Assembly: GCA_016936755.1 (NCBI GenBank) | Contig: JAFGXF010000045.1 | Location: 1-64,000 of the forward strand | Direction: 5' to 3' | DNA length: 64,000 bases | Source of the DNA: Anaerolineaceae bacterium | Lineage (GTDB): Bacteria; Chloroflexota; Anaerolineae; Anaerolineales; Anaerolineaceae | Shown here: piece after piece, positions 1 to 64,000 of the stretch | Position numbering within the stretch: position 1 is the first letter of the stretch | Layout: each line of letters opens with the position of its first letter | The notes under the pieces: model-generated | The model's database searches: none | The model's input: only the letters and a program-made list of their open reading frames with translations | What the model was told of the DNA's origin: nothing | Program-made: the position numbers and the translations under genes

Positions 1-1
1 T

Positions 2-994
2 GATAAAGTGGTCCTGGTGACTGGTGGAACCGGGTCATTTGGCAGAAAATTTGTGGAAGTGATGTTGAAGGAAGTTCACCCGGCGAAAATCATTGTTTAC
101 AGCCGTGATGAGTTAAAACAACATGAGATGCAAGGCGAGGGTTTCACCGACGACACGCTTCGTTATTTTATTGGCGACATACGTGATCTGCAACGTTTAC
201 GAAGAGCTTTCAATGGGGTAGATATTGTCATCCATGCAGCTGCCCTCAAGCAGGTGCCAGCCTGTGAATATAACCCGATGGAAGCCATTAAAACCAATAT
301 TCTGGGTAGCTCCAATGTGATCGAGGCGGCCATGGATGCCGGAGTTGAGAAAGTTATGGCCCTCAGCACGGATAAGGCAGTCAGCCCGGTCAATCTCTAT
401 GGCGCAACCAAATTGGCTGCAGAAAAACTACTGGTTCAAAGCAATGCCTATGCGGCTGGAACAGCAACACGTTTTAGTTGTGTTCGTTATGGTAATGTGG
501 TGGGTAGCCGTGGCAGTGTAGTCCCGGTTTTTTTCCGCCAACGTCAATCAGGGGAGATCACAATCACAGATGAGCGAATGACCCGGTTCTGGATTTCGTT
601 AGAGCAGGGAGTCCGTTTTGTGATGCGATGCACCGAGCAAATGTGCGGGGGAGAGGTTTTTGTACCGAAAATACCTTCCATGCGGGTCGTGGATCTGGCA
701 AAAGCAGTTGCTCCGGAAGCCAAAGTAAATGTTATCGGTATCCGACCAGGAGAAAAATTACATGAAGTGCTGATCTCGGAGGATGAAGCACGGACAACGG
801 TTGAAATGAACGACATGTATGTAGTACAACCTGCTGAAGCGCTCTGGTTTGGACAGGAGTGGCGCAATCGTGGCAAACCCATTGCGGATGATTTTCGATA
901 TGCTTCAAATACGAATGACGATTGGTTGAGTATCGATCAGATTAAAGAGATGATATCACCACATGGCGAAATCCTCGCACAGGGTATTGTGTAA
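2..994 (+). CDS. pseB: UDP-GlcNAc 4,6-dehydratase (5-inverting), PseB-like, 5'-partial
   Basis: Extended SDR enzyme that dehydrates and C5-epimerises UDP-GlcNAc, the first step toward pseudaminic acid and several 2-acetamido-2,6-dideoxy-L-hexoses. Counting from the GTG at 8, the Rossmann motif GGTGSFG is at residues 6-12, VYSRDELKQ at 30-38, catalytic TDK at 121-123 and YGATK at 131-135; PGEKLHE lies in the C-terminal third. The frame is open to the window edge (DKVV precedes the GTG), and family members usually carry 10-15 more N-terminal residues, so the gene almost certainly starts upstream. Its stop overlaps the next ATG (TAATG). A WbjB/CapE-type enzyme of L-FucNAc or L-QuiNAc synthesis is the alternative, because a reductase follows directly. 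Confidence 0.88.
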   Translation, partial: DKVVLVTGGTGSFGRKFVEVMLKEVHPAKIIVYSRDELKQHEMQGEGFTDDTLRYFIGDIRDLQRLRRAFNGVDIVIHAAALKQVPACEYNPMEAIKTNILGSSNVIEAAMDAGVEKVMALSTDKAVSPVNLYGATKLAAEKLLVQSNAYAAGTATRFSCVRYGNVVGSRGSVVPVFFRQRQSGEITITDERMTRFWISLEQGVRFVMRCTEQMCGGEVFVPKIPSMRVVDLAKAVAPEAKVNVIGIRPGEKLHEVLISEDEARTTVEMNDMYVVQPAEALWFGQEWRNRGKPIADDFRYASNTNDDWLSIDQIKEMISPHGEILAQGIV

Positions 995-1917
995 TGAAAA
1001 AAATCCTGATCACCGGCGCGAGTGGGTTGCTTGGGATCAATTTCGCTTTAACTGCGCAATCACTCGGGTATGAGATAGCGGGCGTTACATTAGAAAGCGA
1101 TATTGGCAGGACCCCATTTGAGTTGTCCTGTATGGATCTAACCCTACCGGGATCCATACAGAAACAGATCGAAGACCAGAAGCCGCAGGTGATCATTAAT
1201 TGTGTGGCGTTGACCAATGTGGATCAATGCGAGAAAAGCCCTGAAGCGGCTGAGCGAGTCAATGCGGCCCTGCCTGGTGAACTTGCATACGAAACCGCAC
1301 GTCGAAATATCAAATTGGTACAGATATCCACAGACGCCGTTTTTAATGGGAAGTGTGGCGGTTATGTAGAAGAGGACCCCGTTTCTCCAACGAATGTGTA
1401 TGCTGCCACAAAACTGGCTGGGGAAAAAGCGGTTATGGCTGAGGATTCAGAAGCACTTGTATGTCGGGTAGTCTTCTATGGATGGAGTATTTCCGGGACT
1501 AGAAGTCTGGCAGAATGGTTTTTTAATAAGCTGTCGACTGGAGAAGCAACCCGAGGTTTTTCTGACGTTATTTTTAGTCCACTGCTGGCAACCGATTTGG
1601 CTGCGATTATATTAAAACTGGTTGAACATGATGAGTCAGGGTTATTCCATGTGGTTAATCCACAAAGTATCAGTAAATATGATTTTGGACAGATCCTGGC
1701 ACGCCAGTTTGGATTTGATCATTCATTGATTTCACCCGCCAGTATTATGGACGCAGGTTTGATTGCAACACGATCGCCCAATTTGAATCTAAAACCCGAC
1801 AAATTACTATCCACCCTCGGGGAAGATTTGCCGGATCAGAAAACTGAAATGAGCCGTTTCCATCAGCAATACGTGGATGGATACCCATCATTATTAAAAA
1901 GCTTCAATATGAAGTGA
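994..1917 (+). CDS. RmlD-like sugar-nucleotide reductase (extended SDR)
   Basis: A 307-residue NAD(P)-dependent reductase of the RmlD (dTDP-4-dehydrorhamnose reductase) substrate-binding family. The nucleotide-binding motif GASGLLG is at residues 8-14, STDAVF at 112-117 and the catalytic pair in YAATK at 136-140. It probably reduces the 4-keto sugar made by the PseB/WbjB-like dehydratase to which it is coupled, giving a UDP-6-deoxy-L-HexNAc. No RmlA, B or C lies in view, so dTDP-rhamnose is not the obvious product. Substrate is an inference from position. Confidence 0.8.
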   Translation: MKKILITGASGLLGINFALTAQSLGYEIAGVTLESDIGRTPFELSCMDLTLPGSIQKQIEDQKPQVIINCVALTNVDQCEKSPEAAERVNAALPGELAYETARRNIKLVQISTDAVFNGKCGGYVEEDPVSPTNVYAATKLAGEKAVMAEDSEALVCRVVFYGWSISGTRSLAEWFFNKLSTGEATRGFSDVIFSPLLATDLAAIILKLVEHDESGLFHVVNPQSISKYDFGQILARQFGFDHSLISPASIMDAGLIATRSPNLNLKPDKLLSTLGEDLPDQKTEMSRFHQQYVDGYPSLLKSFNMK

Positions 1918-1959
1918 TATATCGACAATCTGGATATTTGAAGATAATGGAGGTGGCAA

Positions 1960-3210
1960 ATGGAAACAAAAGTGACTGAAGCAATAAACAGGTCGCAAAA
2001 TAGGAAAATGCGTTGGGTAACAGTCTTGCTTATTCTGGTATTGAGTGTAATTTCTTGTACCCTGCCCACGGGATTGATCCCAACCACTGCACCACCGATG
2101 GGTGTCGTAGAAACCATAGATGAAATACAAACAGTGGAATCGACGAGTACGGTCACTTTGGAACCGCAACCGTCTTCCACGCCATCTTCAACATATACTC
2201 CACAACCTACAGCTACCATCGCAAATCCAACTCCGATGGAGATTATGCCAGTTATCCCGAATCTGGCCCCCTCCCAACAGGCTTCTTTGTCACCTGTCAT
2301 TTCACCAGACACATTGATCTCCCTGACAGTGATCACAACACTGCAAGCACATGATAATCGGACAGCCAGCGTGGCATTTTCGACCAATGATCTTATACTC
2401 GCAACCGGCGCGTATGATAAAGATGCCAAGGCTTGGTCCACAACCAACTGGACACGTGCTTTTCGTTTCAGAGGGCATCAGTATACTGTATTTCAGGTGG
2501 CGATTTCGCCCGACAGCACACGATTGGCCAGTGCTTCAAACGATGGTTCAGTTAAAATCTGGAGTCTGACCAATGGTAAATTACTCAAAACGATCACTGG
2601 ATTTGATGCGCCGGTCCATAGTGTGGCATTCAACCCCGTAGGGAGTTTACTGGCTGCAGGGGCCGGGGATGGGCTCATTCACATATTTGACACAGCCTCA
2701 TGGGTTCGCGTTCGACAATTATCTGACCATTACCAGACAGTTACAGGCCTTTCATTCTCAAACGATGGCATTCTATTAGCCTCGGTAGCTAATGATGGTA
2801 TGTTGGTCATTTGGCAAATGCCAGATGGGGCCTTGTTGCGGCGGATTGAGGTGGATAACACCGCCGCTCATGCGGTTGATTTCTCACCAGATGCAAAAAC
2901 AGTCGTCGTTGCGTATGGCGACACTCAGGTGCGCATATGGGATGTGGTCAGCGGGCAGTTGCTTCATCAATTAAGTGGACATGAAAAAACTGTCCCGGCT
3001 GTGGTGTATTCACCTGATGGCTCGTTGATCGTGAGTGGATCGATGGATAAAACGATTCGATTTTATCGGGCGGCGGATGGAGTGTATCTGGGAACATATG
3101 ATGATATTCAATATGGTGTGCTATCCCTGGCATTTTCATATACACAGGACAAACTGGCTATCGGCTATTTTAATGGCTCTGTTGTAGTACTTGGATTGTC
3201 TGGTTATTGA
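1960..3210 (+). CDS. WD40-repeat lipoprotein
   Basis: A 416-residue exported protein. After a charged N-terminus there is a hydrophobic segment (about 19-31) ending in a lipobox with Cys33, then a Thr/Pro/Ser-rich linker to about residue 110. Seven WD40-type repeats follow (recurring SPDxxxLASxxxDGxVxIW patterns), enough for one seven-bladed propeller on the outer membrane face. GGAGGTGG sits just before the ATG. It lies between nucleotide-sugar genes and 8 bp from the nonulosonate synthase, so it is probably co-transcribed. Its role is unknown; a scaffold or ligand-binding function at the cell surface is a guess. Confidence 0.85.
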   Translation: METKVTEAINRSQNRKMRWVTVLLILVLSVISCTLPTGLIPTTAPPMGVVETIDEIQTVESTSTVTLEPQPSSTPSSTYTPQPTATIANPTPMEIMPVIPNLAPSQQASLSPVISPDTLISLTVITTLQAHDNRTASVAFSTNDLILATGAYDKDAKAWSTTNWTRAFRFRGHQYTVFQVAISPDSTRLASASNDGSVKIWSLTNGKLLKTITGFDAPVHSVAFNPVGSLLAAGAGDGLIHIFDTASWVRVRQLSDHYQTVTGLSFSNDGILLASVANDGMLVIWQMPDGALLRRIEVDNTAAHAVDFSPDAKTVVVAYGDTQVRIWDVVSGQLLHQLSGHEKTVPAVVYSPDGSLIVSGSMDKTIRFYRAADGVYLGTYDDIQYGVLSLAFSYTQDKLAIGYFNGSVVVLGLSGY

Positions 3211-3218
3211 GGTGACAA

Positions 3219-4286
3219 ATGGAGATTAAAATCGGTTCCAATCTGATTGGGAATGAGCACCCCACTTACTTCATCGCGGATATTTCTGCCAACCATGATG
3301 GGGATATGGAGCGGGCTAAAATACTCATTCACCAGGCAAAAGAGGCCGGCGCTGATGCAGCCAAATTCCAAAACTTTCGTGCGCCAAAGATTGTTTCGGA
3401 TTATGGATTTAAGTCATTGGGCGACCAGGTCTCACACCAGGCAACCTGGAAAAAATCAGTTTTTGAGGTCTACCAGGATGCATCGCTTCCTTTCGATTGG
3501 ACCCCAACATTGGTAGAAGAATGCGCCGATGCAGGCATCGATTATTTCTCGTCACCGTATGATTTTGAGGCCGTCGATATGCTTGATCCATATGTTCCGG
3601 CTCATAAGATAGGGTCAGGAGATATTACTTGGAGTGAGATGTTGGAGCATATTGCGCGTAAAGACAAACCGATCATACTGTCTACAGGCGCTTCTGATAT
3701 CGGCGATGTTCAACGTGCAGTCCATGCCATTTTACCGATTAATAAGCAGTTGGTGCTTTTACAATGCAACACCAATTACACTGCCAGCCTCGAAAATTAT
3801 GATCATATTCATCTGAATGTGCTGAAGACCTATCGACTAATGTTTCCAGATGTGGTGATTGGCCTGTCAGACCATACCAGTGGCCATGCCACAGTTTTGG
3901 GCGCCGTGACACTAGGGGCTCGCGTCATCGAGAAGCATTTTACGGATGACACGAATAGAATAGGGCCCGACCATCCTTTCTCCATGACACCCAAAACCTG
4001 GCGGGATATGGTGGATCGGACGCGGGAATTGGAAAGATCCATGGGTTCAGCTGAAAAGATTATTGCCGGTAATGAAGTTCAGACGGCAGTGGTTCAACGT
4101 CGCTGCTTAAGAGCTGCGCGGGATATTAAAGCGGGGGAGAGAATCACACGTGAAATGATCGATGTCTTGCGACCAGCCACGCCGGGAGCGATTCTACCGT
4201 TCGAGGTTCCATTGGTCATTGGCAAACGCGTGTTGGTCGACCTGCAATATGGGCAAGAGTTGCGTTGGATTCAAATTGGAGAGTAG
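3219..4286 (+). CDS. Nonulosonate (sialic/pseudaminic/legionaminic acid) synthase, NeuB/PseI family
   Basis: Condenses phosphoenolpyruvate with an N-acyl hexosamine to give a nine-carbon 2-keto sugar acid. The 355-residue protein has the full two-domain layout: a TIM barrel (residues 1-270; NHDGD at 25-29, AKFQ at 48-51, an SDHT and an EKHFT motif) and a C-terminal SAF/antifreeze-like domain (about 290-350) that in known enzymes caps the partner's active site. Length is normal for PseI/NeuB. RBS GAGGTGA precedes the ATG. Which nonulosonate is made cannot be read from sequence; the nearby PseB-like gene favours the Pse branch. Confidence 0.88.
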   Translation: MEIKIGSNLIGNEHPTYFIADISANHDGDMERAKILIHQAKEAGADAAKFQNFRAPKIVSDYGFKSLGDQVSHQATWKKSVFEVYQDASLPFDWTPTLVEECADAGIDYFSSPYDFEAVDMLDPYVPAHKIGSGDITWSEMLEHIARKDKPIILSTGASDIGDVQRAVHAILPINKQLVLLQCNTNYTASLENYDHIHLNVLKTYRLMFPDVVIGLSDHTSGHATVLGAVTLGARVIEKHFTDDTNRIGPDHPFSMTPKTWRDMVDRTRELERSMGSAEKIIAGNEVQTAVVQRRCLRAARDIKAGERITREMIDVLRPATPGAILPFEVPLVIGKRVLVDLQYGQELRWIQIGE

Positions 4287-5404
4287 TGCGGGTACTTTAT
4301 TTTCAAAGGGATGATACAGTACACGATCGCCGATTTCTGGATGTATTGAGCAGAATGCCGGTGGAAATATTCGCGTTGCGTCTTGAGAATGACACAACGC
4401 GGACAAATGATTGGCATCCACCCCATAATATTAAATATGTTTCCTTTACGAAGAATGATAAATTCCGATGGAGAAACGAAGCAACGGTGGTTAGTGACCT
4501 GCAAAGAATTTTCCGTGAGATCAAACCCGATGTCGTCCATGCTGGACCGGTGGATCTTTGTGGTTTCTTGGCCGCGCGGGCAGGTATGCAGCCTTTAATA
4601 TCCATGTCTTGGGGATATGACTTGCTTGTCAACGCCGTCAGGAGTATGAAGGCCCGCTGGCGAGTTCAATACGCACTCAAACAGACAAGAGTGTTATTGA
4701 CAGATTGTCAAACGGTCAGTGATAAGGCTGTCACATTAGGATATGCCACTGATCCTATCGTGACCTTTCCCTGGGGGGTTGATTTACAGGTTTTTCACCC
4801 ATCGACTGACAGAAAAATTCACCAGACATCTTATGATCCTGACCATATTGTTCTACTATCCACCCGCAGTATGGAGCAACAATATGGGTGTGATGTTATT
4901 ACAGAATCATTCATCCATTTGGCCAGAAATGATAAACGATTGCAACTGATCATGCTGGGTGACGGTTCACAGCGACAAAAAATAATTCAAAAAATCTCTT
5001 TGGCTGGCATGGCAAAGAGAGTGAGATTTGTTGGTACGGTGCCTGAATTTGAGATGCCGTCATATTTCCATGCCTGCGATTTATATATCAGCGCATCGCA
5101 TAGCGATGGAAGTTCGGTATCGCTCTTACAGGCGATGGCTTGTGGACTACCACCCCTGGTTTCCGACATTCCGGGAAACCGTGAGTGGGTCAGCGCAGGT
5201 GAAAACGGCTGGTTGTTTGTTGATGGGGATTCTGACAGTCTCGCAAATAAAATATTAGAAGCAGCTAATTCGCCGAAGCTTCGGAAGTTGTATGGTGCAG
5301 CTTCACGAAAGATAGTTGAGACCAGGGCAGACTGGGGCCATAATAGTGCCAGGCTGATGGACGCTTATCGTATGGCAATCGATCGCAGAGTGGTGAACGG
5401 ATAA
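4286..5404 (+). CDS. Glycosyltransferase family 4
   Basis: GT-B fold retaining-type glycosyltransferase, 372 residues from a GTG at 4286 that overlaps the previous stop (TAGTG) and has GGAG upstream; a TTG at 4265 would add seven residues but lacks a good RBS. The C-terminal half carries GT4 signatures: a GDG loop, FVGTVP, and a donor-binding segment SDGSSVSLLQAMACGLP. The second Glu of the usual E-x7-E is Gln here (LLQAMA), a variation to note. Substrate unknown; the context is surface-glycan assembly. Confidence 0.82.
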   Translation: MRVLYFQRDDTVHDRRFLDVLSRMPVEIFALRLENDTTRTNDWHPPHNIKYVSFTKNDKFRWRNEATVVSDLQRIFREIKPDVVHAGPVDLCGFLAARAGMQPLISMSWGYDLLVNAVRSMKARWRVQYALKQTRVLLTDCQTVSDKAVTLGYATDPIVTFPWGVDLQVFHPSTDRKIHQTSYDPDHIVLLSTRSMEQQYGCDVITESFIHLARNDKRLQLIMLGDGSQRQKIIQKISLAGMAKRVRFVGTVPEFEMPSYFHACDLYISASHSDGSSVSLLQAMACGLPPLVSDIPGNREWVSAGENGWLFVDGDSDSLANKILEAANSPKLRKLYGAASRKIVETRADWGHNSARLMDAYRMAIDRRVVNG

Positions 5405-5408
5405 AGAT

Positions 5409-6194
5409 ATGCAGAACGATAACAGTGGAACAATTGCTATTGTTCAGGGGCGTATGTCTTCCAGCCGTTTACCGGGCAAGATACTGATGGATATCGGCGG
5501 CCAACCCATGTTGATGCGTGTGGTTAACCGCGTCAGGCGTGCACAAACCGTAAACCAGGTCGTTGTGGCGACGACCGAGGATTCGAGTGACAATCCAGTG
5601 GAAACCCTTTGTCATAACAGGGGTGTCCCAATCTTCAGAGGCAGTCTGTATGACGTCCTAGATCGGTTTTATCAGGCAGCTATATTATTTCAGGCAACCA
5701 GTGTTGTTCGTGTAACCGCAGATTGCCCATTGATTGATCCTGTGGAAATCGATCATGTGGTGCATGCCTTTCATGAGCAGGATGTGGATATTGCTGCCAA
5801 TCGATTGCCGCCACCCTGGAGGCGAACATACCCGATTGGGTTGGATGTCGAAGTATGTAAAATTGAAGCACTTGAACGTGCCTGGTGTGAAGCTAAAAGT
5901 CCCCATGAACGGGAGCATGTAATGCCTTACCTTTATGAGGAAACCGGCAGATTTAAGGTCCTGGTAATCGATCACCCAATAGATTATGGTAACTTACGAT
6001 GGACGGTTGATACCCCCCAGGATTTGGATGTGATTAAGCTGATCTATCAACATTTTTCATATTGTGATGATTTTTCATGGTTGGAGGTAATAGACTTATA
6101 TCGGCGTCAACCGGAGTTGGCCAGTATGAACCAACAGATTCAACACAATCCATATAATTCCATTGATCCACGCATGAAAGGCGGGGATGCATGA
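5409..6194 (+). CDS. SpsF/NeuA-type cytidylyltransferase
   Basis: A 261-residue nucleotidyltransferase of the SpsF (spore coat polysaccharide)/acylneuraminate cytidylyltransferase family. N-terminal nucleotide-binding loop is IVQGRMSSSRLPGK, followed by TADCPLIDP, a typical position for the metal-binding Asp. It probably activates a nonulosonate as its CMP derivative, and its place two genes downstream of the NeuB/PseI-like synthase fits a PseF-like role. The last four bases overlap the next gene (ATGA). Confidence 0.75.
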   Translation: MQNDNSGTIAIVQGRMSSSRLPGKILMDIGGQPMLMRVVNRVRRAQTVNQVVVATTEDSSDNPVETLCHNRGVPIFRGSLYDVLDRFYQAAILFQATSVVRVTADCPLIDPVEIDHVVHAFHEQDVDIAANRLPPPWRRTYPIGLDVEVCKIEALERAWCEAKSPHEREHVMPYLYEETGRFKVLVIDHPIDYGNLRWTVDTPQDLDVIKLIYQHFSYCDDFSWLEVIDLYRRQPELASMNQQIQHNPYNSIDPRMKGGDA

Positions 6195-7123
6195 CTCCTT
6201 TGGTAACAATTTTTTCAACCCCCAAACCTTTCATTAATGCACAAATAACCAGGATTCAAAACAATGCATTCAACTCCTGGATCCGCCTTGGGCCGGAGGC
6301 TGATGTCTTGTTAGTTGGCCAGGAAGAAGGTGTTGAGGAGGCTGCGAGGAAAGCGGGAATCCGTTTGATCAAGAAGGTTGAGCGTAACGCACAAGGAACA
6401 CCGTTGATCATGTCCATCTTTCAAGCAGCTCGCGACAATTCATCCAGTCCTTTACTGGCTTATGTAAATGCAGATATTATTTTGGAACCAAAATTTCTCG
6501 AGGTGGCACGGCAGGTCAAGAGTCAGGCAGCGACATTTTTAGTCGTTGGCCGACGTTGGGATCTGGACATTCAACATGAACTGGATTTCTCAGAGGGCTG
6601 GGTTGATCGCTTGAAATGCATGGTTGACAAGAATGCACGGCTTCACCCGACCGGTGGAAGTGATTATTTTATCTTTCCACGCTCATGTTTCCAGCGAATT
6701 CCAGCGCTTGTTATTGGCAGAGCCGGCTGGGATAACTGGATGATCTATAATGCGAGAATCTGCAACTGGCCGGTTGTGGATGCGACGCTGACATATCAGG
6801 TGGTTCATCAACAACATGATTATGCACATCTCCCGGAAGGTAAACCGCACTACCGCCTGCCTGAATCGGATGAAAACATTCGACAGGCGGGTGGAAGACA
6901 TGCAATTTATACCCTGGTGGATGCCAATTGGTTGTTGAAAGAGGGGCGATTATTCAAAGCCCCGTTGACATTGAAAAGGCTTTGGAGAGAGATTGAAATA
7001 TTCCCCGCTACCACCTTGAAAAGGCCTTGGCTGGCGGAGCTTGCGTACTATACCTTGCACCCGCTGCGGGCGTATTGGGAACTAAGAGTTAGGTTGAGTA
7101 AAATAAGAAAGGGAAGAAGTTAG
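6191..7123 (+). CDS. Putative GT-A-like glycosyltransferase (uncharacterised)
   Basis: A 310-residue cytosolic protein coupled to the preceding cytidylyltransferase by an ATGA overlap. YVNADIILEP around residue 93 resembles a degenerate DxD metal/nucleotide site, and the segment WVDRLKCMVD...GGSDYFIFPR resembles acceptor-side regions of GT2-like proteins. It recalls unnamed proteins of glycan clusters but I cannot assign a family with certainty. Confidence 0.6.
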   Translation: MTPLVTIFSTPKPFINAQITRIQNNAFNSWIRLGPEADVLLVGQEEGVEEAARKAGIRLIKKVERNAQGTPLIMSIFQAARDNSSSPLLAYVNADIILEPKFLEVARQVKSQAATFLVVGRRWDLDIQHELDFSEGWVDRLKCMVDKNARLHPTGGSDYFIFPRSCFQRIPALVIGRAGWDNWMIYNARICNWPVVDATLTYQVVHQQHDYAHLPEGKPHYRLPESDENIRQAGGRHAIYTLVDANWLLKEGRLFKAPLTLKRLWREIEIFPATTLKRPWLAELAYYTLHPLRAYWELRVRLSKIRKGRS

Positions 7124-7179
7124 AGGTGGAGTGCTTGTGGTAAACTAAACCGCTTAATTTCTGGAACCTTGGTAATAAG

Positions 7180-8142
7180 ATGAGAGTTGGACAAAACCCG
7201 GCAAAATTTGTAAAGGATGTAAAAAAGGCTGAGCGTATTACAGTTGCAGTCCTTACATATGTTCCATTTCTGAGTGGATATTATAATGAGATGCTGGAGG
7301 TTATCAAGCTCTGCCTCAGTAGCCTTATTGCCAACTCCGATCTACCACATGATTTAATGGTATTTGATAATGGCTCCTGTCGTGAGGTTCAGGATTACCT
7401 GCGCGAGGTGCATAACAAAGGGCATATCCAGTACTTGCTCTTGTCGGATAAAAATCTTGGAAAAGGGGGAGCCTGGAATATACTGATGTCAGGTGCACCT
7501 GGTGAAATCATTGCATATACTGACAGTGATGCCTACTTCTATCCTGGTTGGCTTTCAAGAAGTGTGCAATTGCTTGAGACCTACCCGCGTGTTGGTATGG
7601 TGACTGCCCGGCCTTTCAGGCAGAATGAGACCTGGAACACGAAGACTGTAGCATGGGCTGAAAAAACCCGCGGGGTAAAAATTGAAAAAGGTGAGTTTAT
7701 CAACTGGGAGACATTTTGGAGTTTTGTGCGCAGCCTGGGAAACACGAAGAAGCAGGCCCGAGAGTGGTTCCTCTCGAGTCAGGATATTCGCTTGACGTAC
7801 AAAAATGTGCCGGCTATTGTTGGCGCCAGCCATTGGCAATTTACTGCACATAAAAAAACCCTGCAGGAGTTCCTGCCATTTGATATGACAAGACCGATGG
7901 GGCAAGTCCGGCAATTGGATGAGCGGATGAATACAGCTGGATACCTGAAGCTTATGCCAACCGAAGCCCTGGCACAGAATATGAGTAACCGTGTCCCCGA
8001 GGAATTCAGGGAATTTAATAAGACGAGTATTATATTGAAAAGCAAACCTGGCACAGGTTTGAAAATGTTAAAGGAAACACCGTTTATTAAAAAGACACTC
8101 CTGGCGATTTATGATCGTATCTTTAGGATGTATTATGAATAG
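7180..8142 (+). CDS. Glycosyltransferase family 2
   Basis: A 320-residue GT-A protein: VAVLTYVPF strand at the start, VFDNGS at 61-66, and metal-binding DSD at 115-117 (AYTDSDAYF). It is followed immediately by a close paralogue, and both begin with an unusual GQNPAKxxxxxxK leader before the first strand. Likely adds one sugar of a surface glycan; donor and acceptor unknown. Confidence 0.82.
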   Translation: MRVGQNPAKFVKDVKKAERITVAVLTYVPFLSGYYNEMLEVIKLCLSSLIANSDLPHDLMVFDNGSCREVQDYLREVHNKGHIQYLLLSDKNLGKGGAWNILMSGAPGEIIAYTDSDAYFYPGWLSRSVQLLETYPRVGMVTARPFRQNETWNTKTVAWAEKTRGVKIEKGEFINWETFWSFVRSLGNTKKQAREWFLSSQDIRLTYKNVPAIVGASHWQFTAHKKTLQEFLPFDMTRPMGQVRQLDERMNTAGYLKLMPTEALAQNMSNRVPEEFREFNKTSIILKSKPGTGLKMLKETPFIKKTLLAIYDRIFRMYYE

Positions 8143-8157
8143 GATCACGTGTGCCAA

Positions 8158-9180
8158 ATGACACGCATAGGTCAAAATCCAGCCAAACTTGGCATTCAAG
8201 CCTATAAACCGCAGAAACTGGGAATCGCCACAATCACATATATTCCATCTCTGGAAGGTTATTTTAAAGACTCTTTTAGTATCCTCAAGTTAACTATCAA
8301 GAGTCTTGAAATAAATACGCCTGAACGTTATGACCTGCTTGTATTTGATAATGGTAGTTGTTATAAGGTACAAAAAGAACTGGTCAAGCTTCAGAATCAG
8401 GGCAAGATTCGCTGGCTGATACTTTCTGAACAAAACTTGGGAAAGATAGGTGCTCAGAATTGGGTCTTTGCTGCCATGCCAAATGAATGGATCTGTTATA
8501 CAGATTCCGACGTTTTATTCAGAAAGGGATGGTTGGAAGCATCGCGGGCGATCATTTCACATTTTCCAGAAGCCGGGATGGTGGGCGCGCAACCATGTTT
8601 CTTTGATGTGTTAAAGGGTAAGGGGCAGGCACATCTATCATTACATGCTAACCCAAAATTTCAGGTAAATCTTTACACCCCTGATAAAAATGTGGTGGAT
8701 GAATACTGCCGTGGAATCAATGCCAGCGTGGAACTATCGGCCAAATATCTAGCAACTCAATTGGAAATGGTCCAGGTAGTAAACGATGGCTTTCAGGCAG
8801 GGTTGGGTGCATCGCATATGCAATTCTTAATATCATCTGAACTAGCCCGGAGTGTTGTGCCGCTACCATATAAGTCTGGTTTAAATCAGGATGAAGACAG
8901 GCAGCTTGACCAACGTATTGACGAACTCGGCCGTTTGCATATCTCCACGCTGCAACCTTATGTGGTGCACATGGGTAATGTATTGGATGAGTGGGTAAGA
9001 GAACTGGCAGTCAGCGCGGGCATAGACCGCAAGCAATCAGCAAGATTAATCCATCGGGGCAGAGAACATTTGAGTCAACGCACCTATGGATTAAGCTGGC
9101 TGGCAAACCATAAATGGACGCGCAATTGGCTGGTGCGCTTCTATAACAAACTATTTCATGTGTTATCAACTCGTCAATGA
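8158..9180 (+). CDS. Glycosyltransferase family 2 (paralogue of the preceding gene)
   Basis: GT-A enzyme with VFDNGS and a DSD metal site (CYTDSDVLF), about 340 residues. The ATG at 8158 gives a start (MTRIGQNPAK) that lines up with the upstream paralogue; a GTG at 8149 with a better spaced AGGA is possible and adds three residues. Its stop overlaps the next start (ATGA). Tandem duplication followed by divergence is likely. Confidence 0.82.
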   Translation: MTRIGQNPAKLGIQAYKPQKLGIATITYIPSLEGYFKDSFSILKLTIKSLEINTPERYDLLVFDNGSCYKVQKELVKLQNQGKIRWLILSEQNLGKIGAQNWVFAAMPNEWICYTDSDVLFRKGWLEASRAIISHFPEAGMVGAQPCFFDVLKGKGQAHLSLHANPKFQVNLYTPDKNVVDEYCRGINASVELSAKYLATQLEMVQVVNDGFQAGLGASHMQFLISSELARSVVPLPYKSGLNQDEDRQLDQRIDELGRLHISTLQPYVVHMGNVLDEWVRELAVSAGIDRKQSARLIHRGREHLSQRTYGLSWLANHKWTRNWLVRFYNKLFHVLSTRQ

Positions 9181-10061
9181 GCGCGATTCATAAACCAGAA
9201 CTAATCGAGAGATTAATATGCCCACACTGTGGGGAGAAGTTCCGTACGCAAAAATCGGGCAAATTAATCTGCAGTGGTTGCAGGTGGAAGCCATCTATGC
9301 TGAATGGAAAACCGGCTTTTACACCAGTTCCAGAAGGCATGCAGGCAGCACCCAGGTTTGTGCGTGGTCCCGAGCAGGGATCCCCGTGGCGATGCGCCAA
9401 CTGGATTTTCCTGGAAAGAGCAGTTGATGCACTACCTCAAGACACAGTCATTTTGGATTTTGGCGCAGGGCATGGTGATTTCAACGCAATACTCAACCGA
9501 CGTACAACCATCGCTTTGGATGTATTCCCCTATGATGAAATTGATGTTATATGCAATCTGGAACAAATAAACCCATTTAAGAAAAATTCTTTTGACGCGA
9601 TTGTATTGATGAATGTTTTGGAACATGTCCGCCAACCGGATAAACTGCTACAGACTCTGCGGGTATTGTTAAAGCCCACTGGAATGCTGATCATAACCAT
9701 CCCTTTTTTGTTGAAACTGCATCAGCTACCATATGATTTCAATCGTTTCAGCCATCACCAACTTAAAGAAATGGGTCTAAAGGCTGGTCTTGATATTCTA
9801 TGCATTGAGGGATATTACGATCCCATCCTGCTTTATCAGGAAAGCACGAATAATGTGAAGAGGCATGTATTGCCAGGCTTGCCATCCCTCAAACGTAAAA
9901 CTGGCCGCTTAATCCTCATGTGTGTCACTGCGATACTTTCATTATTTAAATACGTGATTGGTGATGGGCATGTGCGTGATCCGTTTTGTGAAAAAAGCCC
10001 TTATCCGATTGGTTATCATGTGATTTTTCAGCCCATGGAAAAAGGAAGCACTCGTGGATAA
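9177..10061 (+). CDS. SAM-dependent methyltransferase with N-terminal zinc ribbon
   Basis: A 294-residue class I methyltransferase. A Trm112-like zinc ribbon with Cys15, 18, 32 and 35 opens the protein; motif I is VILDFGAGHG (91-100), and LMNVLEHVRQPDKL is the motif IV region typical of Methyltransf_11. A hydrophobic segment near 240-255 may touch the membrane. Lying among glycosyltransferases, it probably methylates a sugar or lipid-linked glycan. It overlaps the next gene by 8 bp. Confidence 0.8.
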   Translation: MSAIHKPELIERLICPHCGEKFRTQKSGKLICSGCRWKPSMLNGKPAFTPVPEGMQAAPRFVRGPEQGSPWRCANWIFLERAVDALPQDTVILDFGAGHGDFNAILNRRTTIALDVFPYDEIDVICNLEQINPFKKNSFDAIVLMNVLEHVRQPDKLLQTLRVLLKPTGMLIITIPFLLKLHQLPYDFNRFSHHQLKEMGLKAGLDILCIEGYYDPILLYQESTNNVKRHVLPGLPSLKRKTGRLILMCVTAILSLFKYVIGDGHVRDPFCEKSPYPIGYHVIFQPMEKGSTRG

Positions 10062-11508
10062 AAAAAGAATCTGGATCAGTGCAGACCATGGCATGGCGGT
10101 GATATATTTTCTGCAAAGCGGATTGATTTCCACGTTACTCGAGGCTGGTGTGGAAGTAGTAATACTGACTGACGATAGCCTGATCGACAAAATAAAAATC
10201 AACTTTGCCCAACATAAGGTTCGGGTTGAAGGCTTGTTGTTTAAACAAGCGCGCGAGTATGAATTGTTCCATCAAGAGCAACAATGGTGGTTGAACTTCC
10301 TCCGTCGTGTAGGCAGCTCTGCCAAAATAAATATTGCCGCTCAAAGCAGTTATATTCGCCAGGTAGCAGTTGAGGAGTCTAACAGACGGCGGATGTGGAT
10401 GCCGTTGGCCTGGTTGATCATAGCCGGCATGCGGATCTCAAGGCCGATACGCAATCTTGTGCGTAAACTGCAGGCAAGATTCATACCCACTTATTATGAT
10501 TCACTTTTTTCGCGTTTACCACCTGACCTGGTAATTACCGCCACTCCTGGTTGGCGTTATGACCGGTACTTGTTACGAGTATCCAATCAGAAAGGAATAC
10601 CCACTGCTTCAGCAATTGTTGGTTGGGACCCACCCTCCAGTTATGGTCTCCCGGGAGCTGAGGTCGATTTCATTACCTGCTGGTCCAATAATCAGAAACA
10701 GGAGTTGGTAGATGGTTCAGATTGGAAACCGGATCGGGTGAATGTGGGTGGTGTGCCCGCATACGATGGTTATTTCGCGAAACGCTGGATCATGCCGCGA
10801 GAAGATTATTTTCGTATGCATGGGTTGGATCCAAAGCGAAAATTAATCAGTTACGCTGCCAGTTTTGTATCCTTTTCACCCAACTTTCAGAACATCCAAA
10901 CACTGGCAGATTTAATAAATCAAGATGCCCTGATCAAACCCGCTCAATTATTGGTTCGTCTTCACCCAAATCATTTTTGGAATTATCCACTTTACCAACA
11001 GGAAGCTGATGCCATTCGGGAACTGGGAAAACAGTATCCTCATATTCATGTAGTGGAACCGGTACCGCTTGGTGGCGAATTGGGCTATTACTCTGGGGAG
11101 GATATGCCAGAAAAGTCTTCCATGATGGCTTATTCGGATGTATTCACGACGGTTTATTCCACCATGGTTGTTGAAGCAGCAATTCATGGCTGCCCGATTG
11201 TCAGCATATGCATCGATCAACCTGGTGGATGGAATACGCCACGTAAATATTCGCTGGCGTTATCGAAAATCGGCAATTGGCCCACGCATCAGCGCTTTCG
11301 GGCTTCTGGTGCGGGCAAGGTGGTTGTTAATAAAGAAGGCCTTTGCACTGTTATCAATCATTATCTGCAGGATGAACAAGCTGAAGCGGATCGACGCCGG
11401 CAATTTGTTATTCAAGAATGCACCTATGTGGATGGTTCAGCGGGCAAAAAGACAGCGGAATTCTTTCTAAGTATCATCGGTCAGATACCAGAGCATAGGA
11501 GTGGTTGA
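10054..11508 (+). CDS. GT-B-like glycosyl/polyol-phosphate transferase-like protein
   Basis: A 484-residue protein started by GTG with AAGGAAG upstream. The N-terminus has a Rossmann-like strand; the C-terminal half has VRLHP (301-305) and VYSTMVVEAAIHGCP, the pattern seen in capsule-synthesis and CDP-glycerol glycerophosphotransferase-type GT-B proteins. I cannot name the family. It is coupled to both neighbours, so it should work in the same glycan pathway. Confidence 0.6.
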   Translation: MDKKRIWISADHGMAVIYFLQSGLISTLLEAGVEVVILTDDSLIDKIKINFAQHKVRVEGLLFKQAREYELFHQEQQWWLNFLRRVGSSAKINIAAQSSYIRQVAVEESNRRRMWMPLAWLIIAGMRISRPIRNLVRKLQARFIPTYYDSLFSRLPPDLVITATPGWRYDRYLLRVSNQKGIPTASAIVGWDPPSSYGLPGAEVDFITCWSNNQKQELVDGSDWKPDRVNVGGVPAYDGYFAKRWIMPREDYFRMHGLDPKRKLISYAASFVSFSPNFQNIQTLADLINQDALIKPAQLLVRLHPNHFWNYPLYQQEADAIRELGKQYPHIHVVEPVPLGGELGYYSGEDMPEKSSMMAYSDVFTTVYSTMVVEAAIHGCPIVSICIDQPGGWNTPRKYSLALSKIGNWPTHQRFRASGAGKVVVNKEGLCTVINHYLQDEQAEADRRRQFVIQECTYVDGSAGKKTAEFFLSIIGQIPEHRSG

Positions 11509-13288
11509 CAGCATCATTATGACAAACGAGTCGATAAAAAGCAGAAGGGGCAAACTACTTACCCTTATTGATCGTCCATGGGTCAGTAACTTGCTTGTTG
11601 TCATATATTTCACGATGATAACCATCTTGATGACGTGGCCGTTGGCATTAAAGATGGGAGACCACCTGTTAGGGTATGTGGGTGATAATATCTATTTTGT
11701 CTGGTTGATCGATTGGTTCAAGCGCGCGTTGTTCGAGTTGCATGTTTCACCCTTTTTTGCTCCTTTTCTAAATTACCCCGAAGGATGGAGCCTGGCGTAC
11801 ACTGAAATCGCACCCATCATGGTGGTGATGGCTATTCCCTTTGCTCTGGTTGGGGGAGCGGCGTTTGGATACAATGCTGTCTTAATGCTCACATTTATCC
11901 TGGCAGGGATGGGAATGTACTTATGGATAAAAAGAGTGACAAACAGTAAAGCAGCTGGTTTGGTCGCCGGCACCATTTATGCTTTCGTGCCATACCATAT
12001 GGCACATGCCTTGATCGGCCATTTCCACATCATGGGTGTTCAGTGGTTCCCATTCTATTTTATGGGATTATATGAAATTCTTAAAGGCCGGGAAAACAAT
12101 TGGAAGGATGCTGCCCTTGCTGGTGTTTTCCTGGGCTTAATTGCCCTGACATCCATATATTACACATACATGGCATTGCTGACGACCACTTTTCTCATTA
12201 TGGTTTATTTGGCTTTTTTTGATCGGCGCCAGATCGTTAACCGTAAGTTCTGGTCGAATATGGCAATTTTTATTGTCTCCGGCCTTCCATTACTTTTACT
12301 CGGTGTATTACCATTCATTAACTTATCCAGTCAGGGGTTGATGCGTGAATTTGCGATGGAATACTCGAAACAGTATTCGGCCAGTGTGACCGACTTCTTT
12401 CTTCCATCAACAGACCATTTCTTGTGGGGTGGTTGGATAGGATCTCACTTCGATCGAAGCCAATGGATCGAAGCCACGCTGTATATGGGCGTTGTCTCAT
12501 CGTTTTTGGCATTGCTGGCATTCGTTGTACGTAAACAGCTGAATGATCACAAGGTATTGTGGTTGTCTATTATCGGTGGGTTATTCACTTTCATGCTGGC
12601 ATTGGGGTTGAATCTGTATTGGCTAAATCAACCCGTAACCATTACGCTACCCGAATTCCTGCAATCCTTTCTGGAACGAGAAACCATACCGGCCAGGCTT
12701 CCTGGATATTACCTTTACCTGTACTTGCCATTTTATGCAAAAATGCGGGTCTGGATGCGTTTTGGGATCTATGTATTACTGTTTTTAAGCAGTATAGCAG
12801 GGCTGGGAGCGGCCTGGCTTATAAGGAATGTGGCCCGGAAATGGCGATTGGCATTAACTATTTTATTAACCACATTGGTCATTTTTGAATTCTACCCGGG
12901 ACCATATGAAGCCTTTTTTTCAGTTACCGGGCGGCCGGTGGATTACTGGCTAGCAAAACAACCTGGTGCTGGAGCGGTAGCGCAGTTCCCATTTGAGCTT
13001 GAATCTGTCCAGGAATATATCTATTTCCAGGGCGTGCACCAGAAACCATATCTGGGCGGATTCTTCAATGCTTTCCCCCCCCCTCAATTTCTGGCAATCA
13101 AACCCATCATGGATACTTTTCCAGAAAGGGGCAGCATAGAACTTCTTAAGGATCTCGGGGTGGAATATGTTTTAATCGAAGGTGGATACTATGAGGATAT
13201 TGGAAAGATCCTGTCTATAGCTGAAACAAACGGGCTGAAGGTCATTCAACAATTCAATGATGATTACATTCTGGTGTTTGATGAGTAA
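11501..13288 (+). CDS. Polytopic membrane protein, GT-C-type glycosyltransferase
   Basis: About 595 residues with roughly ten or more hydrophobic segments (first near residues 28-50), an extracytoplasmic loop containing GDNIYFVWLIDW shortly after TM1 (the Asp-rich loop position of GT-C enzymes), and a soluble C-terminal domain. Probably uses a lipid-linked sugar donor outside the membrane. Start is uncertain: GTG 11501 overlaps the previous gene, while ATG 11519 is also usable; neither has ideal RBS spacing. Confidence 0.7.
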   Translation: MVDSIIMTNESIKSRRGKLLTLIDRPWVSNLLVVIYFTMITILMTWPLALKMGDHLLGYVGDNIYFVWLIDWFKRALFELHVSPFFAPFLNYPEGWSLAYTEIAPIMVVMAIPFALVGGAAFGYNAVLMLTFILAGMGMYLWIKRVTNSKAAGLVAGTIYAFVPYHMAHALIGHFHIMGVQWFPFYFMGLYEILKGRENNWKDAALAGVFLGLIALTSIYYTYMALLTTTFLIMVYLAFFDRRQIVNRKFWSNMAIFIVSGLPLLLLGVLPFINLSSQGLMREFAMEYSKQYSASVTDFFLPSTDHFLWGGWIGSHFDRSQWIEATLYMGVVSSFLALLAFVVRKQLNDHKVLWLSIIGGLFTFMLALGLNLYWLNQPVTITLPEFLQSFLERETIPARLPGYYLYLYLPFYAKMRVWMRFGIYVLLFLSSIAGLGAAWLIRNVARKWRLALTILLTTLVIFEFYPGPYEAFFSVTGRPVDYWLAKQPGAGAVAQFPFELESVQEYIYFQGVHQKPYLGGFFNAFPPPQFLAIKPIMDTFPERGSIELLKDLGVEYVLIEGGYYEDIGKILSIAETNGLKVIQQFNDDYILVFDE

Positions 13289-13362
13289 AGAATTGTATTT
13301 ATTCCAACCATCCCTCAACCCAACGATTATGTACATGGGAATGGGCGACAAGGAATATTAGG

Positions 13363-14595
13363 ATGAAAAAGCAGAAAAGTGAAGTATTGGCAATCATCCC
13401 AGCTCGCGGTGGTTCAAAAGGCATCCCTCGGAAAAATGTCCGCGACTTGGCTGGATTTCCACTGATCGGTTTTTCAATTGCGAGTGCACGTGCATCCACA
13501 TTCGTGACACGAGTTATCGTAACAACGGATGATGAAGAGATTGCTGCGATAGCCCGACAACTTGACGCGGAAGTCCCTTTCATGCGGCCGCTTGATTTGG
13601 CAATGGATGATACTCGTGATTTACCGGTTTTTCAGCATGCCCTGAACTGGCTCACGGAGAACGAGAATTATCAACCGGATATCGTAGTTCACTTGAGACC
13701 CACCACCCCAACCAGGAAGCGCGGCTCCATCGATCAAGCTGTAAAGATATTTTTGGATAACCCTCACATCGACTCAGTTCGATCGGTCATTATTCCAAAT
13801 GAAAATCCGTTTAAAATGTGGAAGATACTATCGGATGGTCGAATGGAACCGCTGATTTCGCATAAAGTTGTTAGCGAGGCGTATAATGCACCACGCCAGA
13901 CCTTGCCAATTGCTTATTGGCACAATGGCCAGATCGATGTGGTCAGCCCAACGACCATACTCGAAAAAAAATCGATGTCAGGAGATATGATATTACCGAT
14001 TGTGCTGGACCCCGCTTATTCACTCGATATTGATACTAATGAGAATTGGCAATACGCCGAATGGGTTATCCGTTCACGAAAACTGGATATGGATTACCCG
14101 GGCAAACTGCTGAGACCCTGGCCGAAAAAAGTATCCCTGGTCGTATTCGATTTTGATGGTGTTATGACAGACAACCGGGTATGGGTGGATGAGGGTGGGC
14201 ATGAAATGGTCGCGGCCAACCGTTCAGACAGTTACAGTATCTCCCGGTTAAGAGCACAAAGCATCCCACTACTGGTAATTTCCACTGAAACAAATCCAGT
14301 AGTGGAAGCCCGCTGTCGCAAGATGAAAATTGATTGCATCCAAGGTGTAAAAGATAAGGCAATGGTTTTAAAGGATGTGCTGGAAAGCAAAAGAATTGCT
14401 GCACATGAGACGATATTTGTAGGTAATGATATAAATGATCTGGGTTGTTTTGAATTGGTTGGATTTGCCGTAGCGGTCGCAGATGCATTGCCAGAGGTGG
14501 TTAGTCAGGCGGATATGGTTCTGACTCATAAGGGTGGCCATGGTGCTGTGCGTGAAATTTGTGAGTTGGTTTTGGATATGCTTGCCAAGAATTAA
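13363..14595 (+). CDS. neuA: Bifunctional CMP-nonulosonate cytidylyltransferase / HAD phosphatase
   Basis: A 410-residue fusion. Residues 1-240 are an acylneuraminate cytidylyltransferase: IPARGGSKGIPRKN at 12-25, LRPTTPTRKRG and a terminal DIDTNENW. Residues 255-410 are a KdsC-like HAD phosphatase: nucleophile motif DFDGVMTD (263-270), VISTE, Lys near 330-332, and GNDIND (354-359), all catalytic positions present. This architecture would dephosphorylate a nonulosonate 9-phosphate and activate it with CTP; animal CMP-sialate synthases have a related C-terminal domain. A NeuB-type synthase follows 38 bp downstream. Confidence 0.88.
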   Translation: MKKQKSEVLAIIPARGGSKGIPRKNVRDLAGFPLIGFSIASARASTFVTRVIVTTDDEEIAAIARQLDAEVPFMRPLDLAMDDTRDLPVFQHALNWLTENENYQPDIVVHLRPTTPTRKRGSIDQAVKIFLDNPHIDSVRSVIIPNENPFKMWKILSDGRMEPLISHKVVSEAYNAPRQTLPIAYWHNGQIDVVSPTTILEKKSMSGDMILPIVLDPAYSLDIDTNENWQYAEWVIRSRKLDMDYPGKLLRPWPKKVSLVVFDFDGVMTDNRVWVDEGGHEMVAANRSDSYSISRLRAQSIPLLVISTETNPVVEARCRKMKIDCIQGVKDKAMVLKDVLESKRIAAHETIFVGNDINDLGCFELVGFAVAVADALPEVVSQADMVLTHKGGHGAVREICELVLDMLAKN

Positions 14596-14633
14596 TCAAG
14601 AACAGGGTAAAATTTACTTAGGAGAGAAGGTTA

Positions 14634-15503
14634 ATGAAAGAAGTTCAAATCGGCAAATTCACAGTCGGGGAGGGGCACCCCACCTTTATTGTGGCAGAAA
14701 TTGGTATCAACCATAATGGAGATATCAACATCACCAAAGATCTCATTCGTGTTGCCAAGCATGCCGGGGTTGACGCTGTCAAGTTTCAAAAACGAACACC
14801 TGAACTGTGCGTTCCAGTTGAACAACGTGATCAAATGCGGGAAACCCCCTGGGGTTATATCTCCTATATGGAATACAGGCAAAAAGTGGAATTTGGCGGA
14901 ACCGAATATCAAGAGATTGATCGGTTTTGCAGAGAAACGGGAATTACATGGTTTGCTTCTGTTTGGGATGAAGAAGCGGTAAATTTCCTGGAACCATTTT
15001 CCCCGGTTTGTTATAAAATCCCATCTGCCTCATTAACGGATCATTCTTTATTGAAGCACATTCAAAAAACAGGGAGGCCAGCGATTCTTTCCACCGGCAT
15101 GTCCACCGATGAGCAAATTAGTGATGCGGTCAAAGTAATCGGAATGGACAACTTAATCATTGCCCATTCCACCAGCACCTATCCATGTGATCCTGATGAA
15201 TTGAACCTGAAAATGATCCAAACATTGCGCTCACAATACCCCTGTCCGGTGGGTTATTCAGGACATGAGGTGGGTTTGATAACAACCGTGGTGGCTGTAA
15301 GTTTGGGCGCATGCATGGTGGAACGCCACATCACACTTGACCGTGCCATGTGGGGCAGTGATCAAGCAGCTTCAATTGAACCCGGAGGCCTTGAACGACT
15401 TGTTAAGTATGTGCGTGTAACCGAACAAGCACTCGGCGATGGTATTAAAAAGGTATATGATAGTGAGTTACCGCATTTAAGGAAATTGCGACGAATCCAT
15501 TAA
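14634..15503 (+). CDS. NeuB-family nonulosonate synthase lacking the SAF domain
   Basis: A 289-residue TIM-barrel synthase: EIGINHNGD at 22-30, AVKFQKR, ILSTGMST, STYPCDPDELN and YSGHE, with an ERHITLD motif. These match NeuB/SpsE/LegI barrels that join phosphoenolpyruvate to an aminosugar. It ends after the barrel: the SAF domain seen in the 3219 gene is absent, with a clean stop and no SAF-like sequence after it. RBS GGAGAGAAGG is strong. Next to the NeuA-HAD fusion, it may act on a 6-phosphorylated substrate. Confidence 0.85.
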   Translation: MKEVQIGKFTVGEGHPTFIVAEIGINHNGDINITKDLIRVAKHAGVDAVKFQKRTPELCVPVEQRDQMRETPWGYISYMEYRQKVEFGGTEYQEIDRFCRETGITWFASVWDEEAVNFLEPFSPVCYKIPSASLTDHSLLKHIQKTGRPAILSTGMSTDEQISDAVKVIGMDNLIIAHSTSTYPCDPDELNLKMIQTLRSQYPCPVGYSGHEVGLITTVVAVSLGACMVERHITLDRAMWGSDQAASIEPGGLERLVKYVRVTEQALGDGIKKVYDSELPHLRKLRRIH

Positions 15504-15525
15504 GTGAAGTGAAAAGGAGAATAGC

Positions 15526-15747
15526 ATGATAGATTTATCAATAATTGTTAAAAGTGTTTACCCAGATATTTCAGCTGATGGCATGTTGTATCTTGATCCG
15601 GGATCTGGTAGTTTTCTTCTCCAGATTTTGATTGCGACAATAGCAGGCGCTGGCATTTTCATTGCCGCTTCTTGGCGCAAGGTGAAGGCCTTCTTCATCC
15701 GCATATTTAAAAAAGGACAGACTCCCACAAAAACAAAAAAGACTTAA
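15526..15747 (+). CDS. Small membrane protein with YLDPGSGS motif
   Basis: A 73-residue protein with an AAGGAG RBS. Residues 22-30 are LYLDPGSGS, then one hydrophobic segment (about 31-49), then a basic tail (KVKAFFIRIFKKG) predicted on the cytoplasmic side. I recall short proteins with this Y-L-D-P-G-[ST]-G-S signature beside polysaccharide genes, but know no function. One base separates it from the kinase-like/methyltransferase gene, so the two are likely made together. Confidence 0.75.
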   Translation: MIDLSIIVKSVYPDISADGMLYLDPGSGSFLLQILIATIAGAGIFIAASWRKVKAFFIRIFKKGQTPTKTKKT

Positions 15748-15748
15748 G

Positions 15749-17131
15749 ATGAGTAAAATGGAAAACGTCTCAGGATCATTTCGTGACCCCAATGGGTTTC
15801 TTTTTACCCGTGGAAAAACGCTATATCGACAGGTCAATAAAGCTTATCAGAAGCACTACAAACTTCTGATGACTTCAGGCTTGTATTCCAGGTTGGTTGA
15901 TGATGGTCTGTTAGTCAAGCACGAGGAAACCAGTCAATCGCCGCTGAACCAGACATTGGCATACAAAGTAATTAAACCCGAGACAATTGGATTCATTAGT
16001 TATCCGTATGAGTGGTGTTTCAGTCAGTATAAAGATGCCGCACTATGTACTTTATCCATTATGAAGCACGCGCTTGAGTTTAATATGGTCTTAAAGGATG
16101 CCAGTGCATATAACATCCAATTTCTTAATGGCATGCCCCTGTTGATTGACACGCTTTCATTTGAAAAATATCAAGAGGGTTATCCATGGGTTGCCTACCG
16201 TCAATTCTGCCAGCATTTTCTTGCTCCTTTGGCATTAATGGCAAACACCGATATTCGGATGAGTCAGTTGATGCGAGTGTACATTGATGGTGTTCCACTC
16301 GATCTGGCAAGCTCTCTGCTTCCAGCGAAAACCAAGTTCAACCTGGGATTGCAAGCACATATTCATTTGCATGCATCTGCTCAGAAACGTTATGCGGGCA
16401 AGGATATTAAAAAAGTAGTGCAGCAACGAAAAGTTTCCAGGATGGCTTTTTCGGGTTTGGTAAACAGTTTGGAATCCACCGTGAAAAGTCTTGACTGGAA
16501 ACCGGAAGGAACTGAATGGGCTGAATATTATTCAGGAACAAATTACACAGATACAGCTTTTGAGTCCAAGAAAACATTACTAGAGGACTTGATCTCGATA
16601 GCTAAACCAAAGTCCATCTGGGATCTGGGAGCGAATACCGGTATTTTTAGCCGTGTGGCTACTAGTCAGGGAATAACAACCATCTCTTTTGATGTTGATC
16701 CGGCTGCAGTGGAAATTAATTATCTCGAATCAAAAAAGGCCAAGGAAAAGCATATACTCCCACTTTTGCTGGATCTAACGAATCCAAGCCCCGCCATTGG
16801 CTGGGCAAATGAAGAACGTCTGTCCTTTAAGCAACGCGCTCCAACTAATTTGACCATGGCGCTGGCACTTATCCACCATATGGCTATTTCTAACAATGTT
16901 CCTCTTCCTTCACTGGCAGAATTCTTCAGCCGATTGTCTCGATATCTCATCATTGAGTTCGTCCCTAAAGAAGACAGCCAGGTCCAACGGCTCCTGGTCA
17001 GCCGCGAAGATATATTTCCCAATTATCACCAGGAAGGCTTTGAGGATGCATTTAAGGCATATTATCGTGTGATTAAAGCGCTGCCAATCCCAGAGACAAA
17101 ACGCAGGTTGTACTTAATGGAGCGTCATTGA
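15749..17131 (+). CDS. Kinase-like / SAM-methyltransferase fusion (NoeA-like)
   Basis: A 460-residue protein. The C-terminal half is a class I methyltransferase with motif I DLGANTGIF (292-300) and acidic strand-2 end FDVD (314-317). The N-terminal half resembles the catalytic core of aminoglycoside-phosphotransferase/lipopolysaccharide kinases: D117-x4-N122-x11-D134 within LKDASAYN and LLIDTLSFE, the spacing of the catalytic loop and metal-binding Asp. The whole recalls NoeA-type nodulation proteins, annotated only as methyltransferases. Substrate unknown, presumably a glycan or lipid-glycan. Confidence 0.72.
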   Translation: MSKMENVSGSFRDPNGFLFTRGKTLYRQVNKAYQKHYKLLMTSGLYSRLVDDGLLVKHEETSQSPLNQTLAYKVIKPETIGFISYPYEWCFSQYKDAALCTLSIMKHALEFNMVLKDASAYNIQFLNGMPLLIDTLSFEKYQEGYPWVAYRQFCQHFLAPLALMANTDIRMSQLMRVYIDGVPLDLASSLLPAKTKFNLGLQAHIHLHASAQKRYAGKDIKKVVQQRKVSRMAFSGLVNSLESTVKSLDWKPEGTEWAEYYSGTNYTDTAFESKKTLLEDLISIAKPKSIWDLGANTGIFSRVATSQGITTISFDVDPAAVEINYLESKKAKEKHILPLLLDLTNPSPAIGWANEERLSFKQRAPTNLTMALALIHHMAISNNVPLPSLAEFFSRLSRYLIIEFVPKEDSQVQRLLVSREDIFPNYHQEGFEDAFKAYYRVIKALPIPETKRRLYLMERH

Positions 17132-18765
17132 GGGCGACCAGAGAAAAGTCCGGTTTTTTTTTCAGGGGTAGTGTTTTTATTCGACAAATGACTGTTTCAG
17201 CGAGGCAGTCATTTAATGACCGCCGAATCCTCAAATTGGATTCAGAAATTGCCCGTATCACTTCACAAACTAATAATACCGCACCCATTGTAATCTTCAA
17301 TGCTTCTACAAGAATAACCGGACTGAGCCAAAATGCTGCGTTTGCTCTTTTAACTGCATGGGCGTTGAGGTTATCAGGCCAGAGAGTGATTCAATTTATT
17401 TGTTCTCAGGGCATGAAACAATGCATATTGGGCACCAGCCGTGAGAATGTATGGCGGAATCCCCCATGCAAAAGTTGCATGGCGCAATCTCAACGCTTCT
17501 TCAGGAATAGCGAACAGGTAACATTTACCTACCATGAGGTCCTGCCTTTGAAGTCTGCAATCGAGAGTTTGAACATCCAACAACTGGCAACCTTCTCGTA
17601 TGAGGGGGTGGGTCTGGGTGAAATGGTATTACCTTCAATCCGCTGGGTGCTCAGACGACATCATCTTTTTGACGACCACAATACAAAACACCTCTACCGG
17701 CAGTTCATTCTTTCTGCCTGGAGCGTGATCAAAAACTTTGAAGAATTAATAACTAGGAATAAACCCAAAGCAGTTTTGGTTTTCAATGGTATGTTCTTCC
17801 CTGAGGCAGCTGTACGTCATGTGGCATTAAAGAACAACATTCGGGTGATCACCCATGAGGCCGGCATTCAATCTTTTTCCGGATTCTTTACCGAGGGCGA
17901 AGCGACCGCGTACCCATTATCAATCCCCCATAACTATAAGTTATCAGCGGCTCAAAATAAACAGCTGGATTCTTATCTTGAAAAACGCTTTGAAGGTAAA
18001 TTTTCCATGGCAGATGTTCAATTTTGGCCGCAAATGAATGATCTTGGTAGTGACCTGTTGAATGATATTCAGCGATATCAACAACTCGTAAGTATTTTTA
18101 CCAATGTTATTTTTGACACCAGCCAGCCACATTCGAATACCCTTTATTCGGATATGTTCGAATGGTTAGATAGCCTGCTGCCTGTTATTAATCAGTATCC
18201 TAAAACTCTTTTTGTGATACGAGCCCACCCAGACGAAACACGTCCAGGCAAGACAAGTCAGGAAACAGTGGCCGATTGGACTAAACATCGGGAGTTACAA
18301 ATCTATGAAAATGTACGGTTTATTAACCCCGAACAATACCTCAATTCTTATGAATTGATCAAAAAAGCGAAATTCGTGTTGGTTTATAATTCCACGGTTG
18401 GACTTGAAGCAGCCATTCTGGGGGTTCCCGTATTGTCGGCCGGCAGGGCGCGTTTTACACAATATCCTACCGTTACATTTCCGAAAACACGCGTTGCTTA
18501 TCTAAAAAAGCTTGATGAATTCATGAAAGCGAAAAGTATAAAAAGAGTGCCATCCCAACAAACCCAGGCAAGAAGGTTTCTGTATTTCCAGCTTTTTAAG
18601 ACATCACTGCCTTTCAATAAATACTTACAAGCCGATGGAATCTGGCGTGGCTTTGTTAGATTGACCAATTTCGGACCGGATCAATTAAGAGCAGAAAATT
18701 CAGAAACCATGCGGGTGCTAATTGAGGGGATAATTTCCGGCAAGCCATTCCTGGCGAGTGAATGA
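17128..18765 (+). CDS. Capsule-type GT-B protein with conserved Cys cluster
   Basis: A 545-residue soluble protein started by TTG (17128) with GGAG five bases upstream, overlapping the previous stop. C-terminal FVIRAHPDE (362-370) and YNSTVGLEAAILGVPVLS (420-437) are the signature of KpsC/KpsS-like capsule transferases (nucleotide-sugar site). The N-terminal half has Cys92, Cys99, Cys114 and Cys117 (ending PCKSC), a possible zinc or Fe-S site. A later ATG at 17188 is possible but poorly supported. Donor unknown; CMP-nonulosonate or CMP-Kdo would fit the family and the locus. Confidence 0.68.
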   Translation: MRATREKSGFFFRGSVFIRQMTVSARQSFNDRRILKLDSEIARITSQTNNTAPIVIFNASTRITGLSQNAAFALLTAWALRLSGQRVIQFICSQGMKQCILGTSRENVWRNPPCKSCMAQSQRFFRNSEQVTFTYHEVLPLKSAIESLNIQQLATFSYEGVGLGEMVLPSIRWVLRRHHLFDDHNTKHLYRQFILSAWSVIKNFEELITRNKPKAVLVFNGMFFPEAAVRHVALKNNIRVITHEAGIQSFSGFFTEGEATAYPLSIPHNYKLSAAQNKQLDSYLEKRFEGKFSMADVQFWPQMNDLGSDLLNDIQRYQQLVSIFTNVIFDTSQPHSNTLYSDMFEWLDSLLPVINQYPKTLFVIRAHPDETRPGKTSQETVADWTKHRELQIYENVRFINPEQYLNSYELIKKAKFVLVYNSTVGLEAAILGVPVLSAGRARFTQYPTVTFPKTRVAYLKKLDEFMKAKSIKRVPSQQTQARRFLYFQLFKTSLPFNKYLQADGIWRGFVRLTNFGPDQLRAENSETMRVLIEGIISGKPFLASE

Positions 18766-19337
18766 TACAGGAACACAAATTACCCGAGTTATTAACAATA
18801 GATAGCATGCCGCCGGTTGATGGATTGGCAGTACCGGATTTCTTCTTCCTTGTGATCAAAAAACCGGCACCATTGGCTGGTATGTGTCAGCCTACATCTA
18901 CCACACCATGGAACTGGCTCTTTAAAATCGGTTTGCAGCAGGTGATCTGTCTGACAGAAAGACCTCCAGCATATATTCCAGACCCACTCCAGATTGCTGG
19001 TCATTTTCCTCTCCAGGATCTTTATCATGGAAAATCACCCATCGATCATGAAGCAGAGAAGGAAAAGGTGTATCAGGCAAGTTACCTGGTAAAAGATCTG
19101 ATCATCCAACAAATCGGAGTCCTGGTTCACTGCATAGGCGGAATCGGACGCACAGGCACAGTGATTGGTTGTACATTGAGAGGGCTGGGATATAATTCAC
19201 CTCAGGTACTTTCCTATCTGGATCGCCTTAATCGGCTGCGTGGAACAAGGAATGGTTGGCCAGAATCGGAGTGGCAGACTGAAGTAATTCTCCAATTCCC
19301 CGTGAACCGTAGTGACCCATCCAGTGTATCAAGGTAA
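18762..19337 (+). CDS. Protein-tyrosine/dual-specificity phosphatase-like protein
   Basis: A 191-residue cysteine phosphatase with a complete P-loop HCIGGIGRTG (123-132; Cys124, Arg130) and a likely general acid Asp86 in FPLQDLY. Family members dephosphorylate protein Tyr/Ser/Thr, inositides or glycans. It overlaps the GT-B gene upstream (ATGA) and sits in a glycan operon. It could counter a BY-kinase controlling polymer length, or remove phosphate from a sugar intermediate; no BY-kinase is present in this window. Confidence 0.82.
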   Translation: MIQEHKLPELLTIDSMPPVDGLAVPDFFFLVIKKPAPLAGMCQPTSTTPWNWLFKIGLQQVICLTERPPAYIPDPLQIAGHFPLQDLYHGKSPIDHEAEKEKVYQASYLVKDLIIQQIGVLVHCIGGIGRTGTVIGCTLRGLGYNSPQVLSYLDRLNRLRGTRNGWPESEWQTEVILQFPVNRSDPSSVSR

Positions 19338-19344
19338 ATCATCT

Positions 19345-20022
19345 ATGACTGATATCGTTGCGCTTGTTCCAATGCGCCATCAATCCATGCGCGTTCCAGA
19401 GAAGAATTATCGCCTGATAGCTGGCAGGCCTTTATATACTTACATACTCGATACACTTGCTGCCTGTTCTGAAATCAGCCAGATCGTTGTGGATACGGAT
19501 AGTTCGGTAATCAAGGATGGGCTGAGAACTCAATATCCACGAGTGAGGGTCATAGACAGGCCTGCGCATTTATGTGCAGATACCATACCGATGAACGAGG
19601 TTCTGTTATATGACTGTGAATTGGTTAAGGCAGACTTGTATTTACAAACCCATGCTACCAACCCATTGTTATCAACAGCCAGCCTTTCAGAAGCCATTCG
19701 ATCACTATTAACGAGTCGGCAGGAGTACGATTCGTTGTTCTCGGTTACAAAACTACTTACTCGGTTATGGGATGCGTCAGGAAAGGCATTGAATCACGAT
19801 CCTCAATATCTGATTCGTACCCAGGATTTGCCACCCGTTTTTGAAGAGAATTCTTGTATTTATATTTTCAATGGAAAGATCCTGGCCGAGCGAAAAAACC
19901 GCCTTGGGTACCATCCGATGATGTTTGAAATCAATGCAAATGAAGCCTGGGATATTGACACAGAATCGGATTTTGAGGTTGTGGAAAGTCTTATTCAGAA
20001 TCGACGAGCCAGGACAAGTTGA
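19345..20022 (+). CDS. NeuA/KdsB-like nucleotidyltransferase
   Basis: A 225-residue cytidylyltransferase-family protein. The motif VPMRHQSMRVPEKN stands where NeuA has IPARxGSKxxPxKN, and LQTHATNPLL replaces LQPTSPLR; a terminal EAWDIDTESD is the metal-site Asp region. Start ATG 19345 is preferred (AAGG at 19331-19334) over the ATG at 19312 inside the phosphatase gene. It is the third cytidylyltransferase-like protein in the locus, so it may activate a different acid sugar; the substituted loop leaves activity uncertain. Confidence 0.75.
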   Translation: MTDIVALVPMRHQSMRVPEKNYRLIAGRPLYTYILDTLAACSEISQIVVDTDSSVIKDGLRTQYPRVRVIDRPAHLCADTIPMNEVLLYDCELVKADLYLQTHATNPLLSTASLSEAIRSLLTSRQEYDSLFSVTKLLTRLWDASGKALNHDPQYLIRTQDLPPVFEENSCIYIFNGKILAERKNRLGYHPMMFEINANEAWDIDTESDFEVVESLIQNRRARTS

Positions 20023-20055
20023 TATAATCGTATACCTCTATCAAAGATACCAAAC

Positions 20056-21051
20056 ATGAAAAAAGTATTATTAAGCGCCCCTTATATGATCCCAATCGCC
20101 GAAGAATTACAACCAGTATTCAATCATTATGGCATTGAAATGGTTATTGCGAATGTGAAAGAGCGACTGGATGAGGCAGCCTTGTTAGAATATGCCGGAA
20201 CCATTGATGGGGCAATCTGCGGAGATGACCAATACAGTGAGAAGGTTCTGAAGGCGTTTTTACCACGCTTAAAAGTCATTTCGAAATGGGGAACCGGAAT
20301 TGACTCGATTGATCAAAATTCTGCCAAGCGACTTGGCATTCAGGTGCGAAATACGCCCAATGCTTTTACAGCGCCTGTGGCAGATACAGTCATGGGTTTT
20401 ATACTGTCTTTTGCACGCAACATTCCCTGGATGGACGCGGTTATCAAAGAGGGGCAGTGGGTAAAATTAATGGGAAAATCATTATCTGAGTTGACCCTGG
20501 GTGTAATCGGTGTGGGTAATATCGGCAAGGCTGTCATGCATCGCGCGCGCAGTTTTGGGATGACATTGCTCGGTAATGATATTGTCCAAATCGATCAAGC
20601 CTTTATCGATAAGAACCAGGTGTCCATGGTTTCTTTGGATGACCTGTTGATTCAGGCGGATTATGTGAGTCTGAATTGTGATCTTAATCTGACCAGCCGG
20701 AAGTTAATGAACGCAAACAGATTTGCAGTTATGAAATCGGACGCAGTATTGATTAACACTTCCCGGGGAAGCGTGGTGGATGAGCTTGCATTAATCGATG
20801 CGTTACAGACGAAAAAAATCCGGGGTGCCGCTTTGGACGTGTACGAGGATGAGCCTTTGAAAGCGGATAACCCCTTGTTAAAAATGGGGAATGTTTTACT
20901 TGGCGCTCATAATTCCAACAGCAGCCCGATGGCTTGGGATAATGTGCATTGGAATACGATACGAAATCTTTTGCAAGGCCTGGAGATTTCGTGCGATGAT
21001 CTTAACCAGGTTCGACAGTCGAATGTGATATCAATTGGAGGTGTACCATGA
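20056..21051 (+). CDS. D-isomer-specific 2-hydroxyacid dehydrogenase
   Basis: A 331-residue NAD-dependent dehydrogenase of the phosphoglycerate dehydrogenase family. NAD-binding GVGNIG is at 152-157; the catalytic triad is Arg237 (NTSRGS), Glu266 (DEPL) and His285 (GAHNS). It lacks a C-terminal ACT domain, so it is not a regulated SerA. It overlaps the SDR gene and follows the NeuA-like gene, so it probably handles a 2-keto or 2-hydroxy acid sugar precursor. Substrate unknown. Confidence 0.82.
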   Translation: MKKVLLSAPYMIPIAEELQPVFNHYGIEMVIANVKERLDEAALLEYAGTIDGAICGDDQYSEKVLKAFLPRLKVISKWGTGIDSIDQNSAKRLGIQVRNTPNAFTAPVADTVMGFILSFARNIPWMDAVIKEGQWVKLMGKSLSELTLGVIGVGNIGKAVMHRARSFGMTLLGNDIVQIDQAFIDKNQVSMVSLDDLLIQADYVSLNCDLNLTSRKLMNANRFAVMKSDAVLINTSRGSVVDELALIDALQTKKIRGAALDVYEDEPLKADNPLLKMGNVLLGAHNSNSSPMAWDNVHWNTIRNLLQGLEISCDDLNQVRQSNVISIGGVP

Positions 21052-21815
21052 TGACCAATAAGCATCCGGTGGTCTTGATCACCGGTGCGGCTGGCGGGAT
21101 TGGGAAAGCCACGGTGAATGAATTCCATGATCACGCCTGGTCTGTGGTTGGGGTGGATCGATCAGATTATGGTGAGCCTTTTCCCACGCCCGGCCTGTTC
21201 ATTCGAGCAGACATATCCAATCCTTCTGATATATCTGTTATTTATAAAAAAGCCCAGGCATTCAGTGACCATCTAAATGCCGTTGTAAATAATGCGGCAG
21301 TTCAGGTATCCAAACCACTTATCGATACAACTCCTGAAGAGTGGGATATGGTCATGGCTTCAAACCTGCGTTCAGTTTTCCTGGGTGCGAAGCTTGCCCA
21401 CCCATTATTAAAAGCAGCCGGTGGTGGGGCGATCGTCAATGTGTCTTCTGTACATGCTATTGCAACCTCGAAAGACATTGCGGCTTATGCGGCTTCGAAG
21501 GGTGGATTGCTTGCACTCACCCGTTCCATGGCGATTGAATTTGCTGCGGATGATATTCGTGTAAATGCCATTCTACCCGGGGCAGTGGATACGCCAATGC
21601 TACGGGCAGGTATGCAGCGAGGCCACGTGGGCGGGAAAACCGTTCTCGACCGCCTTGAGAATCTGGCAAGGAAGACGGTAAACGGTCGGGTGGGTCAGCC
21701 GACAGAAATCGCCAGTTGTATCTATTTCCTTGCAGACGAGACTCAATCATCCTTTATGACCGGACAAGCCATGATCGTGGATGGTGGTGCGACTGCTCGC
21801 TTGAGTACGGAATAA
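21048..21815 (+). CDS. Short-chain dehydrogenase/reductase
   Basis: A 255-residue classical SDR: TGAAGGIG (12-19), NNAA (81-84), catalytic Ser133/134, Tyr147 and Lys151 (YAASK), and PGAVDTPM. RBS GGAGGT lies five bases before the ATG, which overlaps the preceding stop. SDRs of this size occur beside CMP-transferases in flagellin-glycosylation loci (PtmA-type), so an oxidoreductase step on a nonulosonate precursor is a reasonable guess. Confidence 0.82.
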   Translation: MMTNKHPVVLITGAAGGIGKATVNEFHDHAWSVVGVDRSDYGEPFPTPGLFIRADISNPSDISVIYKKAQAFSDHLNAVVNNAAVQVSKPLIDTTPEEWDMVMASNLRSVFLGAKLAHPLLKAAGGGAIVNVSSVHAIATSKDIAAYAASKGGLLALTRSMAIEFAADDIRVNAILPGAVDTPMLRAGMQRGHVGGKTVLDRLENLARKTVNGRVGQPTEIASCIYFLADETQSSFMTGQAMIVDGGATARLSTE

Positions 21816-21818
21816 TTA

Positions 21819-22658
21819 ATGCAAAAAGAAAAAATTAAAAGAATTTTACCGACATCCATCTGGAGGGCAGGTTCCCAGGCCTACTGGTGGTGGCACAATC
21901 GTGGACGACATGTTTCTTCCAGATTGACTTCCCCGGTTTGGCGTTGTAACCGCAAGCAAATGTTGGTATACGAAAATATCCATGCTGGAAAAAGGGCATT
22001 CATAATCGGGAATGGGCCCAGTTTGAAGCACATGGATCTTGGTCTATTAAAAAACGAGATCACTTTTGGTTTAAATCGTATCTATCTTGCATTCCCTGAG
22101 ATTGGATTTTCCACCACCTATTTGGTTTCTGTGAATGATCTGGTACTTGAACAGTGTGCCAAGGAGATGGCGAAACTGAATGTCCCCAAATGGATTACGT
22201 GGCGTGCACATAAGCATTTCAAACCGGATGGCAAGACTCATTTCATTGATAGTGATTATACGGGAGCAGAAGACTTCAATCATACGTGCTTATCCGGTCG
22301 TTTTTTTGAAGGTTTCACGGTAACCTACGTGGCTTTACAAATTGCCTATCTCATGGGAATACGTGAAGCCATCCTGATCGGTGTTGATCATAACTTCTCC
22401 ACCAAAGGGCCTGCAAATACAGTTGTGGTTTCCACAGGAGATGACCCGAATCATTTTTCTGGAAAATATTTTGGCCGGGGTTTCAAGTGGCAATTACCCG
22501 ATTTAGAGGGTTCAGAGCGGGCATACCACCTGGCCTACAATACTTATAAAGCCAATGGCCGCAGCATTCTGGATGCAACGGTGAACGGGAAATTAACGAT
22601 ATTTGACAAAGTGAATTTCACAACTTTATTTTCCCAGAACGGTAAGGGCAAGGCATGA
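21819..22658 (+). CDS. DUF115/Maf-like protein, candidate nonulosonate transferase
   Basis: A 279-residue protein with IIGNGPSLK at 62-70, FGLNRIYL at 83-90 and ILIGVDHNF at 185-193, the layout shared by MptE-like DUF115 proteins, flagellin Maf proteins and GT42 sialyltransferases. Maf proteins transfer pseudaminic or legionaminic acid to flagellin, and GT42 enzymes use CMP-Neu5Ac. With two nonulosonate synthases in the locus, this is the best candidate for the transferase that uses their products. A pterin pyrophosphokinase role is unlikely here. Confidence 0.72.
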   Translation: MQKEKIKRILPTSIWRAGSQAYWWWHNRGRHVSSRLTSPVWRCNRKQMLVYENIHAGKRAFIIGNGPSLKHMDLGLLKNEITFGLNRIYLAFPEIGFSTTYLVSVNDLVLEQCAKEMAKLNVPKWITWRAHKHFKPDGKTHFIDSDYTGAEDFNHTCLSGRFFEGFTVTYVALQIAYLMGIREAILIGVDHNFSTKGPANTVVVSTGDDPNHFSGKYFGRGFKWQLPDLEGSERAYHLAYNTYKANGRSILDATVNGKLTIFDKVNFTTLFSQNGKGKA

Positions 22659-24394
22659 GCACCTTGAAAAAGAGGTTGTCACAAGAAGGTCATTGGTTGA
22701 CATCTCTGCCAGTTGTTGTATATCTGGTAAATGTTGCGCTTTTATATACCAATTTTTTACCCAATCTGAGCGATCTGAATTTATGGGATGAAGCCGTCTA
22801 TATCAATTCGGGGCGATTGCTGATTGAAGGGCAGATCCAGCAGTTTGCCAGCAGTCCGCTGGTATCGTTGCTGTATGGTGTTTTTTACCTGATTGTCCAA
22901 AAAAGCCCATTCTGGATGTTGTTATCAGATGCCATTGGACGATTTGTGATTTTTACACTCTTTTATTGTGGCGCCTATCTGGTAGCCCGTGAGCTTGGAA
23001 AGTTTGCCAGCCCGCTGATCATGTTGGGATTACTTACGGTTATGCCCCTGGTTGTGGAAATGTACAATTTCCCGAGTGATCCACTGTTTGCTGCATTGTC
23101 TGCATTCACTTTCTGGCAGGTACTGCGATTTTTCAACACACATCAGATCAAGCATATATGGCTTGCGTCCTTGATCCTGGGGCTGGCTGCTGCAACCCGT
23201 AATGACGGTCTGGTATTATTACCTGTTCTGGTTGTAGCGGGGTTGATACTCTACCTGCCTGAAAGACGATGGTGGCGGGTTGTTGTGGCCAGCGTCACCC
23301 CATTTTTAATTATTGTCGGTGGATACATCCTATGTGTGGGTCTGGTTTCTGGTGATTTCAACCCGGGTATCATGGAGCGCACCTACTCAAATTTTGAGGC
23401 TGGGCATGAAGCAATTAGCAGCAACCCAGGCAATACCAATGCTACGATTCAAGCCTATGTTGAAGCGCGGCGGGTATTTGGAACTCCCGAAGAAAATGGT
23501 TACTCTGTGATTGCTGCCATCAAGCGCAATCCAGATGTGTATGTGTCACGTTTGATGGCGATTATCAGGACATTCCCAACGATTTTAAATAATGCATATG
23601 GTATCAAGTACACGGTTGTTCTGCTGCTTCTTGCTGCCAGGGGAATGATTGTATTAATCAAAAAGAAGGAAATAAAACTCCTGTTGGTGATGGGATTATG
23701 GGTAATCCCTTTGGCGATGGGATTCATTAATACAATTATCCGCCCGGGTTATTTACGCTTTCCGTTTTTCATTTTATATGCTCTTGCTGGTATTGGCCTA
23801 TATGCGTTGGTAACGCATATCGATAAGTTACATGAAAAAATATGCTGGGTTTCAGTCTCCATTCTGATTTGTGTTGGCTCGCTAATCACATGGAAAACCG
23901 CCATTTTTTATGGTGTCTTCATATTTTTTCTGGGATTATTGGTTTCAATTTTCATCAATTGGCGATACCAGATGGAAAAATATCTCACTCCCATACTTTT
24001 GCTGGTATTCCTTTGTGCGGGATTAATCCTGCATGGAAATTATCCCGGACCGAAGAAATGGCAGTTTGGAGTCAACGGTGATGAGGCCGCTTCACTATTC
24101 ATGTCAGAGTATCTACCCCGGGATGCCGTTGTGTTGGCTGGCACCCCGGCAGCAGTCTGGATGTCGCATCACGATTATGCAGGATTGAATTCTGCAGACC
24201 TGCCCACATTCGCTGACGATGTCGATTTTGCTCATTGGGCCTGTTTGAATTTTGATGCTATTTACATCGATCACAGCATATCACCCTATTTTTTAGAAAT
24301 GATTCAAAATCGTATTGGAAAGGAATTTCAGCGTGTCTTTACTGCAGAAGAGGGGGATTACCAGGTTTTATTGACATCACTACAGGAACCGTAA
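22655..24394 (+). CDS. GT-C-type membrane glycosyltransferase (PMT/ArnT-like)
   Basis: A 579-residue polytopic protein. TM1 (about 18-35) is followed by a loop with LNLWDEAVY, the acidic first-loop motif of GT39/GT83 enzymes, then a TRNDGL segment and about ten more hydrophobic helices, then an extracellular C-terminal domain. It probably transfers a sugar from a polyprenyl-phosphate donor. It is coupled to the DUF115 gene (ATGA) and has a close paralogue at 27363. Confidence 0.78.
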   Translation: MSTLKKRLSQEGHWLTSLPVVVYLVNVALLYTNFLPNLSDLNLWDEAVYINSGRLLIEGQIQQFASSPLVSLLYGVFYLIVQKSPFWMLLSDAIGRFVIFTLFYCGAYLVARELGKFASPLIMLGLLTVMPLVVEMYNFPSDPLFAALSAFTFWQVLRFFNTHQIKHIWLASLILGLAAATRNDGLVLLPVLVVAGLILYLPERRWWRVVVASVTPFLIIVGGYILCVGLVSGDFNPGIMERTYSNFEAGHEAISSNPGNTNATIQAYVEARRVFGTPEENGYSVIAAIKRNPDVYVSRLMAIIRTFPTILNNAYGIKYTVVLLLLAARGMIVLIKKKEIKLLLVMGLWVIPLAMGFINTIIRPGYLRFPFFILYALAGIGLYALVTHIDKLHEKICWVSVSILICVGSLITWKTAIFYGVFIFFLGLLVSIFINWRYQMEKYLTPILLLVFLCAGLILHGNYPGPKKWQFGVNGDEAASLFMSEYLPRDAVVLAGTPAAVWMSHHDYAGLNSADLPTFADDVDFAHWACLNFDAIYIDHSISPYFLEMIQNRIGKEFQRVFTAEEGDYQVLLTSLQEP

Positions 24395-24422
24395 ACCGGA
24401 AGCCGATGCTTTCTGATTAGAT

Positions 24423-26378
24423 ATGTTAATCCTCTTGCCTGTGGTCGTTTCAACTCTCTTGTACCTGATTTGTTTTGGTTTGTTAACCAAAAGAGAATCT
24501 GCAGGAGATGCTTTACGCTCATCAGTTATCTACACCATGATGGCAGTTTGTCTATTTACCTGCCTGATGATGGAAGGATTGAGTTTATTTTCTTTCATTA
24601 CCCGGCCGGTGATTATTGCCATATGGAGTGTCATTCTCGTGGCAATGGTTACCCTGACATGGCGAAAGGGATATCAACAGGCTGTATTTGTTGAATTGCG
24701 AAATTGGTGGAACAGTATCAAACTGGCACGCTATGAAAAGCCACTCAGTATATTCACCGCGTTTTACCTTGTTGTTTTATTTCTGATCGCACTTTTAGCT
24801 CCACCCAATAACAATGACTCATTACAATACCACATGGCGCGTGTCATCCACTGGATACTGAATCGCGACCTCAATTACTTTCCGGTCGCATATCTACCAC
24901 AATTGTTTAATCCACCCGGTTCGGAAACATTGTTGCTGAATATGTTCCTGCTGACTGGAAATGACCGGTTGGTTAATCTATTGCAGTGGTCAATGATGGT
25001 CTGTTCAATAGCAGTTGTCTCCCTGGTTGTTAAAAAACTGGGAGCTGGTCGCCTGGGTCAATGGTTGTCGGTATTATTCCTGCTGTGTTTACCGGTTGGT
25101 ATTCTTGAATCCACATCGACACAGAATGATTACGTCAGTGCTTTTTGGATCTTGTGCCTGGTTTATATGGTGGTGAAAGACCGCCAGCAGGTTTACTCCA
25201 AAATCGATGTGCTTGCCTTGGGTGTTTTGGCAGGATTGGCGATGCTGGTGAAGGTTGCTGCTTATCCATATGTGGCAGTTATTTTGATATGGGCGATATT
25301 CTCAAAATACAGACTAATAGGTATCAAACAGTCGATCATCCATTCATCTATCATTATCTCGATAATGTTGTTGCTCAACCTGCCTGGGTGGCTAAGAAGT
25401 CAACAGGCATTTGATAATCCGTTGGGCAATGCAGCTTTTATCGGCCGGCGAACGCCGAGTGTCTTAGTTCCGGCTGATTTGTTGATCAGCCCCATTCAAC
25501 ATCTGGCTTTGAATATTGGTACACCCTTCGATGTTGTTAACGAGAAGGTGGGGAGTGCCATTATCTCGATGTGTGAAAAGCTGGGTGGATCGAACTGCTC
25601 CACACCCGAGACCAGCGAGTGGGGTTTTCGGATCATTGGATTATCGAACCATGAAGATTCAGTTGGAAATTTATTGCACCTCTTTTTGGTATCAATGGTT
25701 GTTGTCGCATTAATATTTACTAAGAAGAAACCCCCTGAGCTGAAATATCTTGTCATCTATACATTGACAATCTTTGCGGGTTTTCTCCTTTTCAGTTGGC
25801 TGGTAACATGGGGGGCATACTGGGGACGACTTCAACTTCCGTTATTCGTTTTAACAGCGCCCATTTTTGGTGTGGTTGTCGAGAAATGGAGAAAGCCGCT
25901 TGTCTGGAATCTGACAGCTCTGCTTTTGGTATGTGGTTTACCGTGGTTATTGATGAACCGAACACGTCCTATTATCTCCCATACCCCGGATATAACGCTT
26001 GTTAAGAGCATCTTTGTTGAATCAAGGTATTCTCTTTTATTTGCCAACTACCCTGAGCTCCAAGACCAAATTGCGCATGTCACCAGTGAGGCAATTGCCA
26101 GCAATTGTTCAAAGATATCATTAAAAATTGATTCGCGAGACCCCGAGTATTACTTTATGGCATATCTGGAACCCTGGAAAAATGATATTGAGATTGAATC
26201 AGTCCCCGGCGACCCGGAATTGAATCGATATAAAGATCCAGATTTTCATGCATGTGCTCAGATCTGTTCCATCTGTGGAAATGAACCAGGTTCCAACGGA
26301 TTGATCCTGGTTTATAAAGACAAGGCAATGACCTTATATCTATCACCCGAGTACTACGAGGAATATCAAGGCCGATGA
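24423..26378 (+). CDS. GT-C-type membrane glycosyltransferase
   Basis: A 651-residue polytopic membrane protein with about a dozen hydrophobic segments. After a TM near 118-133 the loop [13 protein letters not shown] carries the acidic/polar motif expected for GT39-type enzymes; QNDYVSAFW lies in a later loop, and a soluble tail begins near residue 545. No close paralogue in the window. Overlaps the following GT2 gene (ATGA). Confidence 0.72.
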
Positions 26379-27376
26379 CTGATAAGTCAGCAGTTGTCTC
26401 AATCATAACGCCCTCATATAACCAGGCCAAATATCTGGAACAGACGATTCAATCTGTTTTATTTCAAAATTATCCAGAAATAGAGTATCTGATCGTGGAT
26501 GGTGCATCTACAGATGGCAGTGTGGACATCATTCGAAAATACGAAGAAAGGATCTCTTATTGGGTAAGCGAAAAAGATCAGGGGCAGGCTGAGGCTATCA
26601 ACAAGGGGTTAAAGCGCGCATCTGGCAAGTACGTTGCCTGGTTGAACTCTGATGATCTCTATTACCATCCAAGTGTGGTCACAGAAGCAGTATCCATTCT
26701 GGAAGCTGACATGCGGCTCGGGATGGTATATGCCGATGGGGTGATGGTGGATGCACATGGACGGCTGTTGGATTGGCATCGTTATCCTCAGTATGGTTTA
26801 CTCGACCTCCTGTCATTCAATGTGATCCTGCAGCCCACGGTTTTTATGCGTCGATCTGTTTTGGAAAAAGTTGGATTCCTCGACCCACATTATGAGTTGG
26901 TACTGGATCATGAGTTATGGATACGGCTGGCCACATATCATCCCATACGGCATGTGAATTCCTTTTGGGCTGTCGAGCGCACACACGAACAGGCTAAAAC
27001 AATTGCGAGTGCGGCCAGATTTGTAGAAGAGGCGTTTGCCTGTATCGAGTCCAAGCAAGCAAGTGGACCATTGGTCAGGACAATAAAAGATAACCAGGCA
27101 AAGATATTTTCTGGGGTGCACGTCTTTTCGGGAAAGCGTTTGATAGATGCTGGATCTTTTAACACTGCCCTGAAGCATTTCCAGTCCGCCTGGAAATATG
27201 ATCCAGTGGCTGTAATAAAGATGTGGTATAAGGTGGTCCAGGCGGCAGGCGGTGCTCTTGGTTTGCGTGGATTGTTCTTTAGATACCGCGCGGCACGTCG
27301 CAGAATCCAACACAACGATAGAAGACTGTATATCGACAAGTCTGGAATTCATTGGTCTTCGGATGAAAAAAGCTAG
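26375..27376 (+). CDS. Glycosyltransferase family 2
   Basis: A 333-residue GT-A enzyme: [35 protein letters not shown] and the metal site WLNSDD, which together define the common GT2 subgroup that builds O-antigen-like glycans. The C-terminal 90 residues (after a predicted acceptor site near [10 protein letters not shown]) are unlike the shorter paralogue at 29093. Coupled on both sides, it overlaps the next gene by 14 bp. Confidence 0.87.
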
Positions 27377-29096
27377 CATACCCCGAAATACGGCTTTGAC
27401 GCTGGCAGCACTGGCTTTATTCTGTATAAGTTTGCTGCTCAACTGGTCATCATTCTTTCCCACCCTGTCGGAGATCAACCCCTGGGATGAGGCAGGCTAT
27501 GTTAAATCAGGCCAAGAAATGCTGAGAGGGGATATGCCAAACTTTGCCGGCAGCCCACTCACAGCTGTCTTTTATGCTGTACTTAACGTAATTTTTGGTA
27601 ACTCCCCTTACTGGCTGATTTATAGTGTCGCTTCCGGCAGGCTGATTGCATACACTTTGATCTGGTTAAGCGCTTTTTATATTAGTAAGCGTCTGCATCT
27701 GTATGCCTACCCCCTGATCATGCTTTGTATGCTTCTGGCGGCTCCGTTCTTTATAAAAATGCTGCGATTTCCCAGCGACCCAATTTTCCTGGCGTTTGCT
27801 GGTTTGGCATTAGCTGAGATGATCGATTACATACAGTCGTATCAATTCAGACGACTCGTGATGGCAGGACTTTTAATCACTCTGGCTGCCGCTGCCCGGA
27901 ATGATGGATTGATCATCTTTTTAGTGGCATTGGTATGGCTGTTCGTATTTGTGGTAGTCAAAAAAATCAACGGGCGCGCAATTCTGGGGTTCATTATTCC
28001 ATTTATCGTATTGATTGGGGGATATGTATTGATTTATGGATTCCGCACCGGTGATTTTTCACTGGGTACAACCGAGCGTACCTATGATAATTTTGAGGCC
28101 GGACAGATCGCAGTATATAGCGGAGAAGAGGGTTTAAATGCTGCGATTGATGCCAAGCGAGAAGCCCGGCGACTGTTCGGCACCGCGGAAGAGAACGATT
28201 ATTCTGTGGTGAAAGCAATTCTTCGAAACCCTCAGGCTTATCAGCAACGTTTAGACCGGGTGATCCAGGAATTGCCAACCCAGATCATTAAAGCGTATAG
28301 CGGTAAATGGGTGGTGCTGTTAACCGTTTGGGCGGCTTGGGGCTTCATCAGCCTTTACCAGAAGCGTAAGTGGGCGTTGATTAGCCTGCTCACCTTATGG
28401 TGTATGCCATTCCTTTCCGGGTTTATTATAACGATCTTCCGCACAGGACACCTGCTTTTTCCCAGCCTGGTTGTGCTTTCATTTGGATCTGTTGGTTTAT
28501 ATGATTTTGCTTCACGGTTTGATAAAACACACATCCGCTGGATTGGTATGGGGGTCATGGTTGTATTACTTGGAATAGGAGCCATCACGTCGGAATTGGT
28601 TGTTATCTATGCCGCTGGATTGTCTATGCTTGCCATGCTGGTGGCCTGGCTTGGATTCCGGTTCCTGCCAAAACGTTTCCAACAACCAGCGCTTCCGCTG
28701 TTGATGTTCTTGGTGGTTGGATTTATTTTGCATGGTCCTTTTACTGGTATTGCCAAGGCGTCTGTTGATCTACCACCGGAAGAACAAGCCTTGCTGACCA
28801 TGGTTAAGGAGTTGCCCGTCGGAGCGCGTGTTTTAGCAGGTTCTCCAGGAGTTGTTTATGCTGCCAACATGACTTACATGGGACTATCCTCGACTGATGT
28901 TCCCATATTCTCCACGGTACAGGATTTCCAAAAGTGGTTAAACTCGCAAAACATTGAGGCGGTATATATCGATCAATCACTTACCATAGATAACTCTGCG
29001 TATTGGGTCCTGCTTCAAGAATTAGCATACTTATATAGGGTGGTCTATACTGACCCTTCGGGTATTATACAGGTATGGATATTGAGTGATCTATGA
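27363..29096 (+). CDS. GT-C-type membrane glycosyltransferase (paralogue of the 22655 gene)
   Basis: A 577-residue polytopic protein starting at the ATG at 27363 inside the end of the GT2 gene; a frame extension to 27252 exists but lies wholly within that gene and adds a non-family N-terminus. INPWDEAGY matches the first-loop motif of the 22655 protein (LNLWDEAVY), and [17 protein letters not shown] and AEENDYSVV also correspond. Lipid-linked sugar transferase by family. Confidence 0.78.
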
Positions 29097-29899
29097 GAAA
29101 GGTTGGCAATATGCAACCGTTGGTATCGATTGTGACGCCATCACGTAACCAGGCACGTTTCCTGGAAGATACCATGAAATCAGTCATATCACAGGATTAT
29201 CCTCGCATCGAATACTTGGTAATTGACGGAAATTCAAGTGATGGAAGCAGGAAGATTATCCAAAAGTATCAGAAGGAGCTGACGTACTGGGTATCGGAAC
29301 CTGATCAGGGACAGACGGATGCTATAAATAAGGGATTTTCCCATGCCAGCGGAGATATACTTGCCTGGTTAAACTCGGATGACGCATACCTGCCAGGTAC
29401 TGTCACCCGGGCTGTAGATTATCTCAACACTCATCCCGAGGTTGGGATGGTTTATGGAGATGCCTTGTACATAGATGAATGTGGGCGGGTGATTGGGAAG
29501 TTCCCGGCGCGCCAGACCAATTACAATCGACTACGACAGGGATTTGTTCATATTCCACAACAATCGGCTTTCTTCCGGACCGCTTTATGGAAACAGGTTG
29601 GCCCACTTGATCCGGGATTTTATTTTGCCATGGATTATGACTTGTGGGTGCGCATCTCCCGCATTTCTACGATTGCATACCATCCTGAAACCTGGTCATT
29701 ATTTCGCCTTCACCCAGATGCCAAGACAATTGAAGCGGATAATCGCTGTTGGCCAGAAATGATTAGAGTGCATCGAAGGGATGGCGGGAGTTGGGTGTCA
29801 CTAATAATGGCAAAGTACATGCTCAGGCGTTTTCTGGCGCCCGTGATTAATTATCGTCGCAGGCGCATGATCTCAAAAGCGGCCCGCGATAGCAAATGA
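29093..29899 (+). CDS. Glycosyltransferase family 2
   Basis: A 268-residue GT-A enzyme: SIVTPSRNQARFLED, IDGNSSDGS, DQGQTDAINKG, WLNSDD and AMDYDLWVRI. It is a shorter paralogue of the 26375 protein. It overlaps the upstream GT-C gene (ATGA) and is the last gene of the glycan locus; the next gene has its own promoter. Confidence 0.87.
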   Translation: MRKVGNMQPLVSIVTPSRNQARFLEDTMKSVISQDYPRIEYLVIDGNSSDGSRKIIQKYQKELTYWVSEPDQGQTDAINKGFSHASGDILAWLNSDDAYLPGTVTRAVDYLNTHPEVGMVYGDALYIDECGRVIGKFPARQTNYNRLRQGFVHIPQQSAFFRTALWKQVGPLDPGFYFAMDYDLWVRISRISTIAYHPETWSLFRLHPDAKTIEADNRCWPEMIRVHRRDGGSWVSLIMAKYMLRRFLAPVINYRRRRMISKAARDSK

Positions 29900-29917
29900 T
29901 GCACCTTTGACGTGCAT
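29899..29917. promoter_or_regulatory. Inverted repeat over the P5CDH-operon -35 box
   Basis: ATGCAC-N7-GTGCAT, a perfect 6-bp dyad whose centre contains the -35 hexamer of the downstream promoter. It could be an operator, or a weak terminator for the glycan operon since GTTTTC follows. Confidence 0.4.
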
Positions 29918-29935
29918 GTTTTCATCGGCTATACT
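29907..29935 (+). promoter_or_regulatory. Sigma-70-type promoter of the amino-acid catabolic operon
   Basis: TTGACG, a 17-bp spacer, then TATACT. Transcription should begin near 29942, giving a short leader with AGGAGGT at 29969-29975, six bases before the ATG at 29982. Confidence 0.7.
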
Positions 29936-29981
29936 ATATCCGGTGAGATAATCCAAAACTCAAGATTCAGGAGGTCAATTC

Positions 29982-31568
29982 ATGTCAGCTGGTTCATCTT
30001 TTAAGCTTACTTACGCCACCATGTTCAATCCACCGGAGGAATTGCATACTCGTTTTTCTAACGCATTGGATAAGATCAAAGCAAACTTGGGAAAAGAACA
30101 TGCCATGATCATTGATGGCAAGGATGTGCTTGCAAAGGAAAAATTCGAGGATCGATCTCCAGCCAATACCGATATCGTATTAGGAGTATTTCAAAAAGGC
30201 ACAGCCGACGACGCCAATAAGGCGCTGGTCGCTGCACGCAAAGCGTTTCCCACGTGGAGTCATATGAAATGGCAGGAGCGTGTTGCGTTGGTACGACGGG
30301 CGGCTGAGATCATGGACCGGCGTATCTATGAAATCAGCGCCGTGGTCTCCATGGAAGTGGGCAAGAATCGCATGGAGGCATTGGGCGATGTGGCAGAGAC
30401 GGCTGACCTTATACGCTATTCCTGTGATCGGATGGAAGCCAACGATGGCTTTATTGCCAAGATGAGCAAAGACCCGTTGGTTGGTTTTAATGCGACCAAC
30501 ACCTCGGTCCTGCGACCCTATGGCGTCTGGTTGGTTATCAGCCCATTTAATTTCCCATGCGCATTAACCGGTGGCCCTGCTGGCGCTGCACTTGTGACTG
30601 GCAACACGCTGGTTATGAAACCCGCCACTGATACTCCCTGGACGACCCGGTTGATCGCTGAATGTTTCCGCGAGGCAGGTCTGCCGGACGGAGTTTACAA
30701 TTTCATCAGTGGGCCAGGTTCAACTCTCGGACAGGCGGCCATTGATAATCCGGAAGTGGATGGCATCACCTTTACCGGTTCATATGATGTGGGTATGAAG
30801 ATCTATCGTGATTTTGGTGGAGGTAAATGGGTTCGCCCTACGATTCTGGAGCTGGGTGGCAAGAACCCTGTAATCGTCTCGAAAAAAGCCAATCTCGAAG
30901 ATGCGGCAGTCGGAATCACCCGTTCAGCATTTGGTTTACAGGGACAGAAATGTTCTGCTGCCTCTCGGGTTTATATTCAGGAAGATGTCTACGATGAATT
31001 GGTGGCCAAGATCATCGACATGACCAGCAAGTTGGTCATCGGTGAACCAACTGACCGCAAGACCTACATGGGACCTGTGATTAATAAAAGTTCCTACGCG
31101 GATTATCAAAAGTTTGTTGCCGAACTGTCCAAATCGGGTCGTATCCTGACGGGTGGAAAGATCTTGACGGACGGGGAATTCGCAAAGGGCTATTTCTGTT
31201 CCCCAACAATTGTTGTCGATCTGGATATCAATCATCCCCTATGGAAAACTGAAATGTTCCTGCCGATTGTCACAATTGCGAAGGTAAAGGATATGGAAAC
31301 TGCCATGGTATATGCGAATGATGTGAGTTATGGCCTGACAGCGGGCTTCTATGGCAGCCAGAAAGAGGCTGACTGGTTCTTCGATAATATTGAAGCTGGT
31401 GTGACATATGCCAATCGACCACAAGGCGCCACAACCGGTGCCTGGCCGGGTTTCCAGCCATTTGGAGGTTGGAAGGGATCAGGCTCAAGCGGCAAGAATG
31501 GCGGCGGATTGTACTACTTGCCGTTATATATGCGTGAACAAATCCACACACTGATAAAACGCGCTTAA
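29982..31568 (+). CDS. 1-pyrroline-5-carboxylate (glutamate semialdehyde) dehydrogenase family protein
   Basis: A 528-residue NAD(P)-dependent aldehyde dehydrogenase. SPFNFP (187-192), FTGS, catalytic Glu290 (LELGGK) and nucleophile Cys324 (GQKCSAAS) are intact. The length and the N-terminal segment ending DGKDV fit the P5CDH (PruA/RocA) branch, which oxidises glutamate semialdehyde to glutamate. No proline dehydrogenase lies beside it; other aldehyde substrates are possible. It heads an operon with a CoA-transferase and urocanate hydratase. Confidence 0.85.
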   Translation: MSAGSSFKLTYATMFNPPEELHTRFSNALDKIKANLGKEHAMIIDGKDVLAKEKFEDRSPANTDIVLGVFQKGTADDANKALVAARKAFPTWSHMKWQERVALVRRAAEIMDRRIYEISAVVSMEVGKNRMEALGDVAETADLIRYSCDRMEANDGFIAKMSKDPLVGFNATNTSVLRPYGVWLVISPFNFPCALTGGPAGAALVTGNTLVMKPATDTPWTTRLIAECFREAGLPDGVYNFISGPGSTLGQAAIDNPEVDGITFTGSYDVGMKIYRDFGGGKWVRPTILELGGKNPVIVSKKANLEDAAVGITRSAFGLQGQKCSAASRVYIQEDVYDELVAKIIDMTSKLVIGEPTDRKTYMGPVINKSSYADYQKFVAELSKSGRILTGGKILTDGEFAKGYFCSPTIVVDLDINHPLWKTEMFLPIVTIAKVKDMETAMVYANDVSYGLTAGFYGSQKEADWFFDNIEAGVTYANRPQGATTGAWPGFQPFGGWKGSGSSGKNGGGLYYLPLYMREQIHTLIKRA

Positions 31569-31588
31569 ATTTGATGCGGTCAATTTGA

Positions 31589-32491
31589 ATGACCAAACTT
31601 ACAACTTTATCCAAAGCGATTGAGGTTCATGTCCACGATGGCGATACGATTTATGCGGCTGGATTCACCCACCTTATTCCCTATGCAGCAGGGCATGAAA
31701 TAATTCGCCAGAAACGCAAGGATTTGATACTGGCCAGAGCCACTCCGGATTTGATCTATGATCAAATGGTTGCTGCTGGGTGTGCCCAGAAACTCATCTT
31801 TTCATATATTGGAAATCCGGGAGTTGGCTCACTGCGCATTATTCGCTCAGAGATCGAATCTGGCCATATTGAGATTGAAGAATATTCGCATTTTTCGATG
31901 ATCAGTCGATTGCAGGCTGGCGCCTCTGGTCTGCCATTCATCCCAATGAATCAGACAGCAGCTGAGGATCTGGAACATGCCAACCCTCAATACAAGCGAA
32001 TCAAAGATCCCTATACAGGACAAGAAGTAGTGGTTGTGCCAGCATTGAATCCGGATGTGGCCATTGTCCATGTTCAGAGAGCTGACCAGAATGGAAATTC
32101 ACAGATATGGGGTATTCTGGGTGAACAAAAAGAAGCTGCTTTTGCGGCCGACCGGGTCATCATAACCGCGGAAGAAATAGTGGATGAGGATATTATTCGC
32201 TCCGATCCTAACCGGACCCTGATACCCGGATTCATTGTCGATGCCGTATGTCAGGTTCCTTATGCGGCGCATCCATCCTACACACAAGGGTATTATGACC
32301 GGGACAATGCTTTTTACCTGGAGTGGGATAAAATCAGTGAGACCAAAGAGGGAATAAATAACTACCTGGACGAGTGGGTGTATGGTTTACCGGACCGGCA
32401 AGCATATTGGCAAAAGCTGGGTACCGAGATGCACAAGAGACTAAAAGTGAAGGATCGTTTCAGTGCACCAGTTAACTATGGAGCTTATTGA
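31589..32491 (+). CDS. CoA-transferase subunit A (glutaconate CoA-transferase type)
   Basis: A 300-residue class I CoA-transferase alpha subunit. The start has HDGDTIYAAGFTH, equivalent to the DG-x-T-xxxGG motif, and later ALNPDVAIVHVQRAD matches the GctA/IpdA branch. It pairs with subunit B three bases downstream. In glutamate fermentation by the 2-hydroxyglutarate route GctAB moves CoA to hydroxyglutarate; IpdAB ring-opening enzymes are the close alternative. Confidence 0.82.
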   Translation: MTKLTTLSKAIEVHVHDGDTIYAAGFTHLIPYAAGHEIIRQKRKDLILARATPDLIYDQMVAAGCAQKLIFSYIGNPGVGSLRIIRSEIESGHIEIEEYSHFSMISRLQAGASGLPFIPMNQTAAEDLEHANPQYKRIKDPYTGQEVVVVPALNPDVAIVHVQRADQNGNSQIWGILGEQKEAAFAADRVIITAEEIVDEDIIRSDPNRTLIPGFIVDAVCQVPYAAHPSYTQGYYDRDNAFYLEWDKISETKEGINNYLDEWVYGLPDRQAYWQKLGTEMHKRLKVKDRFSAPVNYGAY

Positions 32492-32494
32492 TCC

Positions 32495-33262
32495 ATGGAA
32501 TATTCCTCTTCGGAGTTAATGACAGTCAACGCGGCACGTCTGTTGCGCGATGGCGACACGGTCTTTGTCGGTGTCGGTCTTCCCAACCTGGCATGCAATC
32601 TGGCCAGGCATACACATGCACCCAACTTGTTGATGATATACGAGGCTGGGGTGATTGGTGCCCGCCCGGAACGACTACCGCTTTCGATTGGTGATCCAAC
32701 ACTGGTCAGTGGCGCTACAGCTGTCTGCAGCATGTATGATATTTTTACACTTTACCTTCAGAGGGGAAATGTGGATGTCGGTTTTTTGGGGGGCGCGCAG
32801 ATCGATCAGTTCGGAAATATCAATGCAACAGTGATTGGTGATTACCAGCATCCCAAGGTAAGACTACCCGGTTCGGGTGGCTCAATGGAAATGGCTGCAT
32901 GGGCGAACCGGTGTTATATCATCACGCCCCATCAAACGCGCCGTTTCCCAAAGAAGGTCGACTTTCGCACATCGGCAGGTTTTCTCGCTTCAAGGGCAGA
33001 ACGCGTGAGCAAGGGAGTACGGGGAGGTGGTCCCCAGGCTGTGGTAACGGATCTGGGGTTGATGGAACCTGATGAAAATGGCGAGTTAATATTGACTTCC
33101 CTGCACCCCGGGATAAGCGTGGATCAAGCGCGAAAAAACACCGGCTGGGAATTAAAAGTATCACCGCGGTGTAACGTAACGGAACCCCCCACTGCAAGTG
33201 AATTGCAAATATTGCGGGATGAGTTGGACCCAACAGGCATTTACATAAAGGACGGTAAGTAA
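32495..33262 (+). CDS. CoA-transferase subunit B (glutaconate CoA-transferase type)
   Basis: A 255-residue beta subunit. YEAGVIGA (49-56) contains Glu50 at the position of the catalytic Glu of class I CoA-transferases, which forms the glutamyl-CoA thioester; [10 protein letters not shown] and the RLPGSGGS loop are also typical. It forms a heteromer with the 31589 product. GGAG lies upstream of the ATG at an imperfect spacing, so translation may be coupled to subunit A. Confidence 0.82.
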
Positions 33263-33285
33263 CCGCTCTCTTTATAAGAGGTGAC

Positions 33286-34938
33286 ATGGTGAACTCAAGA
33301 ATGATGAAAGCCCCCCGCGGAAAGCATCTAACTTGTAAAACCTGGCAAACCGAAGCAGCATACCGGATGCTGCAGAATAACCTTGATCCAGAGGTGGCGG
33401 AAAAACCTGAGGACTTGGTGGTATACGGGGGGCAGGGGAAAGCCGCTCGAAACTGGGAAGCTTTGGATGCTATCTTGGAGACACTGCGGGAATTGGAAAG
33501 TGATGAAACCCTGCTGGTGCAATCAGGGAAACCAGTGGCGGTCTTTCAGACACACGAGAACGCACCGCGGGTATTAATCGCCAATTCAAACCTTGTTCCT
33601 CATTGGGCAACCCAGACTCACTTTGATGATCTGTCTGCCCGGGGGTTGATGATGTACGGGCAAATGACAGCAGGCTCCTGGATCTATATCGGTACACAGG
33701 GAATACTGCAGGGCACATTCGAAACACTGGCCGCATTGGCTGCAAAAAAAGGATGGGATTCACTTAAAGGTAAATTCGTGCTGACGGCTGGGCTTGGCGG
33801 AATGGGTGGTGCGCAACCCCTGGCAATCACGATGAATGAGGGTGTCGGTTTGATCGTGGAGGTCGATCCAGAACATGCATTACGCCGGCGCGACATCGGC
33901 TATGTGGATGTAGTGGTGGATACCCTGGACGAGGCTATGGGGCTGGTGGAAGTAGCAAAGAGAGAGGCTGAACCCAGATCAATCGGTTTGGTCGGAAATG
34001 CAGCAGATATTTACCCTGAACTGGTCATGCGTGGTGTGATACCGGATGTGGTAACCGATCAGACACCGGCACATGACGTGTTAATGTATGTGCCTGCAGG
34101 TTTAAGCGTTAAACAAGCGAATGAGTTACGCAAAGGGGATCCTGAAACATATCAGAGAAGATCATTGGATTCAATTTCACATCATGTACAAGCCATGCTT
34201 GAGTTTCAAAAGCGTGGCTCCGAAGTATTTGATTATGGAAATAATCTCAGGCAACGGGCTTATGATAATGGGATTGGTGCGGCATTCGATTTTCCCGGTT
34301 TCGTACCTGCTTACATTCGACCATTGTTCTGCCAGGGGAAGGGACCCTTCCGATGGGTGGCGTTATCTGGAGACCCGGAGGATATCTACCGCACGGATGA
34401 GGCGATCCTGAGGCTTTTCCCGGAAGATGAACATTTATCACGTTGGTTGAAAATGGCACATGAAAAAGTCCCATTTCAGGGATTACCCGCCCGCATTTGC
34501 TGGTTGGGTTACGGCGAGCGTGCCAGGGCTGGATTGGAGTTTAACCGTCTTGTCGCAGATGGAATTGTTCAAGCCCCAATTGTTATCGGGCGCGATCACT
34601 TGGACGCGGGATCGGTAGCATCTCCCAATCGGGAAACGGAAGGTATGCTGGATGGAAGTGATGCCATCAGCGATTGGCCGATCCTGAATGCAATGATCAA
34701 TGCAGTAAATGGTGCTACTTGGGTTTCATTTCACCATGGTGGTGGTGTGGGAATAGGATATAGCCAGCATGCCGGACAGGTGATTGTTGCAGACGGCACA
34801 GCAGAGGCAGCAAAAAGGCTTGAGCGTGTACTAACATGCGACCCCGGGCTGGGGGTTGCCCGGCATGTTGACGCCGGATATCCAGAGGCACTGGAATGGG
34901 CCAGGCGGTATGATATAAAAATTCCCATGATGAAATAA
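33286..34938 (+). CDS. hutU: Urocanate hydratase
   Basis: A 550-residue NAD+-dependent enzyme that hydrates urocanate to imidazolone propionate, the second step of histidine degradation. NAD-binding GLGGMGGAQ is at 169-177, the conserved catalytic-site Cys is Cys405 (ARICWLGYG), and [10 protein letters not shown] is near the end; length matches the family (about 550-560). RBS AGAGGTGA precedes the ATG. HutH, HutI and formiminoglutamate enzymes are not in this window. Confidence 0.95.
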
Positions 34939-34957
34939 TGAAGAAGCTGTAAAAATG

Positions 34958-34985
34958 AAAAGCCACCCATTCTTGGGTGGCTTTT
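34958..34985. terminator. Bidirectional intrinsic terminator
   Basis: AAAAGCCACCCA, loop TTCT, then the exact complement ending in TTTT: a 12-bp stem with A and T runs on both sides. It sits between the convergent hutU and lipoprotein genes and should end both transcripts. Confidence 0.88.
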
Positions 34986-35001
34986 GTGGTTCATTAATTT
35001 C

Positions 35002-35871
35002 TTAAGGGCAATGTTCCAATGTAACATCGTAATACACTGGACTGCGAACAAGTGTACCGTCAGGTTGTTGTACCACGATTTGATATCCCAACCAGGCTTT
35101 TTCATAACTGGCATAATAAGGGATATCAGCCATGGAGTCGATGGTCACATGATAATATCCGGTTCCTGTGTTGGTCATGTGTTTGCCGTCATCCCAATCT
35201 GTAAACTTTCCAGAGTCTTTATCATCCAGACGCACAAATATATATACATAACGGATCCCAGCCGGATTGTTGATGCCAACGGAAAAGTTAATCGTGTGGG
35301 AACCGCAACTTTCACTGCCATAATAGAATTTCTGGGTGGATTTAATTAAACTGGTGATTATTCCTTCTCCTCCAACGTTCATCGTTGGTAATGACTCGGT
35401 TGGCATGGGGATGTCAATGGTGGGGATGGAGGGATCCACGGTGCTCTCAACAGTTGGATTGATTGTCACAGTCGAAGTTGAAGGCTCAACAATGACCGTT
35501 ACATATGAATACGGTCCCCATTCACCCTTCTGATTTTGCGCCCGTGTTTGAAGCAGATAGTTTCCGGGTGCAGGGGGTGTCCAGACATACCGCATCAGAA
35601 CAAACCCAGTTCCTGGAGCAGGATTCGGTAAAATCGTCACCGGCACACTGTTCACTGCCAATTCCAATTGGGTCACTTCAGTCAAGTCTGATCCGTGATA
35701 AACAATTTCATATGGCGCCTGTTGTATCACATCACCATCTTTGGGCAGGTCAATGGCTGCCAAGGCCGGCGACTCCGGGATTGCCACCGTCGATGTCTGA
35801 GGTGTCAGGGTGCAGCTTAACATCGCCACCGAAAGGATTAGCAATCCGGTAAGAAGTCGTCCTTTGATCAT
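35002..35871 (-). CDS. Lipoprotein with Ig-like region
   Basis: A 289-residue exported protein. ATG at 35871 has AAGGAGAG upstream and gives a normal signal: MIKGR, a hydrophobic stretch, lipobox ending at Cys20. A longer frame to 35934 would bury the signal. Residues 30-135 look like an Ig-type domain (strands, then WTPPAPGNY), a Ser/Thr/Pro linker follows, and the C-terminal domain holds two Cys (in GSESCGSH and at the end) that might pair. Function unknown; similar three-part lipoproteins are common in Chloroflexota. Confidence 0.75.
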   Translation of the reverse strand: MIKGRLLTGLLILSVAMLSCTLTPQTSTVAIPESPALAAIDLPKDGDVIQQAPYEIVYHGSDLTEVTQLELAVNSVPVTILPNPAPGTGFVLMRYVWTPPAPGNYLLQTRAQNQKGEWGPYSYVTVIVEPSTSTVTINPTVESTVDPSIPTIDIPMPTESLPTMNVGGEGIITSLIKSTQKFYYGSESCGSHTINFSVGINNPAGIRYVYIFVRLDDKDSGKFTDWDDGKHMTNTGTGYYHVTIDSMADIPYYASYEKAWLGYQIVVQQPDGTLVRSPVYYDVTLEHCP

Positions 35872-35905
35872 AGCCCTCTCCTTGGTTAAAAGTACTAACA
35901 GTGTA

Positions 35906-35934
35906 ATTGTAAAACGAACTGCTATGAGAATCAA
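35906..35934 (-). promoter_or_regulatory. Promoter of the lipoprotein gene
   Basis: On the minus strand, TTGATT, 17 bp, TACAAT; start of transcription near 35899, leaving a leader of about 28 nt with AAGGAGAG. Confidence 0.55.
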
Positions 35935-36232
35935 GACTAAATTAGTTCCAACAAATGTGCCAGTCAGATTAGGTCAGTCATAATACTTAAATACCGGCAG
36001 TAATATTGGTTCTGGTTGCTCCGGATATGGGTAAGCTTGCAGACGGAATAAATATCGACTGATCGACTCGCGTGCATATTGTATGAAGATTTGATATCTG
36101 GCTGATAACAACCTGGTGATTGGGGTGGTTCTAATAATGACGACTAATATAATGAGTAAACGGGTATGTGTTTAGACACATCGTGATATTGTTCAAGTAT
36201 GCGAATGACTGGTGAATGGTAATAAATAATGG
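35935..36232. other. Intergenic region between the lipoprotein gene and murJ
   Basis: No gene is visible. The one structure I see is a perfect short hairpin ATGTGT-TTAG-ACACAT at 36166-36181, about 57 bp before the murJ -10 box; it could be an operator but has no other support. Confidence 0.4.
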
Positions 36233-36238
36233 GTGGGA

Positions 36239-36244
36239 TATAAT
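36239..36244 (+). promoter_or_regulatory. -10 box of murJ, probably leaderless
   Basis: TATAAT ends six bases before the GTG at 36251, so transcription would start at or next to that codon. No clear -35 hexamer is present. Confidence 0.5.
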
Positions 36245-36250
36245 CAACCC

Positions 36251-37843
36251 GTGATCATAGGAACACCAAGCACAGATAATAAGCAGATTGCCCGCGCAGC
36301 TGGAATAGTCATGCTGGCATTCGTCATATCCAACCTGATAGGACTTATCCGTGGAATTGTCATTACCAGGGCGTTTGGAACAAATGCCGATTTGGATGCA
36401 TTTAATGCAGCCAGTCGTGTAACAGAACTTTTATTCAATTTGGTTGCAGGGGGTGCAATGGCTTCGGCTTTTGTCCCAACATTTACTGGATTATTGTCGC
36501 ATGATGACAGGCATGGGGCATGGCAGCTTGCATCCTCGATCATCAATCTGGTTCTCCTGGTCCTGATTGCTTTGAGCGTTTTCGCATATATTTTTGCCCC
36601 ACAGATTGTTGAAAAAGGATTATATTTTCTGGCCCCCGGAACGGTAGTCACGCAACAACAACTGACGGTCGACTTATTAAGGCTGATGCTGCCTTCTGTG
36701 ATTATTTTTGGTATCAGCGGCTTATTGATGGGGATTCTTAATGCACACCAGATTTTTCTGATCCCTGCGATTGCTCCGTCCATGTATTCACTTGGAATGA
36801 TCGCCGGCACAATATTCTTGTCACCGATGATGGGGATTAGCGGGCTGGCTTGGGGGGTAGTGATCGGCGCAGCCGGTCATTTTTTGCTTCAAATACCCAG
36901 CATACTTCGCCTGAACGGAAAGAAGTATCACTTTAAATTGGGATTAGACAACCCGGTTGTCATTGAGGTGCTGCGTCTGATGACCCCCCGACTCTTGGGA
37001 GTCGCGGTGGTTCAGTTGAATTTCATTGTAAATACTGTCATCGCGCTGGGTTTACCCGAGGGCAGTGTCACAGCGCTTGTGTTGGGTTTTGGGTTGATGA
37101 TGATGCCCCAAATGGCGATTGCACAGTCAACAGGTATTGCTGCACTACCAACTTTTTCCACACAAGCAGCACAGGGACGGCATACTCAACTGAGTAATTC
37201 GATAAGCGTTACGTTGCGTTGGATAATCCTCCTTTCTATGCCAGCCTCCTTGGGTTTAATCCTGCTGCGCCAGCCCATAGTGGCTTTTCTATACCAGCGG
37301 GGTGAGTTTAGTGAATATTCAACCAGTCTGGTTGCCTGGGCACTAGCCTGGTATGCTGCCGGTTTGGTTGGACATTCAATTTTGGAAGTGATCAGTCGGG
37401 CCTTTTATGCATTGCATGACACCCGCACACCGGTTGTTGTTGGGGTGATCGCAATGAGTTTGAATATTGGATTGTCCTTTGCATTATCCAGTTTCTTTCG
37501 TTCAGTTGGATGGATGCCGCACGGAGGATTAGCCCTCGCCAATTCTCTGGCAACCGCGGTGGAAGTGGTTGTCTTGCTGGTTATTCTTTATAAGCGGCTG
37601 GGTTACATCGGCGGACGATCTGTGTTCTCAGCAGTCTGCCAATCCATTATTGGCGGTTTGGGCATGGTCGTGGTTCTGGTTGTGTGGAATTATTTTATGA
37701 GTGCGGATAGCCTGACCCTGCATGCTTTGGGTGGGATTATATTGGGAGGGTTTGTGTATTCGTTGATCTTGTGGGTTCTGCGTGTTCCGGAAATGGGACA
37801 AATGGCAGGGATAATAAAGCGTAAGTTACTAAAAAGCCTTTAG
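36251..37843 (+). CDS. murJ: Lipid II flippase MurJ (MviN family)
   Basis: About 530 residues with fourteen or so hydrophobic segments. NLIGLIRGIVI, AFGTNADLDAF and FNLVAGGAMASAFVPTF are characteristic MurJ N-terminal motifs with the functional Arg/Asp charges in TM1-2. It flips lipid-linked peptidoglycan precursor; a related flippase role for the glycan locus cannot be excluded. Start GTG 36251 is chosen because a TATAAT box covers the region just upstream; the GTG at 36233 would lie before that box. Overlaps the convergent DUF212 gene by 4 bp. Confidence 0.9.
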   Translation: MIIGTPSTDNKQIARAAGIVMLAFVISNLIGLIRGIVITRAFGTNADLDAFNAASRVTELLFNLVAGGAMASAFVPTFTGLLSHDDRHGAWQLASSIINLVLLVLIALSVFAYIFAPQIVEKGLYFLAPGTVVTQQQLTVDLLRLMLPSVIIFGISGLLMGILNAHQIFLIPAIAPSMYSLGMIAGTIFLSPMMGISGLAWGVVIGAAGHFLLQIPSILRLNGKKYHFKLGLDNPVVIEVLRLMTPRLLGVAVVQLNFIVNTVIALGLPEGSVTALVLGFGLMMMPQMAIAQSTGIAALPTFSTQAAQGRHTQLSNSISVTLRWIILLSMPASLGLILLRQPIVAFLYQRGEFSEYSTSLVAWALAWYAAGLVGHSILEVISRAFYALHDTRTPVVVGVIAMSLNIGLSFALSSFFRSVGWMPHGGLALANSLATAVEVVVLLVILYKRLGYIGGRSVFSAVCQSIIGGLGMVVVLVVWNYFMSADSLTLHALGGIILGGFVYSLILWVLRVPEMGQMAGIIKRKLLKSL

Positions 37844-38304
37844 CGCAGAACCACCCAAACAACAACAGCCACGATCGATCCCAGTACCACTCCCATCAGC
37901 GCTTCCAAGGGTGTATGACCCAAGACTTCTTTTAATGCGGTATCTGAGACTGGGTGCCCTTGGAAAAGCGCATCGATCATTAGATTGATTTTTTGTGCAT
38001 GCTTGCCAGCTTGATGACGAATTCCAGCAGCATCATAAACCACAATCATTCCGATTGCCAGAGCCAGGGCGAATAACGGGGATCCGAAACCGTGGAATAA
38101 TCCAATGGCTAGCGTTGTGGCACTGATCAAAGCGGAATGGGAACTTGGCATCCCCCCTGCACTGAAGATGAGAGACCATTGCCATTGATGGGCTCTGATA
38201 TAACCGGCAGGCAGTTTCAATATCTGTGCCAGTGTCCAGGCGACCAAGGCGGTGATGAGAACAGAATTGCCAAGTATGTTGTTGTTTATCGGGATTTCAG
38301 GCAT
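37840..38304 (-). CDS. Divergent PAP2 (DUF212) family membrane protein
   Basis: A 154-residue membrane protein with GGMPSSHSA, YDAAGIRHQAGKHA and LGHTPLEALMG, the three motifs of the DUF212/YuiD family, related to acid phosphatase/haloperoxidase folds. Probably hydrolyses a lipid-linked phosphate, but no substrate is established. ATG 38304 has AGAGG upstream and overlaps the end of xseB; TTG 38307 adds one residue. Confidence 0.85.
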   Translation of the reverse strand: MPEIPINNNILGNSVLITALVAWTLAQILKLPAGYIRAHQWQWSLIFSAGGMPSSHSALISATTLAIGLFHGFGSPLFALALAIGMIVVYDAAGIRHQAGKHAQKINLMIDALFQGHPVSDTALKEVLGHTPLEALMGVVLGSIVAVVVWVVLR

Positions 38305-38524
38305 CAATACTAACCTCTTTTGAATCTCCGGTTGTCTCGCGGATCTTTAATTGCGCTTGAGTAAGAAGGTTTTCACAATGTTTTGCCAGAGCCTGGCCGC
38401 GCTCGAAAAGTTTCAGGTTCTTATCAAGAGGTTGGCCACCCTCGTCAAGCAGACTGACTATGGATTGCAATTCCTCATAAGCTTGCTCGTAGTTTAATTT
38501 TTCAACTTCCTTCAATTGTGACAT
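38297..38524 (-). CDS. xseB: Exodeoxyribonuclease VII small subunit
   Basis: A 75-residue helical protein: NYEQAYEELQSIVSLLDEGG and LKLFERGQALAKHCENLL are the hallmark XseB helices that coil around XseA. The ATG at 38524 has AGGAG eight bases upstream and lies 4 bp after the xseA stop; an in-frame ATG at 38563 inside xseA is less likely. Confidence 0.92.
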   Translation of the reverse strand: MSQLKEVEKLNYEQAYEELQSIVSLLDEGGQPLDKNLKLFERGQALAKHCENLLTQAQLKIRETTGDSKEVSIDA

Positions 38525-38528
38525 GTGT

Positions 38529-39743
38529 TTACTCCTGGATGACAGTTGCTTGGAAAGACCCATTGCTTACGCGAATATTGATTGGTAATTTGTTGGTGGC
38601 ATCCTGTGTTTTGGTGATAAGCCGCGACTGCTTTTGATCCGTGACCAGAGCAAAACCACGGTTTAATGTAGCCTGTGGTGATAATGCGGTCAGACGACCA
38701 TATGTTTGCTTGAGGTTTAATGACTTAATACTTAAAGCATATTGGCAAGCTTTAACCAATGCATCTGAGAGGGTGTTCAATCGATCTGCTTGATTTTGTA
38801 AATATATTGCTGGTGAATTACGTAACAATAGGTTGTGCAGATCTGATAACTGCCAGATATATTCATCCAATAAATGGCGCGATACACGGAAGAGTTTTAT
38901 CCTCGATTCCTGTAATTCAGATAACAGATCATCTCTATGCGGTACCGCCATTTCAGCTGCTGCTGTAGGGGTTGGTGCTCTTATATCAGCCGTAAAATCA
39001 GCAATGGTGAAATCAGTTTCATGACCGATGCCTGTGATAACCGGGATGGGCGAGCTGGCAATTGCCCGAGCAACGTCCTCATCATTAAAAGCAGATAGGT
39101 CTTCAAGCGATCCACCCCCACGGGCAATCAAGATAATATCAGGGTTCTCGAGGATAACCTGTTTGAGTGCCGATATGATCATGGCGGGAGCTTCTCTTCC
39201 TTGAACGGGGGTGGGGGATAGAATAACCTCCGCCAATGGATACCGCCTTTGCAAAACGGTAAGAATGTCTTGAAGTGCTGCCCCGGTTGGAGATGTGACA
39301 ATCCCAATGGAGTGGGGAAAGGGTGGCAGAGGCCGTTTACGACTGATATCGAAAAGACCCTCTGCTTCCAGTTTGGACTTGAGGAGCAAAAACGCCTGGT
39401 ATAGGAAACCATCGCCTGTAGTTTGGATCCCGTCAATATAAAATTGTATCTGTCCCCCAACTTCATATATATCCACATAACCATGTGCTTCCACTAATAA
39501 TCCGTCTGACAAGGGGGTTCCCAGGCGGGAAGCATTTGAACGCCAAACAGCACAGCGTATGGAAGCATTTTGATCCTTAAGAGTGAAATACAGATGTCCT
39601 GAAGATGAGTGGGAATAGTTGGATACTTCGCCTCGCACCCAGATGTCTTTTAGAACCTCGTCGTTTTCCAGAACAAAATGCAGATATCCGGTTAGATCCT
39701 TGACTGTTATAACAGATGGGATTGGGAAGGTTGATTGACCCAT
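38529..39743 (-). CDS. xseA: Exodeoxyribonuclease VII large subunit
   Basis: A 404-residue nuclease with an N-terminal OB fold (WVRGEVSNY, HLYFTLKD) and the catalytic domain (VTSPTGAALQDI, RGGGSLEDL, ITGIGHETDFTIAD, APTPTAAAE), degrading single-stranded DNA with XseB in repair. Length is slightly short of the usual 400-450. Its promoter and start codon are so close that the mRNA is probably leaderless. Confidence 0.95.
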   Translation of the reverse strand: MGQSTFPIPSVITVKDLTGYLHFVLENDEVLKDIWVRGEVSNYSHSSSGHLYFTLKDQNASIRCAVWRSNASRLGTPLSDGLLVEAHGYVDIYEVGGQIQFYIDGIQTTGDGFLYQAFLLLKSKLEAEGLFDISRKRPLPPFPHSIGIVTSPTGAALQDILTVLQRRYPLAEVILSPTPVQGREAPAMIISALKQVILENPDIILIARGGGSLEDLSAFNDEDVARAIASSPIPVITGIGHETDFTIADFTADIRAPTPTAAAEMAVPHRDDLLSELQESRIKLFRVSRHLLDEYIWQLSDLHNLLLRNSPAIYLQNQADRLNTLSDALVKACQYALSIKSLNLKQTYGRLTALSPQATLNRGFALVTDQKQSRLITKTQDATNKLPINIRVSNGSFQATVIQE

Positions 39744-39751
39744 AATTTTGA

Positions 39752-39780
39752 AGCATACTCTGCTTGGTATGCTATGTCAA
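39752..39780 (-). promoter_or_regulatory. xseA promoter with overlapping inverted repeat
   Basis: Minus strand TTGACA, 17 bp, TATGCT, with only 8 nt from the -10 to the xseA ATG. AGCATAC-N8-GTATGCT (39752-39773) forms a perfect 7-bp dyad covering the -10 and most of the spacer, a likely repressor site. Confidence 0.55.
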
Positions 39781-39828
39781 ATGTAAGAAGGCCAGGTATC
39801 AAGTAAAATTAAAGCGAGTTGACCGATA

Positions 39829-41190
39829 ATGGAATATGGTCAGCAATTCATTCGTATCTATCATGAGGTTTACAGATTGAAAACAAAACGGATTGCGATC
39901 ATCGGTGCCGGGTTTGGAGGTTTATCAGCTGCATACGACCTGAGCCGTAAAGGCCATCAAGTCGTCGTCTACGATAGCGATGATGGGCCTGGGGGTTTGG
40001 CAAGAGGGTTTAAGGAGCCTGCATGGAAATGGTCGGTAGAAAAGTATTATCATCACTGGTTTGCCAGTGATCAGCATGTTCTTGGACTTATTAATGAACT
40101 CGGGTGGCGCAACAAGGTGATTTTCCCTCGACCATATACAGTCATGTATTATAAGGATGAATTCTACCCTTTCGATTCAATCATGACTGCCTTGACAAAT
40201 CCGATAATTGGCTGGGGACTCAGTAAATTGAGATTTGGGATGATCGGCCTTTACCTGAGATTGACAACGAACTGGAAAGCACTCGAGAAGGTCTCTGCCG
40301 AATCCTGGATGAAAAAATGGGCAGGCCAAAGTGTTTATGAAAAAATGTGGGCGCCCTTATTGCAGGGCAAATTTGGCGATCGTTACATGCATGATGTGAA
40401 TATGGCGTGGATGTGGGCACGACTGCATGCGCGGACAACACGCTTAGGCACCTTTGAAGGTGGTTTTCAAGCATTTGCCAATGCGTTTCAACAGAGACTA
40501 TCTGAAATGAGTGTACAGTTCCAATTTGGCACAATCATCAAAGAAATAAAGCACATTAATGAAAGTCATTTGAAGCTAATCCCGGCAGGTAAAAAACCTG
40601 AAATATTTGATGCATGCCTGGTGACCTCCTCTCCCAGGCAATTGGCTGGTATGGCTGACGGACTATCACAGACCTACTTAAAAGGATTGTTGTCGCTGAA
40701 GCATATGGGGGCGGTTGTACTTGTGATAAGCCTGCGACAGCAACTTTCTAGAGAAGGTTACTACTGGTTCAATCTGCCAAAATCTGCTGGATTTCCCTTC
40801 CTGGCTCTTGTTGAACATACCAACTATCTTTCTCCTGATTATTTCGGCGGCGACCATATCATCTACATTGGAGATTATCTGGAGCCGGATCACGAACATT
40901 TCAACCTCAGCAAAGATGAATTACTCAAACGGTTTATCCCAAGTTTAGCGCGTATTAACCCCGAATTTCGGCCGGATTGGGTTAAGAAGAGCTGGTTACA
41001 TCGTACGAGATATGCTCAACCCGTACCACTTATTCACCACTCTGAAAATCTACCAGAGATACGCACGCCAATCAAGGGATTGTACTATGCCAGCATGAGT
41101 CAGGTATATCCATGGGATCGAGGCACGAATTTTGCGGTGGAGATCGGCAGAAAGGCAGCCCGGTTGATGATTGAGGATTTTGTTTGTTGA
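39829..41190 (+). CDS. FAD-dependent amine-oxidase/protoporphyrinogen-oxidase-like protein
   Basis: A 453-residue flavoprotein: dinucleotide fold IAIIGAGFGGLSAA (residues 22-35) with the GG motif GPGGLARGF near 50-58, and a C-terminal FAD site near YPWDRGTNFAVE. Such proteins oxidise amines, polyprenyl or carotenoid compounds, or act as UDP-galactopyranose-mutase-like enzymes; I cannot choose. The ATG has only a weak RBS; a TTG at 39877 with GAGG upstream would start just before the FAD fold and is a real alternative. Confidence 0.72.
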   Translation: MEYGQQFIRIYHEVYRLKTKRIAIIGAGFGGLSAAYDLSRKGHQVVVYDSDDGPGGLARGFKEPAWKWSVEKYYHHWFASDQHVLGLINELGWRNKVIFPRPYTVMYYKDEFYPFDSIMTALTNPIIGWGLSKLRFGMIGLYLRLTTNWKALEKVSAESWMKKWAGQSVYEKMWAPLLQGKFGDRYMHDVNMAWMWARLHARTTRLGTFEGGFQAFANAFQQRLSEMSVQFQFGTIIKEIKHINESHLKLIPAGKKPEIFDACLVTSSPRQLAGMADGLSQTYLKGLLSLKHMGAVVLVISLRQQLSREGYYWFNLPKSAGFPFLALVEHTNYLSPDYFGGDHIIYIGDYLEPDHEHFNLSKDELLKRFIPSLARINPEFRPDWVKKSWLHRTRYAQPVPLIHHSENLPEIRTPIKGLYYASMSQVYPWDRGTNFAVEIGRKAARLMIEDFVC

Positions 41191-41421
41191 GAGTAGTAAA
41201 TAGTCACGAGATTCTATTTTTATCATTACAAAATGCAGATAATGCTTGAACTGGTGACAAGGAATAAGCCGAACATAAAGTTCAATAATCGCACTTCAAA
41301 GTGAAGTAGTCTATCAGCCACCAGCCATGGGTGGATACAAGTCGATAGCACCTAGGGGTGGCATATACTGGTAAGGGAATTGGCCTGTGGGATTGATAAA
41401 TGAAATGGGATTATTTAAGAT
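41191..41421. other. Intergenic region, possible small RNA
   Basis: No ORF with coding character. It has short complementary blocks (CCACC and GGGTGG near 41318-41334, a second GGGGTGG near 41354) and ends at an intrinsic terminator about 230 bp after the FAD gene. It may be a long 3' UTR or a structured RNA; I found no convincing promoter. Confidence 0.25.
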
Positions 41422-41449
41422 AAACAATTCTTAAAGAATTGTTTTTTTT
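41422..41449 (+). terminator. Intrinsic terminator upstream of dnaA
   Basis: AAACAATTC, loop TTAAA, GAATTGTTT, followed by an uninterrupted T run to 41449. Separates the FAD gene transcript from dnaA. Confidence 0.85.
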
Positions 41450-41472
41450 AAATTTGGCGTAGGGTTAAATGC

Positions 41473-41501
41473 TTGAACAGTGAGGGGTTATTTGATAGAA
41501 T
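41473..41501 (+). promoter_or_regulatory. dnaA promoter
   Basis: TTGAAC, 17 bp, TAGAAT; transcription start near 41508, leaving a leader of about 140 nt before the dnaA ATG. Confidence 0.6.
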
Positions 41502-41576
41502 GCTAACAACAAACCTTACAGGGCTTTGTTCCACCCCTTGTAGTGAAGAAAAAATTTATATTGAAAATACGCCCAC

Positions 41577-41611
41577 GTTACCAGCGGGAGAGTCATTGCA
41601 CATCTGGTAAC
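41577..41611 (+). promoter_or_regulatory. Hairpin in the dnaA leader
   Basis: GTTACCAG, 19-nt loop, CTGGTAAC: a perfect 8-bp stem 37 nt before the start codon, followed by the palindrome ATCCGGAT (41613-41620). No T run follows, so it is not a terminator; control of DnaA expression is possible. Confidence 0.4.
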
Positions 41612-41648
41612 CATCCGGATAAATATATCAAGGCATCGAAAGGAAATA

Positions 41649-42992
41649 ATGAACGCAGAGCAAGCTTGGCAGGCAACTCTAGGACAACTCCAGATGGAGA
41701 TGTCAAAACCCGCTTATGATACATGGGTCCGTGATGCCTGCCTGTTGTCCTGCGAAGGAGAAAATATTATTGTTGGTGTTAAGAATGCCTATATCTGTGA
41801 TTGGTTGGAAACCAGATTGATCGATACAATTACCAGAAAGGTAACAGCTCTGATGGAGCGGCCTATGCTGGTCCATTTTATCGTTAACACCAAGGACCAA
41901 TCATCAGAGCAGGAAAACCCCGATACTGTTTTAACACAGCGTGTTCAAATTAACCCATGTAACCACAATACTCTTAATGGGCGTTACACATTCAGTGAAT
42001 TTGTCGTAGCAGGTAATAACCGGTTGGCTCACGCTGCGGCTTTATCAGTAGTGGAAAACCCCTCACACTCCTATAATCCCCTTTTTATTTATGGCGATGT
42101 GGGACTGGGAAAAACGCATTTGTTGCAAGCCATCGGACATGCGATTCAGGAGGCTGGACGCCGTGTGTTATTTGTCACCTCAGAGGAATTCACCAACGAT
42201 TTGATATGCGCTATTATGGGACATTCCACAACTGAATTTCGCGAAAAATTCCGGACAATCGATGTATTGTTGGTGGACGACATTCAATTTATTGCAGGCA
42301 AGGATTCCACCCAGGAAGAATTTTTCCATACATTTAATGCGTTGCACGATCAGGGCAAACAGATCGTTATTACATCTGATCGTCCCCCCAGGGCGATCGG
42401 CACACTCGAATTGCGTTTGCGATCGCGTTTTGAATGGGGACTGATAGCAGATCTTCAGCCCCCTGATTACGAAACCAGGATAGCCATCTTAAACAGAAAA
42501 ACAGAACGGATGGGTCGTTTGATTCCCGATGAAGTGATCGATTTAATCGCCCGCTGCATTCAAAACAACATTCGGGAATTGGAAGGAGCGCTCAATCGCT
42601 TGTGTGCCTATGCAGATCTAATTGGAGCGGTGATCGATCAAGCTCTCGCTAAAACTGCTTTGAGTGATTATATTACCCAACAACAATCCGTTAATCCTGA
42701 GCATATTATGGGAGTTGTGGCAAATGCATTTGGAGTGGAAATGGATCGGCTGGTTGGCCGGGAGCGCACCCAGGATATCGCTTTACCGCGACAGGTGGCG
42801 ATGTATTTGTTGCGCGAAGAAACACATCAGTCACTTCCACAAATCGGGCAAACATTGGGCGGTCGTGATCATACCACTGTGATGTATGCATGTGATAAGG
42901 TCGCTGGGTTGATCGAAAACGACGATCGCGTTCGCTCGCGAATCATAGCAATTCGGGAACAGCTGTATGCAAGAGCGTCTTTACCGGTATAG
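41649..42992 (+). CDS. dnaA: Chromosomal replication initiator DnaA
   Basis: A 447-residue AAA+ protein: domain I helices at 1-75, a short linker, FSEFVVAGNN before Walker A GDVGLGKTH (149-157), Walker B VLLVDDIQF, the Arg-finger region LRLRSRFEWG, and C-terminal GGRDHTTVMYA that contacts the DnaA box. RBS AAAGGA. The following gene is a convergent TPR gene, not dnaN, and no TTATCCACA-like box was seen nearby, so this may not mark oriC, or a second dnaA may exist elsewhere. Confidence 0.95.
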   Translation: MNAEQAWQATLGQLQMEMSKPAYDTWVRDACLLSCEGENIIVGVKNAYICDWLETRLIDTITRKVTALMERPMLVHFIVNTKDQSSEQENPDTVLTQRVQINPCNHNTLNGRYTFSEFVVAGNNRLAHAAALSVVENPSHSYNPLFIYGDVGLGKTHLLQAIGHAIQEAGRRVLFVTSEEFTNDLICAIMGHSTTEFREKFRTIDVLLVDDIQFIAGKDSTQEEFFHTFNALHDQGKQIVITSDRPPRAIGTLELRLRSRFEWGLIADLQPPDYETRIAILNRKTERMGRLIPDEVIDLIARCIQNNIRELEGALNRLCAYADLIGAVIDQALAKTALSDYITQQQSVNPEHIMGVVANAFGVEMDRLVGRERTQDIALPRQVAMYLLREETHQSLPQIGQTLGGRDHTTVMYACDKVAGLIENDDRVRSRIIAIREQLYARASLPV

Positions 42993-43001
42993 GATTTGGA
43001 A

Positions 43002-45308
43002 TTATCCTGAAAGATTATTCTTCAATTGAGTTAGCAAACTTTGATAGTCCGGACTATTAGCCGGATTCATTGATAAAATTTGTTCAATGACTGCGATGGC
43101 ACCTGCCGTATCCCCCTTTTTCATCAGATCTTCGCCAAGCATATCCAATTCCTCAATAGTCTTACTTTGAGTCGCAGGAATTTGGAATTCGCCTTCCAAC
43201 AGTGCCTGTAAATCCGGTTTGTCTGGGTACTCACGATTGAGCATCTCGAGGAATCCGGTTGCCCGGGTGGATTGACCGGCATTTACCAGAAGACTCATGA
43301 AATCCTTGATTTCGGTGAGTGCATCATCCACCTGCCCCAAATGGTAGTAAATATCCACTAATGCTTTTCGGGTTTTCTCATCATCTGGTTGGATACTCTT
43401 TACCCGTCCATAGTTATGCAAAGCCTGTCTCCAGTCAAGTCGCTGGGTGTCGATATCCGCGAGACGACGTAAAATCTCGGCCTCCAGTCGCTGGGGGCCT
43501 TTGCTTTTTTGATAGAGACGCATTGAATCCTGGCATATCTGCGCAGCTCGCTCAAGCTCAGCTAATTGAAGATAGATGTCCGCAATGAGCAGGTTTTCAC
43601 GGATTGCATCTTCAGCCTGACCCATCGCGATCAGGTTTTCTATTAATAGCATGCGCATGTTCATATCCATTGGCATCAGAGTAACCGCGTGACGCAGCAC
43701 CTGGACGGCCCGTGTGTTTTCCCCGCGGCTGGCGTATGTTTTCGCGATAATCTTGTACTTCTGGATAGCGGCCTGTTTATCATGCAGTTTGTAGAGCAAA
43801 TCAGCGATCATCTGGTGCAGGGGCAAAAAATTCGGTGATTCATCAAGCGCGAAGAAAGCTGTTTCAAGCGCCTCGTGGTATTTTTCCTTCTCTGTATAAC
43901 TGCGGATTGATGCCATGGCTTCTATCAAACTGGAGCTCTTGGTTTGCAGTAGCACTGATATGATGGGCGTGACACTACTCTCAGACGTGCCCATGACTTC
44001 CTCGCGGATGCTACGCAAATGTTGCTGCCAATCGGTGCGAATCAGTTGCGTTTCTACATTATCACACACCGACTCACGATTCGCATCATCGGCATCGCGC
44101 TCAAAGGAGTCAATGATCGGCTCATATAGACTCATCAAATATTCATTTTGATCGGCAGGCACAGTTGAGGCGTCGGCTATTGACATCGCTTCCATATAGA
44201 CATGAGCTGCACCACTCAGCTTGTTATTCTTTCTATGAATTCGACCAATAAGTAGCTTGGAACCCAACATATAATCAGGACTGGATTGTGACTTTTGAAG
44301 TGACTTCATGGCCTTATCATATTCACCATTCTGGAAGTGAAGAAATCCAAGGTTGAAATGTGCAGCCGGGTGATCCAACCCCTTACTTGTGGCAGCAGAC
44401 AACTCGTAAATGGCTTGAGGAATCTGATCGTGGGTTTGGGCATCTATTGCCTGACTCAGGTGAAGCGCAATTTTTGCATTGTGACTGGATTCGTTATTCT
44501 TTGAAGTAATACCTCTGATCGGAGTGGTTGCCTGTGCATTTGATTGCTGGCTGAATAGAAAACCCGCCAGTGCAACCATGGCGTTTTGCTTTGTTTCAGT
44601 GATTGGATCTGCTGATCTCCCGGCTCGACTTGGGGTTGCATTTTGTTCAAATTTCTTCACCTGTGACATCATGATCGGGCCGGTTCCCCCCTGACGGCGC
44701 ACGGGTTTTACCAGCAACTGTCCGGATTGAATGGCGGACAAGGCATCTTGTGCAGGTTTGCTTCGAGGAGTAAGCTGGATTGCACGCTCGATCATTTTCC
44801 TGGCGCCTTCTGTGTCATCAGCATGTTGCATCAGCGCCGCTATTTCGAGATATTCACTGGCGGCCTCGTCTTTGCGGTCGATCCTTTCTAAGAGATCAGC
44901 TATTCGCATGCGAGCAGTAACATCTTCGGGATTGAAACTGATAACCTGTGACCAATTATCAATAGCCTTGGTAACATCGTTACGTCTGGCGTACTGATCG
45001 CCAGCCTCTATGCTGACTTTTGTTGCGTTTGATAGGTCTCCAATACGTTCGTAGAGTCGCGCAATCCGCTCAAGAACCACAGGATCGCCATCACTGGATT
45101 TCGCTGCTCGATTATAAAAATCGATGGCTTCATTGTATTTTTGTAATTCCGTGTAAGCCAGACCAATTGCTGTTAATGCCTTGGGATCATCTGGGATTTC
45201 CTGAAGAGCCAGGGTATATTGCTCAATGGCGTTGAGCCAATCCAAGTCCCAGGCAGCGTTGTGCCCAAGCGACATATACTGTTTATAGGAATCCTGATTG
45301 CCTGTCAT
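43002..45308 (-). CDS. Large TPR-repeat protein
   Basis: A 768-residue soluble helical protein. TPR units (ALxxIGLAYxELxxYxEAI-type) fill residues 20-200 and 275 to the end; between them is a low-complexity basic linker (VKPVRRQGGTGPI). No signal or enzyme domain. ATG 45308 has AGGA upstream; an earlier ATG at 45335 overlaps polA and has no RBS. It is 10 bp from polA and likely co-transcribed. Probably an assembly scaffold; partners unknown. Confidence 0.82.
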   Translation of the reverse strand: MTGNQDSYKQYMSLGHNAAWDLDWLNAIEQYTLALQEIPDDPKALTAIGLAYTELQKYNEAIDFYNRAAKSSDGDPVVLERIARLYERIGDLSNATKVSIEAGDQYARRNDVTKAIDNWSQVISFNPEDVTARMRIADLLERIDRKDEAASEYLEIAALMQHADDTEGARKMIERAIQLTPRSKPAQDALSAIQSGQLLVKPVRRQGGTGPIMMSQVKKFEQNATPSRAGRSADPITETKQNAMVALAGFLFSQQSNAQATTPIRGITSKNNESSHNAKIALHLSQAIDAQTHDQIPQAIYELSAATSKGLDHPAAHFNLGFLHFQNGEYDKAMKSLQKSQSSPDYMLGSKLLIGRIHRKNNKLSGAAHVYMEAMSIADASTVPADQNEYLMSLYEPIIDSFERDADDANRESVCDNVETQLIRTDWQQHLRSIREEVMGTSESSVTPIISVLLQTKSSSLIEAMASIRSYTEKEKYHEALETAFFALDESPNFLPLHQMIADLLYKLHDKQAAIQKYKIIAKTYASRGENTRAVQVLRHAVTLMPMDMNMRMLLIENLIAMGQAEDAIRENLLIADIYLQLAELERAAQICQDSMRLYQKSKGPQRLEAEILRRLADIDTQRLDWRQALHNYGRVKSIQPDDEKTRKALVDIYYHLGQVDDALTEIKDFMSLLVNAGQSTRATGFLEMLNREYPDKPDLQALLEGEFQIPATQSKTIEELDMLGEDLMKKGDTAGAIAVIEQILSMNPANSPDYQSLLTQLKNNLSG

Positions 45309-45318
45309 GTTTATCCTG

Positions 45319-48126
45319 TTAGAGTTGTTTTTCATCTAGGGGGATTAATTCACCCCAATTTAAACCCCAACTCGCATCGGTGGTGATTGGGATATTGAGC
45401 TTGTAGACATTTTCCATGACTTGACGAATGATACGGGCTGTATCAAGAAGTTCATGGCGAGGGCATTCCAGTACCAGCTCGTCATGAACTTGTAGTAATA
45501 TAGAGGCAGCCAGACTAGATTGCTTCAATGTCTGTGGTATTTTGATCATCGCCAATTTTAGTATATCAGCTGCTGTACCCTGAATGGGGGCATTAATCGC
45601 CTCACGTTCCTCGCGATTTCGCAAGTTGGGATTGGTTTGGGTTTTTAACCCCGGGAAATATCGTTTCCTGCCCAGTAATGTTTCCACGTACCCCTGCTCT
45701 GTTGCAGATTTCCGCAACCCATCCAAAAAAGACTTAACCCCAGGGAATTGTTTGAAGTAAGACTTAACAAATTCCTCGGATTCTGCCAGGGTTAAGTCGG
45801 TTGAGCGACTTAATCCAAAGGCGCTCATTCCATAGATCAAACCAAAATTAATCGCTTTGGCATGTCGTCTTTGATCCTTGGATACCTGTCCCAATGGGAT
45901 ATTGTATATAGCGGATGCCGTTGTTGCGTGAATGTCTTGATTCGCCCGGAATGCAGCGCACATGTTTTCATCTTCAGACATGGCTGCCACGATCCTCAGC
46001 TCAATTTGCGAATAATCGACTGAGAGTAATACATTACCTGGTGATGCAATGAATCCTTGGCGGACTTTATGGCCCAGCTCTGTCCGTGTAGGGATATTTT
46101 GCAGGTTGGGTTCAGAAGAAGCCAGTCGACCGGTTACAGTGCCGGTTTGATTGAATGAGGTGTGGATACGATGCGTCTGTGGATTCATCTGGGAGGGAAG
46201 CGCATCCACGTAGGTTGATTTTAATTTTGCCAACTCGCGATATTCCAGCACCAAATCAATGATCGGGTGATCTCCGCGCAGGTATTCAAGCACATTGGCA
46301 GAGGTTGAGTAATGACCACTGCTGGTTTTTCTTCCCCGATCTGGTGGAATCAGTTGCATTTTCTCAAAAAGGATGTTGGAGAGTTGTTGGGTGGAGTTGA
46401 TATTAAAACGAACCCCGGCCATTTCATATATATTCCCCTCAATTGTCTGCAACCGCTGTGTAAGTTCTTCTGACATGCGTGTAAAGAATGTAACATCAAT
46501 GGCGATCCCATTTCTTTCCATCTCAGCCAGAACAGGAACAAGCGGCATTTCCATGGTTTCGAATAATTGAGTCGCCTGGAGGCGCTTTAATTCCTGGCTG
46601 AGGATTGGAACCAATCTTAAAGTGACCTCTGCGTCTGCTGCCGCATAAGCAGCAGCAGATTCCACTGATACGTGTGCCATATCGATCTGATTTTTTCCGG
46701 ATCCGATGAGGGTTTCGATTTGTGTCATTTCAATGTCGAGTAGATCACGAGCCATGCTTTTTAATCCCAGGTTTCGCGAGGCCGGGTTTATCAGGAATCC
46801 GGCAATCATTGTGTCGAAGGACAATGGAGAAACAACCAGTCCGTGACGCCAGAGTACCAGATAATCATATTTAATATTATGCCCAACCTTTATAATTTTC
46901 GGATTGGTCATGACTTTTTCTAAATATTTCAGTACATCAGTGACAATGATGTTTCTGTTTGAGTCAACTTGATGACCAATTGGGATGTAATACCCTTCTC
47001 CTTCACGAATACTGAGTGAAATTCCTACCAATTCAGCCCGCATTGGGTCGGTTGAAGTCGTTTCTGTATCGAAAGAAATCAGAGGTGCCTGTTCGATTTC
47101 ATTACAGAAAGTTGATAACAACGGAATTGAATCCAGAATTGTCACTTTGATGGAACTGGACGGTGCTGAGGTGCTTTGTCCACCGGCAGTTGTTGCGAAA
47201 AGTGGCAACTGACGATTATCATCAATGGGATGACCATACGTTCTGGCCACCTCATAAAAACGAGAGAGAAGTGAGCGGAATTCGAGTTGGTTCAATATGG
47301 TTTCTACTTTAATCGGATCGAAAACATGCATGCGTGCATCTTCAAAATTTAAAGATATGGGTGCGTTGATAACAATGCGCGCCAATTTCTGGCTGATATA
47401 GGCAGAATCACGTCCATCCACAAGTTTGGCTTTTACACGCTCTGGAAGTTCATCCAAGTGTTGGTAGATTTCATCGAGTGAAGGGAATTGCTTTAAAAGG
47501 GACAGGGCAGTCTTTTCACCAATGCCCGGTACACCTTTAATGTTATCAGAGCTATCACCAACCAATGCCTTGTAATCAACCACTTGATCAGGATTTATTC
47601 CCCATAATGCGCGTACGTCTTCTTTTAGATAGTCTTTTGCATCGGCAAGTTTGCTGCCTGGCAAATTCACAACAATACGATCATTAACTAATTGTAAAAG
47701 ATCGCGGTCACCGGTAATTATCTTTACACCAAAACCGGCATCGACTGCCTGGTGGGCAATCGTCCCAAGTATGTCATCCGCTTCAAATCCCTTCACCTCA
47801 AGGCGCGGGATATTAAATGCATCCACTAAATCGCGAATACGCTCAATTTGTGGTCTGAGGTCGTCAGGCATTTTTTCGCGGGTAGCTTTATACTCGGGAT
47901 AGATATCATCACGGAAGGTTTTTCCAGTATCAAAGGCTACTGCCAGATATTCTGGTTGATACTGCTCGAGGATCTTCATAAATATGCTGGCAAAACCATA
48001 AGTGCCCGCAGTAGGCTCTCCGCTTTTTGTCTGCCAGCGTTCACGGGATATACCACCAGCAGTCAATGCAAAATATGCCCGGTAGGCAACCGCATGACCG
48101 TCGATTAAATAGAGTGTTGGGGGCAT
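45319..48126 (-). CDS. polA: DNA polymerase I
   Basis: A 935-residue three-domain enzyme. The 5' nuclease domain (1-290) has FDTGKTFR, GFEADDILG and ITGDRDLLQL. The 3'-5' exonuclease domain retains its residues (FDTETTS, HNIKYD, YAAADAEVT), so proofreading is probably active, unlike some thermophile relatives. The polymerase domain has DYSQIELR, the finger motif RRHAKAINFGLIYG and QVHDELVLE. Confidence 0.96.
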   Translation of the reverse strand: MPPTLYLIDGHAVAYRAYFALTAGGISRERWQTKSGEPTAGTYGFASIFMKILEQYQPEYLAVAFDTGKTFRDDIYPEYKATREKMPDDLRPQIERIRDLVDAFNIPRLEVKGFEADDILGTIAHQAVDAGFGVKIITGDRDLLQLVNDRIVVNLPGSKLADAKDYLKEDVRALWGINPDQVVDYKALVGDSSDNIKGVPGIGEKTALSLLKQFPSLDEIYQHLDELPERVKAKLVDGRDSAYISQKLARIVINAPISLNFEDARMHVFDPIKVETILNQLEFRSLLSRFYEVARTYGHPIDDNRQLPLFATTAGGQSTSAPSSSIKVTILDSIPLLSTFCNEIEQAPLISFDTETTSTDPMRAELVGISLSIREGEGYYIPIGHQVDSNRNIIVTDVLKYLEKVMTNPKIIKVGHNIKYDYLVLWRHGLVVSPLSFDTMIAGFLINPASRNLGLKSMARDLLDIEMTQIETLIGSGKNQIDMAHVSVESAAAYAAADAEVTLRLVPILSQELKRLQATQLFETMEMPLVPVLAEMERNGIAIDVTFFTRMSEELTQRLQTIEGNIYEMAGVRFNINSTQQLSNILFEKMQLIPPDRGRKTSSGHYSTSANVLEYLRGDHPIIDLVLEYRELAKLKSTYVDALPSQMNPQTHRIHTSFNQTGTVTGRLASSEPNLQNIPTRTELGHKVRQGFIASPGNVLLSVDYSQIELRIVAAMSEDENMCAAFRANQDIHATTASAIYNIPLGQVSKDQRRHAKAINFGLIYGMSAFGLSRSTDLTLAESEEFVKSYFKQFPGVKSFLDGLRKSATEQGYVETLLGRKRYFPGLKTQTNPNLRNREEREAINAPIQGTAADILKLAMIKIPQTLKQSSLAASILLQVHDELVLECPRHELLDTARIIRQVMENVYKLNIPITTDASWGLNWGELIPLDEKQL

Positions 48127-48155
48127 GCCTGCTTCTCCACAATCATCCTGGATGA

Positions 48156-48184
48156 ATTATAGATGAAAAATGAAGTTGTGGGAA
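48156..48184 (-). promoter_or_regulatory. Candidate polA promoter
   Basis: Minus strand TTCCCA, 17 bp, TATAAT, about 30 bp before the polA ATG, which is preceded by GTGGAGAAGCAGG. Confidence 0.45.
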
Positions 48185-48224
48185 AAGTATATTGGAGGTG
48201 CTGATTGGGTTATTGTTTTGTGAG

Positions 48225-48230
48225 TATAAT
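48225..48230 (+). promoter_or_regulatory. -10 box of the lpd gene
   Basis: TATAAT in the divergent polA-lpd intergenic region, with a weak -35. Transcription start near 48237 gives a leader of about 28 nt containing GTGAGGAG. Confidence 0.45.
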
Positions 48231-48264
48231 CCCGTTAATCCATGTTGTTAAATGTGAGGAGTTC

Positions 48265-49662
48265 ATGAATAAATACGATGTAATGGTTATTGGCGCTGGT
48301 CCAGGTGGTTATGTTGCTGCCATACGGGCAGCGCAATCTGGAAAGAAAACAGCCATCGTCGACCGGGAATGGCTGGGAGGCACTTGCTTGAATGTGGGTT
48401 GCATTCCCTCCAAGGCGTTATTAAAGAACGCAGAAGTGGCGAGGCTTCTTCGTGAAAGAGGGCGTGATTTTGGATTTGGATTTGAAAACCTTTCGCTGGA
48501 CTATGGATCAGCCCTGAAGAGAAGTCGGCAAGTATCGGACCGACTGACAAAGGGGATAAGCTACTTAATGAAGAAGAACAATATAGAATTTATTCATGGA
48601 CACGCCGAATTCCTTGAGAAGGATTCAATCCGTGTACAAGCCAAAGATGGCACAAGTCATGATTATAAAGCCTCCGATATCATTATTGCCACTGGTTCCA
48701 CCGCGATAAACCTGCCTGGCATGGAACCAGATGGAGATACGATTCTGACTTTTAGGGATGCCATCCTGCAAGATAAATTACCTGGCCGCGTGGTGATAAT
48801 CGGTGGCGGCGCAATCGGTGTGGAATTCGCGACCATTTGGGGATCTTATGGTGTGGATGTAACAATTGTGGAAATGCTACCCCGGATCCTCCCGTTGGAG
48901 GATGAAGAGGTTTCAAAAGAGTTGACCCGCGCGTTGACCAGAGAAGGAATCCATGTCCTCACTGATGCACGTGTAGAAAAAGTCGTGAAAAAGGCAGTTG
49001 GATTGGATATACAGGTTAGGATAGGTGATGATGACCAGACATTAACGTCCGATCAAATTCTGGTTGCAGTTGGATTTCAGCCGAACTCCAATGGATTAAA
49101 TCTGGAGGTTATCGAAGTGGAGACCTCCCCTAAAGGGCATGTGTTGGTGGATGATCGTATGTCAACCAATGTCACAGGTGTTTGGGCAATTGGGGATGTT
49201 ACAGGAAAATTATTACTCGCCCATGTTGCCTCTGCGCAGGCAATGCTCTGTGTGGATGCGATCAACGGTAAGGAAATTGACAGATTGGATTACAGGATGA
49301 TGCCCAGGGCAACTTATAGCCATCCACAGGTTGCTTCATTTGGATTTACTGAAAGACAGTCGATTGAAGCTGGTATGGATGTGAAAATCGGGAAATTCCC
49401 CTTCCAGGCGAATGGTAAATCCCTTGGTATGGGGGAATCAAATGGATTTGTCAAGATTTTGACAGAAAGGAATTCCGGCAGAATCATCGGGGTGCATATG
49501 ATCGGCCCGGATGTTTCGGAATTGTTGCCTGAATTAACGCTTGCACAGCGGAACTCGTTGACGGTTACTGCAGTTATGAAGAACATACATGCACACCCCA
49601 CCCTAGGTGAAGCCATTCAGGAAACCGCCCACTTAATCGAGGGATTGCCTGTTCATCTGTAA
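48265..49662 (+). CDS. lpdA: Dihydrolipoyl dehydrogenase
   Basis: A 465-residue flavoprotein disulfide reductase that reoxidises dihydrolipoamide with NAD+. Start ATG 48265 has TGAGGAG; the frame open to 48205 lies upstream of the RBS. FAD fold VIGAGPGGYVAA, redox pair GGTCLNVGCIPSK, NAD fold IIGGGAIGVEFA, AIGDVTG, and the C-terminal HAHPTLGE base motif are all present. No E1/E2 genes are near, so it may serve a glycine-cleavage or other distant 2-oxoacid complex. Confidence 0.93.
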   Translation: MNKYDVMVIGAGPGGYVAAIRAAQSGKKTAIVDREWLGGTCLNVGCIPSKALLKNAEVARLLRERGRDFGFGFENLSLDYGSALKRSRQVSDRLTKGISYLMKKNNIEFIHGHAEFLEKDSIRVQAKDGTSHDYKASDIIIATGSTAINLPGMEPDGDTILTFRDAILQDKLPGRVVIIGGGAIGVEFATIWGSYGVDVTIVEMLPRILPLEDEEVSKELTRALTREGIHVLTDARVEKVVKKAVGLDIQVRIGDDDQTLTSDQILVAVGFQPNSNGLNLEVIEVETSPKGHVLVDDRMSTNVTGVWAIGDVTGKLLLAHVASAQAMLCVDAINGKEIDRLDYRMMPRATYSHPQVASFGFTERQSIEAGMDVKIGKFPFQANGKSLGMGESNGFVKILTERNSGRIIGVHMIGPDVSELLPELTLAQRNSLTVTAVMKNIHAHPTLGEAIQETAHLIEGLPVHL

Positions 49663-50900
49663 TGTGAGATTTGATCACCCAGAGAAGTGTAATGCCCGGC
49701 AACAAGCTGATAAAAATCTGAGACCTTCTTGCGAACAGTGATCTGATTGGCGCGCTCATGTATCAGTTTCAAATTACACCTGGCTGCTTCAAAGCGGCGA
49801 TCAGGATTATCCAAAATAAGTAAAAGGGATTCTGCCAGGGCATTCGTGTCTGAAGGCGGGTACAACAATCCGTTTATACCCGGCGTGATCCATTCCCGTA
49901 TGCTTTCAATATCACCGGCCACCGGGTAGCAACCACAGGCTAGTGCTTCAAGAAGGGAATTGGGAATCCCATCGTGCACTCCCGGCGAGACGACAGCCTC
50001 AGCGCGAGTATATAGCCACCACAAATCCATTTGATCCAATATCGGCAATAAAATGACATTGTGTTCAAGCTTGTTGCTTTTAACCATTTGTATTGCATTT
50101 GGTTGCCCGGCCATGGCAGGACATACAAAACACACATCCGGATGCCTGGCTGCTACGATACCCGCCGCACCGAAAAACACATCGGTTCGAAGGCTGCCAG
50201 GGCGTAATCCCCGGGGATTGACAATAAGCCGCCGATTTGGTGGTATCAGTTCAAGCAAATATTTCGGGCTCAGTGTTCTGGACACTTCGATCTTTTCAAG
50301 GTCAATTCCACCACAGCCCGGAACTACCAGATTGGGACGGTTATGATCAAATCCCCAATTTTTAGCCAGACGGATATCTCGACCAGCATCTGCCATCAGG
50401 CCATCGGTGCGTTTTAAAGTCTGCTGGGTAATTAGCCCCATACGATATGAACCATTGGCATGCAGGGTGAGGTCATTACCCCAGATGGAGACTACCAGTG
50501 GATACCTCCCTTCTGCATATCGTGCCAGCATTCCTTCAAATGGAATACGTAATGCATGGATCACTTCAGGGCCGATCCGGTTTACGATTTTGAGATATTT
50601 TTTCCTAAAGAATGGCAGGGTCAACGGCCCAAGTCCATGCCGCACACCAAGCAGATTGGATCTAAGCGACCCGATTATCCGTCTGGCTGGCTTGTTGTCT
50701 TCATTTCCCGGATTCACACCAGTTGGTCTGGCGGCCAACCCTGAAAATGCCACTGGCAGGATATGCAATTCAGTCAAGCCCGGGAGTTCTGTGCAGGGGT
50801 AAGTCGAAATCAATGCAACCTTATGCCCATCCTTTTGCATATTGGCAATCCAACTTTGGGCAGTTGGGCTGCGACCATCCGCAATGAATAAAAGGTTCAT
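49653..50900 (-). CDS. Glycosyltransferase family 4
   Basis: A 415-residue GT-B enzyme. MNLLFIADGRSPTAQSW opens the acceptor domain, IWGNDLTLHANG lies at the interdomain region, VVPGCGGID precedes the donor domain, and SPGVHDGIPNSLLEALACGC is the GT4 donor motif. It is the last gene of the frr-uppS-cdsA-glpX run, 2 bp from glpX, and its end overlaps the convergent lpd gene by 10 bp with no terminator. Probably a membrane-glycolipid or polysaccharide transferase. Confidence 0.85.
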   Translation of the reverse strand: MNLLFIADGRSPTAQSWIANMQKDGHKVALISTYPCTELPGLTELHILPVAFSGLAARPTGVNPGNEDNKPARRIIGSLRSNLLGVRHGLGPLTLPFFRKKYLKIVNRIGPEVIHALRIPFEGMLARYAEGRYPLVVSIWGNDLTLHANGSYRMGLITQQTLKRTDGLMADAGRDIRLAKNWGFDHNRPNLVVPGCGGIDLEKIEVSRTLSPKYLLELIPPNRRLIVNPRGLRPGSLRTDVFFGAAGIVAARHPDVCFVCPAMAGQPNAIQMVKSNKLEHNVILLPILDQMDLWWLYTRAEAVVSPGVHDGIPNSLLEALACGCYPVAGDIESIREWITPGINGLLYPPSDTNALAESLLLILDNPDRRFEAARCNLKLIHERANQITVRKKVSDFYQLVAGHYTSLGDQISHYR

Positions 50901-50902
50901 GA

Positions 50903-51883
50903 TTAATATATGATCTGGCTTATCTTGCCAAGTTTTTCCAGTTGGTGAGTGGAGATGATTTGTCGGACTGTGCCTGTCAGGCCACGCATGACCAGGCTAT
51001 CTGTCCGAACGCTATCCGCAAAATATGATACACCATCCAACAGGTCACCCCGTGTGATACCTGTGGCAGCAAGAAAAACATTTTCCGATGATACCAACTC
51101 ATCGATATGAAGCACCTTATGAAAATCATAACCAAGATCGCGGCCGCGCTTGTATTCCGCTTCATCGCGCGCATATAGTATGCCTTGGATGTTTCCTCCC
51201 ATTGCCCGCAAACCACAGGCTGCAAGGACACCCTCAGGTGTGCCCCCAATACCCAGCAATACATCGATCTCAGATTGGGGCCAGGCTGTCATCAATGCAC
51301 CTGCCACATCTCCATCCGGTATCAATTTGATGCGGGAGCCACTTTTTCGTACTTCAGCGATCAGGTCCTTGTGCCGAGGTCTGTCTAAGATCACAGCCGT
51401 GAGATGTTCAACATCTTCACCTTTCGCCTTGGCAATTTTCTTTAAGTTTTCTGCTACGGGAGCTTCAATATCGATCACATCTCTGGCTACTGGTCCGACG
51501 GCAATCTTATGCATGTATACAATTGGACCAGGATTGAACATCGTCCCACGAGGAGCAACTGCCACGGTGGCAATGGCATTGGATAAACCCAATGCCAGAG
51601 GGCGGGTCCCATCGATCGGGTCCACAGCCAGATCAACTTCCGGTGGCCCCCCTGCTCCCAGGTGCTCACCTTGGAATAGCATGGGCGCTTTATCTTTTTC
51701 TCCTTCACCAAGAACCACAACAGCACTCATTTCTATGGTGTTCAGAATAATGCGCATTGCATCAACAGCTGCTTTATCTGCAGCAATTTTGTCACCCCGT
51801 CCCATGAAACGACCGGCAGTCATTGCAGCAGCTTCTGTAACGCGAACAAGTTCAAGTGCCAGATTGCGACTGGGTAATGTCAT
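50903..51883 (-). CDS. glpX: Fructose-1,6-bisphosphatase class II
   Basis: A 326-residue gluconeogenic phosphatase of the GlpX family: GRGDKIAADKAAVDAMR, VLGEGEKDKAPML, DLAVDPIDGTRPLA metal site, IPDGDVAGAL and GIGGTPEGVLAACGLRAMGG. Hydrolyses fructose-1,6-bisphosphate and often sedoheptulose bisphosphate. It lies in the frr-uppS-cdsA run, an uncommon partner. Confidence 0.95.
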   Translation of the reverse strand: MTLPSRNLALELVRVTEAAAMTAGRFMGRGDKIAADKAAVDAMRIILNTIEMSAVVVLGEGEKDKAPMLFQGEHLGAGGPPEVDLAVDPIDGTRPLALGLSNAIATVAVAPRGTMFNPGPIVYMHKIAVGPVARDVIDIEAPVAENLKKIAKAKGEDVEHLTAVILDRPRHKDLIAEVRKSGSRIKLIPDGDVAGALMTAWPQSEIDVLLGIGGTPEGVLAACGLRAMGGNIQGILYARDEAEYKRGRDLGYDFHKVLHIDELVSSENVFLAATGITRGDLLDGVSYFADSVRTDSLVMRGLTGTVRQIISTHQLEKLGKISQIIY

Positions 51884-51901
51884 TCAATCTCTCCTTTAAT
51901 A

Positions 51902-52714
51902 CTAATTGATCCACAGGCAGAGCACCAAGTAGTATCCAATTGAAGCCGCCCAGATCCACGAGTCCATGCGGTCCAGAAGCCCCCCATGTCCGGGAAGAAG
52001 ATTTCCGGAATCCTTGACACCAAACTGCCGTTTTAACATGCTCTCGCCAAGGTCTCCAAGTGCGGGGAGTGTGGATAGAACGATTCCGACCAGGATCCCC
52101 CTTTGGATATTCATGGAGGGGGTTACCAACCCCCACAACAGGGAGAATACAATACCGGCAAGCGTACCGACCAGGATACCACCCAGATAACCCTCCCAGG
52201 ATTTATTTGGGCTGAGGCGTGGAGCCATCTTGCTTTTACCAAGACGCGAACCAATGAAATAAGCACCACTGTCTGCCAGCCACGCCACCGGCATAACGAG
52301 CATGAACCACCATAATCCTTCTGGTAATGTACGTAAAGATATAAGATGAGCTCCAAGAACGCCTAAATAGGCTACACCACCAAGGGTGATGGTGAAATCG
52401 ATCGCAGCAGTATTTACACCTTTTTCATAAGCAATTAAATGATAACTCATGGCAGCCAGCACCATGATCGTCAGAATCAAATCCTGATATGCAAAACCTG
52501 ATATGAACCGGGTGATCACCAGCGCTAAGACACCGGTAATAACAAGTATTGCTGCCGGTCGGTATCCGGCATTAATAAATAGCACACAGTATTCCCAAGC
52601 CGCCAGTCCAAGCAGTAGTGCGATGAACAACGTCAACGGCCAACCACCCAAATTAATTAATGCAACACCGATGGGTATTAATATTATGGCGACGATCAGA
52701 CGCTTTACCAACAC
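51902..52714 (-). CDS. cdsA: Phosphatidate cytidylyltransferase
   Basis: A 270-residue multi-spanning membrane enzyme forming CDP-diacylglycerol from phosphatidate and CTP. The C-terminal signature contains SPNKSWEGYLGG and DLGESMLKR, GVKDSG, LPGHGGLLDRMDS. Follows uppS by 19 bp, the usual bacterial order. Confidence 0.95.
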   Translation of the reverse strand: MLVKRLIVAIILIPIGVALINLGGWPLTLFIALLLGLAAWEYCVLFINAGYRPAAILVITGVLALVITRFISGFAYQDLILTIMVLAAMSYHLIAYEKGVNTAAIDFTITLGGVAYLGVLGAHLISLRTLPEGLWWFMLVMPVAWLADSGAYFIGSRLGKSKMAPRLSPNKSWEGYLGGILVGTLAGIVFSLLWGLVTPSMNIQRGILVGIVLSTLPALGDLGESMLKRQFGVKDSGNLLPGHGGLLDRMDSWIWAASIGYYLVLCLWIN

Positions 52715-52733
52715 CTGGTGATATGCCCTCTGG

Positions 52734-53471
52734 TCAGCTTTCTACCTGATTTGAAGATATCTTTCCATAACGACGGTCACGAAGCCCAAATTCTATGATT
52801 GCTTTTCGGAGTTCTTCCTTGTCAAAATCAGGCCAATAGGTGGGGCTAATATACCATTCAGCATAAGCTGATTGCCAGATTAGAAAATTGCTGATGCGCA
52901 TTTCACCAGATGTTCGAACGATCAAATCGGGGTCAGGTACACCTGATGTGAAAAGATACTCTCCAATTAAATCCTCAGACACCGTATCTGGATCGAGCTG
53001 CTCGTTTAGCATGCGTTTGATGGCACAGGCAATTTCATCCCGACCGCCGTAATTAAACGCAATACAAAGCACCAGCCTTTTATTATCTTTAGTGAGTTCA
53101 ATGGCAGCTTTTATTTTTTCAATTAATTGAGGTCTTAACCCCTCAAGTCTGCCTATATGTCTCAATTGCACACCTTCCCTGTGAAGTTCAGCGAGTTCCC
53201 GTTCGATCACATCTTCAACAATGAGCATCAAACCTTTAACTTCTTCTTTTGGGCGTCTCCAATTCTCAGTGGAAAAGGCATAGATAGTAAGATATTTAAC
53301 ACCAAATTCAACAGCCGCCCGCAGTACCTGGCGAAGATTCTCGGTGCCAGCCTTGTGGCCAGCCAGCCGCGGTAACCCGTGGGCGGCTGCCCATCTTCCA
53401 TTACCATCCATGATGATGGCAATGTGTTGTGGTATCTTAGTGAATTTCTTCTGGGGCTTACTCTTGTTCAT
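52734..53471 (-). CDS. uppS: Undecaprenyl diphosphate synthase (cis-prenyltransferase)
   Basis: A 245-residue enzyme extending farnesyl diphosphate to the C55 carrier for peptidoglycan and the surface glycans encoded here. IIMDGNGRWAA contains the catalytic Asp; FSTENWRRPKEEV and DLIVRTSGEMRISNFLIWQ are conserved. 13 bp after frr. Confidence 0.95.
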   Translation of the reverse strand: MNKSKPQKKFTKIPQHIAIIMDGNGRWAAAHGLPRLAGHKAGTENLRQVLRAAVEFGVKYLTIYAFSTENWRRPKEEVKGLMLIVEDVIERELAELHREGVQLRHIGRLEGLRPQLIEKIKAAIELTKDNKRLVLCIAFNYGGRDEIACAIKRMLNEQLDPDTVSEDLIGEYLFTSGVPDPDLIVRTSGEMRISNFLIWQSAYAEWYISPTYWPDFDKEELRKAIIEFGLRDRRYGKISSNQVES

Positions 53472-53484
53472 AGTTGATCAGGAA

Positions 53485-54042
53485 TTAAACTTCCATGATC
53501 TCTTTTTCTTTATTTATCCCTGTTTCATCCACCTGCTCAATCATTCGATCCGTGAGCTTTTGCATTTCTGTTTCAGCAGCCTCCAGGTCATCCTCAGAGA
53601 TCAACTTCTCATGTTCGAATTCCTTGAGGTCTTTTAAAGTATCCCTGCGCACATTACGAATTGCCACTCGGGTTTCTTCCAGACGCCCATGTACGATTTT
53701 TACAAGCTCAAGGCGACGCTCCTCGGTCAGCAGCGGGATATTAAGGCGGATAACCTTGCCATCATTGTTGGGAGTTAATCCAAGCTCAGATACCAGGATA
53801 GCTCGTTCAATGGCTTTCAGGGTGGATGGATCAAATGGACGAATGAGCAATACCCGTGGCTCTGGGGCACTGATATTGGCGAGTTGCATTAATGGCGTGG
53901 GCATTCCATAGTATTCAACAGGTAACTTTTCCACTAACACAGGTGAAGCTCGACCTGTGCGGATAGCAGCGAGATCATCCATCAGTACCTGGATGGCACT
54001 CTTCATGTGTGATTCAGCTTCTTTTATTGCATCTTTGATCAT
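53485..54042 (-). CDS. frr: Ribosome recycling factor
   Basis: A 185-residue protein that splits ribosomes after termination with EF-G. IRTGRASPVLVEKLPVEYYG and RNVRRDTLKDLKEFE are diagnostic, length normal. ATG has GGGAGG upstream. First gene of the frr-uppS-cdsA-glpX-GT4 operon; pyrH and tsf are not adjacent as in many genomes. Confidence 0.96.
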   Translation of the reverse strand: MIKDAIKEAESHMKSAIQVLMDDLAAIRTGRASPVLVEKLPVEYYGMPTPLMQLANISAPEPRVLLIRPFDPSTLKAIERAILVSELGLTPNNDGKVIRLNIPLLTEERRLELVKIVHGRLEETRVAIRNVRRDTLKDLKEFEHEKLISEDDLEAAETEMQKLTDRMIEQVDETGINKEKEIMEV

Positions 54043-54254
54043 GTCTGCCTCCCATTATCAGATAGTTACTTAAGCATACCAAAGAATGATAAAACTTACC
54101 AATCTAATAGCTGGTAAACAGAAAAATGATTGTAAACCTGGATCTTGAATGTCTGTAAGACGCTTTATCAGATAACACCTGTCATGATACAGGCAACGGG
54201 TAAGAAAATAATCAGGCGATTACGACTGTTATTCGATACCAGAGGAAAATCATT

Positions 54255-55427
54255 TTAACGCCGGGAACCGAGCACCACATCGATATCCATTTCCTCGCCA
54301 TTGCGAAGAACTGTCAATGTGATTGTATCACCAGGCGATTTGTTGTTCACCAAATAGCTGAGCAAGTCGCTGAAAACATTTACTGGTCTTCCATCAGCAG
54401 CAATAATGAGGTCACCCCCGCCTACCAGACCCGTGATGGAAGTTGCCCTTGTGCCACCGCGGATACCTGCCCGACTTGCCGGGCCACCAGCACTCACATT
54501 TACTACATAAGCACCGCCCATATGAGTGATACCCAAGGCCTCCATTGCAGTCAGGTTAAGTACTTCGCGACTGGTGATACCCAAATACGGATAATCATAA
54601 CTGCCAAATTTGATTAGGGAAGGCACTACTCGTTTGACTATGTTGCTGGCAATCGCGAATCCGATACCGGTATTAACAGCTGCGCCGGTCATAGTCGAAC
54701 CAGCAGTTTGGATGGCCCGATTAACACCAACAACTTCACCATTGAGGTTTAGCAGAGGACCACCTGAATTGCCGGGATTGATTGATGCATCCGTTTGGAT
54801 TAGATCTGCAGCTGTATAATATGCGCCTGACTCAGTCTGTCTTTGTGAATCCAGTGTTCTTCCCAGTGCTGAAACGATTCCAACAGTCATTGTGCCGGTC
54901 AAACCATAGGGATTCCCAATGGCTATAACGGTTTGACCAACCTTTAATTGGCTGGAGTCACCCAAGGTGAGTGGATGAAGCTCCTCGTCTGCAACATCCA
55001 CTTTAATCACAGCCAGGTCCGAATCGAGATCGGTACCAATCACTTCACCATAGGTTTTATAACCAGAAGGAAAATCCACTTCGATCGAGTGTTCACCCTC
55101 CACAACATGGTAATTGGTAACAATGTGACCCTGATAATCGATCACAAAACCAGACCCCAACCCTTCTCCTTCGGCTGTGATAACTTGAATGGCAACAATA
55201 CCGGGATCAACGGTGGTATATAGCGTTGTAAGGATCTCCTCAACATTGGCAAGATCCGGTACAGGGATGGTATTAAAAGTTGGAGTATCGCTGAATGACT
55301 CATAAGTAGGGATTTCATCAGTGGTTTTTTCAGTACTGTCTGGCAGTACCTCAGTAGTGATTGTTTGACAGGATAAAATCACGATTAAACTCAAAATCGC
55401 AATTAATACTCTTATGATTCTATTCAT
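54255..55427 (-). CDS. HtrA/DegP-like serine protease lipoprotein with PDZ domain
   Basis: A 390-residue exported quality-control protease. A hydrophobic leader ends in a lipobox with Cys20, then a Ser/Thr/Pro linker. The trypsin-like domain has His107 (TNYHVV), Asp137 (DSDLAV) and Ser221 (GNSGGP); a single PDZ domain fills the last 100 residues. ATG 55427 is preferred over 55433 because AGGTGG is at proper distance from it. It is 17-23 bp downstream of dnaJ, suggesting a stress-response operon. Confidence 0.92.
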   Translation of the reverse strand: MNRIIRVLIAILSLIVILSCQTITTEVLPDSTEKTTDEIPTYESFSDTPTFNTIPVPDLANVEEILTTLYTTVDPGIVAIQVITAEGEGLGSGFVIDYQGHIVTNYHVVEGEHSIEVDFPSGYKTYGEVIGTDLDSDLAVIKVDVADEELHPLTLGDSSQLKVGQTVIAIGNPYGLTGTMTVGIVSALGRTLDSQRQTESGAYYTAADLIQTDASINPGNSGGPLLNLNGEVVGVNRAIQTAGSTMTGAAVNTGIGFAIASNIVKRVVPSLIKFGSYDYPYLGITSREVLNLTAMEALGITHMGGAYVVNVSAGGPASRAGIRGGTRATSITGLVGGGDLIIAADGRPVNVFSDLLSYLVNNKSPGDTITLTVLRNGEEMDIDVVLGSRR

Positions 55428-55450
55428 GTTCATCCACCTTTCAATTTGAC

Positions 55451-56365
55451 TTATTCCGATCGAAGTTTTTCAAATAAATCGCGTTGTTTATCTGTTAGCT
55501 GTTTGGGAATAACGACCTTGATCTTAACAAACAGGTTGCCGTGTGCAGTTTTATTCTTTAATTGGGGCATGCCTCTGCCAGCCAAACGAAATGTCTGACC
55601 TGGCTGGGTTCCGGCTGGAATTGTTAGAGATACTGATCCACTCAACGTTTTGATGGTAACCTGTCCGCCCAGAACCGCGGTGGATAAATCTATCTTTGAC
55701 TCTGTATATAAGTCAGACCCCTTGCGTACGAAATTGGTTTCTGGCGTGACATTGATTACCAGGTATAGATCACCTTTAGCACCTGTTTGATTCGCCGGGC
55801 CGGCACCGGCAATCCTTACTTTAGTTCCTGATTGAGATCCGGCCGGGATTTTCACCTCATACCGGTGGTTATTGATTTGTAACGACCGTTTTGTTCCGTG
55901 ATAAGCCTCTGCAAGGCTTATTGAAACCGACTGTTCATAATTCGCAGGAACAGAACGTTGGCGTTGGCGAGGGGTGGTTGATGCCATTCCCCCGAAAATT
56001 GAGTTGAAGAAATCAGAGAAACTACCGCCGAACAAGTCCTCAAAATCGCGGACATCCACGCGCCTGCCGCCAGTTGGTTGACCTTGAGAAAACCATTCCT
56101 GCCAGTTGTAGCTATCAGATGATCCACCCGTTTGTTGCCAACGACTGTATGAATCTCCCAACTGATCATACCTTTGACGCTTGGCGGGATCGCTCAATAC
56201 TTGGTAAGCCTCGTTGATATCTTTAAACCGATCCTCCGCTGCTTTATCATTGGGATTACGGTCCGGATGGTATTTCATCGCCAGCTTGCGATAGGCTTTT
56301 TTAATCTCGTCCTTGCTGGAATTTCGACTCACACCCAGAGTCTGGTAATAATCCTTATATTCCAT
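55451..56365 (-). CDS. DnaJ-family co-chaperone, CbpA type
   Basis: A 304-residue J-protein. J domain 1-70 with HPD at 33-35 to stimulate DnaK ATPase, then a Gly/Ser-rich region, then two substrate-binding DnaJ_C domains. The CxxCxGxG zinc finger is absent, which makes this CbpA-like rather than DnaJ proper. The mRNA appears leaderless. Confidence 0.92.
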
Positions 56366-56371
56366 TATCCT

Positions 56372-56400
56372 ATTTTATGGATGCAGCAGTTAGTAGTCAA
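56372..56400 (-). promoter_or_regulatory. dnaJ-htrA promoter, probably leaderless
   Basis: Minus strand TTGACT, 17 bp, TAAAAT, with six bases (AGGATA) to the ATG at 56365; transcription would begin at about the start codon. Confidence 0.6.
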
Positions 56401-56454
56401 GGTACTATGGAAAACTCTTATATACTTCTTACATCAACCTTAAAGTGATAAAAA

Positions 56455-56889
56455 TCAGATGGTTTGATTACTGGATAATTCTTTTAAGAATATCAGCAAG
56501 CCTTCACGTAACTCTTGCGGATTGGCATATGCCAATTGATGAAATCCTGGCATTGTATTGCCAGTCAACATCTTTGAGACACGTACGCCTTTTTGATAAC
56601 AACACATAACGGGTTTTTTTAATGATAAGGCCAGAGCAATTTCGTAGCCAACTCCATGTGATGGTGTAGTTACTTCCGCAACCAAGGCATCACAATGGTG
56701 TACCCAATTGCTGTCACGCAAAAAAACATCCTGAGGTTGTACCAGTTTATCTACATCTATAACATTGGGTTTAGCAAGATGCGCAGTGGGAACCACATGA
56801 CCAGCATCCAGTAAAATGTTGGTGATTATTTGGTATATTTCCTGATCCTGTCTACCACCGGTTATGGAACAAGAGAAATATATATTCAA
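56455..56889 (-). CDS. Nucleoside 2-deoxyribosyltransferase / DNPH1-like hydrolase
   Basis: Resembles the 2'-deoxynucleoside 5'-phosphate N-hydrolase (Rcl/DNPH1) branch: IYFSCSITGGRQD, HVVPTAHLA, FLRDSNWVHHCDALVAEVT with Asp and the catalytic-type Glu in VGYEIALAL. It would split modified deoxynucleotides in nucleotide sanitation. TTG 56889 (GGAG 10 nt upstream) gives 144 residues starting just before strand 1, as in relatives; the ATG at 56952 adds 21 residues without family similarity. Confidence 0.75.
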   Translation of the reverse strand: MNIYFSCSITGGRQDQEIYQIITNILLDAGHVVPTAHLAKPNVIDVDKLVQPQDVFLRDSNWVHHCDALVAEVTTPSHGVGYEIALALSLKKPVMCCYQKGVRVSKMLTGNTMPGFHQLAYANPQELREGLLIFLKELSSNQTI

Positions 56890-57049
56890 TATGGTGTTGC
56901 TCCGGAAGAATATCTTCCTGATTTTACCACCCACCTGGCATGTCTTTTGCAACTAAGCGCATGAACAATGCGATCAGGGTCATTATACAAGTCTTAATAA
57001 TCTCACACCCTGGAAATGCTTTGTTTATATGGAATAAGGAGAATACTCC

Positions 57050-57658
57050 ATGAAAAAAACCGCTGTTCTGATCACTCTGGCTGTAATTGTTCTGGTATCC
57101 ACGACTGGCTGTTTACGTTCGGCATCAACAGCACCAGCGGAAACATCCACTTTGGCTTTTTTACAGCCCACACAGAATGTGGTGAGCATTGCTCAAACGG
57201 CTACAGCTCTTGCCATGGTAAGGCTGACAGGAACTCCTGAGGCGCCCGGTACACAAGCCACCAACCCATTCGTGACACCAAATGTCTCGTCAACCAAATC
57301 CATCGCAACGAACACTCCAGCCGGGCCTACACCTACATCTTCTCGCAAGGATTATTCCTATGATCCGGCACCTAATTCCACTTACCCGCGTATTTCCATA
57401 GCATGGGTTGATGCGGATTCTAAAGTGGGAATTAAAACCTATGGCTTTCTAAAAGCAGGAACCTATACTGTATCCATGGGTGTTGGGCCCCGAGGAGGCA
57501 CAATAATCACTACTGGAACTGGTGGAGAAAGCACAAGCTTTAATGTGGTCTATAATATTCCAGCAGAACTGAAGGGAGTCAGTCCCCTCTACATACGTGT
57601 TGATTTTTCAGATGGTACATATACGTACAACTGGTTCTACAACATCACAACCCAGTAA
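57050..57658 (+). CDS. Lipoprotein of unknown function
   Basis: A 202-residue exported protein: signal peptide with lipobox ending at Cys21, a Thr/Pro/Ser-rich stalk to about residue 105, and a small all-beta C-terminal domain (about 110-202). Strong AAGGAG RBS. Eleven bases separate it from the Nudix gene. No family recognised. Confidence 0.75.
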   Translation: MKKTAVLITLAVIVLVSTTGCLRSASTAPAETSTLAFLQPTQNVVSIAQTATALAMVRLTGTPEAPGTQATNPFVTPNVSSTKSIATNTPAGPTPTSSRKDYSYDPAPNSTYPRISIAWVDADSKVGIKTYGFLKAGTYTVSMGVGPRGGTIITTGTGGESTSFNVVYNIPAELKGVSPLYIRVDFSDGTYTYNWFYNITTQ

Positions 57659-57669
57659 TTAGTTGTCGT

Positions 57670-58203
57670 ATGCCATACCAGTTACTCAGTCAGAAAGCGG
57701 TTTATTGCGGAAAAGCATTTACTGTAGATTCTGTCCTCCTTGAATTCCCGGATGGGCATCAAACTTGTTATGATCTTGTCAGGCACAATTCTTCTGTGAC
57801 CATTGTTCCATTGGATGCAGAAGGATATGTTTTCTTTGTAAGACAGTATCGACTCGGTGCAGGAAGAGAGTTGTTGGAATTGCCAGCCGGGGTTATGGAA
57901 ACCGGTGAATCTGCAGAGAACTGTGCCCTTAGAGAGATTCGGGAAGAAATAGGATTAGCAGCCGGTAGATTAACTTCAATCGGGCAAGCCTACCTCGTTC
58001 CAGGCTATGGAGATGAATTGATGTATTTCTTCATGGCTGAAGAATTGACAGAAAATCCCTTACACCCGGACCAGGACGAGGTTTTAAAGATTGAGCGCTA
58101 TTCCATACAAGAAGCATACGAAATGGCAGAACAAGGCAAGCTCCAGGACTCAAAGTCGCTGGCGGCGTTAATGTTGGCAAGACCTGCTTTAATGGCAAAA
58201 TAA
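57670..58203 (+). CDS. Nudix hydrolase (ADP-ribose pyrophosphatase-like)
   Basis: A 177-residue protein with a complete Nudix box at 74-96 (GVMETGES...REIREEIGL), preceded by ELLELPAG, which is typical of ADP-ribose pyrophosphatases acting on ADP-ribose or related sugar nucleotides. Length and the N-terminal strand pattern fit NudF-like enzymes. Confidence 0.88.
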   Translation: MPYQLLSQKAVYCGKAFTVDSVLLEFPDGHQTCYDLVRHNSSVTIVPLDAEGYVFFVRQYRLGAGRELLELPAGVMETGESAENCALREIREEIGLAAGRLTSIGQAYLVPGYGDELMYFFMAEELTENPLHPDQDEVLKIERYSIQEAYEMAEQGKLQDSKSLAALMLARPALMAK

Positions 58204-58222
58204 TGCTGGATTTTGTTGGCCG

Positions 58223-58231
58223 TGCTATAAT
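58223..58231 (+). promoter_or_regulatory. Extended -10 promoter of the carboxypeptidase gene
   Basis: TGCTATAAT (extended -10). Transcription start near 58238; the leader to ATG 58268 has no clear Shine-Dalgarno sequence. Confidence 0.5.
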
Positions 58232-58267
58232 TTCCCTGCTTTAGAGACATCAAACAACCCGATTTCA

Positions 58268-59221
58268 ATGAAAAGAGATATTAAGGCTGGTTCACCCAGA
58301 CAATCATTGCTTTTGACGATTCTTTTTTTAATCCTATCTTGTTTGTTGTGGGGGTTATTGCTGGGAATAATTTTCAAGAATCCAATACTATCCTGGGCAC
58401 ATCAGGAGATAGGGCAATTCAGCAATCAGCCCACTCAAACATCTGTCCCGCTATTAACCTCAACGCCCACCCTGTCAGAATTCCTGACTGAAGCGACCCG
58501 CGTGGAGATTACACCCACTCGTGCATTGAGCGCTCAGGAAACACTGGATCAAATAGCTGCTGATACCATCGCGTATTATGCTTATGAATTATTTTATTAT
58601 CCTGTATCGCAAGATACAAGATTACCAGATACATATCCGACAGATAGTGCGCAATTGCCATTGGTCAGAATGGGGGATGTAATGGTGGCAGAAATAATTG
58701 CGCAACCACTTAATGACTTGATGACTGATGCGAAGGCCGCCGGCTTCAGTCCATATCTGCGCAGTGGTTTTAGATCGATTAACGATCAATACACAGCGTA
58801 TAGCCGATACGTAACTGAGGCAGTTGCATTGGGAATGGACCTCCCCAATGCACAGGAGCATGCACGTGAATTTTCAGCAGTCCCAGGTTACTCTGAGCAT
58901 CACTTGGGTTTGGCAGTTGATCTTTTGGATTATTTTTATGTCGATTGGATTGTTGCACGAAACAATTATGATAAAGGATTGTACCAATGGCTCAGGCAAC
59001 ATGCTTATGAGTATGGTTTCGTCATTTCCTATCCGCCAGGTGAAAACCCACAGAAAGCTAAAGCGGGCAGCGGGTATTCCATATCAGAACCATGGCATCT
59101 CAGATTTGTTGGTTATGACCTTGCAGAATGGTTGTTCAATGCCGGATACATTGATCCACACTCTTCAGTAACGGTAAATGGGATTCTGGAGAATATTTAC
59201 AAAACAGCTCCTGAGCAATAA
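58268..59221 (+). CDS. D-alanyl-D-alanine carboxypeptidase, VanY/M15B family
   Basis: A 317-residue membrane-anchored peptidase. An N-terminal TM (about 14-36) is followed by a Thr/Pro-rich stalk and the M15 domain: SGFRS (166-170), zinc motif SEHHLGLAVD (209-218; His211, Asp218) and EPWHLR (274-279; Glu274, His277). It trims peptidoglycan stem peptides outside the cell. No van regulatory genes are nearby, so it is more likely a housekeeping enzyme than resistance. Confidence 0.9.
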   Translation: MKRDIKAGSPRQSLLLTILFLILSCLLWGLLLGIIFKNPILSWAHQEIGQFSNQPTQTSVPLLTSTPTLSEFLTEATRVEITPTRALSAQETLDQIAADTIAYYAYELFYYPVSQDTRLPDTYPTDSAQLPLVRMGDVMVAEIIAQPLNDLMTDAKAAGFSPYLRSGFRSINDQYTAYSRYVTEAVALGMDLPNAQEHAREFSAVPGYSEHHLGLAVDLLDYFYVDWIVARNNYDKGLYQWLRQHAYEYGFVISYPPGENPQKAKAGSGYSISEPWHLRFVGYDLAEWLFNAGYIDPHSSVTVNGILENIYKTAPEQ

Positions 59222-59233
59222 TTCCATTAAATA

Positions 59234-59261
59234 TTTGGAAATCCAACATCCGCGTTATAAT
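59234..59261 (+). promoter_or_regulatory. Candidate nifJ promoter
   Basis: TTTGGA, 16 bp, TATAAT; transcription start near 59268, which places the hairpin at 59270 at the very 5' end of the mRNA. Confidence 0.5.
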
Positions 59262-59269
59262 ATATGACA

Positions 59270-59291
59270 GGTCACTGATTTTTATGTGACC
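59270..59291 (+). promoter_or_regulatory. Stem-loop at the 5' end of the nifJ leader
   Basis: GGTCAC, 10-nt loop, GTGACC, with flanking GACAG (59266) and CTGTC (59299) that could extend the stem. Possible mRNA-stabilising element or dyad operator. Confidence 0.35.
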
Positions 59292-59392
59292 ATTATTACT
59301 GTCTGAGCCATCCGCGAAGATTTATCATAGCGGCTTAAATGTCTAAACAAGTACCAGCCGTATAACCGGAAAGAAACTTGGAGGAATTTTCA

Positions 59393-62300
59393 ATGCCACG
59401 TAAATTAATTACCATCGATGCAAATGAGGCAGTAGCATATGTAGCCTATCGGTTGAATGAAGTTATCGCAATATATCCAATAACACCTTCCTCGGCCATG
59501 GGAGAACATGCAGATGCCTGGTCGGCTGTTGGTGTTAAGAACCTGTGGGATACCGTCCCTCTGGTGATGGAAATGCAATCGGAAGGAGGAGCCGCCGGAG
59601 CAGTTCATGGTGCCCTGCAAACCGGTTCGCTGACCACAACATTCACGGCATCACAGGGTTTGCTGTTAATGATCCCAAACATGTATAAAATAGCAGGCGA
59701 ATTGACGCCAGCGGTATTCCATGTGTCAGCCAGAACCATTGCAACTCATGCCCTTTCAATCTACGGAGATCATTCGGATGTCATGGCTGCCCGAGCAACC
59801 GGATGGGCTCTCCTGGCGTCTAGATCTGTCCAAGAAGCACATGATATGGCTTTAATCAGCCAGGCAGCCAGCTTAAGATCCAGAATTCCATTCCTGCATT
59901 TCTTCGATGGTTTTCGAACCTCACATGAAATAAATAAGATTCAGATGCTTTCTGAAGACGATCTCCGGGCGATGATGGATATCGCACTGATCACCGAACA
60001 TCGTAAACGGGCACTTTCACCCGACCACCCGGTCATACGTGGCACTGCCATGAACCCGGATGTATTTTTCCAGGCGAGAGAAGCCATAAATCCATTCTAT
60101 ACTGCGGCACCGGATCTTGTGCAAGCCGAAATGGATAAATTCAGCAAGTTGGTCGGAAGACAGTATCATCTTTTTGATTACTTCGGTGCGCCGGATGCTG
60201 AACGAGTTGTAATCGTGATGGGATCTGGCGCGGAAACAGCGGAAGAGGTCGTACGAGTATTAATGGAGGCCGGTGAAAAAGTGGGTGTCATCACAGTTCA
60301 TCTGTATCGCCCATTCTCAGTAACCCATTTTATTCAAGCCCTGCCCACTTCAGTGAAAACCTTGGCGGTCCTTGACCGCACAAAGGAACCTGGAACATCT
60401 GGGGAACCGCTATTTATGGATGTGGTTAATGCCCTTGAAGAGAGCTATACAGCTGGCATTGAACATTTTAAAGTAAAACCAAGGGTGATCGGTGGCCGTT
60501 ATGGGTTGTCGTCCAAGGAGTTCACCCCTGGCATGGCCAAGGCTGTATTCGACGAAATGTCAAAGGGAAGTCCTAAAAAACACTTTACCGTGGGTATTCT
60601 GGATGATGTTTCATCCCTGAGTTTGGATTACGATGATAGTTATTCAATTGAGGATCCTGCAACAGTTCGATGTCTGTTTTTAGGTCTTGGCTCCGATGGA
60701 ACTGTGGGTGCCAACAAGAATTCGATTAAGATCATTGGCGAAGAGACGGCAAACTATGCGCAGGGATACTTCGCCATCGACTCCAAGAAATCAGGGTCCT
60801 TTACATATTCCCACCTGCGGTTCGGTCCCAAGCCGATTCGTGCACCTTATCTGATTAACACTGGAACCGCTAATTTTGTGGCATGTCACCAATTCTCGTT
60901 CCTGGAGCGGTTGGATATTCTAAAATACGCTGCCAATGGTGCTGTTTTTCTATTAAATAGCAATTATTCAGCAGACAATGTATGGGACAAACTTCCAGCA
61001 GAAGTGCAAAAAAACCTGATCGATAAAAGAATAAAATTCTATGTCATTGACGCCTATGAGGTGGCTGAAAAAACAGGCATGGGTGGGCGTATCAATACGA
61101 TCATGCAAACCTGCTTCTTTGCGATCAGCGGTGTTCTTCCCAGAGACGAAGCCATTAAAGAAATAAAAAAGAGTATTAAGAAAACCTATGGCAAACGTGG
61201 AGAAGCAGTGATTCAACAGAATTACGATGCGGTTGATCAGGCACTTGCTCATCTGGTCGTGGTTAATGTTCCAGATAAGGTGACCAGTAAGATTACCCGG
61301 CGGGCGCCAGTTTCTGAAGAAGCACCCGAATTTGTTCGTAATGTATTAGGGCCCATCATTGAAAATGAAGGCGATCGTTTGCCAGTCAGCGCGATGCCGG
61401 TTGATGGAACATTCCCAAGTGCATCTGCGCGATGGGAGAAACGTAACATTACATTGGAAATACCGGTATGGGAACCGGATCTGTGCATCCAATGTGGAAA
61501 ATGTGCTTTTGTTTGTCCGCACGCTGTAATCAGGCAGAAGGTTTATGACCCAAAGTTGTTGGAAAATGCACCAATCACCTTCAAGTCAACCGATGCCAAA
61601 TTTAAAGAATTCCCAGGCACAAAATTCACCATTCAGGTTTCGCCAGAAGACTGCACTGGCTGCGCTCTTTGTGTTGAGGCATGTCCGGCCAAAGATAAAC
61701 AGAATCCTGAACGTAAGGCCATCAATATGGCTGCTCAACCTCCTTTGCGTGAGGCTGAAAGTGAAAACTGGGAATTCTTCCTAGGCTTACCCGAAGCCGA
61801 TCGCACCGCCATGCTCCCTGGCACAATAAAGAATTCTCAACTGCTACAACCGCTATTTGAGTTCTCAGGTGCATGCGCCGGTTGTGGAGAAACCCCATAC
61901 CTGAAGCTCGTAACACAGCTTTTTGGGGATCGCGCGCTGGTAGCGAACGCCACTGGCTGCTCCTCTATCTATGGAGCGAATCTGCCAACCACTCCCTGGG
62001 CAATCAATAATGATGGACGCGGCCCATCATGGTCCAATTCACTCTTTGAAGATAATGCCGAGTTTGGTCTGGGAATGCGATTGACAATCGATAAGCAAAA
62101 TGAAATGGCCATTGAATTGTTGAAGAAACTATCCAATAAGATTGGGGATGGTCTTGTTAATGATTTGCTTACAGCTGATCAATCAAGTGAAGAAGGTATC
62201 CAAACACAGCGCAAGAGAGTCGCCACCCTCAAAGAAAAATTGACATCCATAAAAGATGATTCGGCAGTGCTTCTGATTGATGTCGCAGATGCACTTGTGA

Positions 62301-62983
62301 AAAAATCCGTATGGATCATCGGCGGAGATGGATGGGCATACGACATTGGATATGGCGGCCTCGATCATGTCATGGCCTCGGGTCGCAATGTCAATATCCT
62401 GGTTCTGGACACTGAAGTATATTCGAACACTGGTGGACAAGCATCCAAGGCCACACCTCTTGCTGCTGTGGCCAAGTTTGCGGCCAATGGCAAGGGATTA
62501 CCCAAAAAAGACCTGGGTCTGATTGCCATGTCCTATGGGTACATATACGTAGCCCGGGTCGCTTTTGGTGCCAATGATCAACATACACTCAAGTCATTTC
62601 TTGAGGCCGAGGCATATGACGGCCCATCGTTGATCATTGCCTATAGCCCATGTATTGCCCACGGTATTGATATGCGCAGAGGATTGGACCAGCAGAAATT
62701 AATTGTGCAATCCGGTAGTTGGCCGTTATTCCGATACAACCCGGATTTGATTGACGCGGGTCAGAACCCACTGATACTTGATTCAAAAGATCCATCTGTC
62801 TCTTTGGAAGATTATGCATACAATGAAACACGCTTCCGGTCGTTATTGCAGGTTGATGAAAACCGGGCTGAGATGCTTATGACGGATGCAAAAAATGTTC
62901 TTCACAGGCGTTGGAAATACTACCGCCATTTGGCGGACATGAATTATTCAAAATCCGATGAGTCTGGTGAGGATGGGAAATAA
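59393..62983 (+). CDS. nifJ: Pyruvate:ferredoxin (flavodoxin) oxidoreductase
   Basis: A 1196-residue single-chain PFOR that converts pyruvate and CoA to acetyl-CoA, CO2 and reduced ferredoxin under anaerobic conditions. ATG 59393 has GGAGGA eight bases upstream. Domain I has YPITPSS and the pyruvate-binding region; two [4Fe-4S] motifs CIQCGKCAFVCP and CTGCALCVEACP are at about 700 and 760; the TPP domain has CAGCGETPY, GGDGWAYDIGYGG and SNTGGQASKATP. All cofactor motifs are intact. Confidence 0.96.
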   Translation: MPRKLITIDANEAVAYVAYRLNEVIAIYPITPSSAMGEHADAWSAVGVKNLWDTVPLVMEMQSEGGAAGAVHGALQTGSLTTTFTASQGLLLMIPNMYKIAGELTPAVFHVSARTIATHALSIYGDHSDVMAARATGWALLASRSVQEAHDMALISQAASLRSRIPFLHFFDGFRTSHEINKIQMLSEDDLRAMMDIALITEHRKRALSPDHPVIRGTAMNPDVFFQAREAINPFYTAAPDLVQAEMDKFSKLVGRQYHLFDYFGAPDAERVVIVMGSGAETAEEVVRVLMEAGEKVGVITVHLYRPFSVTHFIQALPTSVKTLAVLDRTKEPGTSGEPLFMDVVNALEESYTAGIEHFKVKPRVIGGRYGLSSKEFTPGMAKAVFDEMSKGSPKKHFTVGILDDVSSLSLDYDDSYSIEDPATVRCLFLGLGSDGTVGANKNSIKIIGEETANYAQGYFAIDSKKSGSFTYSHLRFGPKPIRAPYLINTGTANFVACHQFSFLERLDILKYAANGAVFLLNSNYSADNVWDKLPAEVQKNLIDKRIKFYVIDAYEVAEKTGMGGRINTIMQTCFFAISGVLPRDEAIKEIKKSIKKTYGKRGEAVIQQNYDAVDQALAHLVVVNVPDKVTSKITRRAPVSEEAPEFVRNVLGPIIENEGDRLPVSAMPVDGTFPSASARWEKRNITLEIPVWEPDLCIQCGKCAFVCPHAVIRQKVYDPKLLENAPITFKSTDAKFKEFPGTKFTIQVSPEDCTGCALCVEACPAKDKQNPERKAINMAAQPPLREAESENWEFFLGLPEADRTAMLPGTIKNSQLLQPLFEFSGACAGCGETPYLKLVTQLFGDRALVANATGCSSIYGANLPTTPWAINNDGRGPSWSNSLFEDNAEFGLGMRLTIDKQNEMAIELLKKLSNKIGDGLVNDLLTADQSSEEGIQTQRKRVATLKEKLTSIKDDSAVLLIDVADALVKKSVWIIGGDGWAYDIGYGGLDHVMASGRNVNILVLDTEVYSNTGGQASKATPLAAVAKFAANGKGLPKKDLGLIAMSYGYIYVARVAFGANDQHTLKSFLEAEAYDGPSLIIAYSPCIAHGIDMRRGLDQQKLIVQSGSWPLFRYNPDLIDAGQNPLILDSKDPSVSLEDYAYNETRFRSLLQVDENRAEMLMTDAKNVLHRRWKYYRHLADMNYSKSDESGEDGK

Positions 62984-63020
62984 AGTCTTTCGAATCGTTA
63001 TCTAAGATCGAGTCATATAT

Positions 63021-63050
63021 AAACACCCCCGCTATTATGTGGGGGTGTTT
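63021..63050. terminator. Bidirectional intrinsic terminator
   Basis: AAACACCCCC, 10-nt loop, GGGGGTGTTT: a perfect 10-bp stem between the convergent nifJ and infA genes. Confidence 0.85.
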
Positions 63051-63081
63051 AATAATCGGGATAATGACGAGGCGTGGTTTT

Positions 63082-63336
63082 TTACTTCGGCGCTTCGGGA
63101 CTGGCTTCTGGAGTAACGCGGTGGCGATAGACGATTCTACCCCGTGATAGATCATATGGGGATATTTCCACTCTTACTCGGTCACCAAGTAGGATGCGTA
63201 TATAATATCGACGCATGCGTCCTGACAGATAGGCTAAAACCTCATGATCGTTATCGAGGCGAACCTTGAACTGCGTTGCTGGCAGTGCTTCGATGATCGT
63301 GCCATCGACCTGTATTTTTCCTTCTTCCTTTGCCAT
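63082..63336 (-). CDS. infA: Translation initiation factor IF-1
   Basis: An 84-residue S1/OB-fold protein that occupies the ribosomal A site during initiation. [33 protein letters not shown] and [13 protein letters not shown] are diagnostic. ATG 63336 has AAGGAGG five bases upstream; the longer frame to 63471 overlaps rpsU. The C-terminal Pro/Glu tail is a little longer than usual. Unusually it is paired with rpsU rather than lying in the ribosomal-protein operon. Confidence 0.95.
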
Positions 63337-63373
63337 GCACACCTCCTTGCCAACATCTATCCAATTTGATGGA

Positions 63374-63583
63374 TTAGATTGATGGTTCATACACCTTGCC
63401 ATTCTGGCGACGTTTAAAGCGACGAATAGCTTTTTTCTTTTCAATACGGCGCAATTCACTTTTTGAAACAAACCAGCGCTTGCGGCGGACAGTACTCAAA
63501 ACACCACTTTTCACAACCTTTTTGCGAAAGCGTTTTAGTAATTGATCCTGCGATTCATTTTGACGTAATGTAACACTTGTCAT
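63374..63583 (-). CDS. rpsU: Ribosomal protein bS21
   Basis: A 69-residue basic protein with the bS21 pattern [12 protein letters not shown] and [20 protein letters not shown], part of the 30S platform near the anti-Shine-Dalgarno. Its own RBS, GGAGGTGAT six bases before the ATG, is almost a perfect complement of the 16S tail. infA follows 37 bp downstream. Confidence 0.94.
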
Positions 63584-63626
63584 CTTATCACCTCCCCTCT
63601 GCTTGATCTAGACAAACCGAAGGGAC

Positions 63627-63658
63627 AAAAAAAACCGGCTGTGCATCAAACGCAGCCG
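63627..63658 (-). terminator. Intrinsic terminator in the rpsU leader
   Basis: On the minus strand CGGCTG, 11-nt loop, CAGCCG, then GG and a run of eight T. It lies between the rpsU promoter and the rpsU start, so it should end transcription early unless an antiterminator forms. Confidence 0.7.
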
Positions 63659-63772
63659 AGATATCCATTCAATGAGTGTAAGAAGGGAAAATTTTACTCG
63701 GTAGCGAAATTGGCCTCCAATTATTAAACTTACAACTTAGCCGATTACTCAAGAGTTCTCTTAAGCAATGCA

Positions 63773-63802
63773 ATTATACTCTCATTTTGTTTTAATTGTC
63801 AA
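63773..63802 (-). promoter_or_regulatory. rpsU-infA promoter
   Basis: Minus strand TTGACA, 18 bp, TATAAT: the best consensus match in the window. Start near 63766, giving a leader of about 180 nt before rpsU. Confidence 0.75.
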
Positions 63803-63912
63803 TTTATTCCGATATATCCACTTAATCACAATAAGACCCGAAAAGAGCTTTTGACTGACTCTTCCATAGAAATGCAGAAAGCAATGCCACTTGTTACGAT
63901 GGATGGGTTATG

Positions 63913-63941
63913 TTGACGTTTCAGGTATTCTTTGGTATTAT
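63913..63941 (+). promoter_or_regulatory. Promoter of the gene beyond the right edge
   Basis: TTGACG, 17 bp, TATTAT, pointing right and divergent from rpsU. GAGGAG at 63991-63996 is a ribosome binding site for a start codon just past base 64000. Confidence 0.65.
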
Positions 63942-64000
63942 GATGCGCATTGAATGCCAGAATCCTCTGGCTTTTCTTGATTATATTAATGAGGAGAAAA

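What the first reader, a model, noticed from the sequence alone, without database searches (positions are those of the whole stretch)
15526..19337. Four-gene block: YLDPGSGS peptide, kinase-like/methyltransferase, Cys-cluster GT-B, tyrosine-phosphatase-like
These four genes are spaced 1 bp or less or overlap (apart from a 22-bp gap before the first), so they look like one functional unit. A potential phosphate-adding domain and a phosphate-removing enzyme flank a capsule-type transferase, with a tiny membrane anchor in front. I know of no described system with this content; it could make, and later remove, a phosphate cap or methyl-phosphate cap on a glycan.
Basis: inference. Interest (0 to 1): 0.7.

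Follow-up and report, generated by a model that had tools for sequence, protein, structure and literature searches.

The report
NoeA pair inserted in sugar-acid cluster
The four neighbouring genes are not one machine: the first two are an ancient pair found across many bacterial phyla and in some archaea (a tiny membrane peptide plus a NoeA-type kinase-like methyltransferase), set into a conserved sugar-acid gene cluster that supplies the third gene, while the fourth is a stray phosphatase seen only here.

Summary
Relatives carry a conserved nonulosonate-type backbone, NeuA-KdsC > NeuB > GT > NeuA2 > hydroxyacid dehydrogenase > SDR. In the window the YLD peptide and methyltransferase sit between NeuB and GT, and the phosphatase sits between GT and NeuA2. 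The phosphatase has no full-length relative in 396 genomes of the class and is absent from every synteny map examined. The GT is a near-core gene of the order, present with or without the other genes. The first two genes are a real unit. Gene 2 belongs to the NoeA family (kinase-like plus class I methyltransferase, WbdD-like). Gene 1 accompanies NoeA almost without exception: 74 of 80 NoeA loci from about 20 phyla have it within 900 bp, and it overlaps noeA in the Sinorhizobium nodL-noeA-noeB operon, where it is only 'hypothetical protein'. The usual third partner is NoeB, a membrane alkaline-phosphatase-fold enzyme closest to phosphoethanolamine transferases, not the phosphatase. The kinase-MTase and its conserved neighbours were already described (PMC9758233). 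The peptide has no Pfam or NCBIfam family. Most likely role: membrane-anchored decoration of a lipid-linked glycan with phosphate and/or methyl (inferred).

The parts
15526..15747 (+). YLD peptide: 73 aa, motif YLDPGSGS-x3-Q just before one hydrophobic helix, then a basic tail; small membrane partner of NoeA
   Evidence: Y, D, P, G, G, S, Q invariant in 19; linked to NoeA; no Pfam/NCBIfam hit
15749..17131 (+). NoeA-family protein: N-terminal kinase-like domain (D117, N122, D134) and C-terminal class I SAM methyltransferase (DLGANTG, D315/D317, H376-H377, EFVPKxD)
   Evidence: (36% to S. meliloti NoeA); AlphaFold pLDDT 90; best PDB fold matches are WbdD
17128..18765 (+). GT-B-like glycosyltransferase with an invariant four-Cys cluster; belongs to the NeuA-KdsC/NeuB backbone, not to the YLD-NoeA pair; start may be the ATG at 17188
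   Evidence: (Capsule_synth and Epimerase_2, weak BFO_1060_trans)
18762..19337 (+). DSP/PTP-type Cys phosphatase (HCIGGIGRTG), inserted between GT and NeuA2; not conserved
   Evidence: (DUSP23-like)
13363..14595 (+). NeuA-like CMP-sugar synthetase fused to KdsC-type phosphatase; conserved backbone gene
14634..15503 (+). NeuB-family nonulosonate synthase; conserved neighbour of GT in relatives
19345..20022 (+). second CMP-sugar synthetase-like gene (NeuA2); next to or near GT in relatives without the PTP
20056..22658 (+). backbone continues: D-2-hydroxyacid dehydrogenase, SDR, MptE-like protein

Best explanation
The window holds a two-gene YLD-NoeA module set into a conserved nonulosonate-type glycan operon between NeuB and GT, plus an unrelated phosphatase gene between GT and NeuA2 (shown by synteny). 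Proposed mechanism (inferred): YLD is a single-span inner-membrane protein with its YLDPGSGS face outside and a basic tail inside. It holds the cytoplasmic NoeA kinase-methyltransferase at the membrane beside its substrate, a lipid-linked glycan or sugar. NoeA adds phosphate and/or methyl to it, much as WbdD caps the O9a chain. Where NoeB is present, this phosphoethanolamine-transferase-like membrane enzyme acts on the product on the outer face. In this genome NoeB-like genes lie elsewhere (contigs C75 and C11).
For: Synteny: NeuA-KdsC > NeuB2 > GT > NeuA2 > HADH > SDR > MptE without YLD, NoeA or PTP in relatives. NeuB2 > YLD > NoeA (> NoeB) > GT in other genera of the family (e.g. L236, L237, L241, L243). 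Linkage: all 37 class genomes with a strong YLD match also have NoeA. 35 of 37 class NoeA loci have YLD nearby, both misses at contig ends. 74 of 80 NoeA loci in about 20 phyla, including Methanoculleus and CPR bacteria, have YLD within 900 bp, 67 of them upstream on the same strand. YLD overlaps noeA in S. meliloti pSymA. Kinase residues D117/N122/D134 and the SAM site are invariant. Top fold matches are WbdD, the kinase-MTase that adds methyl phosphate to a glycan end (PMC3482155). NoeB: about 36 of 80 immediately downstream, sulfatase/AP superfamily, fold closest to MCR-1/EptA/EptC, with conserved D190, T231, H364 and D433. Neighbours in other phyla are often glycosyltransferases.
Against: No biochemistry was found for any NoeA or YLD protein. 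The WbdD match aligns about 208 columns, and the sequence-profile match is only to the methyltransferase part; the kinase fold was not searched on its own. Domain order differs from WbdD. The usual catalytic Lys is Arg in the family (PMC9758233; R27 here is invariant and may be its equivalent), so kinase activity is uncertain. Some NoeA loci, e.g. between topA, a mannose-1-phosphate guanylyltransferase and greA in family f2, are not in glycan clusters. YLD topology was judged by eye from sequence.
Confidence: 0.45

Rival explanations
1. One reading: the four genes form one system that adds a phosphate or methyl-phosphate cap to a glycan and later removes it with the PTP.
For: Tight spacing; kinase-like and phosphatase domains near a GT.
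Against: The PTP has no full-length homologue in 396 class genomes (best 3e-11, partial), none in plasmids and none in 20 GT or 14 NoeA neighbourhoods. GT occurs without NoeA in many genomes. Spacing continues beyond the four genes.
Confidence: 0.05
2. YLD is the acceptor rather than an adaptor: its invariant YLDPG(S/T)GS face is modified outside by NoeB, or before export by NoeA, and serves as a carrier or primer.
For: The motif is far better conserved than the rest of the peptide. YLD also sits beside a NoeB copy in a locus with a second YLD at NoeA (L061). In many homologues an A-x-A site precedes Y, giving a mature N-terminal Tyr.
Against: The motif is predicted outside the cell while NoeA is cytoplasmic; many loci have YLD-NoeA without a linked NoeB.
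Confidence: 0.2
3. NoeA is a methyltransferase only; the kinase-like half is a nucleotide-binding or substrate-recognition pseudokinase.
For: Methyltransferase signature complete; catalytic Lys replaced by Arg and no ion-pair Glu found (PMC9758233); no kinase family matched in Pfam or in PDB sequences.
Against: D117, N122 and D134, likely equivalents of PKA D166, N171 and D184 (mapping of the family by PMC9758233), are invariant in 45 sequences across phyla, unusual for a pseudokinase.
Confidence: 0.25
4. YLD only tunes noeA translation (a leader ORF) and has no protein function.
For: It often overlaps or abuts the noeA start.
Against: Its motif amino acids are strictly conserved; in some loci it lies downstream or on the opposite strand, or beside NoeB.
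Confidence: 0.05

Closest known systems
NoeA/NoeB of the Sinorhizobium meliloti nod-box n5 operon (nodL-noeA-noeB)
   Same: Gene 2 is 36% identical to NoeA over 98% of its length; S. meliloti carries the same small YLD gene overlapping noeA.
   Different: Here there is no nodL and no adjacent NoeB; the pair lies in a NeuB/NeuA sugar-acid cluster.
Lani_1194 kinase-methyltransferase family of the Legionella pan-kinome survey (PMC9758233)
   Same: Same NoeA family; the survey reports conserved neighbours Lani_1193 (65%) and Lani_1195/NoeB (38% of 816 neighbourhoods).
   Different: The text I could read does not say what Lani_1193 is; whether it is YLD was not tested here. Linkage of YLD to NoeA found here is higher (74 of 80).
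WbdD of E. coli O9a (kinase-MTase adding a methyl phosphate cap)
   Same: Kinase plus class I MTase in one protein; best fold matches of the model.
   Different: Reversed domain order, no coiled coil in the model, no detectable kinase-part sequence match.
EptA/EptC/MCR phosphoethanolamine transferases (for the partner NoeB)
   Same: Membrane domain plus periplasmic AP-superfamily domain; best fold matches.
   Different: Low identity (about 12-16%); donor and acceptor unknown; NoeB is not in this block.

Membership tests
NoeA family (Lani_1194-type kinase-methyltransferase) | full-length similarity to NoeA | tested here: met
   35.9% identity over 98% of query to S. meliloti NoeA, E about 1e-73
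NoeA family (Lani_1194-type kinase-methyltransferase) | kinase-like D..N..D residues and class I SAM motif | tested here: met
   D117, N122, D134, D292, G294, D315 invariant in 45
NoeA family (Lani_1194-type kinase-methyltransferase) | conserved same-strand small neighbour | tested here: met
   YLD 1 bp upstream; class- and phylum-wide linkage; identity of this neighbour with Lani_1193 not tested
noeA-noeB operon type | NoeB directly downstream | tested here: not met
   GT follows instead; NoeB-like genes on contigs C75 and C11; NoeB is present at this spot in relatives
WbdD family | MTase then kinase then coiled coil, methyl phosphate transfer to polymannose | tested here: not met
   domain order reversed and no coiled-coil tail in the model; activity not testable
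four-gene co-travelling system | the four genes recur together in other genomes | tested here: not met
   PTP never found with the others
DSP/PTP Cys phosphatase (PF22784 PTP-SAK) | HCx5R(S/T)G signature and profile score above cut-off | tested here: met
   HCIGGIGRTG; 45.9 bits against cut-off 27
GT-B Capsule_synth-like glycosyltransferase | profile score above cut-off | tested here: met
   PF05159 26.2 bits against 20, PF02350 32.8 against 30.6; activity not testable
active kinase | ATP-dependent phosphotransfer | not testable with these tools
   needs enzymology; Arg in place of catalytic Lys in the family

The most novel reading that the evidence does not exclude
YLD is the obligate membrane subunit of a pan-prokaryotic YLD-NoeA-NoeB machine: a cytoplasmic kinase-methyltransferase and an outer-face phosphotransferase joined through a tiny peptide with a near-invariant external YLDPG(S/T)GS face, which puts a methylated phosphate group on surface glycans. 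The unnamed ORF overlapping noeA would then be a missing fourth gene of the rhizobial nod-box n5 host-range operon.
Probability: 0.25. Interest if true: 0.75.

Novelty: new member of a known kind. Interest (0 to 1): 0.45.

Why it matters
The four-gene system is not real, but checking it uncovered something more general: a tiny membrane protein without a family model that is linked to almost every NoeA protein examined, in about 20 phyla, and that sits unnamed in the well-studied host-range operon of Sinorhizobium meliloti. If it is needed for NoeA function, work on noeA/noeB has missed a gene, and the unknown chemistry of the NoeA family becomes testable in a tractable symbiont. It also gives a clean example of an optional decoration module set into a conserved sugar-acid cluster.

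Tried and rejected
Four-gene unit: rejected by neighbourhood analysis. PTP as NoeA's partner: rejected; NoeB is the usual third gene. Recent foreign origin of the block from base composition: no clear signal, the genes are 39-47% GC against 44-51% in their neighbours, the low value being the very short YLD gene. Defence or phage module: no meaningful hits. My first motif scan for YLD (DPGxG[S/A]) undercounted (62 of 80 on the same strand); a profile search found variants such as YLDPATGS, YLDAGTGS and YVDWGSAS. A single insertion of YLD-NoeA into the sugar-acid cluster: the NoeA tree does not show one origin (6 changes; 10.2 expected by shuffling; backbone unresolved). Literature on the YLDPGTGS motif: nothing in the library. 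Co-occurrence in a second phylum sample could not be run.

Full report
Observation. The four ORFs are present at the stated coordinates with the stated spacing. Two caveats: the GT start is uncertain (TTG 17128 or ATG 17188, since homologues align only from residues 19-50), and the spacing does not stop at the block. NeuB2 ends 22 bp before it and NeuA2 starts 7 bp after it. The stretch is a slice of a longer operon.

Gene families. Gene 1 has no Pfam, NCBIfam, PHROG or PADLOC match. Gene 2 has only a weak methyltransferase match in Pfam, but tblastn against plasmids finds Sinorhizobium NoeA at 36% identity over 98% of its length. Gene 3 scores just above the cut-offs for Capsule_synth and Epimerase_2. 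Gene 4 is a DSP/PTP-type Cys phosphatase, PF22784, related to DUSP23.

What travels together. NoeA-type proteins occur in 44 of 396 genomes of the class. In the 37 loci with good NoeA matches, 35 have a YLDPGxGS peptide nearby; the two misses are at contig ends. Searching the same 396 genomes with a YLD profile, all 37 genomes with a strong match also have NoeA; three genomes with weak matches do not (the Fisher p of about 1e-45 ignores relatedness). Beyond the class, a genome-collection scan gave 566 NoeA relatives, of which the best 80 were fetched, from about 20 phyla including CPR bacteria and Methanoculleus. A YLD profile finds the peptide within 900 bp of NoeA in 74 of 80: 67 upstream on the same strand, 4 downstream, 3 on the opposite strand. 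Three more are within 4 kb, one lies at a contig edge, one has it elsewhere in the genome and one has a weak match. In S. meliloti pSymA and Rhizobium sp. T136 the peptide overlaps the start of noeA, annotated only as hypothetical protein.

What does not. The GT is found at 43-54% identity in 33 of 37 sampled genomes of the order, although only about half of those have NoeA. Its neighbours are NeuA-KdsC, NeuB2, NeuA2, HADH, SDR and MptE. Of the 80 phylum-wide NoeA loci only one, another Anaerolineales bacterium (L122), has a GT homologue nearby, and none has the PTP. The PTP has no full-length relative in 396 genomes (best 3e-11 over 77 residues) and none in plasmids.

How the arrangement arose. 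In other genera of the same family (which includes Longilinea arvoryzae, L240) the order NeuA-KdsC > NeuB2 > YLD > NoeA > NoeB > GT > NeuA2, or parts of it, recurs (L236, L237, L240, L241, L242, L243, L249). So YLD, NoeA and GT are neighbours by family-level synteny, and the gene usually between NoeA and GT is NoeB. In the window NoeB is missing from this place; NoeB-like genes lie on contigs C75 (539 aa, 30-39% to the in-cluster copies) and C11 (fragment). The NoeA tree clusters the in-cluster copies more than chance but not as one origin.

How it may work. The AlphaFold model of gene 2 (pLDDT 90) matches WbdD best in the PDB; WbdD phosphorylates the end of a lipid-linked glycan and methylates the phosphate (PMC3482155). 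The kinase-like residues D117, N122 and D134 and the SAM-site residues are invariant. PMC9758233 mapped the corresponding conserved positions in the family as kinase residues and noted Arg for the catalytic Lys. The partner NoeB is predicted as a membrane AP-superfamily enzyme close to phosphoethanolamine transferases. YLD has an invariant motif followed by a hydrophobic stretch and a basic tail; many homologues have a signal-like start ending A-x-A before the Tyr. By the positive-inside rule the motif lies outside and the tail inside (inference). The simplest model is an anchor or adaptor holding NoeA at the membrane, with NoeB acting on the other face. The linkage and synteny are shown; the anchoring, the chemistry and the substrate are inferred.

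What was known. The NoeA kinase-MTase family, its breadth, its link with NoeB and a conserved second neighbour were reported in the Legionella pan-kinome survey (PMC9758233). NoeA/NoeB are host-range genes for particular Medicago species (Ardourel 1995, as cited in PMC9758233; PMC4053727 reports a truncated noeA in a nodulation-deficient strain). What I did not find described is the YLD peptide itself, its motif and its presence in the nod-box n5 operon; the library lacks most subscription papers.

Verdict.

Noticed in passing
window 17128-18765 (GT residues C92, C99, C114, C117): A four-Cys cluster invariant in 21 GT homologues, suggesting a bound metal or Fe-S site in a GT-B-like enzyme.
   Followed up: partly
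L195 (G000 contig C75) 2620-4239 and L196 (contig C11) 1-393: NoeB-like genes of this genome lie away from NoeA; C11 holds only a C-terminal fragment at the contig edge.
   Followed up: partly
L073 4754-4969 and L074 4766-4981: An unnamed YLD ORF overlaps noeA in Sinorhizobium/Rhizobium symbiotic plasmids.
   Followed up: yes
L061 around 1900-4200: Two YLD copies, one beside a NoeB-like gene and one beside NoeA, so YLD may partner either enzyme.
   Followed up: no
L107, L147, L164: YLD lies next to NoeA on the opposite strand, so co-transcription is not essential to the link.
   Followed up: no
L031-L041 (order relatives, family f2): YLD-NoeA sits in a constant non-glycan context near topA, a mannose-1-phosphate guanylyltransferase and greA.
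   Followed up: no
L065 (G192) and G157 contig C261, G005 contig C59: NoeA is broken into frame-shifted pieces in these genomes, with YLD still next to it.
   Followed up: no
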